This document shows, piece after piece, positions 1 through 64,000 of a DNA stretch of 64,000 nucleotides. This DNA is from Actinomadura harenae. Its GTDB lineage: Bacteria; Actinomycetota; Actinomycetes; Streptosporangiales; Streptosporangiaceae. A model generated the notes under the pieces. It was not told where the DNA came from. It saw only the letters and a list, made by a program, of their open reading frames with translations, and made no database searches. The stretch is from contig NZ_RFFG01000041.1 of NCBI RefSeq assembly GCF_003696215.1, positions 1 to 64,000 of the forward strand, given 5' to 3'. Both the position numbers and the translations under genes were made by a program. The first letter of the stretch is position 1, and each line of letters starts with the position of its first letter.

Positions 1-1
1 C

Positions 2-100
2 AACCGCCTGGTCGGCATCCTCCACGGATGCCTCAAAACCCACACCACCTACGACCAGGCAACCGCCTGGTCACACCACCACCACGACCTCGCCGCTTGA
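2..100 (+). CDS. IS110-family transposase, C-terminal end only (cut by window edge)
   Basis: An open frame enters from the left edge and stops at TGA after 32 codons. The peptide begins NRLVGILHGCLKTH and ends in a His-rich tail, which resembles the extreme C-terminus of actinomycete IS110-type (DEDD) transposases. The catalytic parts lie outside the window, so whether the element is intact cannot be judged. IS110 elements lack clear terminal repeats and none is visible after the stop. The next gene ends only 70 bases further on the other strand. Confidence 0.6.
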   Translation, partial: NRLVGILHGCLKTHTTYDQATAWSHHHHDLAA

Positions 101-170
101 CATCCAACCTCCAGGGATGTCTGACCCCGCCCCCGGGACGAAACCCGCACCTACTCCTCGAACCGCCGGA

Positions 171-1343
171 TCAACCCGGCAGCTTCGTGGCGTTCGCAGG
201 CGCCCTATCGACCCACCCGGTCCGAACGACCGCCGACCAGCCCAGCAGGGCCCCCTTCGGAAGCGAAGACCGCCCACCGGTGGAGATGTTCAGCGTGGCG
301 AGCAGCCGGCCCGTGGACGGATCGAACACGATCCCGCTCTCCAGCCGCTCCGGCGTCGGCCCCGGCCCCGGCGCGAACCCCGGCTTAGGCCCCGGACCCT
401 CAACACTGACCTGCACACCGGAACGCCCCAGCGGATCCGTCACCCGCCCGGCCGAGCGGGCATCCGGCAACGCCGCGAGCAACCGGTAAGCAGCCGCACG
501 AACCTGCGCACTGACCGGCTCAACCACCAGCATCCGCCCAACGGTGTTCAGCAGATACTGCGAATCGGTCTCCCAGTCCTGCCGATTCCGCATGTTCGCA
601 TTCGGATGGGCCAGAAGATACCGGCGCAACCCGTCAGGGTCAGCGGGAAGCCTCCCCACCTGCTCCAGCGACCCGTCCGGGAACGACGCATTGAACGCGG
701 TCTCCTCCTGGTGAACCTGCCACGCCGTCGTCTCCGTGTTCAGGTCACGCTTGCCGACATGCCACCGCGACGGAGACCCATCACGCTTCCACGCCGCCTG
801 GTCCCGCGCCTCGGCCGGACGCGCACCGAGCCGCCGGCCGGCCCAATAATGCGTCGTGGTCCCACCGCGACCCGCCTTGGTCTGCGCTTCCGTCCGACGC
901 GGGCCATGGGCGTTCGTCCAGTCCCTGGTCTCCGAAAGCTCCTCAACGACGTACGCGCCGCCCTTGCCCGCGACCTGCGTCCGCTCCCCATTCCTGACCT
1001 GAGTGAACCAGAACGCACTCTGCCTCCCGGACGTCCCAGGCGCCCCCGCAGGCCCCGGCATCCGCGCGGAAGAGTCGGCGGCCGCCAACAGAACCCGCCT
1101 CGCCGACTCCGGCGCGCCCCCGGACCGAGCAGGCCCGTGCCCAGCGGACCCGTCCACCGCCACCAACGCGACCGCCGTCGCCGCAGCGGCCAGACCGACA
1201 CCGACCCCCGACACCATCCAGCGCGTTCGCGGAAGACGCCGACGACCGCCACCCGTGGCCCTGCGACGAGCCTGGGAGACGACACGCGGCGACGGCGGCG
1301 CGGGCTCCCCGAACAACTCACGGACCGACTGCAACTCATCCAC
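171..1343 (-). CDS. CU044_5270-family membrane protein (partner of ECF sigma factor)
   Basis: A 390-residue protein of the kind encoded directly after ECF sigma factors in actinomycetes (CU044_5270 family). A short cytoplasmic N-terminus (about residues 1-40, Arg-rich near its end) is followed by one membrane helix (about 43-65, Ala/Val-rich) and a large external part. By position it would restrain or relay a signal to the sigma factor; the mechanism is not established for the family. The GTG start overlaps the sigma stop (GTGGATGA) and has GGAAGGAG 7 nt upstream, so I prefer it to longer frames that run into the sigma gene. The C-terminal half has a Pro/Gly linker (PGPKPGFAPGPGPTPE). A homologous pair sits at 57.5-59.1 kb. 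Confidence 0.8.
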   Translation of the reverse strand: MDELQSVRELFGEPAPPSPRVVSQARRRATGGGRRRLPRTRWMVSGVGVGLAAAATAVALVAVDGSAGHGPARSGGAPESARRVLLAAADSSARMPGPAGAPGTSGRQSAFWFTQVRNGERTQVAGKGGAYVVEELSETRDWTNAHGPRRTEAQTKAGRGGTTTHYWAGRRLGARPAEARDQAAWKRDGSPSRWHVGKRDLNTETTAWQVHQEETAFNASFPDGSLEQVGRLPADPDGLRRYLLAHPNANMRNRQDWETDSQYLLNTVGRMLVVEPVSAQVRAAAYRLLAALPDARSAGRVTDPLGRSGVQVSVEGPGPKPGFAPGPGPTPERLESGIVFDPSTGRLLATLNISTGGRSSLPKGALLGWSAVVRTGWVDRAPANATKLPG

Positions 1344-2007
1344 TGACGGCTCCTTCCTGAACGAGCATGGGATCGACCCCACCCAGCGCCTCACGCACCT
1401 TCTTCCGCGCCCTGTTGAACCGGGAGCAGACAGTGCCATACGGGACGTCAAGAGCCTGCGCGACCTCCTCATAGCCGAGACCGGCAAGGACCACCAGCAG
1501 AAGCACCTCACGATGCGCCGCCGACAGATCACCGATGGCACGCGCCAGCCGCCCCCGCACCCTCTCAGCGCTCACACGGGTCGCGACCCGCTCGTCATGC
1601 CCGTCGACGACACCGTCGTCACCAAGGCGCCCAAGGGCCCGGAACTTCCTCACCTCCGCACGCCGGTGCTTGGCGACCAGGTTGCTCGCGATGCCGTACA
1701 ACCAGGGCCGCGCACTGTCCCGGGACACCTCGAAGGTCTTCCGGCGGCGGAACGCGACATGGAAGGTCTCGGACGCGATGTCGTCCGCGGCGTCCACGTC
1801 GAGCCGCCGCGCGACATACCGGTGGATCTCCGCGAAGTAGGCGTCGAAGATCTCACCGAACCGCTCGGGCTCACGCCAGGACCGCTCGATCACCGCACCG
1901 TCGTTCCGCCCGAGGCCCGAACCGGCCTCGGACGCCAGATCGGACAGGAGATCGGACACGACCTGGGGAGGCGCATGCGGAGGGGCCGCCACAGGGGGTT
2001 CCTTCAT
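1336..2007 (-). CDS. ECF-type RNA polymerase sigma factor
   Basis: A 223-residue group IV sigma factor. Region 2 lies around residues 45-115 (FGEIFDAYFAEIHRYVARRL, then ADDIASETFHVAFRRR and the RPWLYGIASNLV block). Region 4 is around 145-205 (AAHREVLLLVVLAGLGYEEV, then VPYGTVCSRFNRARKK). A roughly 45-residue N-terminal extension precedes region 2. It is translationally coupled to the downstream CU044_5270 membrane protein, the expected partner. The ATG has only a weak GAGG 7 nt upstream. Its closest relative in the window is the sigma factor at 57545, which shares the YADVHRYVA/RPWLFGIATNLI pattern. Confidence 0.9.
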   Translation of the reverse strand: MKEPPVAAPPHAPPQVVSDLLSDLASEAGSGLGRNDGAVIERSWREPERFGEIFDAYFAEIHRYVARRLDVDAADDIASETFHVAFRRRKTFEVSRDSARPWLYGIASNLVAKHRRAEVRKFRALGRLGDDGVVDGHDERVATRVSAERVRGRLARAIGDLSAAHREVLLLVVLAGLGYEEVAQALDVPYGTVCSRFNRARKKVREALGGVDPMLVQEGAVSG

Positions 2008-2203
2008 CTATGCCTCGTCTCGGATATGGAGGATGGTCACCTCCTCTCCCCCGAAGGCCACGGTGCCCTTCCATCGCCGCTTCCACCGCATCCTGGCGTT
2101 GCGGCTACAATTAGTGGTGCTCTGGTTACTTTATGAGGTTGCCGGGTATCTGTCGGAAGAACGGTCCCAAGGGGGGACCGAGTGCAGAACGGGAGCTTCT
2201 GTC

Positions 2204-2470
2204 ATGATCAAGGCCACGATCCTGACCGCCGGCGCGGCCGCGGCGATCTTCGGCGCCCTGATGGCCACCCCGGCCCAGGCAGCGCCGATGACCAGCCACG
2301 CCAGCTCCAACCGGGGCGGCCCCTGCGAGAACTCCTCGGGCGACGGCGGTCTGCTCGGGCTCGGCCTTCTCAACTTCCAGCAGAACGACTGCGACATCTA
2401 CTACGGCGGCGGCGGCGACTATTACGGCGGCCGCCACCACCACTGGGGCCACTGGGGCGACTGGGACTAA
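2204..2470 (+). CDS. Small secreted Gly/Tyr/His-rich protein
   Basis: An 88-residue protein with a clear signal peptide (MIKATILTAGAAAAIFGALM, cleavage expected after PAQA near residue 26). The mature part has two cysteines (in GGPCENSSG and NDCDIYY) that could form one disulfide. It ends in a low-complexity tail of Gly, Tyr, His and Trp (YYGGGGDYYGG, then HHHWGHWGDWD), which might bind metal. A hairpin (CGGTCCC/GGGACCG, 2162-2180) sits in the leader and a strong terminator follows at 2556. I do not recognise the family; the layout resembles small actinomycete surface proteins, but this is not a chaplin. Confidence 0.7.
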   Translation: MIKATILTAGAAAAIFGALMATPAQAAPMTSHASSNRGGPCENSSGDGGLLGLGLLNFQQNDCDIYYGGGGDYYGGRHHHWGHWGDWD

Positions 2471-2555
2471 GAAGTAGCCCTCGCCGACTCGACGGACGAC
2501 ACGCGTCCGGCGCCAGTGCGACCTTCACTGATCCGATCTGACCAGTGAAGCGTCC

Positions 2556-2581
2556 AGGCCCAACGGTTCACCGTTGGGCCT
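2556..2581. terminator. Hairpin terminator between convergent genes
   Basis: An 11-bp perfect stem AGGCCCAACGG / CCGTTGGGCCT with a TTCA loop. It lies between the secreted protein gene (+) and the hemolysin III gene (-), which converge, so it probably serves both. There is no U-tract, as is usual in actinomycetes. Confidence 0.8.
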
Positions 2582-2638
2582 GTCGCATGCGCGGAAACGA
2601 CCTGACTCGCACCAGGGACGAACCCGGCCGCGCCGGGA

Positions 2639-3307
2639 TCAGACGGCGCCGGCGCGGTAGACCACGAACGACACCGCGATGTACTGCAGCACGTACGCCG
2701 CCACCGTCAAGGCGTGGAACACCTCATGGAAACCGAACCAGCGCGGCGACGGATCCGGACGGCGCAGCCCGTAGACCAGCCCGCCCACGCTGTACAGGAC
2801 GCCACCGAGCGCGACCAAGGCGGCCACACCCACACCGGTTCCCTTGATGAACTGCGGCACGAAGAACGCCGCGACCCATCCAAGGCCGATGTACAGCGCC
2901 GTGTACAGCCAGCGCGGCGCGCGCACCCACAGCACCCGGAACAGGACGCCCGCGATCGCGCCCGCCCACACCACCGACAGCACCAGCGCGCGGGCCGCAC
3001 CATGAAGGATCAGGTAGGCGAACGGCGTGTAGGTACCCGCGATGATGAGGTAGATGTTCGCGTGGTCGAACCGGCGCAGCACGTCCTGGACCCGCTCGGA
3101 CCAGCGGCCGCGGTGGTAGGCCGCGGAAACCCCGAACAGCAGCGTCGAGGTCAGTGTGTAGACCGCCGCGCACACCCGGGCCGGCAGCGTGGGACCCAAC
3201 GCGACCAGCGCGATCCCCGCGAGCAGGGCCAGCGGGAACGTCCCCGCATGCAGCCAGCCACGCAGTTTCGGCTTGACCGCTCCGGCGATCTCGACCGCAC
3301 GACGCAT
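2639..3307 (-). CDS. Hemolysin III / PAQR-family integral membrane protein
   Basis: A 222-residue protein with seven predicted membrane helices. The family hallmarks are present: SAAYHRGRW after helix 2, the FDHANIYLIIAGTYTP block, and FGFHEVFHALT near the C-terminus. The His/Asp/Ser residues in these blocks are the metal-binding or hydrolase-like core of the PAQR superfamily. Despite the name, bacterial members are usually linked to membrane lipid homeostasis rather than haemolysis. GGGGGAGGG lies 4 nt before the ATG. A set of three alternating inverted repeats (3386-3417) lies 79 bp upstream and is a likely regulator site. Confidence 0.9.
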   Translation of the reverse strand: MRRAVEIAGAVKPKLRGWLHAGTFPLALLAGIALVALGPTLPARVCAAVYTLTSTLLFGVSAAYHRGRWSERVQDVLRRFDHANIYLIIAGTYTPFAYLILHGAARALVLSVVWAGAIAGVLFRVLWVRAPRWLYTALYIGLGWVAAFFVPQFIKGTGVGVAALVALGGVLYSVGGLVYGLRRPDPSPRWFGFHEVFHALTVAAYVLQYIAVSFVVYRAGAV

Positions 3308-3385
3308 CGCACCCTCCCCCTCGAGGTTCGGACGGCGCGCCGCCGGGATCTCCCGGACGGGCCCGCCCGATTTGTGGTTACGGAA

Positions 3386-3417
3386 CCGTAGGTTCTCAAC
3401 CTACGGCACCGTAGGTT
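3386..3417. promoter_or_regulatory. Triple CCGTAGGTT/AACCTACGG operator-like repeat
   Basis: CCGTAGGTT (3386-3394), AACCTACGG (3398-3406) and CCGTAGGTT (3409-3417) alternate in orientation with 3-bp and 2-bp spacers, so each neighbouring pair forms a 9-bp inverted repeat. This looks like a TetR-type operator able to hold two dimers. It lies between the divergent hemolysin III and LLM oxidoreductase genes; no regulator gene is adjacent. Confidence 0.6.
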
Positions 3418-3603
3418 TCTACGCGGGACGTCCTGGAGTGAATCGTGGCACATCGCGATGAATAGCGCCCCCGAGGTGCGACAGGAGAGGAACCTTTCGC
3501 AATGATCCCGGGAGGCGGCCGCCCACAGGCGCGCGCCTTGACGTTGTAAGGTTCGGACCGGGACGGCAGGAGAACCACGCCGTCCCCGCGACAGGAGGAC
3601 GCC

Positions 3604-4518
3604 ATGCAGATCGGGTTCGCCGTGCCGGTCTCGGGAGCCTGGGCCACGCCCGCCAACCAGGTGGAGGTCGCCCGGCGCGCCGAGGACCTCGGCTACCACT
3701 CCCTCTGGACGCTCCAGCGGCTGCTCAATCCCGCCGACTCCACCGACCTGACCTACCGCGACGTCCCCGACCCGCTGGTGACGCTCGCCTACCTCGCCGG
3801 GCTGACCGAACGGATCCGGCTCGGCGTCGCGATCGTCAACCTGCCGTTCGTCGCTCCCCCGCTGCTGGCCAAGCAGGCCGCCACGCTCGACCACGTCTCC
3901 GGCGGACGCCTCGACCTCGGCCTCGGCACCGGCTGGATGCCCGCCGAGTTCGCCGCCGCCGGAACCCCGATGGCCCGCCGCGGCGCCCGCGCCGACGAGT
4001 TCCTCGCTGTGCTGCGCACCCTCTGGACGGACGAGGTCAGCGAGTTCCACGGCGAGTTCTACGACTTCCCGCCCGTGGTCATGGAGCCCAAGCCCGTCCA
4101 GAAGCCGGGGCCGCCGGTGCTGCTCGGCGGCGGCGCCGAGGGCGCGCTGCGCCGCGCCGGACGGCTCGCCGCGGGCTGGGTCAGCTCGAGCCGTGCCGAC
4201 CTCGGGGACCTCGGACGCTCGATCGGGATCGTCCGCGAGGCCGCCGAGCAGGCGGGACGCGACCCGGGCGCGCTGCGGTTCGTGTGCCGCGGGGCGGTGC
4301 GGATCCACGCCGACGCCGCGTCCGCGCCGGACCGTCCGCCGCTCACCGGCACCATCGGCCAGGTCCGCGACGACTTCGGCCTGCTCGCGGAGCAGGGCGT
4401 CACCGAGCTGTTCGTCGACCTGAACTTCGACGCCCGGCTCACCGGCCCGGACGCCGACCCCGCCGCGTCCATGGACCGCGCCCGCGAGGCCCTCGAGGCG
4501 TTCGCCCCCAAGCCCTGA
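3604..4518 (+). CDS. LLM-class F420-dependent oxidoreductase
   Basis: A 304-residue luciferase-like monooxygenase-fold protein. It starts QIGFAVPVSGAWATP, contains the family blocks RIRLGVAIVNLPF, ATLDHVSGGRLDLGLGTGW and EFHGEFYDFPPV, and ends with a TIM-barrel segment (GTIGQVRDDFGLLAEQGVTE). The family reduces or oxidises varied substrates with F420 (or FMN) as hydride carrier; the substrate cannot be read from sequence. ACAGGAGGAC lies 4 nt before the ATG. It is a single gene, with the Lrp regulator convergent downstream and the hemolysin III gene divergent upstream. Confidence 0.88.
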   Translation: MQIGFAVPVSGAWATPANQVEVARRAEDLGYHSLWTLQRLLNPADSTDLTYRDVPDPLVTLAYLAGLTERIRLGVAIVNLPFVAPPLLAKQAATLDHVSGGRLDLGLGTGWMPAEFAAAGTPMARRGARADEFLAVLRTLWTDEVSEFHGEFYDFPPVVMEPKPVQKPGPPVLLGGGAEGALRRAGRLAAGWVSSSRADLGDLGRSIGIVREAAEQAGRDPGALRFVCRGAVRIHADAASAPDRPPLTGTIGQVRDDFGLLAEQGVTELFVDLNFDARLTGPDADPAASMDRAREALEAFAPKP

Positions 4519-4569
4519 CGCACAGGCCCCGGCCCGAACGCCCTGGCACTCGCCGCGCCGCGGCGGGTG

Positions 4570-5010
4570 TCACAGGGAGGGGCGGCGGCCCTCCCAGGGG
4601 GTGCTGAGGCAGACGGTGGTGCGGGTCGCGACGTTCGCGGCGGCGCGGATCTTCTGGAGGAGCTCCTCCAGCTCGTTCGGCGAGGCCACCCGGACCTTCA
4701 GGATGTAGCTCTCGTCGCCCGCCACCGAGTGGCACGCCTCGATCGCGCTCAGGTGGGCGAGCCGGTCGGGCGCGTCGTCGGGGGCCGCCGGGTCGATCGG
4801 CTTGATGGAGATGAACGCGGTCATCGGCAGCCCGGCCTGCTCGTGGTCGAGCTGCACGGTGAAGCCGCGGATCGCGCCGCGGCGCTGCAGCCGGCGCACC
4901 CGCTGGTGCACCGCCGACACCGACAGCCCCGTCTCCTTGGCCAGGTCGGTGAAGCTCATCCGGCCGTCGTCGGCCAGCAGGCCGAGGATCTGGCGATCGA
5001 TATCCTCCAC
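4570..5010 (-). CDS. Lrp/AsnC-family transcriptional regulator
   Basis: A 146-residue protein of usual family length. An N-terminal winged helix (residues 1-60; DRQILGLLADDGRMSFTDLA, then SAVHQRVRRLQRRGAI) precedes a RAM/AsnC ligand domain (about 65-140; HSVAGDESYILKVRV). Such proteins sense amino acids or related metabolites. The GTG start has no Shine-Dalgarno but carries TAGATT 6 nt upstream, so the mRNA is probably leaderless. The next gene on the same strand (LacI) lies 116 bp upstream, so this appears to be its own transcript. The target is unknown. Confidence 0.9.
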   Translation of the reverse strand: MEDIDRQILGLLADDGRMSFTDLAKETGLSVSAVHQRVRRLQRRGAIRGFTVQLDHEQAGLPMTAFISIKPIDPAAPDDAPDRLAHLSAIEACHSVAGDESYILKVRVASPNELEELLQKIRAAANVATRTTVCLSTPWEGRRPSL

Positions 5011-5126
5011 CGGACGAATCTAGCGCGCCCGCCGACCGCGGCGCGATCCGATACCCCTCCGGAACGGTCCATCCGGGGAGGTCCGGCCCTGCGCGGGCGG
5101 ATCCGTCGCCCGGATCACGACCCGAC

Positions 5127-6161
5127 TCAGTGGCGGGCGCGGTCGCGGCGGGACGGTGCCGGGCCGCAGGAGCCGCGGACGATCAGCTCGGTCGGCAGCA
5201 GCACCGGCCCGGCCGGCCCGCGCCGGGCGGTGCCGCGCGCGGCGAGCTCGCAGGCGCGGTAGCCGAGGTCGCGGGCGGGACGGTTCACGGCGGTCAGCGG
5301 CGGGTCGGCCAGCTCGGCCCAGGCGATGTCGTCCACCATCGCGATCGACAGGTCCGCCGGGACGCGCAGGTCCAGTTCGCGGGCGACGAGCACGGCGGCC
5401 TCCCCCGGCAGGTGCCCGGACGCCAGGACGGCGGTCAGGTCGGCGCGGCGCTGCATCAGCCCGGCCGCGGCGGCGTAGGCGCTGTCCCGGGTGGGGCGGG
5501 CGCGGGCGACGAGGTCCTCGTCGACCGGGACGCCGAGGGCGGCGAGCGCGGCGCGGAAGGCGTCCTCGCGCACGTCGGGCGGGGTGCCGGGCGCGGGCGC
5601 GCCGAGGAATCCGATGCGCCGGTGCCCGAGTCCGACCAGGTACTCGGCGGCCGAGCGGATCCCGGCCGCGTCGTCGGCGAGCACCGCGGGGACCTTCCCG
5701 GCCCAGGACCGGCAGGACGGCACGCGGCCGACGTACACCAGCGGCACGCCGGTGCGGCCGAACCCGGTCCACGGGTCGGCGACGCCGGACGGCATCGCGA
5801 TCACGCCGTCCACGCGCTGCTCGGCGAAGCGGTCCGCGATCTCGGCCTCGCGGGCCGGGTCGCCGAGCGTCGCGTCGAGCAGGACGTGCTGCCCGAGGCT
5901 GCGGGCGCACTCCAGGACGCCCGCGACGACCTCGGCGCAGAACGGGTCGCTGACGTCGGGGACGGCGAGGCCGAGGCCGCCGGTGCGGCGGGTCTTGAGG
6001 CTGCGGCCGACGGCGCTCGGCCGGTAGTCCAGGTCGCCCGCGACGGCGAGCACGCGCTCGCGGGTCGCGGCGCTGACCGAGCCGGTGCCGGAGAACACGC
6101 GCGAGACGGTCGCGATGCCGACCCCGGCCGCCGCCGCCACGTCCTTGATCGTCGTCGCCAC
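5127..6161 (-). CDS. LacI-family transcriptional repressor
   Basis: A 344-residue protein. The N-terminal helix-turn-helix and hinge ([20 protein letters not shown], then [15 protein letters not shown]) precede a periplasmic-binding-like effector domain of the sugar-sensing type. I place the start at GTG 6161 because GGGGGAGAGGG lies 5 nt upstream and the HTH begins right after it; a longer frame would only add 17 residues with no homology. It is divergent from an ABC ATPase gene, and two perfect palindromes (6235, 6299) lie between them. It most likely represses that gene and itself, with a sugar or sugar phosphate as inducer (inference). Confidence 0.92.
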
Positions 6162-6234
6162 CGCGTCCCTCTCCCCCGCCGGTCCGGGCCCCGCGTGCCC
6201 GGCTCGCCCCATGCTGCCACGAACGACCCTTTTC

Positions 6235-6248
6235 TGGAAACGTTTCCA
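6235..6248. promoter_or_regulatory. LacI operator O1 (TGGAAACGTTTCCA)
   Basis: A perfect 14-bp palindrome with the central CG typical of LacI/GalR operators, 73 bp upstream of the repressor start and 79 bp upstream of the ABC ATPase start. It is identical in all 14 bases to the second site at 6299. Confidence 0.85.
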
Positions 6249-6298
6249 TGATGTTCAATCCGATTCCAACCTCGAAAGCCCAGGTGGCCAAGGGGTAG

Positions 6299-6312
6299 TG
6301 GAAACGTTTCCA
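6299..6312. promoter_or_regulatory. LacI operator O2 (TGGAAACGTTTCCA)
   Basis: Second copy of the same palindrome, starting 64 bp after the first (about six helical turns). It ends 15 bp before the ATPase start codon, so a bound repressor would block initiation or early transcription directly. The spacing would also suit looping between two dimers. Confidence 0.85.
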
Positions 6313-6327
6313 ATGAAGGGGGCCGGG

Positions 6328-7578
<1,251 letters not shown>

Positions 7579-7613
7579 CGGTCGGCCTGACGGTCCGGCC
7601 TGACACACGGCCC

Positions 7614-7660
7614 CGAACGGCCGTCCGCCTCCCCTTTCCGAGGGGGCGGGCGGCCGTTCG
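7614..7660 (+). terminator. Terminator of the ABC ATPase gene
   Basis: A long GC-rich hairpin: CGAACGGCCG at 7614 pairs with CGGCCGTTCG ending at 7660, and the inner GC-rich bases also pair with minor G-U pairs and slippage around a short loop. It begins 36 bp after the stop codon. Confidence 0.75.
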
Positions 7661-7777
7661 CCGTTCCGCGCACGATCGAAGTAGCAGGCCGGTGGCGCAC
7701 CCCGCCCCCTTGCGCCCGCCGCCGCGACGGCCAAGGATGGAGAATCGATCACCCGAGCCCGGACAGGAAGGCGGCCC

Positions 7778-8611
7778 GTGCCCGGCACCCTGCTCGCCAT
7801 CAGTGACCTGCACGTCGGCCACGCCTCGAACCGTGAGCACCTGGCGGCGCTCGAACCACGCGACCCGGACGACTGGCTGATCGTCGCGGGCGACGTCGCC
7901 GAGCGCGCCGACGACATCGCCTGGGCCCTCGGCACCCTCGCCGAGCGGTACGCCAAGGTGGTGTGGGCGCCCGGCAACCACGAGCTGTGGACGCCCCGCA
8001 ACGACCCCGACCAGCGGCGCGGCGAGGAGCGGTACCTGCACCTAGTCGAGGTGTGCCGGGAGCTCGGCGTCCACACGCCCGAGGACCCGTACCCGGTGTG
8101 GCGGGGCGCGGGCGGCCCGGTGCAGCTGGTGCCGCTGTTCCTGCTGTACGACTACAGCTTCCGGCCGGACGGGGCGTCCACCAAGGACGAGGCCCTGGAG
8201 ATCGCCTACCGGTCCGGGATCGTCTGCACCGACGAGTACCTGCTGCACCCCGACCCGTACCCGACGCGGGACGCGTGGTGCCGGGCCCGGCTCGCCTACA
8301 CCGAGGACCGGCTCGCGAACCGCGGCAGCGACCTGCCGACCGTCCTCATCAGCCACTGGCCGCTCGTCCGGGAGCCGACCCGGGTGCTGCGCTACCCCGA
8401 GTTCGCGCAGTGGTGCGGGACGGACCGGACGGCCGACTGGCACCTGAAGTACGAGGCGGCCGCCGTCGTGTACGGCCACCTGCACATCCCCCGGACGACC
8501 GTGTACGACGGCGTCCGGTTCGAGGAGGTGTCGGTGGGCTACCCGCGCGAGTGGAAGAGGCGCGGCGGGCCCGCCGGGCCGCGCCCGGTGTTCCCCGCCG
8601 CGGCCTCCTGA
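7778..8611 (+). CDS. Metallophosphoesterase (calcineurin-like)
   Basis: A 277-residue protein with the metallophosphoesterase motifs in order: SDLHVGH (residues 9-15), GDVAE, GNHELW, a late SHWPL and GHLH. These supply the dinuclear metal ligands. The substrate (nucleotide, phosphodiester or protein) cannot be told. The start is GTG with AGGAAGG 6 nt upstream. It stands alone: it follows a terminator and converges with the ferredoxin reductase gene, whose stop is 16 bp away. Confidence 0.85.
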   Translation: MPGTLLAISDLHVGHASNREHLAALEPRDPDDWLIVAGDVAERADDIAWALGTLAERYAKVVWAPGNHELWTPRNDPDQRRGEERYLHLVEVCRELGVHTPEDPYPVWRGAGGPVQLVPLFLLYDYSFRPDGASTKDEALEIAYRSGIVCTDEYLLHPDPYPTRDAWCRARLAYTEDRLANRGSDLPTVLISHWPLVREPTRVLRYPEFAQWCGTDRTADWHLKYEAAAVVYGHLHIPRTTVYDGVRFEEVSVGYPREWKRRGGPAGPRPVFPAAAS

Positions 8612-8627
8612 CCGGCGCGGGCCGCCG

Positions 8628-10070
8628 TCAGGCGGGGCTCGCCATCGCCGCGGGCGCGGGGAGGCGCCCGGCGTTGAGGTCGTCGACGAGCTGCCGGACG
8701 GTCTCCCGGGCGCACGTCTTGTTGGTGCCGATGAAGCCGGTCGGCCCGCGCTTGATCCAGCCCGTCACGTAGGTGCCGGGGACGGGCGCGCCGGTGCCGG
8801 GGTCGACGACCCGGCCCCGGTCGTTCGGGACGACCGCGCGGACGTCGTCGAAGGGCAGGCCGGGCAGGGGCCGCGCCCGGTATCCGATGGAGGTGAGGAC
8901 GAGTCCCGCCTCCAGGTGCTCGGTCTCACCGGTCGGGACGGTCTCGTCGCCGCGCTGGGCGGCGCGGGTGAACGTGACGCCCGTTGCGGTGATCTCGGCG
9001 GGGGTGAGCAGGTACCGGAGGGTGACGCGCCGTCCCGTGGCCGGCTCGTGGGCGAGCGCGCGGATCGTGCGGTGCTTCAGCGACGCGTCGTCCAGGCCGG
9101 TGAGGTCGCCGGGCGGGACGGACACGTCCACGGCCGAGCTCAGCCCGACCAGTTCCGCCAGGGTGAAGGCCGAGTGGGCGGGTCCCCGGCGTCCGGCCAC
9201 CACGACCTCCTCGATCGCGCTGGCCCGCAGGACGTCCAGGGCGGCGCGGGAGATCGAGGTCCGGGCCAGGGCGTCCGGCGGCGTGGTGAGGACGCGGGCC
9301 ACGTCCAGCGCGACGTTGCCGTTGCCGATGACGACGGCCCGGCGGTGCGAGAGGTCGAACCGGTGGTGGGCGTGGTCGGGGTGGCCGTTGTACCAGGCCA
9401 CGAACTCGGTCGCCGTCGCGACGCCGGACGCGCCGGGGACCTCCAGGCGGCGGTCGGACGACGCGCCCGTCGCGTAGAGGACCGCGTGGTGGTCCCGCAG
9501 CAGGTCGGCGTGGGTCACCCGCTCACCGATCCGGACGCCGAGGTGGAGGTGGAAACCGTCCTCGCGGGAGATCCGGTCGAAGACCTCGGTGACCCGGCGG
9601 GTCTCGGCGTGGTCGGGGGCGACGCCCGTCCGGGCGAGGCCGTAGGGGGTCGTCAGGCGCTCGTAGACGTCGACGCGCGCGCCCGGGATCGTGAGGATCT
9701 CGTCGGCGGCGTACATCGCGGACGGCCCGGACCCCACGATCGCGACGCGCAGCGGCTCGCGGGAGGTCACGCGCAGGGGCTTCTCGTGCGGGGCGAGGAT
9801 GGTCCGCCGCTGCCGTCCGTCCTTGTAGAAGTCGGCGTTGATCTCGAGGAACGGCAGCTGCGTGTCGTCCAGCCTGCCCGCCGGCCTGATCGCCCCGACC
9901 GGGCACGCGCTCACGCAGGCCCCGCAGTCCACGCAGCTCACGGGGTCGATGTAGAGCATCTCCGCGGTGAGGAAGTCGGGCTCGTCCGGGGTGGGGTGGA
10001 TGCAGTTCACCGGGCAGGCGTGGACGCACGAGGCGTCGTTGCAGCAGGACTGCGTGACCACGTGGGGCAT
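8628..10070 (-). CDS. Ferredoxin/ferredoxin-NADP+ reductase fusion (FprB type)
   Basis: A 480-residue protein. Residues 1-65 form a two-cluster ferredoxin (CCNDASCVHACPVNC, then CVDCGACVSACP). From about 105 follows an adrenodoxin-reductase-like flavoprotein with the FAD motif VGSGPSA, the NADP motif GNGNVALDVAR, and a C-terminal GWIKRGPTGFIGTN block. The architecture matches mycobacterial FprB: it takes electrons from NADPH and passes them through its own ferredoxin domain. The gene lies 47 bp downstream of an AurF-like di-iron oxygenase on the same strand, so it is the natural electron donor for that enzyme (inference). Confidence 0.92.
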   Translation of the reverse strand: MPHVVTQSCCNDASCVHACPVNCIHPTPDEPDFLTAEMLYIDPVSCVDCGACVSACPVGAIRPAGRLDDTQLPFLEINADFYKDGRQRRTILAPHEKPLRVTSREPLRVAIVGSGPSAMYAADEILTIPGARVDVYERLTTPYGLARTGVAPDHAETRRVTEVFDRISREDGFHLHLGVRIGERVTHADLLRDHHAVLYATGASSDRRLEVPGASGVATATEFVAWYNGHPDHAHHRFDLSHRRAVVIGNGNVALDVARVLTTPPDALARTSISRAALDVLRASAIEEVVVAGRRGPAHSAFTLAELVGLSSAVDVSVPPGDLTGLDDASLKHRTIRALAHEPATGRRVTLRYLLTPAEITATGVTFTRAAQRGDETVPTGETEHLEAGLVLTSIGYRARPLPGLPFDDVRAVVPNDRGRVVDPGTGAPVPGTYVTGWIKRGPTGFIGTNKTCARETVRQLVDDLNAGRLPAPAAMASPA

Positions 10071-10117
10071 GGGGCGATCTCTCCGGTCGGGCGGCGGCGT
10101 TCAGGCTGCGGTGTCGG

Positions 10118-11086
10118 TCAGGCTGCGCGGGCCGGGCGGTGCGGTTCGCCGCGGTGCCGGGACGGCCGTCCGTCGATCTTCAGGGCCTTCCACAGCCGGG
10201 TGGAGACGGGGTTCATCAGGCCGAGCTCGTCGGCGAGCATCCGGACGTCGCCGAAGTAGCCGCGCATGATCTCGCGGGACGCCGGGCTGTCCCAGAACGC
10301 CTCCTTCATCACCGAGCGCGGGATGCCGAAGCGCTTCTCCAGGTCGCGGGGCGGCGACATGATCGCACCGGCGAGCCAGCGCATGATCACCGGGTAGGCG
10401 AGGGACGTCGCGCCCTTCCCGACGCGTCCCTGCCGCCGCACCTTGTCGTGCAGGAAGCGGTGCGCGAAGGAGATGTGCCGCGCCTCCTCGGCGATGTGGA
10501 TCTCCATGGTGCGGAGCACCGCCGGGGGCAGCTCGTCCTCGCCCGCCCGGACGGCCTCCTTCTGGAAGTGGTCGATCGGCTCCTCGCCCGCGAGGATGCC
10601 GATGAAGAAGACGATCGGCAGGTAGGCGGCCAGATGCCAGAAGTGCGAGGTCGCGCGGTAGTCGGCGCGCATCCCGGGGACCGCGAGGCCGGTCCGGTTG
10701 ACCAGCTCCTGGAACATCTGGATGTGGTTGCACTCCTCGGTCATCTCGTGGAGGCAGTAGCGGAACTCGGGCGTCCCGTTCGGCAGCCGCATCGCGTACT
10801 GCATCATCCCGCGGATCAGGACGCTCTCGAACTGGAGGCCGACCTTCTGGATGTTGGCGACCCGCCACATCCCGATCTCGATCCGCCGCTTCTCGGGCTG
10901 CGCCTTGTACCAGGGGTGCGCGCCGAGCGGGTCGCAGTCGGGGAGGATCCAGCGCGGGTCGTCCGCGTCGATGCGGAACTCGGGCGAGTCCCAGTCGATG
11001 TCGAGGTAGGGGTCGAAGCGGCGCGTCACCGAGCCCTCCGACAGGACGCGCAGCGTGTCCCGGTAGTCCTGGTCGATGGTCGTCAC
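10118..11086 (-). CDS. AurF-like di-iron oxygenase
   Basis: A 322-residue helical protein of the AurF (p-aminobenzoate N-oxygenase-like, PF11583) type. The di-iron ligand motifs are visible: HEMTEECNHIQMF in the middle and EIHIAEEARHISFAH later. Family members oxidise amines or other substrates with O2 and need external electrons, which fits the FprB-like gene downstream. I start at GTG 11086 because GGAGG lies 5 nt before it; the longer GTG 12 bases upstream contains that Shine-Dalgarno. It is divergent from a TetR gene with a TTACAGT/ACTGTAA operator between them. No substrate is evident. Confidence 0.82.
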   Translation of the reverse strand: MTTIDQDYRDTLRVLSEGSVTRRFDPYLDIDWDSPEFRIDADDPRWILPDCDPLGAHPWYKAQPEKRRIEIGMWRVANIQKVGLQFESVLIRGMMQYAMRLPNGTPEFRYCLHEMTEECNHIQMFQELVNRTGLAVPGMRADYRATSHFWHLAAYLPIVFFIGILAGEEPIDHFQKEAVRAGEDELPPAVLRTMEIHIAEEARHISFAHRFLHDKVRRQGRVGKGATSLAYPVIMRWLAGAIMSPPRDLEKRFGIPRSVMKEAFWDSPASREIMRGYFGDVRMLADELGLMNPVSTRLWKALKIDGRPSRHRGEPHRPARAA

Positions 11087-11110
11087 GACCGCCTCCACCC
11101 ACGAGCTCGT

Positions 11111-11134
11111 TTACAGTTAGTGGGTCGACTGTAA
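11111..11134. promoter_or_regulatory. TetR operator TTACAGT-N10-ACTGTAA
   Basis: A 7-bp perfect inverted repeat (11111-11117 and 11128-11134) with a 10-bp spacer, 25 bp before the AurF-like start and 94 bp before the TetR start. Position and symmetry fit control of both genes by the adjacent TetR protein. Confidence 0.7.
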
Positions 11135-11227
11135 GTACCTGATCACTTGCCGGTCAAGGTCGAAGATCGCCCGAGGGCGGTGATGTGGGACACTCGGACC
11201 GGGCGGACGAGACCGAGGGGAGACGGG

Positions 11228-11875
11228 GTGCGCGGGCCGCGCGGCGAGACGTCCGAGGCGTCCGGGAACGGACGGGGGACGGCCGAGGGGGCTCGGCGGG
11301 CGGGCGGGGACATGCGGCAGCGCATCCTGGACGCCGCCGCCGACTGCCTGATCGAGGGCGGGTTCGCCTCGGGACGCATCCTGTCGGCGATCGCCCGCAA
11401 GGCGGGCGTCTCACGGCCGACGCTCTACAAGTACGGCGGGACCGTCGAGGACATCCGGCACGCCCTGGTGCAGCGCGAGCTCACCCGGTTCCTGGAGGCG
11501 CTGGCGCCCCGCCTGGAGGCCATGGCCTGGTCCACCGACTACGCCACCGAGCTGATGGTCTTCGTCGTCGGCTACGCGCGCGGGCACACGCTGCTGAACG
11601 CCGCCCTGCGCGACGTCCCCGAGATCGTCCTGCCCGAGTTCACCCTGAAGGCGGACGGCCCGATCCGGCGGATCGCCGAACTCGCCGAGCCGATCGTCGC
11701 CAAGCACGTCGAGGCGGGACGCATCCCGCCGGTGGACGTCACGCTGCTCACCGACGCCCTGTTCCGGATCACCCTGTCGATCGTCCTGATCCAGGGGCCC
11801 TACGACTTCGACGACCCCGAGGTCCTGCGCGGCTACCTGCGCAACGCCCTCGGCATGATCGCCGGACTCCACTGA
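11228..11875 (+). CDS. TetR-family regulator of the AurF-like/FprB-like operon
   Basis: A 215-residue protein. The HTH lies at about residues 28-75 (MRQRILDAAADCLIEGG, then KAGVSRPTLYKYGG). The ligand domain follows, with a C-terminus (DALFRITLSIVLIQGP) typical of this large family. GTG 11228 was chosen because GAGGGGAG lies 5-6 nt upstream; the longer frame would place the operator-proximal region inside the gene. It is divergent from the oxygenase, and the palindrome at 11111 lies between them, so local repression is likely. Confidence 0.85.
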   Translation: MRGPRGETSEASGNGRGTAEGARRAGGDMRQRILDAAADCLIEGGFASGRILSAIARKAGVSRPTLYKYGGTVEDIRHALVQRELTRFLEALAPRLEAMAWSTDYATELMVFVVGYARGHTLLNAALRDVPEIVLPEFTLKADGPIRRIAELAEPIVAKHVEAGRIPPVDVTLLTDALFRITLSIVLIQGPYDFDDPEVLRGYLRNALGMIAGLH

Positions 11876-11937
11876 ACGGGCCGCCGGGGGAAATCGCCCA
11901 TGGAAGGGCAAAGCCTCAACCTTGTCTTCCTCACTCT

Positions 11938-11952
11938 CTTGAACTATTCAGG
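11938..11952 (+). promoter_or_regulatory. FurA box overlapping the furA promoter
   Basis: CTTGAA-CTA-TTCAGG is an imperfect inverted repeat in an AT-rich patch that also forms the -35 (TTGAAC). The -10 TAGGTT (11963-11968) lies 7 nt before the furA ATG. Mycobacterial and streptomycete furA genes are known to be autoregulated through an AT-rich site at this place; assignment here is by position and resemblance. Confidence 0.65.
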
Positions 11953-11975
11953 TTTGCGGGCGTAGGTTGATCCGT

Positions 11976-12422
11976 ATGAGCGCACCGCAGCCTCGGACCA
12001 CCGCCGAAGAGCTGCGCGGTGCCGGCCTCCGGGTGACGGCCGCACGCGTCGCGCTGCTCGAGACCGTCCGCACCGGTGACCATCTCGGAGTCGAGGCGCT
12101 CGCCTCCGGGGTCCGGGACCGGGTCGGGCACATCTCCCTGCAAGCCGTCTACGAAGCGCTGCACGCGCTCAGCGCCGCCGGACTCGTCCGGCGGATCGAG
12201 CCCGCCGGGCATCCGGCGCGGTTCGAGGGGCGTGTCGGCGACAACCACCACCATGTCGTGTGCCGCTCGTGCGGCGCGGTCGCGGACGTCGACTGCGCCA
12301 CCGGCCCGGCGCCGTGCCTGATCCCGTCCGACGACCACGGCTTCGCCATCGACGAGGCCGAGGTCACCTTCTGGGGCACCTGCCCCGCATGCGCCCCCGC
12401 TCAGAGTTCCTCATCGGTCTAG
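11976..12422 (+). CDS. furA: Fur-family redox regulator (FurA/CatR type)
   Basis: A 148-residue protein. The N-terminal winged helix (TAEELRGAGLRVTAARVALL, then SLQAVYEALHALSAAGLV) precedes the Fur dimerisation domain with metal ligands in DNHHHVVCRSCG and a CPAC pair near the C-terminus. FurA/CatR represses katG until peroxide oxidises it. The ATG has no Shine-Dalgarno and lies 7 nt after TAGGTT, so a leaderless mRNA is expected; a TTG nine bases earlier is less likely. katG follows after 18 bp in the same direction, as in mycobacteria and streptomycetes. Confidence 0.92.
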   Translation: MSAPQPRTTAEELRGAGLRVTAARVALLETVRTGDHLGVEALASGVRDRVGHISLQAVYEALHALSAAGLVRRIEPAGHPARFEGRVGDNHHHVVCRSCGAVADVDCATGPAPCLIPSDDHGFAIDEAEVTFWGTCPACAPAQSSSSV

Positions 12423-14642
<2,220 letters not shown>

Positions 14643-14659
14643 TCCGGTAGAGAAGGGAG

Positions 14660-14690
14660 CGGCGTCCGGGGTTTCCCGCCCCGGACGCCG
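14660..14690 (+). terminator. katG terminator
   Basis: A 12-bp perfect stem CGGCGTCCGGGG / CCCCGGACGCCG with a 7-nt loop, followed by TTT, 17 bp after the katG stop. Confidence 0.88.
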
Positions 14691-14709
14691 TTTCGCGTGT
14701 CAGGCCGGG

Positions 14710-15123
14710 TCAGGCCCGTCCGTGCGCGACCACCTCGATCTGCCGCGTCCAGCGGAACTGGGCCGGGCCGCGGGGGTCGCCGGGGAAGGGCGCGGTCACC
14801 GTGGCGACGGTGGCCCGGCCGGGACGCCTCGCGGTGCAGGTGGCGGTGATGGTTCCTTCGGACCCGGGTCGCGAGACGCAGCTCAGGACCTGTTCGTCGG
14901 TGCTGGTGAGAGGTGACCAGGGCTGGCGCGAGGACGGCTCGGCGACGACCCGGAGCACCGCGCCGACCGTCAGGCAGAGCGGTGGGGGCCGCTCGCCCCT
15001 GCGCGCGGTGAGGGTCACATCCCCCGACTCGCACGGGCCGGGTTTCGGCTGGGCGGCCTTCGGTGGGTCGTGGCTCGTGCAGGCCGCGCAGAGAAGCAGG
15101 AACAGGGCCGTCAGGGACCGCAT
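14710..15123 (-). CDS. Small exported protein, probable lipoprotein
   Basis: A 137-residue protein starting MRSLTALFLLLCAACTSHD, a signal peptide followed by a near-lipobox (CAAC; position -3 is Cys rather than Leu, so anchoring is not certain). The mature part has four more cysteines and Pro-rich stretches, and by eye looks like a small beta-rich domain. No family was recognised. It lies head-on against katG and shares no operon with it. Confidence 0.65.
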   Translation of the reverse strand: MRSLTALFLLLCAACTSHDPPKAAQPKPGPCESGDVTLTARRGERPPPLCLTVGAVLRVVAEPSSRQPWSPLTSTDEQVLSCVSRPGSEGTITATCTARRPGRATVATVTAPFPGDPRGPAQFRWTRQIEVVAHGRA

Positions 15124-15213
15124 GGCCGGGTCCTCCTCACGGGACGGGTCCCGGGCTTCGAGTCTACGTGCGGGTGCCCGCCGTCCGGCGTCGGACGGCG
15201 GGCTCGCGCGGTG

Positions 15214-17604
15214 TCAGCTCAGGGTGACGTCGTCGTAGGCGGTGGCGGTGGGGTCGCCGCTGTAGTCGTCGTCATGGCTGGTCAGGGTGAGGGTGTAGGA
15301 GTGCCCGGCGGTGACCGCCGAGGTGACCTGCTTCCATCCGGAACTGGAGACGCAGGTCTTGGCGAGGACCGTCGTGGTCGTGTTGGCGGTGTTGTCCTTC
15401 AGCGTGGCGGTCGCCCAGTCGTAGGTGACGGTGTCGGGGCACGTGACGTTGTAATAGAAGGACAGCTTGGTGGTGCCGGTGGGCGCGGTGAAGGTCTGCG
15501 CGATGGACGAGTCGCCGTTGGTCGCGGTGCTGCTGCTGCCCAGCAGCGCGGCGTAGACGCCGCCGTGCGGGCCGGTGCTGGTGACGCTGGTCGCCGGGCC
15601 GCTCGCGGTCCAGCCGGACAGGCTGCCGGTCTCGAAGCCTCCGTTGGTGATCCCGCCTCCGCCGACCGGGTTGACGGTGAGGGTGTAGCCGGTGGAGTGG
15701 GTCGCCGACGTCCCGGTTCCGGTGATGGTGATCGGGTAGGTGCCCGCCGGGGTGGACGAGCCGGTGGTGATGGTCGCGGTGCTCGAACCGCCCGAGGTCA
15801 CCGAGGACGGGCTGAACGACGCGGTCGCGCCCGTGGGCAGCCCCGAGGCGGCCAGCGTGACGGTCTGCGCCGACCCGGTGGTGACGGCCGTGGACACGGT
15901 GGTGGTGGCCGAGCCGCCGGCGGTCACGCTGCCGGACGCGGGGCTCGCCGAGATCGAGAAGTCGTTGGTCGGCGTGCTCGCGCAGCCCGGGAGGGTGAAC
16001 GAGGTCAGGCGGGTGTGCCAGTTGAAGCTGCCGTTGGCCGGCTCGTACTCGTTGGTGTACCAGAACGTGCAGTCGTCGCTCGGGTCGACCGCCATCGAGG
16101 TGTAGTCGCCCCAGCGGCTGTAGGACGTCTGCGAGCCCGCGCCGGTGATCGTGGTCGTCTCCGCCTGGGTCATGGTGCCGAGCGGGTCGGCGGGCGCGCG
16201 TCCGGTGAACCGGATCGACGGGTGGCTCGACGAGGAGGACTGGGAGTAGCCGAGCGCGATGTTGCCGACGTGGTCCATCGCGATCGAGCCCATCCACCGG
16301 TAGGTGGAGTCGGGCGCGTAGGTGCCCTGCTGGTAGACGGTCGGGTTCCCGCCCGACAGCCGCAGTTCGTACCACCGTGTCCCCACCGCGCTCGCGACGG
16401 TGACGGCGTGGTCGGTCACGAACGCCTCGTGGTCCCCGAAGTTGCGGTAGGCCAGCCGGTACATGATGCGGTCCGACAGCGAGTCGAGCTGCTGGGTCGT
16501 GCCGCTCTGCGGAACGCAGGTGCCGGTGCTGCCGCAGGCGGTGGTGTAGGAGGCCACGGTCAGGCTGGACGGCCCGGTGAACGTGGAGTTCGCGGGGGTC
16601 GTCCAGTCGACGTGGAACTTCCAGTAGGCCAGGGAGGTGTTGGTCGCGCCGAGCCCGACCAGCAGTTCGTTCTCACCGGACGGCGGCGGGGTCGAGCCGT
16701 CGAGGTCGCCGGCGAGGAGTCCCCCGTAGGACGAGCTGGTGGTGAAGCACTGCTGGGTGGCCGCGGCGCCGGTCAGCATGCTCGAGCGGTCCATGGCGCA
16801 CGCTTCGGCGCCGACGAAGGTGTTCCCGTTGAACAGGTTGTAGGTGAGGTAGTAGGCGTCCGGCCAGACCGAGATCTTCGGGTAGTCGGGGAAGTCGGTG
16901 AACTGGTAGCTGTACCGGCTGTACGACCCGGTCGCGTCGGCGCTGGTGGAGACCGCCACGCACTCGTAGTAGGGGCCGCTCGCGGACGACACGTTGGCGA
17001 ACTGGGTGACGATCCAGCGGCTCGCCAGGGTGTCCCACCGCACGGTCGCGTCGCCGTCGTTGGTGGTCTCGCAGGAGCCGCCGAACCCGGAGAAGAGCGT
17101 GCTGGTGTTGACGGGGCCGTAGGTCGCGGTGCCGGTGGACTTGTTGAAGACCGCGTAGGCGGTGTTGACGACCTCGACGACCTGCGTCGAGCCGACCGTG
17201 GCGTTGGGGTCCGGCGGCACCCCGGTCACCGAGTAGGTGCCCTGGGGGCCGGTGAAGCCCTGCCCGACGCCGTCGAAGTTGCTCGCGGTCGACGTGGTGC
17301 GGGTGGTCCCGCCGGAGCGCTGCCGCACCGGGTCGGGGATCTTCGCCGCGGGCGGGTGCGGGAGCCGGACCTCGTCGTCCGGCTCGCTGTGTCGTGTGGC
17401 CTTGGGCGGGACGGGACGGATCGACCGCAGCGGCGGCGAGACGTCGTGGCGCACCGCGGGACCCGAGTCGGCCGACTGGCGGGGCGGGCGCGGCGGCGCG
17501 GGCGGGGCGGCGTTCGCCTGGGCGGGTGCGGAGAGCGCGGTGAGGGCCGCGAGGGTCGCGGTGAGCACGGCCAGGCCGGCTCGGGGTTTCCGGGGACGAG
17601 GCAC
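15214..17604 (-). CDS. Large secreted multidomain protein with Ig-like and carbohydrate-binding-like C-terminus
   Basis: A 796-residue exported protein. The signal peptide covers about residues 1-31 (ending APAQANA). A Pro-rich stretch (32-85) leads into a large beta-rich domain (about 100-520), full of aromatic/Gly repeats such as NGDATVRWDTLASRW and GDYTSMAVDPSDDCTFWYTN, which suggests a beta-propeller. Then come an Ig-like module (about 525-625, DFSISASPASGSVTAGG) and a jelly-roll-like module (about 632-796, NGGFETGSLSGWTASGP) as found on secreted hydrolases. I see no protease or glycosidase catalytic triad. GTG 17604 has AAAGGAC upstream; longer frames run into non-coding DNA. Confidence 0.8.
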   Translation of the reverse strand: MPRPRKPRAGLAVLTATLAALTALSAPAQANAAPPAPPRPPRQSADSGPAVRHDVSPPLRSIRPVPPKATRHSEPDDEVRLPHPPAAKIPDPVRQRSGGTTRTTSTASNFDGVGQGFTGPQGTYSVTGVPPDPNATVGSTQVVEVVNTAYAVFNKSTGTATYGPVNTSTLFSGFGGSCETTNDGDATVRWDTLASRWIVTQFANVSSASGPYYECVAVSTSADATGSYSRYSYQFTDFPDYPKISVWPDAYYLTYNLFNGNTFVGAEACAMDRSSMLTGAAATQQCFTTSSSYGGLLAGDLDGSTPPPSGENELLVGLGATNTSLAYWKFHVDWTTPANSTFTGPSSLTVASYTTACGSTGTCVPQSGTTQQLDSLSDRIMYRLAYRNFGDHEAFVTDHAVTVASAVGTRWYELRLSGGNPTVYQQGTYAPDSTYRWMGSIAMDHVGNIALGYSQSSSSSHPSIRFTGRAPADPLGTMTQAETTTITGAGSQTSYSRWGDYTSMAVDPSDDCTFWYTNEYEPANGSFNWHTRLTSFTLPGCASTPTNDFSISASPASGSVTAGGSATTTVSTAVTTGSAQTVTLAASGLPTGATASFSPSSVTSGGSSTATITTGSSTPAGTYPITITGTGTSATHSTGYTLTVNPVGGGGITNGGFETGSLSGWTASGPATSVTSTGPHGGVYAALLGSSSTATNGDSSIAQTFTAPTGTTKLSFYYNVTCPDTVTYDWATATLKDNTANTTTTVLAKTCVSSSGWKQVTSAVTAGHSYTLTLTSHDDDYSGDPTATAYDDVTLS

Positions 17605-17918
17605 GGCGGGGTCCTTTCGGACAAGGATGGATAACCCATGCCTGATGGGACGAAACAGTCGCCATGCTGAACCCGGCCCCACCCGCCGACAAGAACCGCC
17701 AACAGGCGGGGAACGCCTCATGAACGCAGGGAAAACCCGATGGCTTCGTCCGGCCCGTTGCGCGGCCACGGCCACGGGCGCACAGTCGACGCCTTCCGGC
17801 GCCCCGGCCCCGCCTTCGCCACGCACGACGCACGCCCGCACCCCTTCGGCGCGTCCTTCGGACACACAGCGTCGCCGCGCTCCCCCGCTCGCCGCCGCAG
17901 GTGCGGCACCGCCACCTA
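17605..17918. other. Non-coding leader between the secreted protein gene and IS630 element
   Basis: About 314 bases without a believable gene. It includes the leader of the secreted protein gene (minus strand), with one small hairpin (CCGCC-AACA-GGCGG near 17693), and ends at the TA target site of the IS element (17917-17918). I found no riboswitch that I can name and no clear promoter hexamers. Confidence 0.5.
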
Positions 17919-19103
17919 GTGAGCTGGTTTTGAGTTCTGGTGTCACCACGTGAGTCGGGTTCTGTTTCAGATTTTGGGTTGGGGTGGCGTCGGGGTCGGT
18001 GGCGGGTTGTGCTGGTGGTTGTGGCTGACAATCGGCTGGTGCCGCTGGTGTTGTCGCAGGACGAGCGGATGGTGTTGGAGGGCTGGGCCAAGCGGCGTTC
18101 GACCGCTCAGGGCCTGGCGATGCGGGCGCGGATCGTGCTGGAGTGCGCTGAGGGCCGGAGCATTCTGGCGGTCGCGGCCAGGCTGGGCGTGGCCCGCAAC
18201 ACCGTGTCCCGGTGGAGAGCACGGTTCCTGGCCCGGCGGCTGGACGGGTTGAGTGACGAGCCACGGCCGGGGGCGCCGAGGTCGATCACCGACGCGCAGG
18301 TGGAGGAGGTGGTCGTCCGAACCCTGGAGGAGACACCCCGGGGAGCCACCCACTGGTCCAAACGGGAACTGGCCGAACAGGTCGGCATCTCACCGTCCAG
18401 CGTGCAGCGGATCTGGAAGGCGTTCGGGCTGCAGCCCTGGCGGACCGAGGACTTCAAGATCTCCACCGACCCGCTGCTGATCGACAAGATCCGGGACGTG
18501 GTCGGTCTCTACCTGGCCCCGCCGGCGAACGCGGTGGTGTTCTCGGTGGATGAGAAACCCCAGATCCAAGCGTTGGAACGGACCGCGCCGGTGCTGCCCA
18601 TGCTGCCCGGCGTCCCCGAACGCCGCAGCCACGACTACCGCAGGCACGGCACGATCGACCTGTTCGCCGCCCTCAACACCGCGACCGGCCAAGTCATCGG
18701 GAAACTGTCCACCCGGCATCGCGCGGTCGACTTCCGTGACTTCCTGGACGTCATCGACCAGCACACCGACCCCGCACTGGCCGTTCACGTGATCTGTGAC
18801 AACCTCTCCGCGCACAAGGCTCCGGTCATCCAGCGCCGGCTGCTGGCCCATCCCCGGTTCACCCTGCACTTCACCCCCACCTACTCCTCCTGGATCAACC
18901 AGGTCGAACGGTGGTTCGCCGAACTCCAACGCCGCTGCCTGGACCGCGGCGTCTTCTGCTCCATCGAGGAACTCACCACCGCCCTCGAAACCTGGATCAC
19001 AACCTGGAACACCCACGCCCGGCCCTTCACCTGGACCGCCACCCCCGACCAGATCATCGACCGCATCTGCCGCTACTGCTCAAGAATCTCCGGACCAGCT
19101 CAC
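17919..19103 (+). mobile_element. Complete IS630-family insertion sequence (1185 bp)
   Basis: The ends are 10-bp perfect inverted repeats, GTGAGCTGGT (17919-17928) and ACCAGCTCAC (19094-19103), with weaker symmetry beyond. It is flanked by TA at 17917-17918 and 19104-19105, the target duplication expected of IS630/Tc1-mariner elements. One DDE transposase gene fills it. The ends are intact and the gene has no internal stop, so it may be active. It sits between two gene blocks and breaks no gene that I can see. Confidence 0.9.
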
Positions 19104-19106
19104 TAG
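18021..19106 (+). CDS. IS630-family DDE transposase
   Basis: A 361-residue protein from GTG 18021. An N-terminal HTH part (LSQDERMVLEGWAKRRSTAQ, then RLGVARNTVSRWRARF) is followed by a winged helix and the DDE domain: D in FSVDEKPQIQA, D in VICDNLSAHK, and E in SSWINQVERWF. The start is uncertain: no Shine-Dalgarno is visible, GTG 18015 is equally open, and the frame extends back to the IS edge, but homologues begin at ADNRLVPLVLS. The TAG stop at 19104 consists of the duplicated target TA plus the first flanking base G, so termination is supplied by the insertion site. Confidence 0.88.
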   Translation: MADNRLVPLVLSQDERMVLEGWAKRRSTAQGLAMRARIVLECAEGRSILAVAARLGVARNTVSRWRARFLARRLDGLSDEPRPGAPRSITDAQVEEVVVRTLEETPRGATHWSKRELAEQVGISPSSVQRIWKAFGLQPWRTEDFKISTDPLLIDKIRDVVGLYLAPPANAVVFSVDEKPQIQALERTAPVLPMLPGVPERRSHDYRRHGTIDLFAALNTATGQVIGKLSTRHRAVDFRDFLDVIDQHTDPALAVHVICDNLSAHKAPVIQRRLLAHPRFTLHFTPTYSSWINQVERWFAELQRRCLDRGVFCSIEELTTALETWITTWNTHARPFTWTATPDQIIDRICRYCSRISGPAH

Positions 19107-19141
19107 CCACAACTGGTCAGCGACCAGACCAGTGGGCATGG

Positions 19142-19177
19142 AAGAAGCCCCGCGCGGTTCGTCGCGCGGGGCTTCTT
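19142..19177. terminator. Terminator of the sugar ABC operon
   Basis: A 15-bp perfect stem AAGAAGCCCCGCGCG / CGCGCGGGGCTTCTT with a 6-nt loop, 28 bp beyond the last stop of the minus-strand ABC operon. It also ends any read-through from the IS on the plus strand. Confidence 0.88.
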
Positions 19178-19205
19178 GGGTGGTGCCGGTGTCGGCGGTC
19201 GAGGG

Positions 19206-20138
19206 CTACTTCACCGAGCCGGCGAGGACGCCTTGGACGAAGTAGCGCTGGAAGGCGAAGAAGACCGCCAGGGGCACGATCAGGGACAAGAACGCGCCGG
19301 GCGCCAGGATGTCGATGTTGCCGGTGAACTGGCGCATCTGCGACTGGAGCCACTTGGTCATCGGCTGGCTGCCGGTGTCGGCGAACACCAGGGCCACCAG
19401 CAGGTCGTTCCAGACCCAGAGGAACTGGAAGATCGCCAGCGAGGCGATGGCCGGGCCGCCCAGCGGGAAGATCACCCGCCGGAAGATCGTCCACTCCGAG
19501 CCGCCGTCCATGCGCGCGGCCTCCAGCAGGTCCCTCGGGATGCCCGCGAAGAAGTTGCGCAGCAGGAAGATCGCGAACGGCAGCCCGAACGCCACGTGGA
19601 ACAGCACCACGCCCGCGATCGAGCCGAACAGGTGGAAGCTCCCGATCCGCACCGAGCCGTACAGCTTCGCGACGGGCAGCAGCGCGACCTGGACGGGCAC
19701 CACCAGCAGTCCGACCACGATGAGGAACAGCCAGTCCCGCCCGGGGAACTCCATCCACGCGAACGCGTACGCGGCCAGCGACGCGATCACCACCACCAGC
19801 AGGGTCGCCGGGACGGTGATCAGCACCGTGTTCCAGAACGAGTCGACGAAGTCGCCCTTGCCGAGCAGGTCGGAGTACGCCGAGAAGGTCAGCTGGCCGG
19901 GCTTGGAGAACACCTTCCACCAGCCGGACGCGCCGTTGTCGGACGTCGACCGCAGCGACGCGACCAGCAGCCCGAACGTCGGGACCAGCCACACCACGGC
20001 GACCACGATCAGCAGGAACTGCGCGACGCCGCCGCCGATCCTGCCGACGATCCGCGCGGCGATCCCGCGGCGCGGCGCGCCCGACCCGTCGTTTCCGGGG
20101 GTTCCGGCCGCCGCCGTCCCGGTTTCGGTCGTGCTCAT
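19206..20138 (-). CDS. Carbohydrate ABC transporter permease (MalG/CUT1 type)
   Basis: A 310-residue inner membrane protein with six predicted helices after a short polar N-terminus. The EAA loop that docks onto the ATPase is present (LEAARMDGGSEWTIFRRVIF). It pairs with the MalF-like permease just upstream, whose TGA overlaps this ATG (ATGA), so the two are translationally coupled. It is the last gene of the operon, followed by the terminator at 19142. Family members import oligosaccharides or sugar alcohols. Confidence 0.92.
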   Translation of the reverse strand: MSTTETGTAAAGTPGNDGSGAPRRGIAARIVGRIGGGVAQFLLIVVAVVWLVPTFGLLVASLRSTSDNGASGWWKVFSKPGQLTFSAYSDLLGKGDFVDSFWNTVLITVPATLLVVVIASLAAYAFAWMEFPGRDWLFLIVVGLLVVPVQVALLPVAKLYGSVRIGSFHLFGSIAGVVLFHVAFGLPFAIFLLRNFFAGIPRDLLEAARMDGGSEWTIFRRVIFPLGGPAIASLAIFQFLWVWNDLLVALVFADTGSQPMTKWLQSQMRQFTGNIDILAPGAFLSLIVPLAVFFAFQRYFVQGVLAGSVK

Positions 20139-21700
20139 GCCCGCTCCCGCCGCATCCGCCGGATGTTGAACAGCATCGCCGGGACGACCAGCAGGAACAG
20201 CAGCACCGCGATCGCGCTGCCCTTCCCCGGGTCGTTCCCGCCGCCGAACGACTCGACCCACATCTGGAGCGCGAGCACGCTGGCGTGCGGATCGCCGCCG
20301 CCGATGATGAAGACCAGGTCGAAGACCTTCAGCACGTTGATGACCATCGTGACCAGGACGACCGTGAGGACGGGCGCGAGCAGCGGGATCGTCACCCGCC
20401 GGAACACCTGCCACTCGGTCGCGCCGTCCACGCGGGCCGCCTCCAGGGCGTCCCGGGGGATCGCGGCGAGCCCGGCCGCGATGAGCACCATCGCGAAGCC
20501 CGACCACACCCACAGGTACGACCCGATGATCGCCGGGGTGATGAGGGTGTTGCCGAGCCACTGCGCGCCGCCGTAGGAGGCGGTGAAGTTTGACTTGGGC
20601 AGCCGCAGCGTGACCGGCCCGTCCCCCTTCACCTTGCTCATCGTGAAGGTGCCGTCGTCGCGGGTGGTGGCCTTGCCGACGACCTTCCCGTCCCGGACGG
20701 CCTCGACCTTGATCCGCGGCAGCCCCGACTCGCCCGCGTTCGGCTGGTTCGGTGTCCCGCCGCCGCCCTTGGTGAAGTCGAACCAAACCGCGCCGGTCAG
20801 CTCGCCCGGCTTCGCCGCGGGTGGCGGGACGGCCTGGACCGGCTTCTTCGGCAGGTCCTCCGGCTTGATCCGCAGCAGCGGCAGCAGCGCGCTCTGCCCG
20901 GCCGCGTACTGCCGCGTGCTGATGATCGTGCCGTCGCCCTGCTGGGTGCCGAGGGCGTCCTTGCCGGTGCGCGGCCCCGCGCCCGGGTAGCCCGCGCCGG
21001 GCTCGAACGTGTCGTGCACCGCGACCACCGCCGCGTTCGCGACGCCCATGTTCGGGTCCTGCTCGTACACCAGCCGGAAGATCACGCCGGAGGCGAGGAA
21101 GGACACCGCCATCGGCATGAACACCACCAGCTTGAACGCGGTGGACCAGCGGATCCGCTCGGTGAGCACCGCGAAGATCAGCCCGAGGACGGTGACCAGC
21201 GTCGGCGCCACCACCACCCAGATCGCGGTGTTGCGGACGGTCACGATGTTGTCGTGGCCCTGGAAGATGCCGGTGTAGTTGTCCACCCCGGCGAACGAGT
21301 GGCCGTCCGCGCCGAAGAAGCTGCGGATGACCGAGAAGACGATCGGGTACACCACGAGGAACCCGAGCAGCAGCAGCGCGGGCAGCAGGAAGCCGAGCGA
21401 CAGCCACGACGGCGGCGTCAGCCCCCGCGCGCGTTTCGCCGCCCTGCCCGCCGTCGCGGGTTCGGCCTTCGCTGGTTCGGTCTTCGCGGGTTCGGTGGTC
21501 TCAGCAGAGGTGTCGGACGCCGCGGAGGCCGTCGCCTCCGCCGGTCCGGACGCCTCGGTGTCGGGAGCGACGGCGGCGGGGGCGCCGCCCTCGGCCGCGG
21601 TGGTGTCCGCGGCCTCGGGCGACGCCTCCCGTCCCTGCGGCGCCTCGTCCCCGGGGGGCGTCCCGTCGTCGCCGGGCGCCCGGTCCTTCGGAGCCGTCAT
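20135..21700 (-). CDS. Carbohydrate ABC transporter permease (MalF/CUT1 type) with extracellular insert
   Basis: A 521-residue permease, about 200 longer than usual. Residues 1-105 are a cytoplasmic low-complexity tail rich in Ala, Glu, Thr and Pro. The membrane core begins SWLSLGFLLPALLLLGF. Between two helices lies an inserted external domain of about 140 residues, including a beta-sandwich-like segment (AVWFDFTKGGGG, then GLPRIKVEAVRDGKVVG and DDGTFTMSKVKG) reminiscent of Cna-B/SdrD-type modules. The EAA loop (LEAARVDGATEWQVFRRVTI) is intact. It follows the binding protein gene by 12 bp and overlaps the MalG-like gene. Confidence 0.9.
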   Translation of the reverse strand: MTAPKDRAPGDDGTPPGDEAPQGREASPEAADTTAAEGGAPAAVAPDTEASGPAEATASAASDTSAETTEPAKTEPAKAEPATAGRAAKRARGLTPPSWLSLGFLLPALLLLGFLVVYPIVFSVIRSFFGADGHSFAGVDNYTGIFQGHDNIVTVRNTAIWVVVAPTLVTVLGLIFAVLTERIRWSTAFKLVVFMPMAVSFLASGVIFRLVYEQDPNMGVANAAVVAVHDTFEPGAGYPGAGPRTGKDALGTQQGDGTIISTRQYAAGQSALLPLLRIKPEDLPKKPVQAVPPPAAKPGELTGAVWFDFTKGGGGTPNQPNAGESGLPRIKVEAVRDGKVVGKATTRDDGTFTMSKVKGDGPVTLRLPKSNFTASYGGAQWLGNTLITPAIIGSYLWVWSGFAMVLIAAGLAAIPRDALEAARVDGATEWQVFRRVTIPLLAPVLTVVLVTMVINVLKVFDLVFIIGGGDPHASVLALQMWVESFGGGNDPGKGSAIAVLLFLLVVPAMLFNIRRMRRERA

Positions 21701-21712
21701 GCCGGAACCGTC

Positions 21713-23035
21713 CTAGCTCTTGAATGCCTTCGCGGCCTCGGACTCGAGCTTGTCCTGGGCGCCCTTGACGTCGGACGGCTTCTGCAGGAACCCGCGCAGG
21801 GCCTCCCACTCGCCGGAACCGGGGGTGCCGCCGAACGCGGCCGGGGCCAGGTCCGACATGTCGTACCGGGCGGAGTCCCCGGCCTTCTGCATCGCGTCGA
21901 TCAGCTGCTTGGAGATCGGGTCGGAGTAGGCGTCCGGGCCGACGTTCTTGTTCGGCGACAGGTAGCCGCCGAGCTTGGCCCAGGTGGTGCCCGCGTCCGG
22001 CGACGCCAGGTACTTCATCAGGGCCATCGCGCCCTTGCTGTCCTTCAGCGCGACGGCGACGTCGCCGCCGAGGACGGCCGGGGCGGTGTTGCCCGCCTTC
22101 GGGAACGGGAAGACCTGCGCGTCGGTGCCGACCTTGGCCTTGGTGGTGGAGATGTTCGCGGCCGCGAAGTCTCCGCCGTAGACCATGGCGGCCTTGTCCT
22201 GGCCGAAGACCTGGGTGACCGACTCGTCGAACTTGGTCTTGGTCGCGGTGGCCAGGCCGCCCGCCATCCACTCCGGCTTGCCCCAGATCTTCGCGAGCGT
22301 CTGGAGGGCCGTCGCCACGGTCGGATCGGTCCACTTGATCTCGTGCTTGGACAGCTTGTCGTAGTTGTCCGGCCCGGCCTGCGACAGGTAGACGTTCTCG
22401 AACCAGTCGGTCAGCGTCCAGGAGTCGGACGACGCGGCGGCGATCGTGAACGGGGTCTGGCCCGCGTCCTGCAGCGTCCCGGCGGCCTTCACCAGGTCGT
22501 CGAAGGTCGCCGGCGGGGTCACGCCCGCGTCCTGCAGCACCTTCGGCCGGTACCAGATGATCGACTTGTAGGCGGCCTTGGCGAGCACGCCGTAGGTCTG
22601 GCCCTTCGCCGAGGCGAGGTTCTTCCAGTACGGGGAGAAGTTCTTGTCGATCTCGGCGACCACGTCCGGCGACAGCGGCTTCAGGTCGCCCTTGGCCGCG
22701 TACTGCTGGAGCAGGCCGGGCTGCGGCAGGATCGCCACGTCCGGCGGGTTCTTGGCCGCGATCCGCGGGCCGAGGAACGCGTCGGTGTTCTCACCGGTGG
22801 ACGCGTAGGACACCGTCGCGCCGGTCTTGCTCTCGAACGCCTTCAGGACCTGCCGGAAGTTCTGCTCCTCCGTGCCCGTCCACTTGGCCGCGACCTCGAT
22901 CTTGACGCCCTTGAGCTCGCTTCCCTGCGCCGAGCCTCCGTCGTCCTTCTTCTTGTCGCCGCCACCGCACGCGGCCGCCGTGAGCGCCAGCCCCACGGCG
23001 ACGGTCGCGCCGATGACCCGCCTGCCTGTCCTCAT
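21713..23035 (-). CDS. Extracellular sugar-binding lipoprotein (ABC family 1)
   Basis: A 440-residue solute-binding protein. It has a lipoprotein signal (GLALTAAACGGG, lipid on Cys 23) and a charged linker (GGDKKKDDGGS), then the family-1 fold with motifs such as LKAFESKTGATVSY, NPPDVAILPQPGLLQ and KDKAAMVYGGDF-like segments. It captures the substrate outside the membrane for the two permeases. Its ATG overlaps the stop of the ATPase gene (ATGA). The sugar is unknown. Confidence 0.92.
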   Translation of the reverse strand: MRTGRRVIGATVAVGLALTAAACGGGDKKKDDGGSAQGSELKGVKIEVAAKWTGTEEQNFRQVLKAFESKTGATVSYASTGENTDAFLGPRIAAKNPPDVAILPQPGLLQQYAAKGDLKPLSPDVVAEIDKNFSPYWKNLASAKGQTYGVLAKAAYKSIIWYRPKVLQDAGVTPPATFDDLVKAAGTLQDAGQTPFTIAAASSDSWTLTDWFENVYLSQAGPDNYDKLSKHEIKWTDPTVATALQTLAKIWGKPEWMAGGLATATKTKFDESVTQVFGQDKAAMVYGGDFAAANISTTKAKVGTDAQVFPFPKAGNTAPAVLGGDVAVALKDSKGAMALMKYLASPDAGTTWAKLGGYLSPNKNVGPDAYSDPISKQLIDAMQKAGDSARYDMSDLAPAAFGGTPGSGEWEALRGFLQKPSDVKGAQDKLESEAAKAFKS

Positions 23036-24273
23036 TCCTCATCCTCCCTGGACGAACCGGCGTCCTCGCCCCAGATCGCGGCGCCGGACTCGATATCGAA
23101 GAAGTGCAGGCGTCCGGTGTCGACGTGGACCGTCACCGGGTCGCCTGCCTTCACCGTGGTGCGCGGGCTGAACCGCGCGACGAGATCGGTGTGCGGGCCC
23201 TCGAGCTTGCCGAGCACGTCGGTGCCCGCGTCCCTCGCCAGCTCGCGGGTGTCCTCGGTGACCACCTGGGCCGCCTGGACGGTGAAGTGCACCAGCACGT
23301 CGGAGCCCATCGCCTCGACGAGCTCGGCGGTGGAGGTCAGCGTGCCGCCCGCCGGTCCCCCGGCGGCGTCCGCCGGGACGAGGCGGGAGTCCTCCATGTC
23401 CTCGGGCCGGATCCCGACGACGACGTCCTTGCCGAGGAAGCCGCGCAGCGCGGGACGGGCGTCGAAGACCGAGGCGGGCAACTCGAGGGTCTGCCCGCCG
23501 ACGGTGAGCCGCGCCGGCGACGCGCCGTCCGACAGCGAGCCCTGCAGCAGGTTCATCGCGGGCGAGCCGATGAACCCCGCGACGAACAGGTTCGCGGGAC
23601 GGTCGTACAGCTCCTGCGGCGGCGCGACCTGCTGGAGCACGCCCTTCTTCATCACCGCGACCCGGTCGCCGAGCGTCATGGCCTCGGTCTGGTCGTGGGT
23701 GACATAGACGGTCGTGACGCCCAGGTCGCGCTGGATGCGCGCGATCTCGGCGCGCATCTGAACGCGCAGTTTGGCGTCCAGATTGGACAGCGGTTCGTCC
23801 ATCAGGAACGCCTGCGGCTGCCGGACGATCGCGCGTCCCATCGCGACGCGCTGACGTTGCCCTCCGGACAGATTCCGCGGCTTCTTGTCGAGGTAGTCGG
23901 TGAGCCCGAGAATCTGCGCGGCGTGGTCCACCTGCCGTCTGATCTCGGCTTTCGGCACCTTGCGCAGCGACAACCCGAAGCCGATGTTGTCGCGCACGGA
24001 AAGGTGCGGGTAGAGCGCGTAACTCTGGAACACCATCGCGACGTCGCGGTCCCTCGAGGGCACCCGGTTGACGACGCGGTCACCGATCGCGATCTCCCCC
24101 TCGGAGATCTCCTCCAGGCCCGCCAGCATCCGCAGCGCGGTGGTCTTGCCGCACCCGGACGGCCCGACCAGCACGAGGAACTCGCCGTCCGCGATGCCGA
24201 GATCCAGGTCGGTCACGGCACGGGTTCCGTCGGGGTACACCTTCCCGACTCCCCGCAGGGCGACCTCTGCCAC
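23032..24273 (-). CDS. Sugar ABC transporter ATP-binding protein (UgpC/MsmX type)
   Basis: A 413-residue CUT1 ATPase. Walker A is GPSGCGKTT, the signature LSGGQRQR, Walker [13 protein letters not shown] and the switch THDQTEAMT. A TOBE regulatory domain fills the C-terminal third. It is the first gene of a complete ATPase-binding protein-permease-permease operon. It closely resembles the solitary ATPase at 6328 (same motifs, same [10 protein letters not shown] block), so the window contains two paralogues with different contexts. No repressor site as clear as the LacI boxes is seen upstream. Confidence 0.92.
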   Translation of the reverse strand: MAEVALRGVGKVYPDGTRAVTDLDLGIADGEFLVLVGPSGCGKTTALRMLAGLEEISEGEIAIGDRVVNRVPSRDRDVAMVFQSYALYPHLSVRDNIGFGLSLRKVPKAEIRRQVDHAAQILGLTDYLDKKPRNLSGGQRQRVAMGRAIVRQPQAFLMDEPLSNLDAKLRVQMRAEIARIQRDLGVTTVYVTHDQTEAMTLGDRVAVMKKGVLQQVAPPQELYDRPANLFVAGFIGSPAMNLLQGSLSDGASPARLTVGGQTLELPASVFDARPALRGFLGKDVVVGIRPEDMEDSRLVPADAAGGPAGGTLTSTAELVEAMGSDVLVHFTVQAAQVVTEDTRELARDAGTDVLGKLEGPHTDLVARFSPRTTVKAGDPVTVHVDTGRLHFFDIESGAAIWGEDAGSSREDEE

Positions 24274-24434
24274 GGTCCCTCCTCCTCTGCGGGCCGGAAC
24301 GGCCCGGCGTTTCGTGTCACTCCGTTGTAAAACCCGCCGGATGCTCCAAGGAGGTACAGGGGGACGCCACGGCCGCGCAACAGCGGGAGCGCGTGCGGAT
24401 CGCTTTGGTATGGAGATCGTTATATGGCCCGAGA

Positions 24435-24476
24435 CGCGCGAAGGCGGGCCCGCGTGAGCGGACCCGCCTTCGCGCG
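24435..24476. terminator. Terminator of the M24 peptidase gene
   Basis: An 18-bp stem with one mismatch (CGCGCGAAGGCGGGCCCG / CGGACCCGCCTTCGCGCG) and a 6-nt loop. It lies 13 bp beyond the stop of the minus-strand peptidase gene. Confidence 0.85.
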
Positions 24477-24489
24477 AAAAGCGTTATTG

Positions 24490-25611
24490 TCAGCCGATGA
24501 CGACCAGGCCGTGTTCGGTCTTGTTCATCGCCTCGTAACCGTCCTCGGTGCACACGACGATGTCCTCGATGCGGGCACCGTGCGCACCTGGGTAAATACC
24601 CGGCTCGATCGAGAACGCCATGCCCGGCTCGAGCGGCTCGGTGTTGCCCGAGACGATGTACGGCTCCTCGTGCGTCTCGATGCCGATGCCGTGACCAGTG
24701 CGGTGGACGAAGTACTCGCCGTACCCGGCGGCCGCGATCAGGTCGCGTCCGGCGGCGTCGACCGCCTCCGGCGTCACGCCCGGGCGGACGGCCTCGCAGG
24801 AGACGCGCTGCGCCTCCTCCAGCACCGCGAAGTACGTCCGGTAGTCGGCGGGCGGCTCGCCCACGCAGTAGTTGCGGGTCGAGTCCGAGCAGTAGCCGCT
24901 CGGCATCTGCCCGCCGATGTCGACGACGACCGGCTCGCCCTCGCCGATGACCCGGTCGGACAGCTCGGCGTGCGGGTTCGCGCCGTTCGGGCCGGACCCG
25001 ACGATCACGAAGTCGACCGTGGTGTGGCCCTCTTGCAGGATCGCGTCGTGGATGTCGCGGCCGACCTCCTTCTCGGTGCGGCCCGGCCGGAGGAACTCGG
25101 CCATCCTGCGGTGCACGCGGTCGATCGCCTCGCCCGCCTCGCGCAGCGCGGCGACCTCGGCGGGGCTCTTGCGCATCCGCAGCTCGCGCAGCACCGTCCC
25201 GGCGAGGACCTGCTCGACGCCGGGCATCGCGTCCCGGAACCGCAGCGTCATCATCGCCCACATCCGGTCGGCGAGGCCGACCTTGCCGCCGGAGACGCCG
25301 AGCCGCCGCGCGACCAGCGCGTACGGGTCGTCGGTCTCGTCCCACGGCACCATCTCCACGCCGAGCGAGCCCGCGGGCGACTCCTGCGCGGCGGGCAGCT
25401 CCAGGCGCGGCACCACCAGGAACGGCGCGCCCTCGGCGGGGACCGCCAGGCAGGTGAGCCGTTCGAGCGGCAGCGCGTCGTACCCGCTGACGTACCGCAG
25501 GTCCGGGCCCGGCGTCAGCAGCAGCGCGGCGAGGCCCGCCTTCGCGGTCGCCTCCCGCACCGTCTCGACGCGCTCGTGCGGATACAACGCCCTTGTCACA
25601 TCCCTGTCCAT
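24490..25611 (-). CDS. M24-family aminopeptidase (Xaa-Pro type)
   Basis: A 373-residue 'pita-bread' metallopeptidase. An N-terminal creatinase-like domain (residues 1-130) precedes the catalytic part. The five metal ligands are visible: Asp in VVVDIGG, Asp in CSDSTRNY, His in HRTGHGIG, Glu in FSIEPGIY and Glu in RIEDIVV. It removes N-terminal residues next to proline, or acts on small dipeptides, in the cytoplasm. ATG 25611 is chosen although its Shine-Dalgarno is poor; a GTG upstream would add 12 Arg/Pro-rich residues. It is monocistronic with its own terminator. Confidence 0.88.
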   Translation of the reverse strand: MDRDVTRALYPHERVETVREATAKAGLAALLLTPGPDLRYVSGYDALPLERLTCLAVPAEGAPFLVVPRLELPAAQESPAGSLGVEMVPWDETDDPYALVARRLGVSGGKVGLADRMWAMMTLRFRDAMPGVEQVLAGTVLRELRMRKSPAEVAALREAGEAIDRVHRRMAEFLRPGRTEKEVGRDIHDAILQEGHTTVDFVIVGSGPNGANPHAELSDRVIGEGEPVVVDIGGQMPSGYCSDSTRNYCVGEPPADYRTYFAVLEEAQRVSCEAVRPGVTPEAVDAAGRDLIAAAGYGEYFVHRTGHGIGIETHEEPYIVSGNTEPLEPGMAFSIEPGIYPGAHGARIEDIVVCTEDGYEAMNKTEHGLVVIG

Positions 25612-25824
25612 GCTGGTCGCTGGGTCTCGTGCGCGCGGTCGCGGCACGGAGGACCCCGCTTCCTCCTCTCCCGAAAACCGGCCCTGTTACATTCTGTACA
25701 TGCTCCGACACTGGCATGCCATGTCCGGATACCGAACCAGGATCGCAGGCTCCGGGGGGCGCCGTCGCGCCGCCCTGCCCCTGGCCTACCCGCAGCGGCG
25801 GGTCTGAACGCGACGGGAGATCCC

Positions 25825-28449
25825 GTGACGTCCCAGTCTCAGAGCGCGGATCCGCACGGCCCCGGCCGTCCGGACGCGCCGCCCGTGCCGCCGTCCCGGC
25901 CCGACGACGCCTTCTCCGGCGTCCCGGGCCACCTGACCGGTCACCCGGCCGGCCCACCGCCCGGCCCGGCGCCGGGCGCGGAACTGATCGTGGTCGTCGA
26001 GCGGCTGCGCGCCGAGTTGGACGCGCAGCGCCGCGAGCAGCGCGCCCGCGCGGTGGTCGAGCAGGCGAAGGGCCTGCTGGCGGGGCGGCTCGGCTGCGGC
26101 GTGGACGAGGCGCACGAGCGGCTGCTGCGGCTGGCCGCCGAGAGCGGCGTCGAGCCGCCGGTGGCCGCCGCGCTGCTCCTCGGCACCGGCGCCGACACTG
26201 ACGTGCCTGCCGACGGGGGGCCGGACGGTCCGGCCTGCGGGGGTCCGGACCGTCCGGCCTGCGGGGATCCGGACCGTCCGGCCTGCACGGCGTTCGATTC
26301 GGGCACCTACCTCGCGTCACCGCCGGACGGGGACGCCGTGCGGGACGGCCGGGGCGCCGCTCCGTGCGGGCCGGACGCGGCGGCCCATCCGGACGCCGAT
26401 GTGCGTCCCGCCGTTCCCCTGGTCGTCCCGGAGCCGCTGCCCGCGCCGCTGGCTGCGGCGCGGCACCTGTCGGCGGCGGCGCTCGCCGAGGCCCGCACCG
26501 GGGACGAGCTGGCGCGGCGGCTCACCGAGGAGGCGCTCGGCTGGCTGGGCGCGGAGTCGGCGCTGGTCACGGCGCTCGAGCCGGACGGCGCGCTGCGTGT
26601 GGCGGGCGCGCACGGCCTGCCCGCGCGCGTGGTGAGCGAGTGGGCGCGCATCCCGCCGCACACCGGCATCGGCCTAGTCCGCGCGGTGCGCGGTGGAGTG
26701 CCGCTATGGGGGCCGGATCCAGAGGCATTGGTGCTGGTGGGCGCGGCGGCGCGGCCGCGGGGTCCGCACTCGTGCCTTCCTCTGGCGGTCGGCGGACGCG
26801 TCGTCGGCGCGGCCGAGATCGGCTGGACGCCCGGGACCGTCCTGGACGACGGGGCGCGCCGCTACGTCCGGTCGGTGCTGGCGGCGTGCGCGCGGCGGCT
26901 GGCCGAGCTGGCTCCGGAGTCGGGCGACCTGGCGGGGGCGCCCTGGCTGCGGGCGCTGCTGGACGCGATCCAGGCGCCGTCCGCGCTGATGTCGCCGGTG
27001 CGCGACGCGTCCGGCCGGGTGGTGGACTTCCTGGTCGACGCGGTGAACGCGGAGGCGACCGACCTGTCCGGGCGGCGCCCGGCGGAGATCGTCGGGACGC
27101 GGCTGCTGGAGACCTATCCGGGGCTGGCCGTCGCGGGGCTGTTCGCCGACTACGTCCGGGTGCTGGAGGGCGGGGTGCCGCTGCGGCCGGGGCCGCGTCC
27201 CTACACGAGCCTGAACGGCGGCGGGCGGCGGGCGGCGACGACGCTGACCGTGCGGGCCTGCCGGGTAGGCGGCGGCGTGCTGGTGTCGTGGCAGCTCGAC
27301 GGGGAGTCCGCCGACCTGGCCGCGCAGCTCGCGCAGGCGCAGCGGCTCGGGAACCTCGGCTGGTCGCGCTGGGACCTGACGACCGGCGAGGTGCGCTGGT
27401 CGGACCAGCTGTACACGATCTTCGGACGGTCCCGGGCGGCGGGCCCGCTGCCGCCCGCGATGCTCGACGAGTACGTCGTCCGGGAGGACCTGCCGCGCGC
27501 CGAGCACCTGATGCGGACCCTGCTCGGCCGCCGTGAGCCCGCCGACGTGGAGCTGCGGGTGCGGGTCGGCGCGGACGTCCGGCACCTGCGGGTGATGGCC
27601 GAGCCGATCCTGGACCCGCTCGGCGGCCCGGTCGCGCTGCACACGGTGTTCCAGGACGTGTCGCAGCGCCGCCGCTCGGACGAGATGCTCGCCGTGACGC
27701 GCCAGCAGCTCCAGCGGGAGCGGCAGCGGATCGCCGAGGAGCGGCACATAGCGGTCGAGCTGCAGCGGGCGATCCTGCCGCTGCCGCGGGGCCCGCGGAC
27801 GCTGCCGGGGTTGCGGGTCGCCGTCCGGTACCTGCCCGCGCAGTCGCAGGCGCGGGTCGGGGGCGACTGGTACGAGGCGACGGCGCTGTCGGACGACGAG
27901 GTGTTCCTGGCGGTCGGGGACGTGTCGGGGCACGGCCTGGCGGCCGCGGCGGCGATGGCGCGGCTGCGCAACGCGCTGTCCGGCCTGGCCTGCACCGGCG
28001 CTCCCCCGGACGCGCTGCTGATCTGGCTGAACCGGCTGGTGATGCACCGCCGCCGGTCGCTGACGGCGAGCGTGATCGCGGCCCGGTTCCATCCGGAGAC
28101 GCGCACGCTGCGGTGGGCGCGGGCCGGGCATCCGCCGCCGGTGCTGCTGCGCCGCGGGCGGGCGCGGCTGCTGGAGGGCCCGGACGGCGTCCTGCTGGGC
28201 GCGCTCGACGATCCGCCGCTGGAGCTGGCGACGCTGGAGATGGAGCCCGGGGACGTCCTGCTGTTCTACACCGACGGGCTGGTGGAGCGTCGTGACCGGG
28301 ACCTGACGGAGGGGTTCGGGCTGTTGCGGGAGGCCGTCCAGCAGCGTCCGGACGCGGGCCCGGACGAGCTGATCGAGCATGTGCTGACCGCGCTGGGCGC
28401 GGCCAACCCGAACGACGACACCTGCCTGCTGGCGGTGCGGGTCACCTGA
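25825..28449 (+). CDS. ANTAR-GAF-PAS-PP2C (SpoIIE/RsbU-type) phosphatase
   Basis: An 874-residue signalling protein. After a Pro-rich start, residues about 65-118 read as an ANTAR RNA-binding domain (RARAVVEQAKGLLAGRLG, then DEAHERLLRLA). Residues 133-156 are encoded by a tandem repeat. A GAF domain spans roughly 205-365, PAS-like segments follow near 375-470 and 508-615, and a SpoIIE/RsbU phosphatase domain runs from 641 to the end (RVGGDWYEA, FLAVGDVSGHG, LFYTDGLVERR, NDDTCLL). RsbU-type enzymes dephosphorylate anti-anti-sigma factors. An N-terminal ANTAR on such a phosphatase suggests an added RNA-level role (inference). GGGAG lies 5 nt before the GTG. Confidence 0.88.
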   Translation: MTSQSQSADPHGPGRPDAPPVPPSRPDDAFSGVPGHLTGHPAGPPPGPAPGAELIVVVERLRAELDAQRREQRARAVVEQAKGLLAGRLGCGVDEAHERLLRLAAESGVEPPVAAALLLGTGADTDVPADGGPDGPACGGPDRPACGDPDRPACTAFDSGTYLASPPDGDAVRDGRGAAPCGPDAAAHPDADVRPAVPLVVPEPLPAPLAAARHLSAAALAEARTGDELARRLTEEALGWLGAESALVTALEPDGALRVAGAHGLPARVVSEWARIPPHTGIGLVRAVRGGVPLWGPDPEALVLVGAAARPRGPHSCLPLAVGGRVVGAAEIGWTPGTVLDDGARRYVRSVLAACARRLAELAPESGDLAGAPWLRALLDAIQAPSALMSPVRDASGRVVDFLVDAVNAEATDLSGRRPAEIVGTRLLETYPGLAVAGLFADYVRVLEGGVPLRPGPRPYTSLNGGGRRAATTLTVRACRVGGGVLVSWQLDGESADLAAQLAQAQRLGNLGWSRWDLTTGEVRWSDQLYTIFGRSRAAGPLPPAMLDEYVVREDLPRAEHLMRTLLGRREPADVELRVRVGADVRHLRVMAEPILDPLGGPVALHTVFQDVSQRRRSDEMLAVTRQQLQRERQRIAEERHIAVELQRAILPLPRGPRTLPGLRVAVRYLPAQSQARVGGDWYEATALSDDEVFLAVGDVSGHGLAAAAAMARLRNALSGLACTGAPPDALLIWLNRLVMHRRRSLTASVIAARFHPETRTLRWARAGHPPPVLLRRGRARLLEGPDGVLLGALDDPPLELATLEMEPGDVLLFYTDGLVERRDRDLTEGFGLLREAVQQRPDAGPDELIEHVLTALGAANPNDDTCLLAVRVT
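26221..26292 (+). repeat. 24-bp tandem repeat, three copies, inside the phosphatase gene
   Basis: Three in-frame 24-base units beginning CCGGAC(G/C)GTCCGGCC encode repeated GPACGGPDR-like residues between the ANTAR and GAF domains. Copies 1 and 2 differ at two bases. The unit is itself partly palindromic (CGGAC/GTCCG). Confidence 0.85.
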
Positions 28450-28471
28450 AGCGTCGGACCCGCGTGGGACG

Positions 28472-29413
28472 ATGGCGGGCATGAGCGGGCTGATGCTTCT
28501 GGACACGCCGTCGTTGTACTTCCGCGCCTTCTTCGGGGTGCCCGACAGCGTCAAGGCCCCTGACGGGACGCCGGTGAACGCGGTGCGCGGGCTGGTCGAC
28601 ATGATCGCCACCCTCGTCCGGGACCGGTCGCCCGAGCGGCTGGTGTGCACGTTCGACGCCGACTGGCGGCCGGAGTTCCGGGTGCGGGCGCTGCCGTCCT
28701 ACAAGGCGCACCGGGTGGCCGAGGACGGCGGCGACCAGGTCCCGGACGGGCTGGCCGCGCAGCTCCCGCTGATCGACGCGGTGCTCGACGCGGTCGGGCT
28801 GGCCCGCGCCGGGGTGCCCGGCTACGAGGCCGACGACGTGATCGGCACGCTCGCGGTGCGGGGTACGGAGAAGGGCCCGGTCGACATCGTCACCGGCGAC
28901 CGCGACCTGTTCCAGCTGGTGGACGACCGCGCCCCGGTCGCGGTCCTGTACACCGCGCGCGGCATCCGCAACCTCCAGGTGATGGACGAGGCGGCGGTGG
29001 CGGCGAAGTACGGCATCCCGGGCCGCGGCTACGGTGAGTACGCGACGCTGCGGGGCGACCCCAGCGACGGCCTGCCGGGCGTGCCCGGTGTGGGCGACAA
29101 GACCGCCGCGGCGCTGGTCACCCGGTTCGGTTCGGTGCCGGGCATCCTCGCGGCGCTCGACTCCGGCTCGGACGAGGGGTTCCCGGCGGGGTCCCGGCGG
29201 CGGCTGGAGGCCGCCCGCGACTACCTGGCCACCGCGCCGTCGGTGGTCCAGGTCGTCACCGACATCGACGCGCCCGTCCTGACCGGGCTGGACGACCGGC
29301 TGCCCGCGGCGCCGCGCGATCCGGAGGCGCTGGTCGCGCTGGCCGACGCGTGGAACCTGGCGAGCCCGGTGAACCGGCTGCTCAACGCGCTCGGCGGGGC
29401 GGCGGGTTCCTGA
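28472..29413 (+). CDS. 5'-3' exonuclease (FEN/Pol I N-domain type)
   Basis: A 313-residue flap-exonuclease-like protein. It has the metal-binding acids of the family: LLDTPSLYFRAFFG, the FDADWRPEFR block, PGYEADDVIGTLA, DIVTGDRDLFQLV and a helix-hairpin-helix (GDPSDGLPGVPGVGDKTAAA). It resembles the N-terminal domain of DNA polymerase I without the polymerase, as found next to pol I in many actinomycetes. Such enzymes remove RNA primers or flaps. ATG 28472 and ATG 28481 are both possible starts; neither has a strong Shine-Dalgarno. It begins 22 bp after the phosphatase stop, but a functional tie is not evident. Confidence 0.9.
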   Translation: MAGMSGLMLLDTPSLYFRAFFGVPDSVKAPDGTPVNAVRGLVDMIATLVRDRSPERLVCTFDADWRPEFRVRALPSYKAHRVAEDGGDQVPDGLAAQLPLIDAVLDAVGLARAGVPGYEADDVIGTLAVRGTEKGPVDIVTGDRDLFQLVDDRAPVAVLYTARGIRNLQVMDEAAVAAKYGIPGRGYGEYATLRGDPSDGLPGVPGVGDKTAAALVTRFGSVPGILAALDSGSDEGFPAGSRRRLEAARDYLATAPSVVQVVTDIDAPVLTGLDDRLPAAPRDPEALVALADAWNLASPVNRLLNALGGAAGS

Positions 29414-29725
29414 CGCGCACGGCGCTGCGGACGATTCCCGACGCCGCCGGGCACGGCGGGCGTTCCTGACGCGTCCGGCATGGCGGGCAGGTCCTGACAC
29501 GCCGGGCGCTTCCTGGGGCGTTCGTTCTCCGGTGGGGAACGCCGCAGAAAGGGCGGCGAAGGGCGGGCGGACCGGTTGACAGCGTCGTCAGGACGGCGCC
29601 GCGACCGTGTCATGTCCATGTGATTCACATCACATCTCGCCGCGCCTTGCGGGCTACACGATCATGGGTTTCCATAACGACGGTCGCTGTGGTCGCTGTT
29701 CACAGAGGGAGGTCGGCGCGGACCG
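29414..29725. other. Intergenic region upstream of the winged-helix regulator
   Basis: 312 bases without a gene. It is GC-rich up to about 29600, then AT-richer around a CRP-type palindrome (29619-29634). GGGAGG at 29706-29711 could serve as a distant Shine-Dalgarno for the GTG at 29726. No terminator hairpin for the exonuclease gene stands out. Confidence 0.5.
29619..29634. promoter_or_regulatory. CRP-type site TGTGA-N6-TCACA
   Basis: TGTGATTCACATCACA matches the CRP consensus TGTGA-N6-TCACA exactly. It lies 92 bp before the start of the winged-helix gene and about 200 bp after the exonuclease stop. Streptomycete and mycobacterial Crp proteins recognise the same symmetric core, so this may be a target of a Crp-family activator; no such gene is in the window. 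Confidence 0.6.
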
Positions 29726-30328
29726 GTGCACCCCCCGCCACGCATGACACGAGACGAGCCCCGCCCTTTAGTCCCCGATCGCCCGCTCCCCCCGGCGACC
29801 GTGGAACTGCAGCGGCTCTCCCTGAAGCGCGATGTCAACATCCTGCGCTGGCCCGCCGAGTCCGAGCGGCGCGAGCTGTGCCGCGAGCACGGGCTTCTGC
29901 GGCTGCTGGTCGTCGAGCGCGACCACGAGCCGCCGGTCTGCGCGGACGTCCGGGAGGACTGGATCCGGGTGCCCGCGACCAACCGGGACTTCCAGGCCCG
30001 GATCGCGGCGCTCCGCGCCCGCGGCGGCGCCGGGACCCGCCCCCATCTCGACCAGGACGGCATCCTGCGCAACGGCCGCCGCAGCGTCGCGGTCTCGCCC
30101 AGCGAGGCCCGGCTGCTGCACCTGCTGATCAAGCGGTTCGGGGGGATTGCGGCCCGCGAGGAGCTGCGCGCCCACCTGTCGGAGGACGGCCACCAGGCCA
30201 GCCGCAACGCCCTCGACCTGCACATCAAGCGGATCCGGCGGCGCGTCCGCCCGCTGGGGCTCACCATCCGCACCGCGTGGGGGCGGGGCTACGTCCTGGA
30301 GGCGGACGACCACTCCCCCGCGAACTGA
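29726..30328 (+). CDS. OmpR-type winged-helix DNA-binding protein lacking a normal receiver
   Basis: A 200-residue protein. Residues about 110-195 form an OmpR/PhoB-type winged helix (VSPSEARLLHLLIKRFGG, then NALDLHIKRIRRRVRPL and TAWGRGYVLE). The N-terminal 100 residues (ELCREHGLLRLLVVERD, then PATNRDFQARIAALRAR) have the rough length of a receiver but no phospho-Asp, acidic pair or conserved Lys. It may respond to something other than a kinase. The start is uncertain: GTG 29726 or ATG 29744. It lies 131 bp upstream of the NMT1-like ABC operon and could regulate it (inference). Confidence 0.72.
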   Translation: MHPPPRMTRDEPRPLVPDRPLPPATVELQRLSLKRDVNILRWPAESERRELCREHGLLRLLVVERDHEPPVCADVREDWIRVPATNRDFQARIAALRARGGAGTRPHLDQDGILRNGRRSVAVSPSEARLLHLLIKRFGGIAAREELRAHLSEDGHQASRNALDLHIKRIRRRVRPLGLTIRTAWGRGYVLEADDHSPAN

Positions 30329-30459
30329 CCGGGCGTCCCGGGGTCGCCGGCGGGCGAGGCCGGGCGGACGGGCGTGACCGTGATCACCGGGCGAGACGGA
30401 TGTGGCGGGTGAGGAGGTACGCTCCCACCTGTGCACCGCCTCATCCCTTTCGTCCAGAT

Positions 30460-31233
30460 ATGACCGAGCGGACCGCGGCCGCCGGAACGGGCGGGCCGCG
30501 TCTTGAGCTGGCCGGCGTGTCCAAGGTCTACGACGACGGCACCGAGGCGCTCGCGGACGTCGGCTTCGGCGTCGGCGACGGGGAGCTGGTCGGGATCGTC
30601 GGGCCGTCCGGATGCGGCAAGAGCACGCTGCTGCGGATCGCCGCCGGGCTCGACACTCCGACGTCCGGGACCGTCCGCGGCACCGCCGACCGGATCGGCT
30701 ACGTCTTCCAGGACGCCGCCCTGCTGCCCTGGCGGAGCGTCCGCGCGAACGTCGAGCTGCTCATGGAGCTGCGCGGCGTCCCGCGCGCCGAGCGCCGGGA
30801 GCGGGCCGCGCAGGCCCTCGACCTGGTCGGGCTGACGGAGTTCGCGCGGCACCGGCCCGCCGCGCTGTCCGGCGGGATGCGGATGCGGGTCTCGCTCGCC
30901 CGCACGCTCGCCGACGACCCCGGCGCGCTGCTCCTGGACGAGCCGTTCGGCGCGCTCGACGAGATCACCCGGGCCCGGCTCGGGGACGAGCTGGCGGCGC
31001 TGCTCGCGGCGCGGCCCCGCCCGGCGGTGCTGGTCACGCACTCGGTCGCCGAGGCGGTGTTCCTGTCATCCACGGTATTGGTGATGTCGGCGCGGCCGGG
31101 ACGGATCGTCGCGCGCGTGAACGTCCCGTTCCCGTCCCCGCGCGAACGGCCGCTGCGCGCGACGCCGGAGTTCGCCGAGGTCGTCGCCGCCCTGACCGAA
31201 CGGCTCTACCGGGGCATGGCGGAGGCCGCCTGA
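30460..31233 (+). CDS. ABC transporter ATP-binding protein (NitT/TauT/ThiZ type)
   Basis: A 257-residue ATPase. Walker A is GPSGCGKST, the Q-loop is in GYVFQDAALLPWRS, the signature is LSGGMRMRVSLART, Walker B is ALLLDEPFGALDE and the switch is THS. The PWRSV/SGGMRMR features are those of nitrate/sulfonate/taurine and pyrimidine-precursor importers. No Shine-Dalgarno precedes the ATG. The permease starts 1 base after its stop. Confidence 0.9.
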   Translation: MTERTAAAGTGGPRLELAGVSKVYDDGTEALADVGFGVGDGELVGIVGPSGCGKSTLLRIAAGLDTPTSGTVRGTADRIGYVFQDAALLPWRSVRANVELLMELRGVPRAERRERAAQALDLVGLTEFARHRPAALSGGMRMRVSLARTLADDPGALLLDEPFGALDEITRARLGDELAALLAARPRPAVLVTHSVAEAVFLSSTVLVMSARPGRIVARVNVPFPSPRERPLRATPEFAEVVAALTERLYRGMAEAA

Positions 31234-31234
31234 C

Positions 31235-32113
31235 ATGCCGCTCCAGCAGGGCGGGACGACCGCCCGCGACTCCGCGTCCCCGCCCTCACGGGACCGTTCC
31301 ACCACACGCCTCCGCAGGTCCGCCGCGCGTCTGCGCGTGCGCGCGTGGCTTCCGCCGCTGATCGTCCTCGTGCTGGCGATCGGCGCCTGGTACGGCGTGA
31401 GCGACCATCTGCTCAGCCCCGAGCGCCGGTTCCTGCTGCCGCCGCCGGACGCGGTCGTGCGCGTCGGGTTCCTCGACGCCGCCAACCGCGCCGAGCTGCT
31501 CGCGGCGCTCGGCCGGACGGCCGAGGTCGCCGGGATCGGGCTGCTGCTGGCGGCGCTGATCGGCGTCGCGCTGGCCGTCCTGATGAGCCAGGCGCGCTGG
31601 ATCGAGCGGTCGCTGTACCCGTACGCGGTGGTGCTCCAGACCGTCCCGGTGCTGGCGCTGGTGCCGCTGCTCGGGTTCTGGTTCGGGTTCGGGATGGCCA
31701 GCCGCGTCCTGGTGTGCGTCCTGGTCGCGATCTTCCCGGTGATCGCCAACACGCTGTTCGGGCTGCGCTCCACCGACGGGACGCTGGAGGAGGTGTTCCG
31801 GCTGGCCCGCGCCGGGCGACTGCGCCGGCTGCTGAAGCTGCGTCTGCCCGCGGCCGTCCCGGCGATGCTGACCGGGCTGCGCATCTCCGCCGGGCTGAGC
31901 GTCGTCGGCGCGGTCGTCGGCGACTACTTCTACCAGCAGGGGCAGCCGGGTCTCGGCATCCTCATCAACGTCTACCGGGCCCGGCTGGAGTCGGAGCGGA
32001 TGTTCGCGGCGGTGCTGCTCGCGAGCCTGCTCGGCCTGGCCGTGTTCTGGTTCTTCGGGCTGCTCGCCCACTGGGCGGCGCGCCTGCACGGCACGGACGG
32101 CACCCGCCGCTGA
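31235..32113 (+). CDS. ABC transporter permease (SsuC/TauC/ThiX type)
   Basis: A 292-residue inner membrane protein with about six helices after an Arg-rich N-terminus. The coupling loop is in LEEVFRLARAGRLRRLLKLRLP, and the segment SAGLSVVGAVVGDYF is typical of the family. It forms the channel for the ATPase just upstream and the lipoprotein just downstream. Confidence 0.9.
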   Translation: MPLQQGGTTARDSASPPSRDRSTTRLRRSAARLRVRAWLPPLIVLVLAIGAWYGVSDHLLSPERRFLLPPPDAVVRVGFLDAANRAELLAALGRTAEVAGIGLLLAALIGVALAVLMSQARWIERSLYPYAVVLQTVPVLALVPLLGFWFGFGMASRVLVCVLVAIFPVIANTLFGLRSTDGTLEEVFRLARAGRLRRLLKLRLPAAVPAMLTGLRISAGLSVVGAVVGDYFYQQGQPGLGILINVYRARLESERMFAAVLLASLLGLAVFWFFGLLAHWAARLHGTDGTRR

Positions 32114-32148
32114 AGGCGGCGGAACCGGAACGAACAAGGTGGGGGAAC

Positions 32149-33339
32149 ATGCGAACCAGGCGAAGCACGCGGCGAAGGCGGCCGGCCGCGCCGCTCGCGG
32201 CCGGGCTGGCGGCGGTGCTGCTGGCCGCGCTCACGGCGTGCTCGGACGGCGCGAGCGACAGCGGGCAGGCGGCCCCGTCACTGCCCGCCGCGTCCGGTAA
32301 GGACGATCTGCGTGGAGTGTGCCCGGCGACGGTCACGCTCCAGATGAACTGGTACCCGCAGGCCGAGCACGGCGGGCTGTACCACCTGCTGGGGTCGTCC
32401 CCGAAGGTGGACACGAGCCGCAAGACGCTCACCGCGCCGCTGACGGTGGACGGGCACGACACGGGCGTGACGTTCCAGATCCGGTCGGGCGGGCCGGTCA
32501 CCGGGTTCCAGCCGGTGTCGACGCTGATGGCGTCCGACCCGTCCATCACGCTGGGCGTGGTCGCCACGGACGAGCAGGTCGCTCAGGCCGGGACGCACCG
32601 GCTCCAGGCCGTGTTCTCTCCGATGGACGTCAACCCGCAGATCATCATGTGGTCGCCGCAGGCGCACCCGGAGTGGAAGTCCATCGCCGACATCGGACGA
32701 GCGGGCGCGACCGTCCTGTACGCCAACGGCGTCCCCTTCATGGACTACCTGACCGGCTCGGGGCTGCTGCGCAAGTCCCAGGTGGACGGCTCCTACGACG
32801 GCTCGCCCGCGCGGTTCGCGACGTCCGGCGGGAAGGTCGCGCAGCAGGGGTACGTCACCAACGAGCCGTACGCCTACGAGCACGAGGTGACCGCCTGGCA
32901 CAAGCCGGTCGCGTTCCAGCTCGTCCACGACACGGGGTATGCGATCTACCCCGAGTCGGTGGCGTTCCGGCCCGCCGACAAGGCGAAGCTCGCGCCGTGC
33001 CTGAAGCGGCTCGTGCCGATCTTCCAGCGCTCGACGGCCGAGTACATGCGCGACCCGGCGTCCACGAACGCGATGATCGTGGACGCGGTCAAGCGCTTCA
33101 ACACCACCGCGGCCTACACCGCCGAGCACGCGGCGTTCGCGCACGACGCGCTCGCCAAGTACGGCATCGTCCGCAACGGGGCGAACGGCGTGCTCGGGTC
33201 GTTCGACACGTCCCGGGTGGCGAAGGTGATCGGGCTGCTGCGTCCGCTGGAGGCGCGGAACGGCAAGGCCGTCCCGGCCGGGCTGGCGGCGGGCGACCTG
33301 GTCACCGACGAGTTCCTGGATCCGTCCGTCCATCTCTGA
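32149..33339 (+). CDS. NMT1/THI5-like substrate-binding lipoprotein
   Basis: A 396-residue exported binding protein. The signal peptide ends in the lipobox LTACSDG. The domain opens with VTLQMNWYPQAEHGGLY, the hallmark of NMT1/THI5-like proteins that bind pyrimidine (HMP/FAMP-type) compounds or, in relatives, sulfonates and riboflavin precursors. The fold continues with GYVTNEPYAYEHEV. GGTGGGGG lies 3-8 nt before the ATG. It is the third gene of a complete importer. No TPP riboswitch precedes the operon, so a thiamin role is not supported. Confidence 0.88.
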   Translation: MRTRRSTRRRRPAAPLAAGLAAVLLAALTACSDGASDSGQAAPSLPAASGKDDLRGVCPATVTLQMNWYPQAEHGGLYHLLGSSPKVDTSRKTLTAPLTVDGHDTGVTFQIRSGGPVTGFQPVSTLMASDPSITLGVVATDEQVAQAGTHRLQAVFSPMDVNPQIIMWSPQAHPEWKSIADIGRAGATVLYANGVPFMDYLTGSGLLRKSQVDGSYDGSPARFATSGGKVAQQGYVTNEPYAYEHEVTAWHKPVAFQLVHDTGYAIYPESVAFRPADKAKLAPCLKRLVPIFQRSTAEYMRDPASTNAMIVDAVKRFNTTAAYTAEHAAFAHDALAKYGIVRNGANGVLGSFDTSRVAKVIGLLRPLEARNGKAVPAGLAAGDLVTDEFLDPSVHL

Positions 33340-33500
33340 CGGCGGGCCCCGCCGGACGGGGCGGTCCCCTCCTGAGCGAACACACCGCCCCGTCCCGATG
33401 CCTCGAATGTCCCGTGCCGGGCGTCCGGCCGGACGGCCCCGGAAAGATCATGGACAGACGGGGGCTGGCGGCCGCACGCCGCACGCCGCACGCCGCGCCG

Positions 33501-34322
33501 TCAGCCCAGGCGGGCCACGCCGCCGAGGAGCGAGTCGGTGCGCGGCGAGCCGTCGTCGGACGGACGCCACCGCCACGGGCGGACGAGACCCGGCTCCACC
33601 AGGTCGTATCCCTCGAACAGCCCCTGGACCTCGGGCTCGGTGCGCAGCACCATGGGGACGGTCGCCCCCGAGAACCCCGAGTACCAGCCCTGCTGCTCGG
33701 ACTCGGCCATGCCGTCCGCGCACAGGTGCGAGATCGTCACGTAGGACCCGGGCGCCTGCCGCTCGCGGAACGCCCGGACGATGCGGGCCGGGTCGTCCTC
33801 GTCGGTGATGAAGTGGAACACGGCCACGAACAGCACGGCCACGGGCTCGCTGAAGTCGAGCAGGCCGTTGAGCTGCGGGTCGTCCAGGATGGTCTCCGGA
33901 CGGCGCATGTCGGCCGTGACGATCCGGGTGTTGTCGTCGGCGAGCAGGGCGCGCCCGTGCACCGCCACGATCGGGTCGATGTCGACGTAGACCACGCGGG
34001 AGTCCGGGTCGGCCTCCTTGGCGATCTGGTGGGTGTTGCGGACCGTCGGCAGCCCGGACCCGACGTCCAGGAACTGGCGGACGCCGCACTCGCGGGACAG
34101 GTACTCGACCGCGCGGCCGAGGAACCGGCGGTTCTCCATCGCGGTGTTGCGCACCCGCTCCTCGCCGATCGCGCCGTACAGCCGGGAGTTGGCGGTGCGG
34201 TCGATGGCGAAGTGGTCCTTGCCGCCGAGCGCCTCGTCGTACATCCGCGCGGCGGTGGGCTGCCCCAGCGGCACCTCGGTGGGAACGGCGGGCCCAGCAC
34301 CCGGCCGCGGCCTGCGTTCCAT
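33501..34322 (-). CDS. DUF574-family SAM-dependent methyltransferase
   Basis: A 273-residue protein of the actinomycete DUF574 (PF04672) group. It has the signature RMYDEALGGKDHFAIDR near the start, the SAM motif FLDVGSGLPT, the acidic VVYVDIDPIVAVH and a downstream FHFITDED. Despite abundance in actinomycetes, substrates are mostly unknown. GAGGGAAGG lies 5 nt before the ATG. It is monocistronic: it converges with the NMT1-like operon and is divergent from the sigma-like gene, with 250 intergenic bases. Confidence 0.9.
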   Translation of the reverse strand: MERRPRPGAGPAVPTEVPLGQPTAARMYDEALGGKDHFAIDRTANSRLYGAIGEERVRNTAMENRRFLGRAVEYLSRECGVRQFLDVGSGLPTVRNTHQIAKEADPDSRVVYVDIDPIVAVHGRALLADDNTRIVTADMRRPETILDDPQLNGLLDFSEPVAVLFVAVFHFITDEDDPARIVRAFRERQAPGSYVTISHLCADGMAESEQQGWYSGFSGATVPMVLRTEPEVQGLFEGYDLVEPGLVRPWRWRPSDDGSPRTDSLLGGVARLG

Positions 34323-34572
34323 CGTGCACCTTCCCTCATGAACCTCGGGTGATCACGTTACCGAAGCACCTTCGATCGTGCGGGAAATGATCATAATTCC
34401 TCCGTGTCCGCATGTGCCCCCGGATGGTCCCCACGCCGGGCGCTCCGGCGGGAACCCGCCGGTCGGGGCGTGGGAGCTGACGGAGCGGAGGGCCTCCGAC
34501 GCTCACCGTCGCGCCCGTGATGTACCGTGCCCAACGGTCGAAAACGGAAGGTCAAGAACGGAAGGAGGACCG

Positions 34573-35205
34573 GTGGACCTCGCATCCGACCGTCCTTCGG
34601 ACGATGTCGTCCTGGAGCGGGCCCTCGCCGGCGACGAGGCGTCGTTCCTGCAGTTGGTGGACTTCTACGGGGGGCGTCTGTCCCGGCTCGCCCGGGAGGT
34701 CGCCGGCCCCGCGCCGGGGCGCGCCGAGACAATGGCGCGCGAGGCGCTGCTGGGCATCGTCCGCGACGCTCCCCCGCCGGACGGCCCGTCGCCGCGGCTC
34801 CGGCTGCTGCGCGCGGTGATCGAGGCGGGCCGGACGCGCTGGCCGCTCGAGGTGGCGGTCCATCCCGAGGACGTCGCGGCGAACGGCCAGGCCGTCCCGG
34901 GCGTCCCGCTGAGCGTCCCCGCGCTGGAGGCGCTGCGGCCCGCGCTCGACGCGATGCCGCTGAGATTCCGGCTTCCGCTGCTGCTCGCCGACGCGGAGGG
35001 CTGCGACGAGGACGAGGCCGCGTGGCTGCTCGGGATCACGCCGTCCGACCAGCTCGTCCTCCTGAACCTGGGACGCGCCGCGCTGCGGCGGGCCGTCCCG
35101 GAGCTCGATCAGGTGGCGGCCACGCCGGGCACCCCCGGCCCGGACGGCCTGTCCGACCGGGGCCGCAGCCGCCTGCTCGTCGCGTTCCGCGGCCCCCGCC
35201 GCTGA
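34573..35205 (+). CDS. Sigma-70-like (ECF-type) protein, divergent
   Basis: A 210-residue protein with a region 2-like start (DDVVLERALAGDEASFLQLV, then YGGRLSRLAREVAG) and a region 4-like end (LPLLLADAEGCDEDEAAWLL, then LLNLGRAALRRAVP). The conserved -10-binding part of region 2 is poorly preserved, so it may be a degenerate sigma factor. AGGAGG lies 4 nt before the GTG, which is why longer frames upstream were rejected. No anti-sigma gene is adjacent. Confidence 0.7.
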   Translation: MDLASDRPSDDVVLERALAGDEASFLQLVDFYGGRLSRLAREVAGPAPGRAETMAREALLGIVRDAPPPDGPSPRLRLLRAVIEAGRTRWPLEVAVHPEDVAANGQAVPGVPLSVPALEALRPALDAMPLRFRLPLLLADAEGCDEDEAAWLLGITPSDQLVLLNLGRAALRRAVPELDQVAATPGTPGPDGLSDRGRSRLLVAFRGPRR

Positions 35206-35224
35206 CGCGACGCCGCACGACCCG

Positions 35225-36454
35225 TCACGGCCGGGGCTCGCGAGCCGGTTCGGTCCGCGCCACGGCGGCGGCGGCCCTGGTCGCCCTGGTCGCCGGAAGC
35301 GCTCTGATCGCGAGCGCGAGGGCGAGCGCCGTCGCGGCCAGGGCCGCCAGGACGGTGGGGATCACTCCGGGTCCCCACCGTCCGGCCGCCCCGCCGATGG
35401 CGCTGGGCAGCACACCGCCGAGCATCGACCCCGCGATCACGTAGGACGTGACGCCGCCGACGCCCGGCATCTTCTGCGTCAGCCACACCAGCCCCGTCGG
35501 GAAGAGCGGGCCGACACCGAGCCCGGCCAGAACGTATCCGGCCGGGGCGGCGGGGCCGACCTGCGCCAGGAGCAGGCCGAGCACCATCACCGCGAGGGAC
35601 GCCATCAGGATCCGCTGCGCGGTGACGTACCGGGCGATCGGGCCGATCGCGAACCGCACCCCGGTCAAGGCCAGCCAGAACGTGGACGTGGCCATCGCCG
35701 CCGGTCCGGGCGTCCAGCCGAGGCCGACGAGGTGGGTGGTCTCCCAGCCGCCGACCCCGGACTCGACGCCGACGTGCAGCGCGAAGAAGACGGTGAAGAG
35801 CGCGGTCATGCGTCCGGCCGCCGCCCACGGGACGTCGCGCGACGCCGCCGTCCGGCGCGGGCCGCCGCCGACGCCCCGCACCGTGCCGAGCACGGTGAGC
35901 GACAGCAGCGCGCAGAGCGCGAACGCCCACGGGTACATGCGGTTCGGCAGCGCGCCCACGAGCAGCGGCGCGAGGACGGCCCCGACGCCGAACGTCCCGT
36001 GGAGCAGGTTCAGCATGCCCGTGCTGTTCCGGCCGTCCGTCCCGTAGTACTCGATGAACAGCTCGTTCACGCCGACGTCGATCCAGCCGAACCCGACCCC
36101 GGCGACGAACGCGGCGGCGAGCGCGACGGGCCACGCGGGGGCCAGGGCGAACCCGGCGCAGCCGGCCGCGATCGTCGTCACGGCCGCCGCAAGGAACCGC
36201 CGGTTGCCGATCCGGCGCAGGCGCGGCGTGCACAGGACGCCGAGCAGCGCGCCCACGAAGTGCACCGACAGCGCGAGCCCGACGGCCCCGGACGACAGCC
36301 CGAAGCGCTCGCGCACCGCGGGCGCCGCCGGGCCGTACAGCGCCTGGAGGACGCCGATCACCACGAAGGACACGCACATCCCGGCGACGGCCGTCCGGCC
36401 GAACGACGTCGGGCCCAGATCGCGCGCCCTCGCGGGGAGCGGTGGTGGGGTCAC
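35225..36454 (-). CDS. MFS transporter
   Basis: A 409-residue protein with about 12 membrane helices. It shows the FucP/NHK-like pattern (GFGWIDVGVNELFIEYYG; MLNLLHGTFGVGAVLAPLLVG), as in sugar or small-metabolite importers. GTG 36454 overlaps the stop of the HAD gene (GTGA), so the two are translationally coupled. The pair is divergent from a DeoR-family regulator, which suggests uptake plus dephosphorylation of a sugar-like compound (inference). Confidence 0.88.
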   Translation of the reverse strand: MTPPPLPARARDLGPTSFGRTAVAGMCVSFVVIGVLQALYGPAAPAVRERFGLSSGAVGLALSVHFVGALLGVLCTPRLRRIGNRRFLAAAVTTIAAGCAGFALAPAWPVALAAAFVAGVGFGWIDVGVNELFIEYYGTDGRNSTGMLNLLHGTFGVGAVLAPLLVGALPNRMYPWAFALCALLSLTVLGTVRGVGGGPRRTAASRDVPWAAAGRMTALFTVFFALHVGVESGVGGWETTHLVGLGWTPGPAAMATSTFWLALTGVRFAIGPIARYVTAQRILMASLAVMVLGLLLAQVGPAAPAGYVLAGLGVGPLFPTGLVWLTQKMPGVGGVTSYVIAGSMLGGVLPSAIGGAAGRWGPGVIPTVLAALAATALALALAIRALPATRATRAAAAVARTEPAREPRP

Positions 36455-37125
36455 TGGGGCCCGGCCGGGGACGCGGGCAGCAGCAGGGACAGCTCGCTCC
36501 AGAGTTTGGCGGCGTCCTGGAACAGCAGCGCGCGCATGCCGATGCCCTCGGCCGCGTCGACGTTCTCGACCCGGTCGTCGATGAACAGGACCTGACCGGG
36601 ACGGGTGCCGAGGATCGCGCACATCCGGTGGTAGATCTGCGGATCCGGCTTCGCCATGCGCAGGTCGGCGCTGTACAGGCGGTGCCGGAACGCGGCCGAC
36701 CAGCCCTCGCCGTCGATGACCCGCGCCATCTCCACCGGGGCGTTGGACAGCAGCGCGAGCCGGGCGCCGCGCGCGGCCAGCATGCCGACGACCTCCAGCG
36801 TCCCGGCGTCCAGGTCGAGCCAGGCGCTGAGGTCGAGGGCCACCAGCCGCTCGACGTCCACCTCGGCGTCGTGACGGCCCAGCTGGGCGAACACGTCGCG
36901 CCAGTAGGCGGCGGCGTCCACGGCGCCGAGGTCGTAGTCGGCCCGGCGGCGCCAGAAGGCGGGCCAGAACTCGCCCGGCTCGACGCCCACCTCGCCGGCC
37001 AGCCGCCTCCCCGCCTCGGGGGACGGCGGCCGGCAGATCACGCCGCCGTAGTCGAAGACGACCCAGTCCACGCTCCGGTCCATGCTCCGGTCCATGCCGC
37101 CCAGGCCGCCCACGGTGCTCTCCAC
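36451..37125 (-). CDS. HAD-superfamily hydrolase (HAD-IA type)
   Basis: A 224-residue phosphatase-like protein. Motif I is WVVFDYGGVI (nucleophile Asp, the second Asp replaced by Gly as in YihX-like members). Motif II is LALLSNAPV, Lys is in RMAKPDPQIYH and motif IV is FIDDRVENV. The N-terminus contains a short repeated GGMDRSMDRS encoded by 12-base repeats. The start is GTG with AGAGAGG upstream; a later Met in the repeat is possible. It is coupled to the MFS gene downstream and divergent from the DeoR gene. Confidence 0.88.
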   Translation of the reverse strand: MESTVGGLGGMDRSMDRSVDWVVFDYGGVICRPPSPEAGRRLAGEVGVEPGEFWPAFWRRRADYDLGAVDAAAYWRDVFAQLGRHDAEVDVERLVALDLSAWLDLDAGTLEVVGMLAARGARLALLSNAPVEMARVIDGEGWSAAFRHRLYSADLRMAKPDPQIYHRMCAILGTRPGQVLFIDDRVENVDAAEGIGMRALLFQDAAKLWSELSLLLPASPAGPQ

Positions 37126-37142
37126 GCTGGTTCCTCTCTCGA

Positions 37143-37154
37143 ATCACGAGTGGA
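37143..37154. promoter_or_regulatory. DeoR operator half, imperfect (ATCACGAGTGGA)
   Basis: A weaker copy of the palindrome at 37175, starting exactly 32 bp upstream (about three helical turns) and 18 bp before the HAD start. Matching arms are ATCAC and GTG. Confidence 0.5.
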
Positions 37155-37174
37155 AGCTTGACTTATAGACACGT

Positions 37175-37186
37175 ATCACGTGTGAT
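37175..37186. promoter_or_regulatory. DeoR operator (ATCACGTGTGAT)
   Basis: An inverted repeat ATCAC-GT-GTGAT overlapping the probable DeoR promoter (TTGACT at 37158-37163, 17 bp, TGTGAT at 37181-37186; start codon 7 nt later). Binding would silence the regulator itself and probably the divergent HAD-MFS pair. Confidence 0.7.
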
Positions 37187-37193
37187 TGCACAT

Positions 37194-37952
37194 ATGGAAG
37201 GTTTGAACCGGCATCTTGAGATCATCGAACGGTTGCGGACGAGTGAGCGGGTGACCGTGGCGGAGCTGGCCGCGGAGACCGGCTGCTCGGAGATGACGAT
37301 CCGCCGCGACCTGGACCTGCTCGCCGAGCAGGGCGTCCTCCGGCGCGTCCGGGGCGGCGCGGTCAGCCTGCTGCTGCGCGGCGAGAACCCCCCGTTCGCG
37401 CTGCGCGAGCACGAGGCCGTGGACGCCAAGCGGGCGATCGCCGCGAAGGTCGACGCGCTGGTCTCCGACGGCGAGTCGGTCATCATCGACAGCGGCACGA
37501 CCACGCTCGCGGTGGCCCGCCTGCTGGCGAACCGCCGCGTCACCGCGATCCCGCTCGACCTCTACTCGCTGAACGCCCTCAGCACCGCCCCGGACGTCCG
37601 GCTGCTCGTCCCCGGCGGGCAGATGATCCCCGGCACCTGGCTGCTCGCGGGCCACCTGACCGAGGCGTCGCTCGGGGCCCTGCGCGTCGACACGGCCGTC
37701 GTCGCGGTCTGCGGCCTGTCGGCCGAACACGGGCTCACCGCGCACGACCTGGCCGAGGTGCCGGTGAAGCGCGCCGCGATCGCCGCCGCGCAGCGCCGGA
37801 TCGCGGTCTGCGACGGATCCAAGTTCGGACGCACCGGACTCGGCTTCGTCTGCCCCGTCACCGACCTCGACACCGTCATCACCGACGCGTCCGCGCCGCG
37901 CGACGAACTGGAGCGGCTCGAGGCGGCGGGCGTCACGGTCGTCCAGGTCTGA
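37194..37952 (+). CDS. DeoR/GlpR-family transcriptional regulator
   Basis: A 252-residue protein. The N-terminal DeoR HTH (RHLEIIERLRTSERVTVAEL, then CSEMTIRRDLDLLAEQGVL) is followed by the sugar-phosphate-sensing domain with IIDSGTTTLAVARLL and the VAVCGLSAEHGLTAHDLAE motif. Such proteins repress sugar operons and release DNA on binding a phosphorylated sugar. ATG 37194 is 7 nt after a -10-like TGTGAT, so leaderless expression is likely. Divergent targets are the HAD and MFS genes. Confidence 0.92.
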   Translation: MEGLNRHLEIIERLRTSERVTVAELAAETGCSEMTIRRDLDLLAEQGVLRRVRGGAVSLLLRGENPPFALREHEAVDAKRAIAAKVDALVSDGESVIIDSGTTTLAVARLLANRRVTAIPLDLYSLNALSTAPDVRLLVPGGQMIPGTWLLAGHLTEASLGALRVDTAVVAVCGLSAEHGLTAHDLAEVPVKRAAIAAAQRRIAVCDGSKFGRTGLGFVCPVTDLDTVITDASAPRDELERLEAAGVTVVQV

Positions 37953-37968
37953 GCGGCGCCCCCGCCGG

Positions 37969-38667
37969 TCAGCCGAGGGGCAGTTCCTCCAGGGCCAGGA
38001 TCAGCGCGGCGACCAGCGCGGCCGTCCCGAGGCCGCCGAATCCCGCGCGCAGCGAACGGTTCAGCGCCAGCGGCAGGACGGCGCCCACGACCAGGACGCC
38101 CACCGCGACCGCCAGCACGGACGGCGAGCCCGTGCCGCTCACGTCCTCGAGCAGGTCGCGGCACCCGTCCGCGAGCCAGGGCGCGGCCAGGACGCCGGAC
38201 GCGACCGTCCGCGCCCGCCCCTCCGGCCCGCCGAGCAGCGCGCCGGACGCCCCGTAGAACGGACCCGCCGCCACCGCGACCGCCATGTACACGGCGAGGT
38301 TCGTCGAGACCGTCCCGAGGGAGACCATCTCGAGCGTGTAGTAACCGGTGACGAGGCCGACCTGGACGAGCGCCCCGGCGACGGCGGCCGCGCGGCACCG
38401 TCCGGGGAGCCCCGCCCCGACCACGGCGGCGACCACGCCCCACGGGGCGAGGCCGTGCCAGAAACCGAACCAGGCCGGGGCGTCCTCCAGCCGCTCCAGC
38501 CCGAACGTGAGCGCTCCCGCCCCGACCCCGACCAGCGCGGCCGCCAGGAGGGCGAGCAGCCTCCGGCGGCGGGCGGGGACGGGAGGGGCGGGGACGTCGG
38601 CGTCGACGAGCAGGTCCGGCGAGAGCATGGCCGTCAGCGTACGGACGCCGGCGGCCGGAGCCGTCAC
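37969..38667 (-). CDS. Integral membrane protein of unknown function
   Basis: A 232-residue protein with about six to seven hydrophobic helices from residue 35 on (RRLLALLAAALVGVGAGALT; GLAPWGVVAAVVGAG; LAVYMAVAVAAGPFYGASG). It may belong to the DUF6518 group, but I am not sure. The chosen GTG overlaps the stop of the MFS gene upstream (GTGA); an ATG at 38628 is the alternative. Co-translation with the MFS transporter suggests it is an accessory of that transporter or of the sulfur locus. Confidence 0.7.
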   Translation of the reverse strand: MTAPAAGVRTLTAMLSPDLLVDADVPAPPVPARRRRLLALLAAALVGVGAGALTFGLERLEDAPAWFGFWHGLAPWGVVAAVVGAGLPGRCRAAAVAGALVQVGLVTGYYTLEMVSLGTVSTNLAVYMAVAVAAGPFYGASGALLGGPEGRARTVASGVLAAPWLADGCRDLLEDVSGTGSPSVLAVAVGVLVVGAVLPLALNRSLRAGFGGLGTAALVAALILALEELPLG

Positions 38668-40040
38668 CCCTGGGGGTGATCGGCCGCCGCCGGCGCGCCC
38701 TCCGCGGGTACCACCCCGCGTGCCCGGGCGGGATGCGACTCGTCCATGCGGACGGCGACGACCAGCCCCGAGACCGCGGTCAGGGCGGCGACGGCCCAGA
38801 TCGCGGCGGTCAGGCCCCAGGCGTCGGCGACGGCCCCCGCGAGGACGGCCCCGACGGCGAAGCCGCCGTCCCGCCAGAGGCGGTAGACGCCGACGGCGCG
38901 CGCCCGCCACGCCGGGTGGGCGATGTCGCCGACGACCGCGAGCAGCGTCGGGTAGACCAGCGCGGTGCCGACGCCGAGCAGGACCTGCGCGGCGGCCCAC
39001 GCGGGGACGCTCGTCCCGAGGGCGACCAGCCCGATCGCGACGGCCTGGACGAGCATGCCCGCGGTGATGAGGTGCTTGCGTCCGGCGCGGTCGGACCACC
39101 AGCCGGTGACGAGCTGGCCGAGACCCCACACGGCCGGGTACAGCGCGGCCAGCAGGCCGATCCGCGCGAGCGGGACGTGGTGGGCGGCGAACAGGATCGG
39201 GAAGACGCCCCAGGCGAGGGCGTCGTTCAGGTTGTTGACCATTCCGGCCTGGCTGGCGGCCGACAGGGACCTGTCGCCGAGGCTCGTCCGGCGGACGATC
39301 TGCCCGGTCGAGAGCGCGGCGTCCGGATCGTGGCCGGACGCGGCGTGCCGCCCGGCCTCCAGCCGGGCGTGCTCGCGGGTCTCCCGGACCGCGAGCGTGG
39401 ACAGGCCGAGCGCGAGCGCGGCGTAGGCCGCGCCGAGCAGGAACGGGCCGGGCCGCAGCCCGGCGTGCGCGGCGATCGCGCCGGACGCCAGCGCGGTGAC
39501 GGCGACGGCGAGGTACCCGGCGGCCTCGTTGAAGCCCATGGCCAGGCCGCGACTCGCGGGCCCGACCAGGTCGATCTTCATGATGACGGTCGTGGACCAG
39601 GTCAGACCCTGGCTGACGCCGAGCAGGACGTTGGCGAACACGATCCAGCCCCACGACGGGGCCCAGATCAGCAGCAGCGGCACGGGGACGGCGACCAGCC
39701 ATCCGGCGACCAGAACGGGCTTGCGGCCGTACCGGTCCGACAGCGTCCCGGCGAAGAAGTTCGCGACCGCCTTGGTCGCGCCGAACGCCACGATGTAGGT
39801 GAGCGCGGCCGTGTACGCCGAAAGGCGGAAGGTGTCACGGGCGAGCAGGGGCAGGACCGTGCGCTCCTGCCCGAGCATGCCGCCGACCAGCGCGTTGACC
39901 GCGACGAGCAGCAGGAACTGGGCGAGGTTCGCGCGCAGGCCGAGGACGGGCGCGCGGGACGCGGTGAAGGACGGGGCCCTGCCGGACGGCCCGGCGGGTG
40001 GCTCGGCAGGCCTGGTCAGATGGTCTCGGGCGAAGCCCAC
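38664..40040 (-). CDS. MFS transporter, divergent from the ArsR-rhodanese gene
   Basis: A 458-residue protein with about 12 helices. Typical MFS loops are present (GTLSDRYGRKPVLVAG; WWSDRAGRKHLITAG). I start at GTG 40040 because GGAGG lies 5 nt upstream; an earlier GTG contains that Shine-Dalgarno. It is divergent from an ArsR-rhodanese regulator with a palindrome at 40111 between them, so it is probably under that regulator's control. The substrate may be a sulfur compound, judged only from neighbours. Confidence 0.88.
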   Translation of the reverse strand: MGFARDHLTRPAEPPAGPSGRAPSFTASRAPVLGLRANLAQFLLLVAVNALVGGMLGQERTVLPLLARDTFRLSAYTAALTYIVAFGATKAVANFFAGTLSDRYGRKPVLVAGWLVAVPVPLLLIWAPSWGWIVFANVLLGVSQGLTWSTTVIMKIDLVGPASRGLAMGFNEAAGYLAVAVTALASGAIAAHAGLRPGPFLLGAAYAALALGLSTLAVRETREHARLEAGRHAASGHDPDAALSTGQIVRRTSLGDRSLSAASQAGMVNNLNDALAWGVFPILFAAHHVPLARIGLLAALYPAVWGLGQLVTGWWSDRAGRKHLITAGMLVQAVAIGLVALGTSVPAWAAAQVLLGVGTALVYPTLLAVVGDIAHPAWRARAVGVYRLWRDGGFAVGAVLAGAVADAWGLTAAIWAVAALTAVSGLVVAVRMDESHPARARGVVPAEGAPAAADHPQG

Positions 40041-40110
40041 GGGGTCCTCCACAAGCGGTGACGCGCACGGCCCGGGCGGGAGTTCGCTCCCCGACCCGTT
40101 CCGTACTACA

Positions 40111-40134
40111 ATATTCCAAAGAAGATTGGAAGAT
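40111..40134. promoter_or_regulatory. ArsR-type operator ATATTCCAA-N6-TTGGAAGAT
   Basis: Near-perfect 9-bp inverted arms (8 of 9 matching) spaced by AGAAGA, ending 4 bp before the regulator's ATG. A -10-like TACAAT (40107-40112) overlaps its left edge, so a bound dimer would block both initiation and the ribosome site. Confidence 0.75.
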
Positions 40135-40138
40135 ACTG

Positions 40139-40810
40139 ATGGACGAGCGTACCCGGAAGACGAACCTGTACGAGCAGTTCGCCCGGGTGGGCAAGGCGCT
40201 GTCCAACCCCGCCCGGCTCGAGCTACTGGACCTGCTGGCTCAGGGCGAGCGGGGCGTGGAGGACCTGGCCGAGGCGGCCCGGATGAAGGTGTCCAACACC
40301 TCCGCCCAGCTCCGGGAGCTGGCCCGGGCCGGCCTGGTCGACGCCCGCCGCGACGGCGTGAGGGTCATCTACCGGCTCGCGGACGAGCAGGTCGAGGAGT
40401 TCGTCGGACAAGTGCAGGGGTTCGCCGCCTCCCGCCTCGCCGAGGTGGAACACGCCGCCCGGGACTATCTCGGCGACGTCGCGGCCCTGGACCCGGTCGC
40501 GCGTGACGAGCTGGCCCGCCGCCTGCGCGACGGCCGGGTGCTGGTGCTGGACGTCCGGCCCGAGGCCGAGTACGCCGCCGGGCACATCCCGGGCGCGGTC
40601 AACGTCCCGCACGACCTGCTCGCCGCCCGGCTCACCGACCTGCCCGCGGGCACCGAGATCGTGGCCTACTGCCGCGGCCGGTACTGCGTGTTCGCCCCGG
40701 ACGCCGTCCGGCTCCTGCGCGACCATGGGTTCGACGCCCGCCCGCTGGACGGCGGCCTGCCCGAGTGGCGCCGTTCCGGCCTCCCTGTCACCGCCGGAGC
40801 CGAAGCATGA
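40139..40810 (+). CDS. ArsR-family regulator fused to a rhodanese domain
   Basis: A 223-residue fusion. Residues about 10-85 form an ArsR winged helix (ALSNPARLELLDLLAQGERG, then KVSNTSAQLRELARAGLV) without the CVC metal motif. Residues about 120-215 form a rhodanese domain (VLVLDVRPEAEYAAGHIPGA) with the active loop CRGRYC (nucleophile Cys 178). The rhodanese Cys could carry a persulfide and thus sense sulfur state (inference from domains). Its stop overlaps the start of the cysteine desulfurase (ATGA). Confidence 0.9.
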   Translation: MDERTRKTNLYEQFARVGKALSNPARLELLDLLAQGERGVEDLAEAARMKVSNTSAQLRELARAGLVDARRDGVRVIYRLADEQVEEFVGQVQGFAASRLAEVEHAARDYLGDVAALDPVARDELARRLRDGRVLVLDVRPEAEYAAGHIPGAVNVPHDLLAARLTDLPAGTEIVAYCRGRYCVFAPDAVRLLRDHGFDARPLDGGLPEWRRSGLPVTAGAEA

Positions 40811-42015
40811 ACGACGACCGAAGCACGCACGACGACGACAGCATGAACGAGGACGGCCGGGCCGAGGTCCACCCCGCCCTCACCGGCGGTCCCGTCTACC
40901 TCGACTACAACGCGACCACGCCGGTCGACCCGCGCGTCGTGGCGGCGATGCTCCCGCACCTCACCCGCGAGTTCGGCAACCCCGCCAGCGCCCACGCGTA
41001 CGGGACGTCCCCAGCGGCCGCGCTCGCGCGCGCCCGCGCGGACGTCGCCGCCCTGGTCGGCGCCCGGCCGGACGAGATCGTGTTCACGGCCTCGGGATCG
41101 GAGGCCGACCTGCTCGCGCTGCGCGGCGCGGTGCTGGCGTCCGGGCTCCCGGACCCGCACGTGATCACCCAGGCGACCGAGCATCCGGCCGCCCTCGCGA
41201 CCTGCAACGCCCTCGAACGTCTCCACGGAGCGCGGGTGACGGTGCTGCCCGTCGATGCCGAGGGCCTGGTCGACCCGGCACGCCTCGCCGCCGCCCTGGA
41301 CGACGCGACCGTCCTGGTGTCGGTGATGGCCGCGAACAACGAGACCGGCGCCCTCCAGCCGATCGCCGAGCTCGCCGCCCTGACCCGCCGCCACGGCGCC
41401 CTGTTCCACTGCGACGCCGCCCAGGCCGTCGGGAAGATCCCGGTGGACGCGTCCGACGTCGACCTGCTCACGATCGTCGGGCACAAGATGTACGCGCCCA
41501 AGGGCATCGCCGCCCTGCGCGTGCGCCCCGGCGTCCGCCTCGAGCCGGTCGTCTACGGCGGCGGCCAGGAGCGGGGCCTGCGCGCCGGGACGGAGAACGT
41601 CTCCCTGGCCGTGGCCCTCGGCGCCGCCGCCCGGCTCGCCTCCGAAGAGCTCGCCGCGGGCGGGCCCGGGCGGATCGGCGCCCTCCGCGACGATCTGCAC
41701 CGGCGCCTGACCGAAGCCCTGCCAGGGCGCATCCATCTCAACGGCCCGCCCGGAGCACGCCTCCCGAACACGCTGAACGTCAGTATCGACGGCGTGCTCG
41801 GCCATGAGCTGCTCGCCCGGGTCCCCGGGATCGCGGCGTCCACCGGCTCGGCCTGCCACAGCGGTGCCCACACGCCCTCGCCCGTCCTCACGGCGATGGG
41901 CATGGGGCGGGACCGCGCGATGGGCGCCCTCCGGCTCTCGCTCGGCCGCTGGAGCACCCCCGGCGACGTCCGCTTCGCCGCCGCCGCTCTGGCCAAAGCC
42001 GCCGGGGCACGGTAG
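40807..42015 (+). CDS. Cysteine desulfurase (NifS/IscS-like)
   Basis: A 402-residue PLP enzyme with an Asp-rich N-terminal extension (about 25 residues). Family signatures: YLDYNATTPV, TASGSEADLLALRG, QATEHPAALATC, ANNETGALQ, FHCDAAQAVGK, the PLP lysine in IVGHKMYAPKG (Lys 227), RAGTENV and the persulfide-forming Cys 350 in STGSACHSG. It frees sulfur from cysteine as an enzyme-bound persulfide. It lies between a rhodanese-type regulator and a TusA-like protein, both plausible sulfur acceptors. It is not in an isc/suf cluster. Confidence 0.93.
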   Translation: MNDDRSTHDDDSMNEDGRAEVHPALTGGPVYLDYNATTPVDPRVVAAMLPHLTREFGNPASAHAYGTSPAAALARARADVAALVGARPDEIVFTASGSEADLLALRGAVLASGLPDPHVITQATEHPAALATCNALERLHGARVTVLPVDAEGLVDPARLAAALDDATVLVSVMAANNETGALQPIAELAALTRRHGALFHCDAAQAVGKIPVDASDVDLLTIVGHKMYAPKGIAALRVRPGVRLEPVVYGGGQERGLRAGTENVSLAVALGAAARLASEELAAGGPGRIGALRDDLHRRLTEALPGRIHLNGPPGARLPNTLNVSIDGVLGHELLARVPGIAASTGSACHSGAHTPSPVLTAMGMGRDRAMGALRLSLGRWSTPGDVRFAAAALAKAAGAR

Positions 42016-42056
42016 TAAGGACCGACCCCGCACCTCCACGCCGTGAAAGCAGCACA

Positions 42057-42356
42057 GTGACCAGCCGTCCGGAAGAACCGATCGTCATCGACGGTGGCGA
42101 CAAAGCCTGCGTGCGCCTCCTCCTCGAACTCCGCGCCCACCTGGCCGGCCTCGCGCCGGGCACGCTCGTCCACCTCCTCGCGTCCGACCCGGCCGCCCCG
42201 ATCGACCTGCCCGCGTGGTGCCACCTCACCGGCCACCACTACCTGGGCCCCGTCCCCGGGACGGGAGGCACTCCGGGCTACGCGCTCCGGGTCGCCGCCG
42301 AGGCGCGCGCGACCAGGCCGGACAGGCCCTGGCATCCGGCTCCGCAAGAGAACTGA
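42057..42356 (+). CDS. TusA-like sulfur-carrier protein
   Basis: A 99-residue protein with the TusA/SirA fold pattern: VIDGGDKACVRLLLELRAHL, then VHLLASDPAAPIDLPAWCHL and TGHHYLG. The conserved CPxP reads CVRL here (Cys 18), so the carrier cysteine is kept but the prolines are lost. A second Cys (55) sits at the usual FC position. TusA proteins receive persulfide sulfur from a cysteine desulfurase and pass it on; this gene follows one by 41 bp. The GTG start has a weak Shine-Dalgarno. Confidence 0.8.
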   Translation: MTSRPEEPIVIDGGDKACVRLLLELRAHLAGLAPGTLVHLLASDPAAPIDLPAWCHLTGHHYLGPVPGTGGTPGYALRVAAEARATRPDRPWHPAPQEN

Positions 42357-42426
42357 TCTTCCGGGAACCGGGGACGCGTCCGCCGCGTCACAGAACGCGT
42401 CTCTTGATCCCTCCGCTCCTGGAGCA

Positions 42427-42768
42427 GTGTTGTTGTCCACGCGTGCCCTCGTCGTCCCCGCCGCCCTCCTCACCGCCGTGGCGGTCACCGGGTGCAGCAC
42501 CCACTCCCACCGGCGGCACCACGCCCCGGTCCGGCGCTCCTACCAGACCGTCACGGTGCCGAACGTCGTCGGAATGAACCACCAGAAGGCGCAGAACCTC
42601 ATGCAGTCCCGCGGCCTGCGCAACCTCGCCGAGCGCGACGCCACGGGCCGCGGCCGCAAGCTGCTCATCGACCGCAACTGGGTGGTCGTCCGCCAGATCC
42701 CCACCCCGGGCGCCCGCGTCTCGTCCGGCACGCAGGTCACCCTCTACAGCAAGAAGTACACGGACTGA
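42427..42768 (+). CDS. PASTA-domain lipoprotein
   Basis: A 113-residue exported protein. The lipoprotein signal ends at VAVTGCSTHS. After a His/Arg-rich linker comes one PASTA domain (VTVPNVVGMNHQKAQNLMQS, then QIPTPGARVSSGTQVTLY). PASTA modules bind peptidoglycan or act as spacers at the cell surface. Several starts (GTG 42427, TTG 42430 or 42433) are open; GGAG lies just upstream. It faces the DUF1963 gene tail to tail. Confidence 0.82.
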   Translation: MLLSTRALVVPAALLTAVAVTGCSTHSHRRHHAPVRRSYQTVTVPNVVGMNHQKAQNLMQSRGLRNLAERDATGRGRKLLIDRNWVVVRQIPTPGARVSSGTQVTLYSKKYTD

Positions 42769-42771
42769 CCC

Positions 42772-43665
42772 TCAGCAGTACTGAACGGTGAACGCCGCGG
42801 CCTCGAACCGCCGCGCGGCGAGGTCGCCGGGCCGCATGAGCCAGTAGATCGTCCCTACGTCTCCCCACTGCATCCCGGCGGCCTCGTCACTGTCGAACTG
42901 CGCGAGCGGCCTCCACCGCGACGCCTCCTCGGCAAGCCGCGGGTCATCGAACCCGACCCGCCCGGCGAACGCGGTGTACGCCGCGTCGAGCTCTACGGCG
43001 TCCTGGACGGGCCGCGCGTGCCCTCCCAGCCAGTGCATCGGCCACGGCATCACATCGGTGACCGCGTTGTAGATCGGCTCTGCGCTGCGGTAGTCGTCCA
43101 TGAACGCCCGCTCGGACGCCCCCACCCGCCGCGCCGCCTCCTGGAACTCCGGGTGGGAGAAGTCCGGCCCGGTCGCGATCAGCCGGGCCCCGAGCTCGAC
43201 CCGCGGATACGGCACGATGTCGCCCGGCGCCGGCCGCTCGGCGGTCTCCACCCCGGGCGGCAGGTAGAGCACCCGCGTCTCTGCGAGCGAGCCCTGATCC
43301 TCGCCTGCCACCTCGGGCACCGGCAGCTCGCTGCCCTCGTCGTCGAAGGAACGTCCGTCCTCGTTGTCGAGGTAGAAGAACAGCAGCGTGCCCTCGGCCG
43401 GCAGGTCCAGGTCGAGGGACGCCACGGGCAGCCGTCCGCAGTCCAGCGAGGCCACGAAGTTCAGCGACCACCGGCCCTCCCAGCTCGGCCAGGGCACGTC
43501 GCCGGGCAGGGAGGGCAGGCCGCCGAGCCGCCCCAGTGTGGGCTCGCCGTCGGTGCGGTGGCGTAGGTGGATCGCCGGGCGGATCAGAGCGATCCACTCT
43601 TCCGCCACGGCCGGCGGCAGGTGCCTGCGGGCCAGCTCTGTGAGTTGTTCCTCGAGAAAGATCAC
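42772..43665 (-). CDS. DUF1963 (YwqG-like) protein
   Basis: A 297-residue cytoplasmic protein of the YwqG/DUF1963 family. Recognisable blocks are the GRLGGLPSLPGDVPWPSW stretch, WSLNFVASLDCGRLP, GTLLFFYLDNED and the C-terminal GMQWGDVGTIYWLMRPGDL. The family has no proven biochemical role. A GTG start is used with no strong Shine-Dalgarno. Confidence 0.85.
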   Translation of the reverse strand: MIFLEEQLTELARRHLPPAVAEEWIALIRPAIHLRHRTDGEPTLGRLGGLPSLPGDVPWPSWEGRWSLNFVASLDCGRLPVASLDLDLPAEGTLLFFYLDNEDGRSFDDEGSELPVPEVAGEDQGSLAETRVLYLPPGVETAERPAPGDIVPYPRVELGARLIATGPDFSHPEFQEAARRVGASERAFMDDYRSAEPIYNAVTDVMPWPMHWLGGHARPVQDAVELDAAYTAFAGRVGFDDPRLAEEASRWRPLAQFDSDEAAGMQWGDVGTIYWLMRPGDLAARRFEAAAFTVQYC

Positions 43666-43729
43666 GACGGCATCCTGGCCGGGCGGTCCGACAAAGTGGT
43701 CTTTCCCGAGGACGGTGTTCGGGTGATCG

Positions 43730-44461
43730 TCAGGTGAGGACGGCGCCTCCGTCGAGGGTCATGATGGTGCCGGTGGCGTGGCGTTGGGTCATGGTGTAGA
43801 GGTACGCCTCGGCGATGTCGTCGACCTCGCCTACGCGGTTCAGGGGCGTCGCGGCGGCGGTGTCCGCGTAGAGCTGCTCGCGGAAGTCGTCGGGCAGCGA
43901 CGCCCACAGGTTCGAGCGGACGACGCCGGGCATCACCGCGTTCACGCGGATCGGTGCGAGCTCGACGGCCAGGGCGCGCGTGAGGCCCTCCATCGCGCCG
44001 CAGATGCTGGCGGTGACCGCCGCGCCCGGCACCGGGCGCGGACCGGCGGTGCCGGTCGTCAGGGTGATCGAGCCGCCCTCGCGCAGCTTCGGCACGGCCG
44101 CCTGGACGGCGGCGAGCACGCCGAAGTAGCGCAGGGCGAAGAAGTCGCGGGCGGCGTCGAGGTCGATCTCGGTCACCGGCGCGAGCGGCAGCGGGTCGCC
44201 CGCCGTGTAGACGAGGTGGTCGATCTCGCCGAGCCGGGCGAACAGGTCGCGGACGAGCGCCGGGTCGGTGAGGTCGGCGACCTCGCCCGTGGATCCCGCG
44301 GGGAGCCGGTCGAGCGCGCGCTCGACGTTCTCCTTCCGGCTGGACGCCACGGTCACGACCGCGCCTGCCGCGGCGGCGGCCTCGGCGACCGCGAGCCCGA
44401 TCCCGGACGTTCCGCCGAGCACCACCACGCGCTGACCCGCGAGCTTGTCGAAGGGGGGCAT
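43730..44461 (-). CDS. Atypical short-chain dehydrogenase/reductase lacking YxxxK
   Basis: A 243-residue SDR with an intact NAD(P) motif (GGTSGIG, residues 16-22), a VADLTD acidic site and the C-terminal GTIMTLDGGAVL block. The catalytic Tyr and Lys are replaced: where SDRs have YxxxK this protein has Thr 150 and Cys 154 (AAVTASICGAMEG). The usual NNAG also reads YTAG. It may bind dinucleotide without normal reduction. It is divergent from a LysR gene with a small palindrome (44545-44559) between them, a pairing suggesting control by that regulator. Confidence 0.88.
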   Translation of the reverse strand: MPPFDKLAGQRVVVLGGTSGIGLAVAEAAAAAGAVVTVASSRKENVERALDRLPAGSTGEVADLTDPALVRDLFARLGEIDHLVYTAGDPLPLAPVTEIDLDAARDFFALRYFGVLAAVQAAVPKLREGGSITLTTGTAGPRPVPGAAVTASICGAMEGLTRALAVELAPIRVNAVMPGVVRSNLWASLPDDFREQLYADTAAATPLNRVGEVDDIAEAYLYTMTQRHATGTIMTLDGGAVLT

Positions 44462-44544
44462 GTCGATCCTTTCCGATCTCTCGTTGCCCCTTCACGATGC
44501 GGCCGGGACCGCCGCCGCGTCCAAGACCTTCGCGCGGCGCTGTC

Positions 44545-44559
44545 ATACCCTGAGGGCAT
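44545..44559. promoter_or_regulatory. LysR-type box ATACCC-TGA-GGGCAT
   Basis: Six-base arms with one mismatch around TGA, directly before the LysR ATG and 84 bp before the divergent SDR start. It overlaps GAGGG, the probable Shine-Dalgarno of the LysR gene, so binding could also limit the regulator's own expression. Confidence 0.5.
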
Positions 44560-44560
44560 C

Positions 44561-45439
44561 ATGACCGACGTCGACCTGCGCAAGCTGCGCTACTTCGTGG
44601 CGGTCGCCGAGCACCTGCACTTCGGCCGCGCCGCCGCGTCCCTGCACATCGCCCAGCCGGTGCTGTCCCGGCAGATCCGGGCGCTGGAGAACGAGCTGAA
44701 GGCGACGCTGTTCGAGCGGGACCGGCGCTCGACCGCGCTCACCCCCGCCGGACGGCAGCTGCTCGCCGACGCGCCGTCCCTGCTCGCGGGCGCCGAGGCG
44801 CTGCGCCGCCGCGTCCGGCGGGCGGCGCGCGGGCCGCGCGTCTTCACGGTCGGGTTCATGCCGGGCCTGATCGTCACCGCCGCCGTGCGCGAGCTGGGCG
44901 CCCGGCATCCCGGGCTGTCGGTGGAGCTCGTCCGGACGACCTGGGAGGACCAGGTGGACGTCATCCGCGACGGACGCGTCGACGTGGGCTACCTCCGCCC
45001 GCCCGCCGACCTCCGGGGGCTGACGGTCCGCCCCTTGTTCACCGAGCCGCGCGTCGTCGTCCTCCCCGGCGACCACCGGCTGGCGGGCAGGGAGGGGATC
45101 GCCGCGGCCGACCTCGCCGACGAGCACCTGCTGCAGAACCCCGACGCCGTCCCCGAGTGGCGGGACATCGGTGTCGAGATGCGCCGGCGGAACCGTCCGG
45201 CGGCGCCCGTGTTCCACAGTGTGGAGGAGAAGCTCGAGCACGTCGCCGCGGGACGCGGCCTGGTGATCCTGCCGCTGTCGGTCGCGACGTTCTACACCCG
45301 TCCCGACATCGCCTACGTCCCCGTCGAGGACCTGGCGCCCACGGCCGTCCACCTCGCCTGGGACGCCGCCCGCCGCAACCCGCTGCTCACCGAGTTCGCG
45401 GAGATCGCCGCGTCGGAGGCAGCAGCCGTTCCTCGATGA
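44561..45439 (+). CDS. LysR-family transcriptional regulator
   Basis: A 292-residue protein with the LysR HTH at residues 5-64 (LRKLRYFVAVAEHLHFGRAA, then PVLSRQIRALENEL) and the effector domain (VGFMPGLIVTAAVRELGARH; VDVGYLRPP). GAGGG lies 4 nt before the ATG. It is divergent from the YxxxK-less SDR, its likely target. Its 3' end overlaps the decayed epimerase remnant on the other strand. Confidence 0.92.
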   Translation: MTDVDLRKLRYFVAVAEHLHFGRAAASLHIAQPVLSRQIRALENELKATLFERDRRSTALTPAGRQLLADAPSLLAGAEALRRRVRRAARGPRVFTVGFMPGLIVTAAVRELGARHPGLSVELVRTTWEDQVDVIRDGRVDVGYLRPPADLRGLTVRPLFTEPRVVVLPGDHRLAGREGIAAADLADEHLLQNPDAVPEWRDIGVEMRRRNRPAAPVFHSVEEKLEHVAAGRGLVILPLSVATFYTRPDIAYVPVEDLAPTAVHLAWDAARRNPLLTEFAEIAASEAAAVPR

Positions 45440-45642
45440 GCGTTTCGAGCGCGTCGCGGATCGCCGCCTCGGTGTCGAGGGCCTTGGTGAACCCGGCCTG
45501 GCGCAGCTTGACGGTGCTCACGAACGCCCGGGGCCTTCCGGGGCGCCGTAGGCGAACGCGAAGTCGGCGGGCTGATCCCCCTTCCCGACGAGGAGCACCA
45601 GCCCGCTTGGCCGCCGGCCCCGTTCACCAGGTCGTTCGCCAT
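45386..45642 (-). pseudogene. Remnant of an NAD-dependent epimerase/SDR gene
   Basis: The minus strand holds broken pieces of one gene. One frame reads VSTVKLRQAGFTKALDTEAA followed by ALETLIEERLLPP and a stop at 45386, matching the C-terminus of NAD-dependent epimerase/dehydratase proteins. Upstream fragments (ADFAFAYG, after an ATG at 45642) lie in another frame. At least one frameshift and loss of the N-terminal Rossmann part are needed to explain it. There is no intact gene in 45440-45717. Confidence 0.5.
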
Positions 45643-45717
45643 GTCACGTCCTCTCCGCCCTTCCCCGCGCGGCGCGGCGCTTTCCGCCGTTCACGCTCTC
45701 GCACCTAACTTAGAGTC

Positions 45718-46320
45718 ATGGTGGAGATGCCCAAAGTGAACGCGAGTCGCGAGCAGATCTACGAGACCGCCGGCCGGCTGTTCGCCGACCTCGGGTACGA
45801 CGTCGTCGACCTCAAGCTGATCGCGGACGCGACGGGCCTCCCGACCTCCGAGCTCGTCGAGCTCGTCGGCGACAAGCCCACCCTGTACCTCAGCGTGTTC
45901 GCCTGGCTTCACCAGCAGGAACAGGAGGCCCTCGCCGGGGCGATCGAGGCGTTCACCCCCGACGCGGCCGGGGTCCAGGGGATCGGCGACGCCTTCCTCG
46001 ACTTCTGCCTCTCCCACCGCGCGTTCGTCGGGATGTGGATGCACCGCTGGGCCGGGGACGCCGCCGACCTCGACGTCGAGACGCCGTTCGCCAAGCCCGT
46101 CCTGTCCACGATGTACCAGGTGATGTCGCCCGCCGTCCTGCCGGGCGTGGACGTGGAGCTGGCGATCTGGAACATCGTCTGGTGCGTCCACGGGTTCGTC
46201 CAGTTCGGCTTCATCGGCCAGGACGGGCAGGGCCACGGCAGCGACGAGCCCACCGGCGTCGGCCGGTTCCGCGACTACCTGCACGACCTCATCGCCCGCT
46301 TCACCAGGTCCGCGTCCTAG
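45718..46320 (+). CDS. TetR-family transcriptional regulator
   Basis: A 200-residue protein. The HTH lies at about 9-55 (SREQIYETAGRLFADLGYDV, then ATGLPTSELVELVGDK) and differs in sequence from the typical TetR recognition helix. The C-terminal domain (FLDFCLSHRAFVGMWMHRWA; IVWCVHGFVQFG) is unremarkable. TAACTT lies 6 nt before the ATG with no Shine-Dalgarno, so the mRNA is probably leaderless. No target is evident next to it. Confidence 0.85.
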   Translation: MVEMPKVNASREQIYETAGRLFADLGYDVVDLKLIADATGLPTSELVELVGDKPTLYLSVFAWLHQQEQEALAGAIEAFTPDAAGVQGIGDAFLDFCLSHRAFVGMWMHRWAGDAADLDVETPFAKPVLSTMYQVMSPAVLPGVDVELAIWNIVWCVHGFVQFGFIGQDGQGHGSDEPTGVGRFRDYLHDLIARFTRSAS

Positions 46321-46381
46321 GACGGACCCGCGGAGGGCCGGTGTGCGCGGCGCCGCCGGACGTGGCCTAGATTCGTGTGCC

Positions 46382-47179
46382 GTGCGGATCATCTCTCTCA
46401 ACGCCTGGGGCGGCGCGATGTTCGACGACCTCGCCCCCTGGCTCGGTACGAACGGCGCCGACGTCCTCTGCCTCCAGGAGGTGACCCACACCGCCGCGCT
46501 CGGCGGGTGGACGCGCTTCGACGACGCCGAGCGGTCCCTCCCGCAGCGCGCGGACCTGCTGGACGACGTCCGCACCCTGCTCCCCCGGCACCACCCCGTG
46601 TTCACCGTCAGTGACGCCGGTCCCGTCCGCGACCACGAGGGGACCGTCCACCGGCAGGACTTCGGCGTCGCGACGTTCGTCGGGGAGACGTTCCCGCTGG
46701 TCGCGACGCGGACGGCGCTCGTCCATGGCGAGTACTCCGAGCATCCGGACGAGTGGCCGCCCGGCGACCGGCCCCGGGCGGCGCTGGCCGTGCGGGTCCT
46801 GGACCGCGCGTCCGGACGGTTCGTCACGGTCGTCCAGCTGCACGGCCTGCGCGACGCCGGCGGCAAGGGCGACACCCCGGCGCGGCGCGACCAGGCCAAG
46901 CGGCTCGCCGACCTGGTCACCGACGCGCGCGAGGACGGCGACCTGGTGGTCGTGTGCGGCGACCTCAACCTGCTGCCGGACAGCGAGACGTTCGAGGTGC
47001 TCGCCGGGATCGGGCTGACCGACCTCGTCCGCGAGTCCGACACCCGGACGTCCCGGTACCTCAAGCCGCTGCGGCACGCGAGCTACCTGCTGGTCTCCGA
47101 CCCGTCCGCGGTGCGGCGGTTCGAGATCCTCGCCGAGCCCGAGGTGTCGGACCACCGGGCGCTGATGCTCGAGGTCTGA
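46382..47179 (+). CDS. Endonuclease/exonuclease/phosphatase-family protein
   Basis: A 265-residue protein with EEP motifs in order: RIISLNAWGG, CLQEVTH (metal Glu), a central VQLHGLRDAG (in place of the usual His-containing motif), VVCGDLNLLPDS (Asp/Asn pair) and SDHRALMLE (catalytic Asp-His). It could cleave nucleic acid or phosphodiesters. The GTG has TAGATT 8 nt upstream and no Shine-Dalgarno. A 14-bp tandem duplication (TGATGCTCGAGGTC, 47163-47190) spans the stop codon. Confidence 0.85.
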   Translation: MRIISLNAWGGAMFDDLAPWLGTNGADVLCLQEVTHTAALGGWTRFDDAERSLPQRADLLDDVRTLLPRHHPVFTVSDAGPVRDHEGTVHRQDFGVATFVGETFPLVATRTALVHGEYSEHPDEWPPGDRPRAALAVRVLDRASGRFVTVVQLHGLRDAGGKGDTPARRDQAKRLADLVTDAREDGDLVVVCGDLNLLPDSETFEVLAGIGLTDLVRESDTRTSRYLKPLRHASYLLVSDPSAVRRFEILAEPEVSDHRALMLEV

Positions 47180-47224
47180 TGCTCGAGGTCTGATGCCCAA
47201 GGTCGGAGGCCCGCCGGTCTCCGG

Positions 47225-47710
47225 TCAGTCGGCGTCGAGCAGCGCCCGGCGGAGGGTCGAGCCGGGTGCCGTCGCGGTGCTGGTCAGGGGGGCCGTGAAG
47301 ATCTCGGGGTCGTGGTACACCGGCTGGCCGTTGGGGCGCCGGGTGTAGGCGACGATGCCGTAGTCGATGCCGTCGCCGCGGTCGAACGCCGTCCAGACGA
47401 TGGCCTCCTGCTCGCCGTCGCGCAGTCCCTGGTTCGACACGGGACGCCCGTTCAGCACGGCGCCGGGGCCCATCGCGATGATCATGGGGACGGCGATGAC
47501 CCACCGGTCCGCGCGGATCCGCCGCGCCTGGGCGGCGGCGCGCCGCTCGAAGGCCTCGGCGGCGGGGTCGTCGCGCAGGTACTCGTAGTCCGACAGGGTC
47601 AGGTGGCGGTCTCCGACCAGGCCGCAGATCGCCGGGCACTGCCGCGCGGTGATGTTGCGTTCGAGGCGTCCGACCACGTCGAGCAGCAGGTCGAGCGTCG
47701 CCTCGTTCAT
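47225..47710 (-). CDS. Protein of unknown function
   Basis: A 161-residue soluble protein. It begins MNEATLDLLLDVVGRLERN, contains two cysteines (QCPAICGLVGD), an amphipathic Ala/Arg helix (AEAFERRAAAQARRIRAD) and a beta-rich C-terminal half (QEAIVWTAFDRGDGIDYGIV). GGAAGG lies 7 nt before the ATG. I do not recognise the family and the neighbours give no clue. Confidence 0.65.
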   Translation of the reverse strand: MNEATLDLLLDVVGRLERNITARQCPAICGLVGDRHLTLSDYEYLRDDPAAEAFERRAAAQARRIRADRWVIAVPMIIAMGPGAVLNGRPVSNQGLRDGEQEAIVWTAFDRGDGIDYGIVAYTRRPNGQPVYHDPEIFTAPLTSTATAPGSTLRRALLDAD

Positions 47711-47833
47711 CGTCGGGCCTTCCGTGCGCGGTCGGGATCGTCCCTGATGATCCTGCCGCGTGACGCCGACCCCGGCCAGTTTCGTCACCGCACTCCGCCC
47801 CCGTGTCGGTGTCCGGTGTCGAGATGCCTTCGG

Positions 47834-47871
47834 CCGGGCCCGGCCCGGGTGTGGGGCCGGGCCGGGCCCGG
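47834..47871 (-). terminator. Terminator after the ABM-like gene
   Basis: A 13-bp perfect stem CCGGGCCCGGCCC / GGGCCGGGCCCGG, 7 bp beyond the stop of the minus-strand gene at 47879. Part of the loop can also pair. Confidence 0.75.
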
Positions 47872-47878
47872 ACCTGGG

Positions 47879-48169
47879 TCAGCGTTCGTCGACGACCTCG
47901 GTCACCTCGACGGTGACGTCACTGGTCAGGGCGAAGGCCCGCGCGGACTCGGGGAGCTTCGGCGCGCCGGCCACGGCGGCCTCCATGAGCTCGGCCGACT
48001 CCCAGCGCCAGAGGTCGACCCAGGTGCCGTCCCCGGCCCGGGTCAGCCGCGCCTCGTCCAGGCCCGGATAGGCCGCGCGGATGGCGGCGACCAGGTCGTT
48101 CCGCCTGGTCAGCACCTCCTCGACGGTGGACGTCCCGGTCTGGTAGCGCGTGGTGCGGAGGACGGTCAT
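47879..48169 (-). CDS. Antibiotic-biosynthesis-monooxygenase-like (ABM) small protein
   Basis: A 96-residue protein with the length and pattern of dimeric alpha/beta-barrel ABM proteins (TVLRTTRYQTG, then RNDLVAAIRAAYPGLDEARL and TWVDLWRWESAELMEAA). Members act as small monooxygenases or haem/quinone-binding proteins. ATG 48169 or GTG 48172 follow GAGGTCC. It is divergent from a TetR gene, with three TCTAG repeats between them, so it is the likely target of that repressor. Confidence 0.75.
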   Translation of the reverse strand: MTVLRTTRYQTGTSTVEEVLTRRNDLVAAIRAAYPGLDEARLTRAGDGTWVDLWRWESAELMEAAVAGAPKLPESARAFALTSDVTVEVTEVVDER

Positions 48170-48183
48170 CACTGGACCTCGTT

Positions 48184-48216
48184 TCTAGAGTTGACTTCTA
48201 GTGACTTAATCTAGAG
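48184..48216. promoter_or_regulatory. Three TCTAG repeats at 13-bp spacing
   Basis: TCTAG occurs at 48184, 48197 and 48210, exactly 13 bp apart, in the 60-bp gap between the divergent ABM-like and TetR genes. The first and third continue as TCTAGAG. A -35-like TTGACT (48191) and a -10-like TAGACT (48218-48223, 6 nt before the TetR ATG) overlap the array. Confidence 0.65.
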
Positions 48217-48229
48217 ATAGACTCCAACC

Positions 48230-48862
48230 ATGAGCGAGGTCAAGCCCCCGGGGAAACGGGCGCAGAAGGCACAGGAGACCCGGCGCCGGATCCGCGCGGC
48301 GGCGTTCGAGGCCTTCCGGGAGCAGGGGTACGGCGCGACCACCCTCCAGGACGTGGCCGGGCGCGCCGGGGTGGCCGTCCAGACGATCTACTTCGTCTTC
48401 GGCAACAAGCGCACGCTGCTGAAGGAGCTGCTGGACGTCACCGTCGCGGGCGACGACCGGCCGCTCACCACCATGGAGCGCCCCTGGTACGTGGACGCGC
48501 TGGCCGCCGAGACGGCGCCGGAGATGGTGCGCGCCTACGTCGCCGGGACGAGCGCGGTCCTCGAACGCGTCGCGCCGCTCACCAAGATCGCCCGCGAGGC
48601 CGTCGCCAGCGACCCGGAGGTCGCCGCCCTCTGGCCGGAGGACGCGGACCCGCGCTACACCGTCATCAAGAACGCGGCGACGGCGCTGCACGCCAAACCC
48701 GGCGCGCGGGCCGAGTTGTCCGTGCGGGACATGGCCGACGTGCTCTACGGCCTGCTCAGCCCCGAACTGTTCCTGCTGTTCACCGTCGAACGCGGCTGGA
48801 CGGTGGAACGCTGGCGCGACTGGGCCGTCGGCACGCTGCTCGTCCAGCTCTGCTCAGACTGA
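48230..48862 (+). CDS. TetR-family regulator divergent from the ABM-like gene
   Basis: A 210-residue protein. The HTH is at about 18-65 (TRRRIRAAAFEAFREQGYGA, then AGVAVQTIYFVFGNK). The C-terminal domain carries the TetR_C pattern (LSVRDMADVLYGLLSPELFL). The ATG is 6 nt after TAGACT with no Shine-Dalgarno. It probably represses itself and the divergent ABM-like gene through the TCTAG array. Its last 9 bases overlap the 3' end of the next gene on the other strand. Confidence 0.9.
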   Translation: MSEVKPPGKRAQKAQETRRRIRAAAFEAFREQGYGATTLQDVAGRAGVAVQTIYFVFGNKRTLLKELLDVTVAGDDRPLTTMERPWYVDALAAETAPEMVRAYVAGTSAVLERVAPLTKIAREAVASDPEVAALWPEDADPRYTVIKNAATALHAKPGARAELSVRDMADVLYGLLSPELFLLFTVERGWTVERWRDWAVGTLLVQLCSD

Positions 48863-50032
48863 AGTCCCCCAGGAAGCGGTCTCCAGGTCTCCCAGGTCGT
48901 CCACGGCCACGCGGTCGTCGCGCGCCAGCGCCTCGATCATGGCCGTGGCCTCGTCGCGCGTGACGTGGCGTCCCCGGGAGTGGCGGTGGGCGGGCTCGGG
49001 CGTCTCCAGCCAGAGCCTCGGCTCGCCGGGCCCCTCCCACCTCATCTGGACGACGCCGTCCGACCGTCCGGTGAGGACCAAGTGGTTGCCGTCGGTGGGA
49101 GCGAGCGCGTCCAGCCAGCGGAGGCATTCGTCCAGGGAGGCCGGATGATCGCCGTCGTCATCGCGGCGTCGCTCGGCGTCCCTCACCCGCATCATCAGCA
49201 TGTGCTCGGGCGGCGTCCGCGTCTCGAACATGGCGGGCTCGAAGTCGGCCCCGGCGAACAGCGGGCCGAAGGCGGCCGGGGCCGAGAGCCTCGGGACGTC
49301 CACGTCGACGGGCTCGTCCCGCCCCGGGATCTGGAGGGTCCCGCGCAGCCGGTCCCATTCGCGGTGGACGCGCAGGTCGTGGCCGCGCATGTCCCTGAGC
49401 GACACCCGGACGCCGTCCGGCAGGACGGGCAGATCGTGCTCGAACACCAGCTGCGCGCGCGTGAGTCCCGGCTTGGAACTCCTGCGGCTGTTGCGGTTGT
49501 GCCGGAACGGGCCGCCCTTGCCGCTGTCCAGCCGCAGCACGTCGACCCTCGGCGACGGTTCACGCGTCCAGTCGTAGTGCCGGATCGACAGGTTCTTGCC
49601 GATGACGCCCGGCCAGAAGGCCTCGTACTCCTCACCGTCGGCGGCCTCCGACCGGTGCACCGGGATGACCTGCATCCCGCGCTCCGCCAGCGGCCCGTCC
49701 TTGAAGAAGGTCGTGTTCCCGGGGCCGAGGAACACGGCCCGGTCGAGCGGAAACCCTGGAACCTCGATCGGACGCAACCGGACGATCGAGGCGTTCGCGG
49801 GGTCGCGGTCGTCAGCGAGGTCGTCCACGGCGTCCAGAAGTGCGGCGACGACGTCGTCCCGGTACCCCTTGTTCGCATGGACGACCAGAACCCGCTCACC
49901 ATGGATCCGGTACACGAAGGTCCCGATGAAGCCCTTCTCCACCAGCACGTCATGACGTCCGATCCGCGCGGGCACCGCAGGGTCGGAACGCCTCTCCTGG
50001 ATCAGGTCGACAAGGGAAGCATCATCCGGCAT
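48854..50032 (-). CDS. Protein of unknown function (392 residues)
   Basis: A soluble protein without signal peptide or membrane helix. The N-terminal part (DDASLVDLIQERRSDPAVPA, then DVLVEKGFIGTFVYRIHGER) resembles a beta-rich domain. A long middle (FLGPGNTTFFKDGPLAERGM; YEAFWPGVIGKNLSIRHYDW) and an acidic C-terminus follow. I know no family with this pattern. The ATG is preceded at 7 nt by TAGGTT and no Shine-Dalgarno, so a leaderless mRNA is likely. Confidence 0.7.
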   Translation of the reverse strand: MPDDASLVDLIQERRSDPAVPARIGRHDVLVEKGFIGTFVYRIHGERVLVVHANKGYRDDVVAALLDAVDDLADDRDPANASIVRLRPIEVPGFPLDRAVFLGPGNTTFFKDGPLAERGMQVIPVHRSEAADGEEYEAFWPGVIGKNLSIRHYDWTREPSPRVDVLRLDSGKGGPFRHNRNSRRSSKPGLTRAQLVFEHDLPVLPDGVRVSLRDMRGHDLRVHREWDRLRGTLQIPGRDEPVDVDVPRLSAPAAFGPLFAGADFEPAMFETRTPPEHMLMMRVRDAERRRDDDGDHPASLDECLRWLDALAPTDGNHLVLTGRSDGVVQMRWEGPGEPRLWLETPEPAHRHSRGRHVTRDEATAMIEALARDDRVAVDDLGDLETASWGTSV

Positions 50033-50185
50033 GCGAGACAACCTAGCCCTTTCCACTCCTCCCCCCACCCAGGTTTCGGGGCGTCTCCTCCTGTGGGCGG
50101 GGACACACGTTCGGCGTGTCGGTTCGGGCGCTTGGTGCCGAGGGGGTGAGTAGCGTTGCGGTGACTCTGCAGCAGGGAGGCCGCG

Positions 50186-50719
50186 GTGCACGAATCCTCG
50201 TCCAGAATGCCCGAAACGGTGGCGGACACGGTGGTCGCGCAGTTCGCGGACGCCGTGTCGCACGGGTGGTGGGGCGCGTGGGTGGCGTGCCACGCCCTCG
50301 TCCGCAACGGGCGGGGCGAGGTGCTGCTGTTGCAGAGGTCCGGCACCGGCTACCGGGACGGATGGTGGCATCCGCCCGCGGGCAAGCTCTCCCCCGGAGA
50401 GGACGTCACCTCGTGCGTGGTGCGGGAACTGGCCGAGGAGACGGGGCTTCACGCGGACCCGGAGACCGTGGCGCCCGCTCACGTCATGCATCGCCGCAAC
50501 GACTCGCCGCCCGGTCCGTTCGGGACGCTGCTCGACTTCTACTTCTGGTGCGACGCCGTCTCGGGTGAGCCGAAGGTGATGGAACCGGACCGGTGCTCCG
50601 GGCTGATGTGGGCGTCCCCTTCCCGGCTGCCCGCTCAGACGATTCCGCACATCGTCCAGGTCTTCGAAGAACTACAGGACGGCGCCTTGCTGAGCCGTCG
50701 CGGATGGGACAACACATGA
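50186..50719 (+). CDS. NUDIX hydrolase
   Basis: A 177-residue protein with an intact NUDIX box (GKLSPGEDVTSCV, then RELAEETGL; residues about 66-90) giving the metal-binding REUxEE. Substrate-side residues (GYRDGWWHPPAG; CSGLMWASPSRLP) suit small nucleoside diphosphate derivatives or 8-oxo-dGTP-like compounds. GGAGG lies 5 nt before the GTG. Its TGA overlaps the ATG of hemC, so the two are co-translated. Confidence 0.9.
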   Translation: MHESSSRMPETVADTVVAQFADAVSHGWWGAWVACHALVRNGRGEVLLLQRSGTGYRDGWWHPPAGKLSPGEDVTSCVVRELAEETGLHADPETVAPAHVMHRRNDSPPGPFGTLLDFYFWCDAVSGEPKVMEPDRCSGLMWASPSRLPAQTIPHIVQVFEELQDGALLSRRGWDNT

Positions 50720-51645
50720 GGCTGGGGACGCGTCCGTCGGCGCTCGCGATGACGCAGGCGCGGACCGTCGCGCAAGAACTGGAGCGGTCGCACGGCGGGC
50801 TGCGGGTCGAGATCGTGCCGATCAGCACCAGCGGCGACCGCCACCAGGGGATCGGCGACCTGGTCGCGCTCGGCGGCAAGGGCGCGTTCGCGAAGGAGAT
50901 CGACCGCGCCCTGGTGGACGGTGAGATCGACGCGGCCCTGCACTGCGCCAAGGACCTGCCCGGCGACGTCCCCAGGCCGGACGGTGTGGTCTTCGGCGCG
51001 TGCTTGGAAGGCCAGGACACCGGCGACATCGCGGTGTTCGGCGCGGACGCCGACGTGCGGAACCTCGCCGACCTGGAGGCGGGGGCGCGGGTGGGGACGT
51101 CGTCGGTGCGGCGGCACGCGCAGCTCGTCCAGCGGTTTCCCCGGCTTCGGTTCGAGCCCGTCCGGGGCAACGTGGACACCCGGCTCGCGAAGCTCGACCG
51201 CGGCGACTTCGCGGCGGTCGTGCTGGCGCGGGTCGGGTTGCAGAGGCTCGGTATCGAACGTTCGCACGAGCGGCTGGACATCGTCCCGGCGATCGGCGCC
51301 GGAGTGCTGGTCGTGGAGCGCCGGGCCGGGGACGACGCGGCGGCCGAGCCGGTCGGCGCGCTCGACCATGCGCCGACCCGGCGGCGGCTGGCCGCCGAGC
51401 GGGCGTTGCTGTCGGTGCTGCGCGGCCACTGCCACACGCCGATCGCCGGGCACGCCCGACCGGCCGACGATGACGGGCTGGAGCTGCGGGCGGCCGTGTT
51501 CTCCTCCGACGGCCGCCGCATGATCTCCGCGTCCGGGGTCGCGCCCGCCTCCCGGGCGGAGGAGCTCGGCGAGACGGTGGGCGGGGAGCTCATCGCCAAG
51601 GGCGCGCGCGAGCTGATCGAGGAGCCGGCGGCGTCCTCGGAGTGA
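50716..51645 (+). CDS. hemC: Hydroxymethylbilane synthase (porphobilinogen deaminase)
   Basis: A 309-residue enzyme of usual length. Key blocks: RLGTRPSALAMTQA, GGKGAFAKEID, the catalytic Asp region DAALHCAKDLPGDVP, SSVRRHAQL, RGNVDTRLAKLDRGDF and the dipyrromethane-cofactor Cys in LRGHCHTPIAGHA. The standard HS-KD motif reads HC-AKD, so this may be a second, divergent HemC. It joins four porphobilinogens into preuroporphyrinogen. It is coupled to a NUDIX gene instead of other hem genes. Confidence 0.9.
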   Translation: MRLGTRPSALAMTQARTVAQELERSHGGLRVEIVPISTSGDRHQGIGDLVALGGKGAFAKEIDRALVDGEIDAALHCAKDLPGDVPRPDGVVFGACLEGQDTGDIAVFGADADVRNLADLEAGARVGTSSVRRHAQLVQRFPRLRFEPVRGNVDTRLAKLDRGDFAAVVLARVGLQRLGIERSHERLDIVPAIGAGVLVVERRAGDDAAAEPVGALDHAPTRRRLAAERALLSVLRGHCHTPIAGHARPADDDGLELRAAVFSSDGRRMISASGVAPASRAEELGETVGGELIAKGARELIEEPAASSE

Positions 51646-51657
51646 CGCGCCTGCGGG

Positions 51658-52287
51658 TCAGTCCCGTGGACGGCGGCGGAGGGCCTTCGTCCGGGTGACG
51701 ATGGCGCCGAAGAGGGCCAGGCCCCGGACGGCGACGCGCGGCGTGCCGGCCTTGCCGATCCGGCGGGTGGCGCTCTTGTCGAAGACGCCGAACAGGCCGA
51801 GGCCCTTGACATCCACCTCGACGTCGTCGGGGAACACCATCCGGGTGCCGCCCCAGATGGAGAAGGAGCGGATCTGGGTCTCCTGGCTGCTGAAACGCGC
51901 CTCGGAGAAGTCGAGGACGCCGCCGCCCCACATCGTCCAGAGGGTCATCTTCGGCGGGACGACCCACTCGCCCGTGCGCTCGAAGCCGCCGAAGATGCCG
52001 ACGAGGAAGCTCCGCGAGGTCGGGGCGCGGTCGACGACGAGCGCGTCCCGGGGACCCGGCTCGGGCAGGCCCCGGCAGGCGGACTCGAGGTCGCCCCGGG
52101 TGCGCGCCCGGAAGACCTCGTCCAGGCGGGGTCCGAGCTCGTCGAGCGCCAGGCGCCCGCTCTCCACGGCGGCCCGGACGCGGACCTCGGCGCGGGTGCG
52201 GTCGTCGTCCGAGGCGAGGATGTCCGGGCGTGCCTCGGGGGTGTCCGGGCGTGCGGCGGGGACGGGGGGTTCGGGGGTCTCGGTCAC
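51658..52287 (-). CDS. DUF1707/LiaF-like protein
   Basis: A 209-residue protein. Residues about 25-75 are a DUF1707 (SHOCT-like) motif (ASDDDRTRAEVRVRAAVESG, then [20 protein letters not shown]). The C-terminal part (ERTGEWVVPPKMTLWTMWGG, then TRMVFPDDVEVDVKGLGLFG) matches the LiaF/cell-wall-active-antibiotic response fold. No membrane helix is present. The GTG overlaps the stop of the TetR gene upstream (GTGA) and AAGGAAGGA precedes it. The pair thus forms a TetR-led operon, possibly for envelope stress. Confidence 0.88.
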   Translation of the reverse strand: MTETPEPPVPAARPDTPEARPDILASDDDRTRAEVRVRAAVESGRLALDELGPRLDEVFRARTRGDLESACRGLPEPGPRDALVVDRAPTSRSFLVGIFGGFERTGEWVVPPKMTLWTMWGGGVLDFSEARFSSQETQIRSFSIWGGTRMVFPDDVEVDVKGLGLFGVFDKSATRRIGKAGTPRVAVRGLALFGAIVTRTKALRRRPRD

Positions 52288-52901
52288 TTCGTCCTTCCTT
52301 CGAGGTGGGCGGCGAGCACGGTGGACAGGGCGGCGCGGTAGGCCTCGTCCCGGTCCGGGTCGTCGGGGTCGTGCCCGAGGTCGGTGAGCCAGTAGCGGCG
52401 TCCGATCGCGTAGCCGTAGGCGCCCGACATGCACAACAGGACGACCATCTCGATGCGCGCGCGGTCGGGGCCGTCCGGTCCGGGCAGGACGCTGCGGACG
52501 CCGTCCTCGATCGCGTCGACGAGCTTGGCGAGGCTGACCGTGGACCTCTCGACGTCCCAGTCGTGGAGCTGCGACCAGGTCCAGAGCCGGACGTAGCGCT
52601 CGTCCGCGAGGATGTCGAAGAGCACCTCGGTCATCCCGCGCGCGTACGGCACTCCCCCGTCGGCGCGCATGCGCTCGCGCACAAGGTCGCGTTTGCGTTC
52701 GTTCTCGCGTTCCAGGACGGCCCGCACGAGCGCCCGGTACGTGCCGAAGTAGTGGGTGACCAGGCCGTGCGTCACGCCGACGGCCTCCGCGACGCGGCGC
52801 AGGCCCACGCCGTCCGGGCCGTGGCGGGCGATGAGGTCGGTCGCGGCGTCGAGGATCTCCTCGCGTGCCTGCTCGGGCGTCCGCCTGCGCCGTCCGGTCA
52901 T
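52284..52901 (-). CDS. TetR-family regulator, first gene of the LiaF-like operon
   Basis: A 205-residue protein. The HTH spans about 9-55 (TPEQAREEILDAATDLIARH, then EAVGVTHGLVTHYFGTYRAL). AGGAGGGG lies 3-4 nt before the ATG. A 16-bp perfect inverted repeat starts just beyond its Shine-Dalgarno (52913-52951), so strong autorepression of the two-gene operon is likely. The C-terminal domain (MTEVLFDILADERYVRLWTW) is unremarkable. Confidence 0.9.
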   Translation of the reverse strand: MTGRRRRTPEQAREEILDAATDLIARHGPDGVGLRRVAEAVGVTHGLVTHYFGTYRALVRAVLERENERKRDLVRERMRADGGVPYARGMTEVLFDILADERYVRLWTWSQLHDWDVERSTVSLAKLVDAIEDGVRSVLPGPDGPDRARIEMVVLLCMSGAYGYAIGRRYWLTDLGHDPDDPDRDEAYRAALSTVLAAHLEGRTK

Positions 52902-52912
52902 GACCCCTCCTA

Positions 52913-52951
52913 TTGGCAGGGTGGACAATACCTTGTTGTCCACCCTGCCAA
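52913..52951. promoter_or_regulatory. 16-bp perfect inverted repeat (TetR operator)
   Basis: TTGGCAGGGTGGACAA (52913-52928) and TTGTCCACCCTGCCAA (52936-52951) are perfect complements spaced by 7 bp. On the minus strand the repeat includes -35-like TTGGCA and -10-like TATTGT hexamers. It lies 12 bp before the TetR start and 9 bp beyond the stop of the HNH-like gene, so it could also act as that gene's terminator. Confidence 0.85.
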
Positions 52952-52960
52952 CAAGGGTCG

Positions 52961-53578
52961 CTACGGAACGAGTGAACCCGCGGTCGTCCAGTCCTTGGTG
53001 ATCGCGTGCTGTGCGGCGGCGAGCGTGACCTGACCCGCGCACAGGGCCTTGTAGAGCTTGAACTCGACGGTGTCCTTGGGGTTGGGCGACGCGCCCGGCT
53101 CGGGCCACAGGTTCTTCGGGTCACGGGGCGCGCCGCCGAGACTGAGCGGGATGAAGTGGTCCTCCTCGTAGGAGGACGGGTTCGTGTCTCGGTAGCCGTA
53201 CTCGGCGATCTGCCGCCGCTTCAGCGCGCCCGTGTACGACGCGGGTGGACGGATCCGCTTGGTGTAGCCCGCGACGCAGACCGTCCGGTGGATGTTCGCC
53301 TGCGTGACGTCCGGGTTGAGCGCGCCCGGTGTGCACCGCGCGTCCGGCCTGGTCGTCGCGGGATCGACGCTGGACGCGTGACACGACCCGGGCGGCAGCG
53401 CACTCGTCCCGGCGCGGCCACCGACGTGCGGCACGGCGTGCGGCACGCCGTGCGGCACGCCGTGCGGTGCGGCGTGCGGTGCGGCGCTCGCGGGTCGGGC
53501 GGGAGCGGCCCAGGACGCGGTCACGAGCGCCGCGACTCCGCACGCGGCGAGGGTCTGGGCGGTGTGGACATGAAGCAC
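52961..53578 (-). CDS. Secreted HNH-nuclease-like protein
   Basis: A 205-residue exported protein. A signal peptide (about 1-32) is followed by a His/Pro repeat (HGVPHGVPHAVPH) encoded by 12-base repeats. The conserved domain (about 80-205) reads CTPGALNPDVTQANIHRTVC, YTKRIRPPASY, KRRQIAEYGY, SYEEDHFIPLSLGG and PKNLWPEP. The EEDHFIPLxLGG-x-NLWPEP core resembles the His-metal finger of HNH nucleases, but activity is unproven. Four cysteines could form disulfides. GGGGAG lies 5 nt before the GTG. Confidence 0.8.
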   Translation of the reverse strand: MLHVHTAQTLAACGVAALVTASWAAPARPASAAPHAAPHGVPHGVPHAVPHVGGRAGTSALPPGSCHASSVDPATTRPDARCTPGALNPDVTQANIHRTVCVAGYTKRIRPPASYTGALKRRQIAEYGYRDTNPSSYEEDHFIPLSLGGAPRDPKNLWPEPGASPNPKDTVEFKLYKALCAGQVTLAAAQHAITKDWTTAGSLVP

Positions 53579-53689
53579 ATCGACTCCCCGGTGATCGAGC
53601 CGCCGACCTTCACGCGACGGCTGGAACGATCAGGAGCCTCCCCGCGGCCGGGTCACCGAAAGCTGTGCGACAGGTGAAGACAGCGCAGG

Positions 53690-54364
53690 TCAGAGCTCGG
53701 GTAGCTGCCCGCTGAGCGCGGTCCTCCAGCGCATCCCGCCCGCCAGCGGCTCGAGGTGGCGGGCCGAGGTCACCTTCACGGTGAACGGCGCGTACGGGCG
53801 CTCCTCGAAGGGACGGTCGAGCAGCTCGTAGAGCGCGTCCTCGTGCAGGCGCTCGGGCGGACGCCCCTGCGGCAGGTTGGCCGGACGGCCCAGGTCGTAC
53901 GACATGATCATGCCGTCCGCCCGGCGGCGGAACTCATCCGGCTTCGGCCTCAGCGTCACGAAGTGGCGTCCGTCCTCCCTCCCTATTCCGCCGTACGGAT
54001 GGAGGTCGTCCTTGTATACCTCGGACGCCTTGACCCGGGGTTCCCGCAGTTTCTTGGACCCTTCCTTAAGGAGATGACCCCCGGCGTCCACCCAGACTCT
54101 CTTGCCGAAGAGAAGTTCTTCGAGCTCGCGCATCGCCGCGGCACCGGAAGCCTCCGAAGCAAGACGAACTCCTTCGTCCCGGTCGAAAGGGGCCTGCTCG
54201 AACGAGAATCCGTTCAGCATCATCGACCAGGCGTCCATGAGAAGCTGCGCGGGAAACGTCTTCCCCTTCGGAAAACTCGCCGCGTCCGGGTTGTACAGAT
54301 GCACGCGCCCGGTCAGCGTCCGGTCGTCGCACTCATCGAAGGAAACGATGTACAGATCGGTCAT
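53690..54364 (-). CDS. Protein of unknown function (224 residues)
   Basis: A soluble protein starting MTDLYIVSFDECDDRTLTGR and continuing VHLYNPDAASFPKGKTFPAQ, then LMDAWSMMLNGFSFEQAPFD. It has no signal peptide. The DNA is lower in GC in places than the flanks. It forms a tandem pair with the gene at 54411; such pairs are often immunity-type proteins, but that is a guess from size and context. Confidence 0.6.
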   Translation of the reverse strand: MTDLYIVSFDECDDRTLTGRVHLYNPDAASFPKGKTFPAQLLMDAWSMMLNGFSFEQAPFDRDEGVRLASEASGAAAMRELEELLFGKRVWVDAGGHLLKEGSKKLREPRVKASEVYKDDLHPYGGIGREDGRHFVTLRPKPDEFRRRADGMIMSYDLGRPANLPQGRPPERLHEDALYELLDRPFEERPYAPFTVKVTSARHLEPLAGGMRWRTALSGQLPEL

Positions 54365-54410
54365 GCGGCCCCACCGTAGTGATCAGGACCGACAGTCGGC
54401 GCCGAAGGAT

Positions 54411-54956
54411 TCAGGGACGGTCGATCCCCATGGCCTCAAGGTTGTCGACCACGATCTCGGCCGCGTCCTCCATCCCCACGGCCGTCAGCCAGTCGGCGAA
54501 CCTCCAGCCGTACTCGGCCATCGGCCCACGTTCGCGCTCCGGCGGCACGGGCCCGAACGTGCTCTCCAACCACACCTTGTAGGCGCGGCGAGTCTCGATG
54601 TACGACCGGCGGTCAGGAGCGATGTCGTCGGGGTCGTCCTGGGCGAGCTCATGGAAAAGGTCACGCAGATCGTGTGCGGCGACGTAGAGGTCACCTTCAT
54701 CCCCGAAGAAGATGACAGGCAGGGCAGAAAGGTCGGCGTCATCGTCGTACCGCCACAACGCATAGGACGAGCCCGACACCGTGGCCCGCGCGAACGAGAT
54801 GATCCGCGCATCGAACTCCGGCGCCTCGTCGTCCGACCAGGCCACCCCCTTCCCGTACTCACGCAGCTCAAAGCCGGGCGAGAAGAAGTCCGCAGACCGA
54901 TCCTGGAACCCCTTGAGCAGGTTCAGTTCCGGAATCGGCGAGTAAGCGTCACTCAC
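54411..54956 (-). CDS. Protein of unknown function, SMI1/KNR4 (SUKH)-like
   Basis: A 181-residue acidic protein. The middle part (SSYALWRYDDDADLSALPVI, then FFGDEGDLYVAAHDLRDLFH) has the aromatic/acidic pattern of SUKH-type immunity proteins. The end (GPMAEYGWRFADWLTAVGME) is helical. GAGGTGCCCT precedes the GTG. The assignment rests on pattern, not on a clear motif. No toxin gene is nearby. Confidence 0.55.
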   Translation of the reverse strand: MSDAYSPIPELNLLKGFQDRSADFFSPGFELREYGKGVAWSDDEAPEFDARIISFARATVSGSSYALWRYDDDADLSALPVIFFGDEGDLYVAAHDLRDLFHELAQDDPDDIAPDRRSYIETRRAYKVWLESTFGPVPPERERGPMAEYGWRFADWLTAVGMEDAAEIVVDNLEAMGIDRP

Positions 54957-55302
54957 AGGGCACCTCGACCTCCAGCTCTTGCCGCATCTCGACCACATGC
55001 ATGACGTCCGAAGGTACACGCCGAATCAATCAATTCTCAGCCATTCAAGCCAATCCAGAGCGCACTCAACACTTTCCGCAGCTCCCCGCCCACAGCCGCC
55101 CCGCCAGCCGAGTCGTGGCTGCCTGCTCCGTGCGCTCGCTGGAGAACCATGACGCGACACCTTGTTCGGCACGTCGGGGCCTGCCAGTAGGCGCGGTGCG
55201 ATCTGGGAGGGACGGCGTCCCAGGGCCGGGGTTCCCGCTGCCGGCGTCGGCGTGTTCGCGGTGTTCCCGATGCCTGCGGCCGTCGGTCGGTAGCTTCGGT
55301 GT
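54957..55302. other. Gene-free stretch of lower GC
   Basis: 346 bases without a supportable gene. The part at 55010-55080 is clearly AT-richer than the surroundings. The right end carries TAGCTT (55291-55296), the likely -10 of the leaderless NUDIX gene at 55303. Confidence 0.5.
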
Positions 55303-55848
55303 GTGCGTGATGCCGATCTGGAATGGGTGCAGCTGTCTGAAGGCGCGCCCGCTGGTTTCTTGAAGGTTTGCTCCCGTGTGTACCGGTATCCGGACGGCCG
55401 GGAGGAGCCTTGGGACATTCTGCTGGGCGGGTCGACCGTGGCGGTCCTTGCTCTGACCGAGGACGAGCAGGTCGTTTTGGCCAGGCAGTACCGGCCGGGC
55501 CCGGATGCGGTTTTGCTGGAGATGCCGGGCGGGAACGTGACCGGCGCGGAGGACGTCCTCGGGGCCGCTCTGCGTGAGTTGCGCGAGGAGACCGGTTATG
55601 AGGCTGAGTCGGCTGCGGTCGTCATGCAGACGTGGCTCGCGTCGTACGCGACGCACCGCCGGCATGCCGTCGTCGCGCGGGACTGCAGGTGGGTCGGGGA
55701 GCAGCGGCTCGACGACGCCGAGTTCATCGAGCCGGTGCTGATGCCGATCGGGGAGTTCATCGCGCATGCGCTGGGCGGTCAGCTGACCGACACCGACATG
55801 GCCCTCGCCTGCCTCGTCGCCGCTGGGTACTTGAAGCAGACGACCTGA
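55303..55848 (+). CDS. NUDIX hydrolase (ADP-ribose pyrophosphatase-like)
   Basis: A 181-residue protein. The NUDIX box reads GGNVTGAEDVLGAALRELRE then ETGYEAE. The upstream VVLARQYRPGPDAVLLEMPG block is typical of ADP-ribose/sugar nucleotide pyrophosphatases (RQYR, E(L/M)PGG). The GTG lies 6 nt after TAGCTT with no Shine-Dalgarno. A small hairpin terminator follows directly. Confidence 0.9.
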   Translation: MRDADLEWVQLSEGAPAGFLKVCSRVYRYPDGREEPWDILLGGSTVAVLALTEDEQVVLARQYRPGPDAVLLEMPGGNVTGAEDVLGAALRELREETGYEAESAAVVMQTWLASYATHRRHAVVARDCRWVGEQRLDDAEFIEPVLMPIGEFIAHALGGQLTDTDMALACLVAAGYLKQTT

Positions 55849-55851
55849 TCA

Positions 55852-55869
55852 GCCGAGGTTCGCCTCGGC
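55852..55869 (+). terminator. Short hairpin after the NUDIX gene
   Basis: A 7-bp stem GCCGAGG / CCTCGGC with a TTCG tetraloop, starting 4 bp after the stop codon. The tetraloop is unusually stable. Confidence 0.65.
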
Positions 55870-56210
55870 GACGGTCCGCCGGTCGGTGGTCATCGACTCT
55901 GACAAGCGCCCAGTCGCGGTCATCGAGTTCACCCAGGTAAGGGTCGTCCCGCTCGGGCAGGTCGATCTCGCTCATGTTGTGGACGAGGGCGAGGGAGGCA
56001 CCAGCGTGGCCGAATGGCGAGCCTGTCACGACTGTCAAGGAGTGTCCGCGGACATGACCGGGCACGTCGTGACACCGCTCCTGATGGCACTTGCCGTCCC
56101 TGCCCTGTTCTCGTGGTCTCGCGGGTCCTCGGCAAGCTGACGCACGGACAGGACCTCTGCCGTGTCGTCGCGGACCCGCGGGACATCGGGATCACCAGAA
56201 GGAGAACGAC
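55870..56210. other. Intergenic region before the small secreted protein gene
   Basis: 341 bases with no confident gene. A minus-strand reading from an ATG at 55975 (SEIDLPERDDPYLGELDDRD) looks protein-like for about 30 residues but runs through the terminator and against the NUDIX gene, so it is at best a remnant. Confidence 0.4.
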
Positions 56211-56552
56211 ATGCGGAACACACTGCGCGGCGCTGCGGCCGTCCTCACCGCCGCCACTGCGATGGGCGGCTCCCTGCTGCTCAGCGGAGTCGCCGAGGGG
56301 GCGGTCATGCCGTCGGGCGGCATGAGGAGCCCTGAGGTTGTGGCGGCCGGGCCCAACGGATGCGTCCACGTCAGGCACATCCTCAACAACGGTGTGCAGG
56401 CGACGAACGTGAGCTGCGGCCGGACCGTCCAGGTTCGGGTCATCTGGAGCACGCCCCCCAACAGCATGACCTACGCGATCGGTGAGGGCGGGTCGCGGGA
56501 CTACTACCCGCACTTCTCCTGGCAGCACTACGAAACGATCGAGATCTCCTGA
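56211..56552 (+). CDS. Small secreted protein
   Basis: A 113-residue protein with a signal peptide (MRNTLRGAAAVLTAATAMGG; cleavage probably near residue 31). The mature part has two cysteines (NGCVHVRHI and VSCGRTVQ) and a beta-rich pattern (VQVRVIWSTPPNSMTYAIGE) ending in an aromatic tail (FSWQHYETIEIS). AAGGAG lies 6 nt before the ATG. It faces the XRE/I36 gene tail to tail. I do not recognise the family. Confidence 0.7.
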   Translation: MRNTLRGAAAVLTAATAMGGSLLLSGVAEGAVMPSGGMRSPEVVAAGPNGCVHVRHILNNGVQATNVSCGRTVQVRVIWSTPPNSMTYAIGEGGSRDYYPHFSWQHYETIEIS

Positions 56553-56614
56553 CCTGAGGACGGCTGCTGACGGCGCGATGCCCCTGCGCACGGGGGTGGT
56601 GGGGGGATCGCCCG

Positions 56615-57313
56615 TCAGCTGTGCCGGAAGCTCAGCACCGCGACGGACGGCAGCGGTGCCCGGTTGAGGTGCTGCAGGATCGTCACCTGGCCGGTGCAGC
56701 TCGTCCCTGCGAAGAGCCGCTGCCGTTCCCGGCTGTTGTTCTGGACTGAACGGGCCACGAACGGCAGGGGTTGGCAAGTGCTGTCGGTGAAGTAGTCCGG
56801 TGGCAGCGTGATCTTCCTGCCGATGAAGTTCGGCTCCGGCCAGAAGCAGACGCTCCCGTCGACGCAGTCCGGGACGCCCGGCGCCGTGGTGGCTTCGGGC
56901 GCGCCGTCGCCCGCGTACCGGCCCATGAACAGGGCGACCGCGACACCGGTCACCGCCGCTGTCGTCCCTGCAACGGCCACCACCGTCACCGCCAGTCGCC
57001 GCGACACCCGGTGCACGCCTGTCGGCCCTGTCGGGTCACCCGCGCGCTTCGCACGTGCGGCGGACTCCTCGATCCGCTGCCGAACGGGCTCCAGGCCGTC
57101 CAGGACGCCGAGCCTGTCGCATCCGTGCAGGTAGCAGCGGAGTTGCTGCGCGGTGGGGAGCGCACCGTTCTCGATGTTGGAGACGCGCTGGCGGGTCAGC
57201 GCGTCCCGGTCGATGTTCGAGTGCCTGGCCACGGCCTGCTGGGTGAGCCGTCCGCGCAACTTCCGCAGGTACTCCCCGAACTCCTCGGCCGAGATGATCT
57301 CGCTAGCGTTCAC
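56615..57313 (-). CDS. XRE-type HTH protein with a transmembrane helix and I36-like ectodomain
   Basis: A 232-residue membrane-anchored protein. Residues about 8-75 form an XRE/Cro HTH (FGEYLRKLRGRLTQQAVARH, then RQRVSNIENGALPTAQQL). A membrane helix lies at about 108-132 (VTVVAVAGTTAAVTGVAVAL). Residues about 147-220 look like a peptidase-inhibitor I36/beta-gamma-crystallin module (CVDGSVCFWPEPNFIGRKIT, then SVQNNSRERQRLFAGTSC). Inside-out topology would put DNA-binding in the cytoplasm and the Cys-rich domain outside. GGAG lies 5 nt before GTG 57313. It is divergent from the second ECF sigma gene. Confidence 0.82.
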   Translation of the reverse strand: MNASEIISAEEFGEYLRKLRGRLTQQAVARHSNIDRDALTRQRVSNIENGALPTAQQLRCYLHGCDRLGVLDGLEPVRQRIEESAARAKRAGDPTGPTGVHRVSRRLAVTVVAVAGTTAAVTGVAVALFMGRYAGDGAPEATTAPGVPDCVDGSVCFWPEPNFIGRKITLPPDYFTDSTCQPLPFVARSVQNNSRERQRLFAGTSCTGQVTILQHLNRAPLPSVAVLSFRHS

Positions 57314-57544
57314 CTGCACTCCATCACACCGGGCGCCGGACACTAATCGTATCCAGGTGACCACGTTCTGAAGCGGCGTCGATGCCGGCGGGGGTGTGTG
57401 GGCGTCCGCCGGCTGCGTCGGCGATCTTGTCTGCGAGTGGGGCGCCCGTTGTGTGAAAGGGATCTGGGCGGCGAGCGGAGAAGGAGTGACGACCATCCTC
57501 CCGGAGAAGGTGCCCATGCTGGACTCAATGGAAGGGACGGCAGC

Positions 57545-58117
57545 GTGACCGCCCCGCCCGACACGGCCCCGACGGACGCGGAGCTGCTCGCCGCGTCCGT
57601 GCAAGACGGCGACCACTTCACCGCCGTGTACGACCGGTACTACGCCGACGTCCACCGGTACGTCGCCGGGCGCCTCGGTCCGCAGACGGCCGAGGACGTC
57701 GTGGCCGAGACCTTTCTCACCGCGTTCCGCCGCCGCGACACGTTCGATCCGTCCCGCGGGTCCGTGCGGCCCTGGCTGTTCGGGATCGCGACCAACCTCA
57801 TCGCCCAGCACCGTCGCACCGAGACCCGCCGCTACAAGATGCTCGCGCAGGTCGTCGTGGAACGTGACCCGGCCGGACACGAGGACCGGGTCGCGGCCTC
57901 GGTGTCCGCCGAACGACTCCAGCCGTCGCTGGCCCGCGGGCTCGCCGCGCTGTCCCACAAGGACCGCGACGTCGTGCTGCTCAAGGCCCTCGCCCAGCTC
58001 ACCCACGAGGAGATCGCCGACGTCCTCGGCGTCCCGTACGGGACCGTCGGCTCCCGCCTGAGCCGAGCGCGCAAGAAGCTGCGCGCCGGTCTGCCCGCCC
58101 ACTCGGAAGGACTGTGA
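57545..58117 (+). CDS. ECF-type RNA polymerase sigma factor (second copy of module)
   Basis: A 190-residue sigma factor. Region 2 is at about 20-90 (FTAVYDRYYADVHRYVAGRL, then TAEDVVAETFLTAFRRR and RPWLFGIATNLI). Region 4 is at about 125-185 (LSHKDRDVVLLKALAQLTHE, then VPYGTVGSRLSRARKKL). AAGGGACGG lies before the GTG. The stop overlaps the GTG of the CU044_5270 gene (GTGA). It is a paralogue of the sigma factor at 1336-2007 but lacks that protein's N-terminal extension. Confidence 0.92.
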   Translation: MTAPPDTAPTDAELLAASVQDGDHFTAVYDRYYADVHRYVAGRLGPQTAEDVVAETFLTAFRRRDTFDPSRGSVRPWLFGIATNLIAQHRRTETRRYKMLAQVVVERDPAGHEDRVAASVSAERLQPSLARGLAALSHKDRDVVLLKALAQLTHEEIADVLGVPYGTVGSRLSRARKKLRAGLPAHSEGL

Positions 58118-59136
58118 CCTTGGACGAACTCGAGATGATCGCCACCATGCTGGACGAGCCGCCGACGGCGGAGAGCGAGGCCGCCGTCCGCCGGCGCCTT
58201 CTCAGCGGGACGAGCGAGCCCGAGCCGCCGAAGCGCCGCGCCCAGCGCCGTCCCATCCTGTGGAGCGGCTTCGGCCTGGCGGCCACCGCCGCCGCGGTCA
58301 CGGGGGCGGTCGTCCTGTCCTCGGGGACGACTCCGCGCGCGCCCGACGCCGGCCACGGGCCTGAGGCCGTGCAGCCGATGTCGGCGAAGACCGTGCTGCT
58401 CACCGCCGCCGAGCACGCCGAGACCGCGCCGGCCACCGGCCAGTACTGGCACGTCCTGCGGATCCAGTCGAACGCCTTCTACAACGAGCGCGGTGACTAC
58501 TGGATGCTCGGGCAGCAGCTCATCGGGCAGTGGAGCCAGCGGGACGGCCGGTCCTGGACCGGATTCCGGGGGCTCGGCGCCGTGCCCATGACCCCCAAGG
58601 ACGCTCCCGCCTTCAAGCGGGCCGGTTCCCCCGACCCGGCCCCGATCTCCCCCGCCCTCATGAAGGACACCGGGACGAAGACCTTCTCGGTCTGCGACGC
58701 GGCGATGACGTTCAAGCAGGTCCAGGCGCTGCCGGCCACCCCTGGCGCACTGAAGAACGCCTTGAAGCGGGCGATCCCCCGCAAGCACCCCACAGCAGGC
58801 GGGACGGCGGACGAGGTCGTGAAGAACTGCGTGTCCGACCTGCTCAGCTCCGTCCCCGCACCGCCGAAGGTGCGCGCCGCCGCCTACCGGATGCTCGCCA
58901 CCATGCCCGGGGTCACCTCGATGGGCCAGGTCACCGACGAGCGCGGACGCAAGGGCTTCGGCCTGCGCGTGCGGGTCATGCCTGAGGTCACCGACACCGT
59001 GATCATCGACCCGGACTCCTCGCTCGTGCTGAGCACGACGCGCACCCTTCCCAACGTCCCCGGCAAGGTCCAGAAGGAGCTGTACCTCCAGGCCGACTGG
59101 ACCAACAGCCCCCCGAGCATCCCCAGCCTCCCCTGA
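58114..59136 (+). CDS. CU044_5270-family membrane protein (second copy of module)
   Basis: A 340-residue protein. A cytoplasmic N-terminus (about 1-46; DELEMIATMLDEPPTAESEA) precedes one membrane helix (about 48-70, LWSGFGLAATAAAVTGAVVL) and a large external domain with motifs shared with the protein at 171-1343 (VRAAAYRMLATMPGVTSMGQ versus VRAAAYRLLAALPDARSAGR). It is translationally coupled to the sigma factor and probably modulates it. Two strong hairpins follow the gene. Confidence 0.85.
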   Translation: MTLDELEMIATMLDEPPTAESEAAVRRRLLSGTSEPEPPKRRAQRRPILWSGFGLAATAAAVTGAVVLSSGTTPRAPDAGHGPEAVQPMSAKTVLLTAAEHAETAPATGQYWHVLRIQSNAFYNERGDYWMLGQQLIGQWSQRDGRSWTGFRGLGAVPMTPKDAPAFKRAGSPDPAPISPALMKDTGTKTFSVCDAAMTFKQVQALPATPGALKNALKRAIPRKHPTAGGTADEVVKNCVSDLLSSVPAPPKVRAAAYRMLATMPGVTSMGQVTDERGRKGFGLRVRVMPEVTDTVIIDPDSSLVLSTTRTLPNVPGKVQKELYLQADWTNSPPSIPSLP

Positions 59137-59146
59137 CCACCGACGT

Positions 59147-59192
59147 GTGGCGTGTCGCCCTCATGTGGGGCTACGGCAGGGCGACGCGCCAC
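59147..59192 (+). terminator. First hairpin after the ECF module
   Basis: A 15-bp stem with one mismatch, GTGGCGTGTCGCCCT / AGGGCGACGCGCCAC, and a 16-nt loop, 10 bp beyond the stop codon. Confidence 0.75.
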
Positions 59193-59209
59193 ATCCCCAG
59201 GTGACTGGG

Positions 59210-59253
59210 ACGAGAAGACCCCGAAATGCACACGCATTCCGGGGTCTTCTCGT
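59210..59253. terminator. Second, very strong hairpin terminator
   Basis: A 20-bp stem with a single mismatch (arms 59210-59229 and 59234-59253, ACGAGAAGACCCCG / CGGGGTCTTCTCGT at the base) and an ACAC loop. It lies between converging transcription units and is likely to act in both directions. Confidence 0.88.
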
Positions 59254-59339
59254 GCGGGTTGGCGGCTTGGCGACCACGTCGCGTGGCGGTTCAGGGGTGC
59301 AGGAGGGGCAGGCCGGCCCTGGGCGGGTGCTGAACAGTC

Positions 59340-59465
59340 CGGCCACGATCCCCGTCGGTTATGCCCGCGCCTCGGTGACGCAGGGGATCCGGCGTCCAGG
59401 AGCGCGTCCCCGGCCGCGAGACCGACCTACCCGCCACCGATGACGACGGTCTTCACGTCCTTCAT
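59340..59465 (-). pseudogene. Decayed FAD-dependent oxidoreductase, 5' remnant
   Basis: The ATG (59465) overlaps the stop of the PurA-LOG gene (ATGA) and the reading starts MKDVKTVVIGGG, a dinucleotide-binding beta-alpha-beta start. Codon 13 is TAG (59427-59429). The same frame then continues VGLAAGDALLDAGSP, which completes the classical GxGxxG-helix. A frameshift later, another frame reads VTEARA and PTGIVAG. The rest of the gene is missing before the terminator at 59253. It was evidently the fourth gene of the P450/methyltransferase/PurA-LOG operon. Confidence 0.65.
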
Positions 59466-61483
59466 CGCCGGGCTTGGCTGGGGTGTGCCAGGTGGAGGGC
59501 CTCCTCGGCTGTTCGGGCCCGGACCACCAGGGAGCGGTCCTGGTCTGCGACGAAGCCTTCGGCGTGGGCGTGGTCGAACAGGTCGATCAGGGGTTGGAAG
59601 TGGCCGGTGTCGTCCAGCAGGATCACCGGTTTCTCGTGGAGGCCGAGCTGCGCCCAGGTGATCATCTCGAGGAGTTCCTCCAGGGTGCCGTAGCCGCCGG
59701 GAAGCGCGATGAAGGCGTCGCCGAGTTCATGCATCAGCATCTTGCGCTGGTGCATGGTGGGGACGACGCGCAGGTCGGCCAGGTCGGGACGGCAGAACTC
59801 GCGGCGTTTCAGCGGTTCGGGGATCACGCCGATGACCTCGCCGCCGTGGCCGAGCGCGGCGTCCGACAGGGCGCCCATCATCCCCACGCCGCCCGCCCCG
59901 TAGACGATGCCGACGCCCCGTTCCGCGCAGGCGCGTCCCAGGTCGGCCGCGAGGGCGCGGTGGTTCGGCCGGACTCCGGGGGCGGCGCCGCAGAACACCG
60001 TCACGCGCGGCGGTTTCCGGTGGCCCGCGCGGGGCGCGGGGACGCGTGGTGGGGCGGGGCGCATCAGGTGGTCCAGTTCGCCGAGCGGGACGGTCAGCAG
60101 GTCGGTGTCGCGCGGGCCGGTGCCGATTCCGCTGACCGGCAGGTCCAGGTAGCGGCTCACGAAGTCGGCCAGGGCGCGGGCCTCGGCGGGCAGGTCGGCG
60201 TACCGGCGGACGGCGCGGGTGGACGTCCGCCAGCCCGGCAGGTAGGCGTACATCGGCGCGCATCCGGCGAGGTAGGCGTGGTCCGGTTCGAAGGGCAGGT
60301 AGCGGCGGCCGTCCCGTTCGTAGCCGACGCAGACGCCGATGAGGTCGAAGCCGTCCAGGACGTCCAGTTTGGTCAGCGCGACGCTGGTGTTGCCGTTCAG
60401 CTCGGCGGCCCAGCGGGCGTGCGGCAGGTCGAGCCAGCCGCAGCGGCGCGGGCGTCCGGTGGTGGTGCCCGTCTCCTGCCCGCGTTCGCGCAGGCGGGCG
60501 CCGAGTTCCCCGGTGTCCTCGGTGACGAACGCGCCGTTCCCGACCATCGTCTGGTAGCACTTCAGGACGCCGACGCGGTGGTGGATCCGGGTCAGGTCCA
60601 GGCCGGTGCCGCTCGCCACCGAGTGGATCGCCGTCGCGGACGTCGTCACATACGGGTAGATGCCGTGGTCGAGGTCGATGAGGGGGCCCTGGGCGCCCTC
60701 GAAGAGGATCGAGTAGCCCGCGTCGGCGGCGGCGTTGAGCAGCCGCACCGAGTCGACGCTGTGCCTCTGGAGGAAGTGGCGGTGTTCCTCCAGCCACGCC
60801 AGGCTCTCGGGCACGTGCTCGTCGGGCAGGCCGAGCAGGGCCGCGCTCTGCCGGATCCGTCCCTCGACGACCGCCATGTCGTCCAGGTCCCGGACGCGGA
60901 CGCCGCTGCGGTTGGTCCTGCACACGTTGGCGGGGCCGATGCCGCGCTGGGTGGTGCCGATCGCCCGGCCGTCCTTGCGCAGTCCGTCCTCCTGCCGCGC
61001 GTCCGCCAGCAGGTGCAGCGGAAGGACGAGGTGGGCGCGGTCGCTGAGCAAGAGCCGTCCGGAGCAGTCGACGCCCCGCCGGGCGAGGTCGGTGATCTCG
61101 GCGGCGAGCGTCCCGGGGTTCAGCAGGACGCCGTTGGCGATGACCCCGACCGTCCTGTCGTGCCGCAGCCCGGACGGCAGCAGGTGCCCCTTGAGGACGA
61201 CGTCGCTTCCCTCCGCGTCACGGAACACGGTGGTGTGGCCGGCGTTGTCACCGCCCTGCACCCGCACGACGATCTGGTGGGACGGCGCGAGCCGGTCGGT
61301 CATCGCGCCCTTGCCGCCGTCGCCCTGCTGCATGTCGCTGATCCAGGTGAGCCGCTGACTCCTCGGCAACTCCAGCCCGCGCCGGGTGAGCAGCTCCAAG
61401 AGTTCGCCGCGCCGCCGCTCGCGGTGCCGCCGGGCCTCACCGGCGTGCCCGTCCAAGGACGGTGTGACGGTGGGCCCGGTCAT
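59462..61483 (-). CDS. Adenylosuccinate synthetase-LOG phosphoribohydrolase fusion
   Basis: A 673-residue bifunctional-looking protein. Residues about 42-475 are adenylosuccinate synthetase: MQQGDGGKGAMTD (Asp 55 and Lys 58 match the catalytic Asp and P-loop Lys), QGGDNAGHT (His 83), GTTQRGIGPA, LFEGAQGPLIDLDHGIYPYV, TTGRPRRCGW and LTKLDVLDGFDLIGVCVGY. Residues about 492-665 are a LOG/TIGR00730 domain: VTVFCGAAPG, YGAGGVGMMG, MHQRKMLM and LPGGYGTLEEL. PurA-type enzymes join aspartate to IMP with GTP; LOG enzymes cut the base off a nucleoside monophosphate. Together they could release an N6-substituted purine (inference). The start overlaps the methyltransferase stop (ATGA). P-loop Glu is Gly here. 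Confidence 0.9.
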   Translation of the reverse strand: MTGPTVTPSLDGHAGEARRHRERRRGELLELLTRRGLELPRSQRLTWISDMQQGDGGKGAMTDRLAPSHQIVVRVQGGDNAGHTTVFRDAEGSDVVLKGHLLPSGLRHDRTVGVIANGVLLNPGTLAAEITDLARRGVDCSGRLLLSDRAHLVLPLHLLADARQEDGLRKDGRAIGTTQRGIGPANVCRTNRSGVRVRDLDDMAVVEGRIRQSAALLGLPDEHVPESLAWLEEHRHFLQRHSVDSVRLLNAAADAGYSILFEGAQGPLIDLDHGIYPYVTTSATAIHSVASGTGLDLTRIHHRVGVLKCYQTMVGNGAFVTEDTGELGARLRERGQETGTTTGRPRRCGWLDLPHARWAAELNGNTSVALTKLDVLDGFDLIGVCVGYERDGRRYLPFEPDHAYLAGCAPMYAYLPGWRTSTRAVRRYADLPAEARALADFVSRYLDLPVSGIGTGPRDTDLLTVPLGELDHLMRPAPPRVPAPRAGHRKPPRVTVFCGAAPGVRPNHRALAADLGRACAERGVGIVYGAGGVGMMGALSDAALGHGGEVIGVIPEPLKRREFCRPDLADLRVVPTMHQRKMLMHELGDAFIALPGGYGTLEELLEMITWAQLGLHEKPVILLDDTGHFQPLIDLFDHAHAEGFVADQDRSLVVRARTAEEALHLAHPSQARR

Positions 61484-62196
61484 CGCCGGTCACCCGGCCC
61501 GTCCGGTGCGGTGGCCCGGACCAGCTCGAACAGCCGGTGCTCGACGTGCGGGTCGGGTGGGGCGGCGAGCGCGGCGAGCAGGACGGCATGCCACCGGTTC
61601 GCGGCGGCGACCGTCTCCATCGTCGTCCGGTCCCCGATGTCGCCGAGGCCGAGGAACAGCCTGCCGCCCGGTGCCAGGACGTCCGCCGCGCCGCCGAGGT
61701 AGGCGCGCAGGCAGCGATGCCCGATGTCGAAGACGCCCTTGGCCAGGTCCGGGTCGTGGTCGCCCGCCTCGGGGAGGGAAACGTAGGGGATGTTCCAGAA
61801 GACGGCGTCGTAGGGAGCGTCCTGGCGCACGGCGGAGAACACGTCGCCGACGAGGGCGCGCACCCAGGGCACCCCGTGCCGGGCCGCGTTCCGGGCCGTC
61901 GCGGTGACCGCGGACGGGTTGACGTCGACGGCCGTCACCGCCGCGCACCCGGCGAGCGCCGCCGTGACCGAGGTGACCCCTGCGCCGCTGCCGACTTCCA
62001 AAAACCGGCCGCCGATGGGGTACGGCAGGGCGCGGGTGTAGAACTCGGTGCCGTGGGTGTGGACGGGTGAGAAGACGCCTTCGGCGAGTTCCCAGCGGCG
62101 TCCCATCAGCGTGAAGTCGCGCGCCCCTTCGGCCCGTGCGTGACCGATGAGCCGGAGACCCTCGTCCAGTCCGGCCGCGTGCCGCTCGCCTGTCAT
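61480..62196 (-). CDS. SAM-dependent methyltransferase with NIPY motif
   Basis: A 238-residue class I methyltransferase. The SAM motif is FLEVGSGAGVTS (residues 65-76), then TAVDVNPSAVTATARNA, and the catalytic loop FWNIPYVSLP (135-138 NIPY). An N-x-P-Y motif marks PrmC/HemK-like and DNA-amino enzymes that methylate nitrogen, so an amino or amide nitrogen is the likely target. GGGAGGGA lies 3 nt before the ATG. It lies 26 bp downstream of the P450 and overlaps the PurA-LOG gene by ATGA. An N-methylated purine would fit the context (inference). Confidence 0.85.
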   Translation of the reverse strand: MTGERHAAGLDEGLRLIGHARAEGARDFTLMGRRWELAEGVFSPVHTHGTEFYTRALPYPIGGRFLEVGSGAGVTSVTAALAGCAAVTAVDVNPSAVTATARNAARHGVPWVRALVGDVFSAVRQDAPYDAVFWNIPYVSLPEAGDHDPDLAKGVFDIGHRCLRAYLGGAADVLAPGGRLFLGLGDIGDRTTMETVAAANRWHAVLLAALAAPPDPHVEHRLFELVRATAPDGPGDRR

Positions 62197-62222
62197 CGTC
62201 CCTCCCTGGATGACCGCGCAGC

Positions 62223-63386
62223 TCACCAGCGCGCGGGAATGCGGACCGGCCGCCTGATCGTGAGCGCCGAGTGCCAGTCCAGCCGTCCGGCCAGGCCGTC
62301 GAGCCGGGCGTCCGGGAGCCGCTCGACCAGGGCCGAGAGCGCCTCGGTCATCTCCATCCGCGCGAATCCGGTCCCCGGGCAGTAGTGGTGGCCGAGCCCG
62401 AACGCCAGGTGCGGGTTCGGCGTCCGCGCCGGGTCGAACCGGTCCGGCGCGGCGAACGCGCACGGGTCGCGGTTGGCGATGTCCAGGCTGAGCAGCACCA
62501 GTTCGCCCGCGCGGATCGGCGTGCCCTCGACCTCGACGTCCGCAGTGGCGATGCGCGGTATGCCGTCGTGCACCCACAGCGCGTACCGCAGGAACTCCTC
62601 CACCGCCGAAGGCATGAGCGCCGGGTCCTCATGGAGGCGGCGCATGAGGCCCGGGTCGCGGAGCAGTGTCAGGACGGCGTGCGCCAGCACCCCGACGGTG
62701 CTCTGCGCCACGATGAACATCGCCCCGGCGAGGATCACGGCCTGCTCCACGTCGATCTCGCTCCGCACGGCGACGTCGTGCACCCGTTGGAGCAACCCGT
62801 CGCGAGGGGCCCGCGTCTGCACGAGCAGGTAGGCGCAGTACTCCTCGTACGATGCCCGTAGTTCCTCGGGGGTGTGGACGCTCATGCTGGTCCCCACCTG
62901 GCCCCAGGTGTCGAGCGTGTCCGCGTCCTCGAACGGCAGGCCCGCCATCGCGCAGGCCACCCGGGTCGGCAGCGGCGCCACGAAGTCCGCGAACAGGTCG
63001 GCGGGCGGCCCGCTCCGGACGAGGCCGTCCAGCAGTTCCCCGGCGGTGGCGCGGGCGAGCGGCCGCAGTTCCTCGACCGCCGCCGGGCCAAGCGCCCGCA
63101 TGATCTCACTGCGCACGCCAACGGACCGCGCGACCTCCATCGAAGTGATGATCTCCGGCGGCACCGTGGGCGTGTCCTGCCGGGGGACGCCCGGACGCGC
63201 CGTCTCGGAGTGGCTGAACCGCGCGTCGCCGAGCACCGCGCGGGCGGCGTCGTACCCCGTGACCAGCCAGGCGACGTCACCGGTGTTGGTCCGCACCCGC
63301 GTGACCGGCGGCAGCTCTCGGTACTGTGCGGCCACTTCGTCACCCCGTGCGCTGAACGGGAAGCGCGGCAGGTCGTCGTCCGCCAC
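62223..63386 (-). CDS. Cytochrome P450 with atypical I helix
   Basis: A 387-residue bacterial P450. The haem loop FGLGHHYCPGTGFAR gives the Cys ligand (Cys 336), and the ExxR is EFLR (264-267). Two conserved places differ. The I-helix, normally AGxETT, reads IVAQST (Gln 228, Ser 229 at the acid-alcohol pair). The usual DPPxHxRLR before the C helix reads SMEVARSVGVR, so the haem-propionate His is lost. Such changes occur in pathway-specific P450s with unusual oxygen chemistry. GTG 63386 has GGGGAG 5 nt upstream; GTG 63392 is less likely. No ferredoxin is adjacent. Confidence 0.88.
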   Translation of the reverse strand: MADDDLPRFPFSARGDEVAAQYRELPPVTRVRTNTGDVAWLVTGYDAARAVLGDARFSHSETARPGVPRQDTPTVPPEIITSMEVARSVGVRSEIMRALGPAAVEELRPLARATAGELLDGLVRSGPPADLFADFVAPLPTRVACAMAGLPFEDADTLDTWGQVGTSMSVHTPEELRASYEEYCAYLLVQTRAPRDGLLQRVHDVAVRSEIDVEQAVILAGAMFIVAQSTVGVLAHAVLTLLRDPGLMRRLHEDPALMPSAVEEFLRYALWVHDGIPRIATADVEVEGTPIRAGELVLLSLDIANRDPCAFAAPDRFDPARTPNPHLAFGLGHHYCPGTGFARMEMTEALSALVERLPDARLDGLAGRLDWHSALTIRRPVRIPARW

Positions 63387-63574
63387 GGTCACTCCCCCGA
63401 AGTCCGGCAACCAGGACACACTGCTGCGAACGCCGGGGACAGCGGGGCGCGCACGCCGCTGTACGACTCGACGGGGAAGCAGTCGTCGGCCACTGGACAG
63501 GCAGTGGCCCACCCTCCCGAGGGCACCATGGGCACGCTCCTCTCTGCGGACCGCCGACGGAGAAACCGCGATCA

Positions 63575-63590
63575 ACTCATTGCAATGAGT
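63575..63590. promoter_or_regulatory. 16-bp perfect palindrome ACTCATTGCAATGAGT upstream of the P450 operon
   Basis: A perfect 16-bp palindrome about 190 bp upstream of the P450 start, next to a minus-strand -35-like TTGACT (63594-63599). The AT-rich ATTGCAAT core is MarR-like. No regulator gene is in the window, so it may lie elsewhere. Confidence 0.6.
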
Positions 63591-63592
63591 AA

Positions 63593-64000
63593 TTAGTCAA
63601 CCACGCTACGAAGCTGATCGCTTGCGAGACTTGCCTGCCGACACACCGACACCACCCTTGCCGAACGGGCCGTTTGGAAACGCGACAAGCGCTCCGCACG
63701 GCCCGATCGGCCCTCATGACGCGTCCCGCCGGTCCCGGACCGGATCGATCGGCGGACGTGGCGGCTCGTCCATCCGTCAGGCGGCCTCGAAGTCGGCTCG
63801 AGGGTCTCGGCGGCCGCCTCGGTGACGTCGTGCTCGTGGATCGGGGCCTGTCCCGACCCGAGGAACGGCGCCCGGATCGGCGCGCCGGACCGGATCTGCC
63901 AGGCCCAGGAGAGCAGGTTGTTCGCGAAGGTGACGGGCCGCAGGATCGTCCAGGCGTCGGTGCGGGAGGTCACGGCGGTGACGAGGACGGTCGAGAGTTC
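63593..64000 (-). CDS. NmrA-like NAD(P)-binding protein, C-terminal part (cut by window edge, possibly decayed)
   Basis: An open frame enters from the right edge on the minus strand. It reads RTDAWTILRPVTFANNLLSW, then APFLGSGQAPIHEHDVTEAA AETLE, the C-terminal half of NmrA/azoreductase-like SDR proteins. After ETLE the sequence stops resembling the family and turns into an Arg/Ser-rich tail up to the stop at 63593, so the 3' end is probably truncated or frameshifted. It reads in the same direction as the P450 operon. Confidence 0.6.
   Translation of the reverse strand, partial: ELSTVLVTAVTSRTDAWTILRPVTFANNLLSWAWQIRSGAPIRAPFLGSGQAPIHEHDVTEAAAETLEPTSRPPDGWTSRHVRRSIRSGTGGTRHEGRSGRAERLSRFQTARSARVVSVCRQASLASDQLRSVVD

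Follow-up and report, generated by a model that had tools for sequence, protein, structure and literature searches.

A PurA-LOG fusion beside a CYP121/PtmB-type cytochrome P450 in Actinomadura harenae: a candidate purine-base module

The window analysed here, a 64,000-nucleotide stretch of Actinomadura harenae DNA (contig NZ_RFFG01000041.1), encodes a single polypeptide joining an adenylosuccinate synthetase (PurA) to a LOG phosphoribohydrolase, next to genes for a methyltransferase and a cytochrome P450. The fusion is rare among the genomes searched, keeps its active-site residues and belongs to a set of loci in which PurA, LOG and P450 genes are adjacent, in two genomes together with a cyclodipeptide synthase (CDPS). 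We consider it moderately likely that the three genes form the purine-base module of a natural-product pathway, in which a dedicated base would be coupled by the P450 to a cyclodipeptide or a similar scaffold. As judged from sequence comparison, PurA-LOG beside a coupling-type P450 probably feeds a purine-carrying natural product of an undescribed kind.

Results

The fusion gene (59462..61483, minus strand) was delineated from the open reading frame list, profile matches and two homologues (L028 and L029). Its 673-residue product comprises an adenylosuccinate synthetase domain at residues 51-461 (60101..61333, minus strand; Pfam Adenylsucc_synt, PF00709, 415.8 bits at exactly these coordinates, E 7e-124) and a LOG domain at about residues 494-663 (59495..60004, minus strand; TIGR00730, residues 493-663, 3.5e-52; motifs MHQRK and PGGYGTLEE), where Pfam Lysine_decarbox (LOG) matches residues 536-663 (E 5e-41). 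These Pfam and TIGR00730 matches in one open reading frame bear out the preliminary description of a single protein with a near-complete PurA and a LOG domain. Assembly error and chance run-on were ruled out as sources of the fusion because two other genera carry the same join without stop codons, their proteins aligning with the window fusion at 58 and 63% identity. The predicted structure of the fusion had a mean pLDDT of 64.6, with a poor PurA domain and LOG domain blocks at about 78-97 (input alignment of 13 rows, three with PurA), and was left out of the evidence. None of 246 matching plasmid records had 80% of the fusion covered in one place.

All three genes lie on the minus strand, as previously read from the sequence. 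The P450 gene, of the CYP121/PtmB/GymB1 type (62223..63386; Pfam p450, 2.9e-19; top solved structure PtmB, 2.5e-77, then CYP121), occupies a frame that ends at 62223 and is open to 63575; it plausibly starts with the GTG at 63386, which fits the boundary given earlier. The next gene (61480..62196) encodes a HemK/PrmC-like class I methyltransferase (MT2), with a likely start at ATG 62196 and GGAGGG ahead of it. MT2 matched NCBIfam PRK14968 (4.4e-15) and RF_mod_PrmC (6.2e-14), both below their cut-offs; a homologue from the Bailinhaonella cluster, with 55-56% identity, also keeps the N-type NIPY motif noted before, which reads W-N-I-P-Y. The MT2 stop and the fusion start overlap in ATGA (61480..61483, minus strand), consistent with the translational coupling proposed. 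PADLOC returned a single methyltransferase-domain match (mad2, 3.6e-21), which we take as general methyltransferase similarity. Between the fusion and a convergent gene (58114-59136) lies an inverted repeat with two 20-nt arms, 95% complementary (59210..59253), a possible terminator; a promoter and terminator scan gave nothing exceeding chance, and the repeat was not among its calls.

A PurA-LOG fusion was present in 3 of 341 genomes of the host's family. The search for further fusions and their neighbours, suggested in the preliminary description, uncovered two, one in Bailinhaonella thermotolerans and the other in Nocardiopsis trehalosi, each with a cyclodipeptide synthase and a CDPS-type P450 as neighbours: in N. 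trehalosi, which also has a divergent methyltransferase gene there, the CDPS, P450 and fusion genes form one tight run, and in B. thermotolerans the P450, two methyltransferases, the CDPS and the fusion are adjacent. In two more genomes (loci L146 and L147) a PurA of the same clade is free-standing, and its gene precedes individual LOG and P450 genes, the L147 PurA and LOG genes overlapping by ATGA. All five loci (three fused, two split) place a CDPS-type P450 next to PurA and LOG, a count whose independent part is the P450, plus LOG in the two split loci, all five having been found through PurA-LOG. The co-occurrence anticipated for related genomes was thus recovered for PurA, LOG and P450 but not for the window-type methyltransferase, which occurs in two of the five loci and was rejected as part of the module core. 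PurA and LOG probably act as a unit, as had been proposed: three genomes have them fused, and the other two have them as neighbouring genes with a P450 of the same type alongside.

Its rarity within the family might mark the fusion as an accident, or as a housekeeping enzyme, with no pathway attached. We regard this as extremely improbable, given that the same neighbours and conserved active sites recur in four genera and that all five module genomes have a normal purA (scoring 610-619 bits, where the module PurAs reach 404-428), which refutes a housekeeping role. In the host this gene lies elsewhere in the genome, so the fusion is not its sole housekeeping purA, the case that the preliminary description had named as fatal to its pathway.

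In E. coli numbering, we take Asp13 and His41 of PurA to be catalytic, Asn38, Thr129, Arg143, Gln224 and Thr239 to bind IMP, Thr300, Thr301, Arg303 and Arg305 to bind aspartate, and Lys331 and Asp333 to bind GTP; Lys16 is presumably a further key residue. The window, Bailinhaonella and Nocardiopsis PurAs keep Asp13, His41 (H83 of the window protein), Lys16 and all of the IMP, aspartate and GTP residues; alike they carry the changes E14G, L228I and R304P (the R304 equivalent is Asp in the host's own housekeeping PurA); K140R and S414G are also changed in the window domain. Against NCBIfam PRK01117.1 (cut-off 402 bits) the window protein scored 394 bits, L028 400.6, L029 403.8, L146 413.6 and L147 383.6, and all five module PurAs fell below the TIGR00184 cut-off of 395.55 bits (355.5-393.5; window, 366.2). 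The five lie on one side of a very long branch with 100/100 support, opposite 22 housekeeping rows. Among 131 columns invariant in 23 housekeeping PurA rows (20 of the window's genus, one of Burkholderia and two entries of E. coli), 14 differ in all five module PurAs, and several of these changes adjoin substrate-binding positions (W11Q, E14G, Y137N, D139C/S, S240T and R272M).

Such changes, together with the length of the branch, would suit a PurA clade that uses another nucleotide or amine, so that the base would be neither succinyladenine nor adenine. This seems unlikely to us, with Asp13 and the aspartate residues T300, T301, R303 and R305 all kept and the loop GTTTGRPRRCGWLD identical in the window protein and in PurA chain 1dj2, presumably the Arabidopsis enzyme.

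The LOG domain of the window protein has the PGGxGTxxE motif (PGGYGTLEE) and the catalytic residues R580 and E603, and the motif is kept in all five module LOGs. The available text on CgLOG describes a catalytic Arg and Glu and an N6 pocket of Met96, His97, Lys100, Glu125 and Trp129 (PMC4979012), to which M577, H578, K581, E606 and W610 correspond in the window LOG. A pocket modified for a succinyl group was not supported: the window pocket, its glutamate included, is that of ordinary cytokinin LOGs, and no adaptation to a dicarboxylate was seen. The window protein reached 141.7 bits on NCBIfam CtkRMPhLog, below the cut-off of 300, and the module LOG domains cluster weakly (support 43/89; 40% of bootstrap trees).

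Since every cell already has AMP, the most sensible role for a dedicated second PurA would be to supply LOG with its own product instead. One possibility, which we rate as less likely than not, is that the fusion makes adenylosuccinate and strips it at once to N6-succinyladenine, before PurB can act, for coupling by the P450 to a cyclodipeptide or other scaffold. PurB relatives occur in the two split loci and have kept their place there, although the SSxMPxK catalytic loop and another segment, the one bearing the RSHxxxAQ motif, are missing from them; on this reading they might shield adenylosuccinate, or join the housekeeping PurB tetramer and poison it, so that adenylosuccinate builds up. 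Alternatively, PurA could simply raise the flux from IMP, housekeeping PurB, found in all five module genomes, would complete AMP, and LOG would free plain adenine for the P450. The ordinary pocket residues fit this simpler route, as does activity of LOG enzymes on AMP, for which the available text describes a binding site and mutant assays with AMP and adenine standards (PMC4979012). We nevertheless find it rather doubtful: with AMP abundant in any cell, there would be no need for an extra PurA joined to LOG, and the PurB relatives, without their loop and RSHxxxAQ stretch, seemingly give the split clusters no active lyase.

PtmB was the top solved-structure match for all four module P450s searched; the fifth (L147), outside that search, is 61-62% identical to the L146 P450. 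CYP121, which is mycocyclosin synthase, matched the module P450s nearly as well as PtmB, the L146 P450 scoring 249.6 bits to the chain named Cytochrome P450 121 and 249.9 to PtmB. For PtmB the available text reports coupling of guanine and of hypoxanthine with a cyclodipeptide (PMC13122648), and we infer nucleobase coupling, as by P450s of the GutD/PtmB/GymB1 type, as a candidate activity of the module P450s. Calling the window P450 atypical, as had been done, is doubtful; by similarity it is of the CDPS-associated CYP121/PtmB type, with FGLGHHYCPG and EEFLR. It shares 36-39% identity with the other module P450s, and its nearest relatives found (43%) come from two CDPS-P450 loci without PurA-LOG (L097 and L098). 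A single clade of module P450s was unsupported: the tree required three changes, the clade appeared in 0% of 200 bootstrap trees, and 52 of 500 shuffles gave a number of changes as small.

There is no CDPS gene beside the window module; the sole CDPS found in the genome lies on another contig (C11) beside its own P450, which scores about 350-355 bits against the dimerases NasF5053, NascB and NzeB and 200 against PtmB. The stretches of DNA compared around the two split loci gave no match to the CDPS queries; elsewhere, one of these two genomes has a CDPS match that is weak and partial.

A free N6-substituted adenine that is oxidised by the P450, methylated and released as a cytokinin-like signal would recall the fas operon of Rhodococcus fascians, which also has LOG, P450 and methyltransferase genes, and the module LOG pockets have the same residues as cytokinin LOGs. 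We think this outcome very unlikely, the P450s being of the CDPS type, with a CDPS in two clusters, and no isopentenyltransferase gene lying near the modules. PF01745 was not matched near any module; four of the five genomes have one match each on other contigs (21-28 bits, cut-off 20), reaching no further than positions 2-99 of 233 and lying in 311-420-aa frames, and nine of 14 control genomes also match, so that we take these as tRNA-modifying relatives. Of the mechanism first sketched for this DNA, the PurA-LOG unit with its residues kept stands, whereas oxidation of the free base by the P450 and a cytokinin end product are unsupported, the P450 being most like nucleobase-cyclodipeptide couplers.

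Discussion

The residues kept in the PurA domain suggest that it would form adenylosuccinate from IMP and L-aspartate at the expense of GTP, and the LOG domain of the same chain would then hydrolyse the N-glycosidic bond of an N6-substituted AMP to release a free purine. The base would be N6-succinyladenine if captured ahead of the cell's PurB, and adenine otherwise. By its family and neighbours, the CYP121/PtmB-type P450 may carry out an oxidative coupling of this base with a cyclodipeptide or a comparable aromatic scaffold, and the HemK-like methyltransferase may methylate the adduct or the base, by analogy with GutE acting on guanine. If so, two opposite purine steps, nucleotide building and stripping, would sit on one chain, and a cluster making its own base would extend nucleobase-cyclodipeptide chemistry to adenine-type or amino-acid-bearing purines; with N6-succinyladenine as the base, the products would be a new class of hybrid metabolites carrying a purine amino acid. 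Genome mining could take the neighbourhood of PurA, LOG and a CYP121-type P450 as its handle. Among the literature matches listed, consisting of titles and abstract openings from a collection that covers a minority of subscription papers, there was no published precedent for PurA-LOG or for a CDPS-adenylosuccinate pathway.

The window fusion shares with known PurA the full domain and the catalytic and ligand residues looked up, whereas the module PurAs form a separate deep clade and the window protein is a second copy with an N-terminal extension and a fused LOG. Phage PurZ, a 2-aminoadenylosuccinate synthetase, is likewise a PurA-family enzyme with a special product, but PurZ changes D13, whereas the window protein keeps Asp13 and scores 87 bits on the PurZ model (cut-off 300). 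Module and cytokinin LOGs have in common PGGxGTxxE, the catalytic Arg and Glu and the N6-pocket residues; the window LOG differs as the C-terminal domain of a fusion without an isopentenyltransferase partner nearby. The fas operon groups P450, methyltransferase and LOG genes as the window module does, but the module adds PurA, its P450 is of the CDPS type, and it has no isopentenyltransferase gene nearby. Closest are the guanitrypmycin/purincyclamide and guatyromycine pathways, described as a CDPS with a nucleobase-coupling P450, with or without the N-methyltransferase GutE (PMC7954767, PMC10092475, PMC13122648); the bases coupled there are guanine and hypoxanthine, and the available text of these reports mentions no base-making enzyme in the cluster. 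They likewise combine a P450 of the same group, as judged by similarity, with a methyltransferase, a purine base is the probable coupling partner in both, and a CDPS is adjacent in two relatives of the module. The window module, in contrast, stands without an adjacent CDPS, and its PurA-LOG would supply an adenine-type base.

The PurA-LOG fusion and its rarity

The window encodes, on the minus strand (59462-61483), a 673-residue protein joining an Adenylsucc_synt domain (residues 51-461; Pfam, 7e-124) to a LOG (Lysine_decarbox) domain (residues 536-663; Pfam, 5e-41), the latter overlapped by a TIGR00730 match at residues 493-663. A methyltransferase gene (61480-62196) overlaps the fusion gene by ATGA, and 26 bases separate the methyltransferase start from the end of a P450 gene lying ahead of it (62223 to about 63386), all three being on the minus strand. 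The open reading frame, the domain matches and the ATGA overlap confirmed the fusion with coupled methyltransferase and P450, tightly spaced on one strand, that the preliminary description had put forward. Between convergent genes, an inverted repeat at 59210-59253 (20-nt, 95% complementary, 4-nt loop) is possibly a bidirectional terminator.

Matches to the fusion at E <= 1e-60 occurred in all 65 genomes of the genus (own genome included), with both domains covered in the own genome only; among the matches listed for the others, all ended by residue 527, mostly covering the PurA part. A profile of the three known fusions matched 3/341 genomes of the family, 2/394 of a class sample (both already known), 1/396 of a phylum sample (the own genome) and 2/392 of the genus g85, which is probably Streptomyces; these samples share some genomes. 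Scanning 84,980 species, one genome each, with six exact peptide patterns, which can miss distant relatives, retrieved relatives of the query at 21 loci. Two were fusions, from Bailinhaonella thermotolerans (L028) and Nocardiopsis trehalosi (L029), both also among the three family genomes above, and the match was confined to the LOG part in the other 19.

The fusion does not serve housekeeping synthesis, since the own genome (G000; 9.35 Mb, 279 contigs, 99.24% complete) carries a second, normal purA on contig C211, scoring 611.6 bits on PF00709 vs 415.8 for the fusion. Likewise, the other four genomes with the PurA, LOG and P450 module have a normal purA (610.5-618.6 bits) beside their module PurAs (404-428 bits). 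A third, divergent PurA-like protein of the own genome (L177:4856-6154, contig C63; 432 aa, 216 bits on PF00709) has GFGDAGKG and GGAQAAHN motifs, with an NrtR-type NUDIX regulator nearby. Further, separate LOG genes lie on contigs C30 and C234. The former (L027, about 10231-10806) has an M20 peptidase-like gene beside it and NRPS genes nearby, a setting repeated in Streptomyces hainanensis (L030:9998-10603); the M20 assignment there is by Pfam, and the M20-like and carbamoyltransferase-like genes at L027 were named by eye. These two LOGs pair in the tree (98/97 support), raising the question of whether a LOG beside an M20-like gene near NRPS genes is possibly a second natural-product use of LOG.

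Active sites of the two domains

Compared with E. coli PurA, the three fusions kept Asp13 and His41 (catalysis), Lys16, Asn38, Thr129, Arg143, Gln224 and Thr239 (IMP), Thr300, Thr301, Arg303 and Arg305 (aspartate) and Lys331 and Asp333 (GTP; E. coli numbering). All three differed from it at E14, L228 and R304, the window protein also at K140 and S414. A set of 23 housekeeping rows (20 from the window genus, one from Burkholderia, and two for E. coli, which was entered twice) had 131 invariant columns; 93 of these were identical and 14 changed in all five module PurAs, several of the latter adjoining substrate residues (W11Q, E14G, Y137N, D139C/S, S240T, R272M). That the module PurA has a changed specificity, to which such substitutions bear relation, is nevertheless improbable alongside the retained substrate residues. 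In the LOG domain, M577, H578, R580, K581, E602, E603, E606 and W610 correspond to Met96, His97, Arg99, Lys100, Glu121, Glu122, Glu125 and Trp129 of CgLOG, as named in the available part of PMC4979012; the Glu121 position is Asp in two of the relatives.

Neighbors of the fusions and the split loci

The B. thermotolerans genes are ordered sulfotransferase, Asp/Glu racemase-like, P450, MT1, MT2, cyclodipeptide synthase (CDPS; PF16715, 1.5e-70) and fusion, its MT2 being 55-56% identical to the window methyltransferase; the Asp/Glu/hydantoin racemase-like and sulfotransferase genes (L028:4217-6143, minus) adjoin the P450. In N. trehalosi the order is MT1, CDPS, P450 and fusion, with 59, 59 and 44% identity to the B. 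thermotolerans MT1, CDPS and P450, and the P450 and fusion genes overlap by a few bases. This genome (G197) has three CDPS genes, on contigs C135, C261 and C263. The window module comprises P450, MT2 and fusion; no CDPS was found at it, and the single CDPS found in the own genome lies on contig C11 with its own P450. Weak relatives of the window methyltransferase (27-32% identity, 52-60 bits) occur in seven regions of genus g40 genomes, at a distance of about 4-6 kb to CDPS genes (L126, L127, L128, L129, L131, L133, L135).

CDPS was present in 57/338 family genomes, including all three fusion genomes. For a control, 59 regions (6 to 20 kb each) were fetched from the 66 places listed; the remainder were the own place, which was read on its own as L050, five that were weak or partial, and the second piece of one place. 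Because PurA or LOG domains (E <= 1e-5) occurred in just 2/59 regions, namely the two fusion clusters, PurA-LOG is no usual part of CDPS clusters; at the same threshold the own CDPS region L050 had none.

Two g85 genomes carry an unfused PurA belonging to the fusion PurA clade, a separate LOG and a P450 side by side, with 60-61, 60-62 and 36% identity to the window PurA domain, LOG domain and P450, respectively. These genes lie at L146:7133-8662, 8753-9439 and 9540-10775 in one; in the other (L147) the module is on the minus strand and the PurA and LOG genes overlap by ATGA. CDPS and MT2 queries had no match in the fetched stretches, and a weak MT1-like match in L147 lies some 3 kb from the P450. 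The surroundings hold polyketide synthase genes, an APH-like kinase and a thioesterase (L146), or an adenylation-carrier-thioester reductase protein, a carrier protein and a SARP-like regulator (L147).

Near PurA and LOG, both split loci encode an adenylosuccinate lyase (PurB) relative (L146:5691-6824, minus; L147:14988-16100, plus) matching TIGR00928 far under its cut-off (2.6e-44 and 2.5e-41) and no Pfam family; over the shared region, identity to housekeeping PurB in these genomes is about 50%. Both retain RHD and TSxD and lack the SSxMPxK loop present in 4/4 housekeeping PurBs compared, as well as a second aligned stretch that carries RSHxxxAQ in the two g85 housekeeping PurBs. The exact RSHxxxAQ motif was not found in the own-genome or E. 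coli PurB either, so it is the missing stretch that counts and not the pattern. We take the missing parts to be those with the catalytic serine and histidine; no displaced fragments of them were found at the split loci, and no PurB relative of this kind near the three fusions.

Because the five loci were found via PurA or PurA-LOG, the independent observations are the adjoining CDPS-type P450 (5/5) and the adjoining separate LOG (2/2 split loci). The gene set anticipated in the preliminary description held in part: the P450 was constant, whereas methyltransferases varied, with window-type MT2 in only 2/5 loci and MT1 in 2/5, B. thermotolerans having both. A branch supported at 100/100 set the five module PurAs apart from 22 housekeeping rows, and the LOG domains clustered weakly (43/89, 40% of bootstrap trees). 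The P450s did not group as a single clade, which would have been seen in 0% of bootstrap trees and against three changes on the tree, and the window P450, 36-39% identical to the others, had its closest relatives found (43%) in L097 and L098, CDPS-P450 loci without PurA-LOG; module P450s may therefore have been recruited more than once.

Proposed pathway and comparison with known systems

In the simplest reading, the PurA domain would convert IMP, Asp and GTP to adenylosuccinate, the LOG domain would strip this to the free base, the P450 would join that base to a cyclodipeptide or a similar scaffold, and a methyltransferase would finish the product. By logic, the released base may be N6-succinyladenine: adenine could be drawn from AMP by LOG without help, and fusing a second PurA to it pays off only when LOG acts directly on what that PurA makes, caught ahead of PurB. 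Release of plain adenine is rather unlikely. The split-locus PurB relatives without the catalytic loop may point the same way, toward N6-succinyladenine. A hormone-like, cytokinin-type product, one of the options first suggested, is very improbable and found no backing in isopentenyltransferases: PF01745 gave only partial matches (21-28 bits, cut-off 20) in 4/5 module genomes, on contigs other than the module's, and 9/14 control genomes matched as well.

Among solved structures, the window P450 matched PtmB best (8yxt, 2.5e-77; going by its name, the Kitasatospora mediocidica protein), followed by chains that carry the name Cytochrome P450 121; GymB1 matched at 3.8e-62. PtmB was also first for the B. 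thermotolerans, N. trehalosi and L146 P450s. Since CYP121 and PtmB score alike, the P450 reaction is unreadable from sequence alone. The P450 at the C11 synthase differs, scoring about 350-355 bits with NasF5053, NascB, NzeB and AspB and 200 with PtmB; this locus (L050:11173-13286), with a NasF5053/NascB-like dimerase P450 and a CDPS that has relatives in further genomes of the genus, is possibly a dimeric cyclodipeptide locus.

The available text of PMC13122648 describes two guanine and two hypoxanthine products from K. mediocidica ptmB with cyclo-Trp-Trp, and that of PMC10092475 P450s that turn cyclo-Tyr-Tyr into mycocyclosin as well as into nucleobase adducts. Nucleobase-coupled cyclodipeptides are already known; the literature searched, as far as its text was available, contained no cluster in which a PurA-LOG pair makes the base. 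If our reading is true, what is new here is this pair as an in-cluster base source beside known nucleobase-coupling chemistry.
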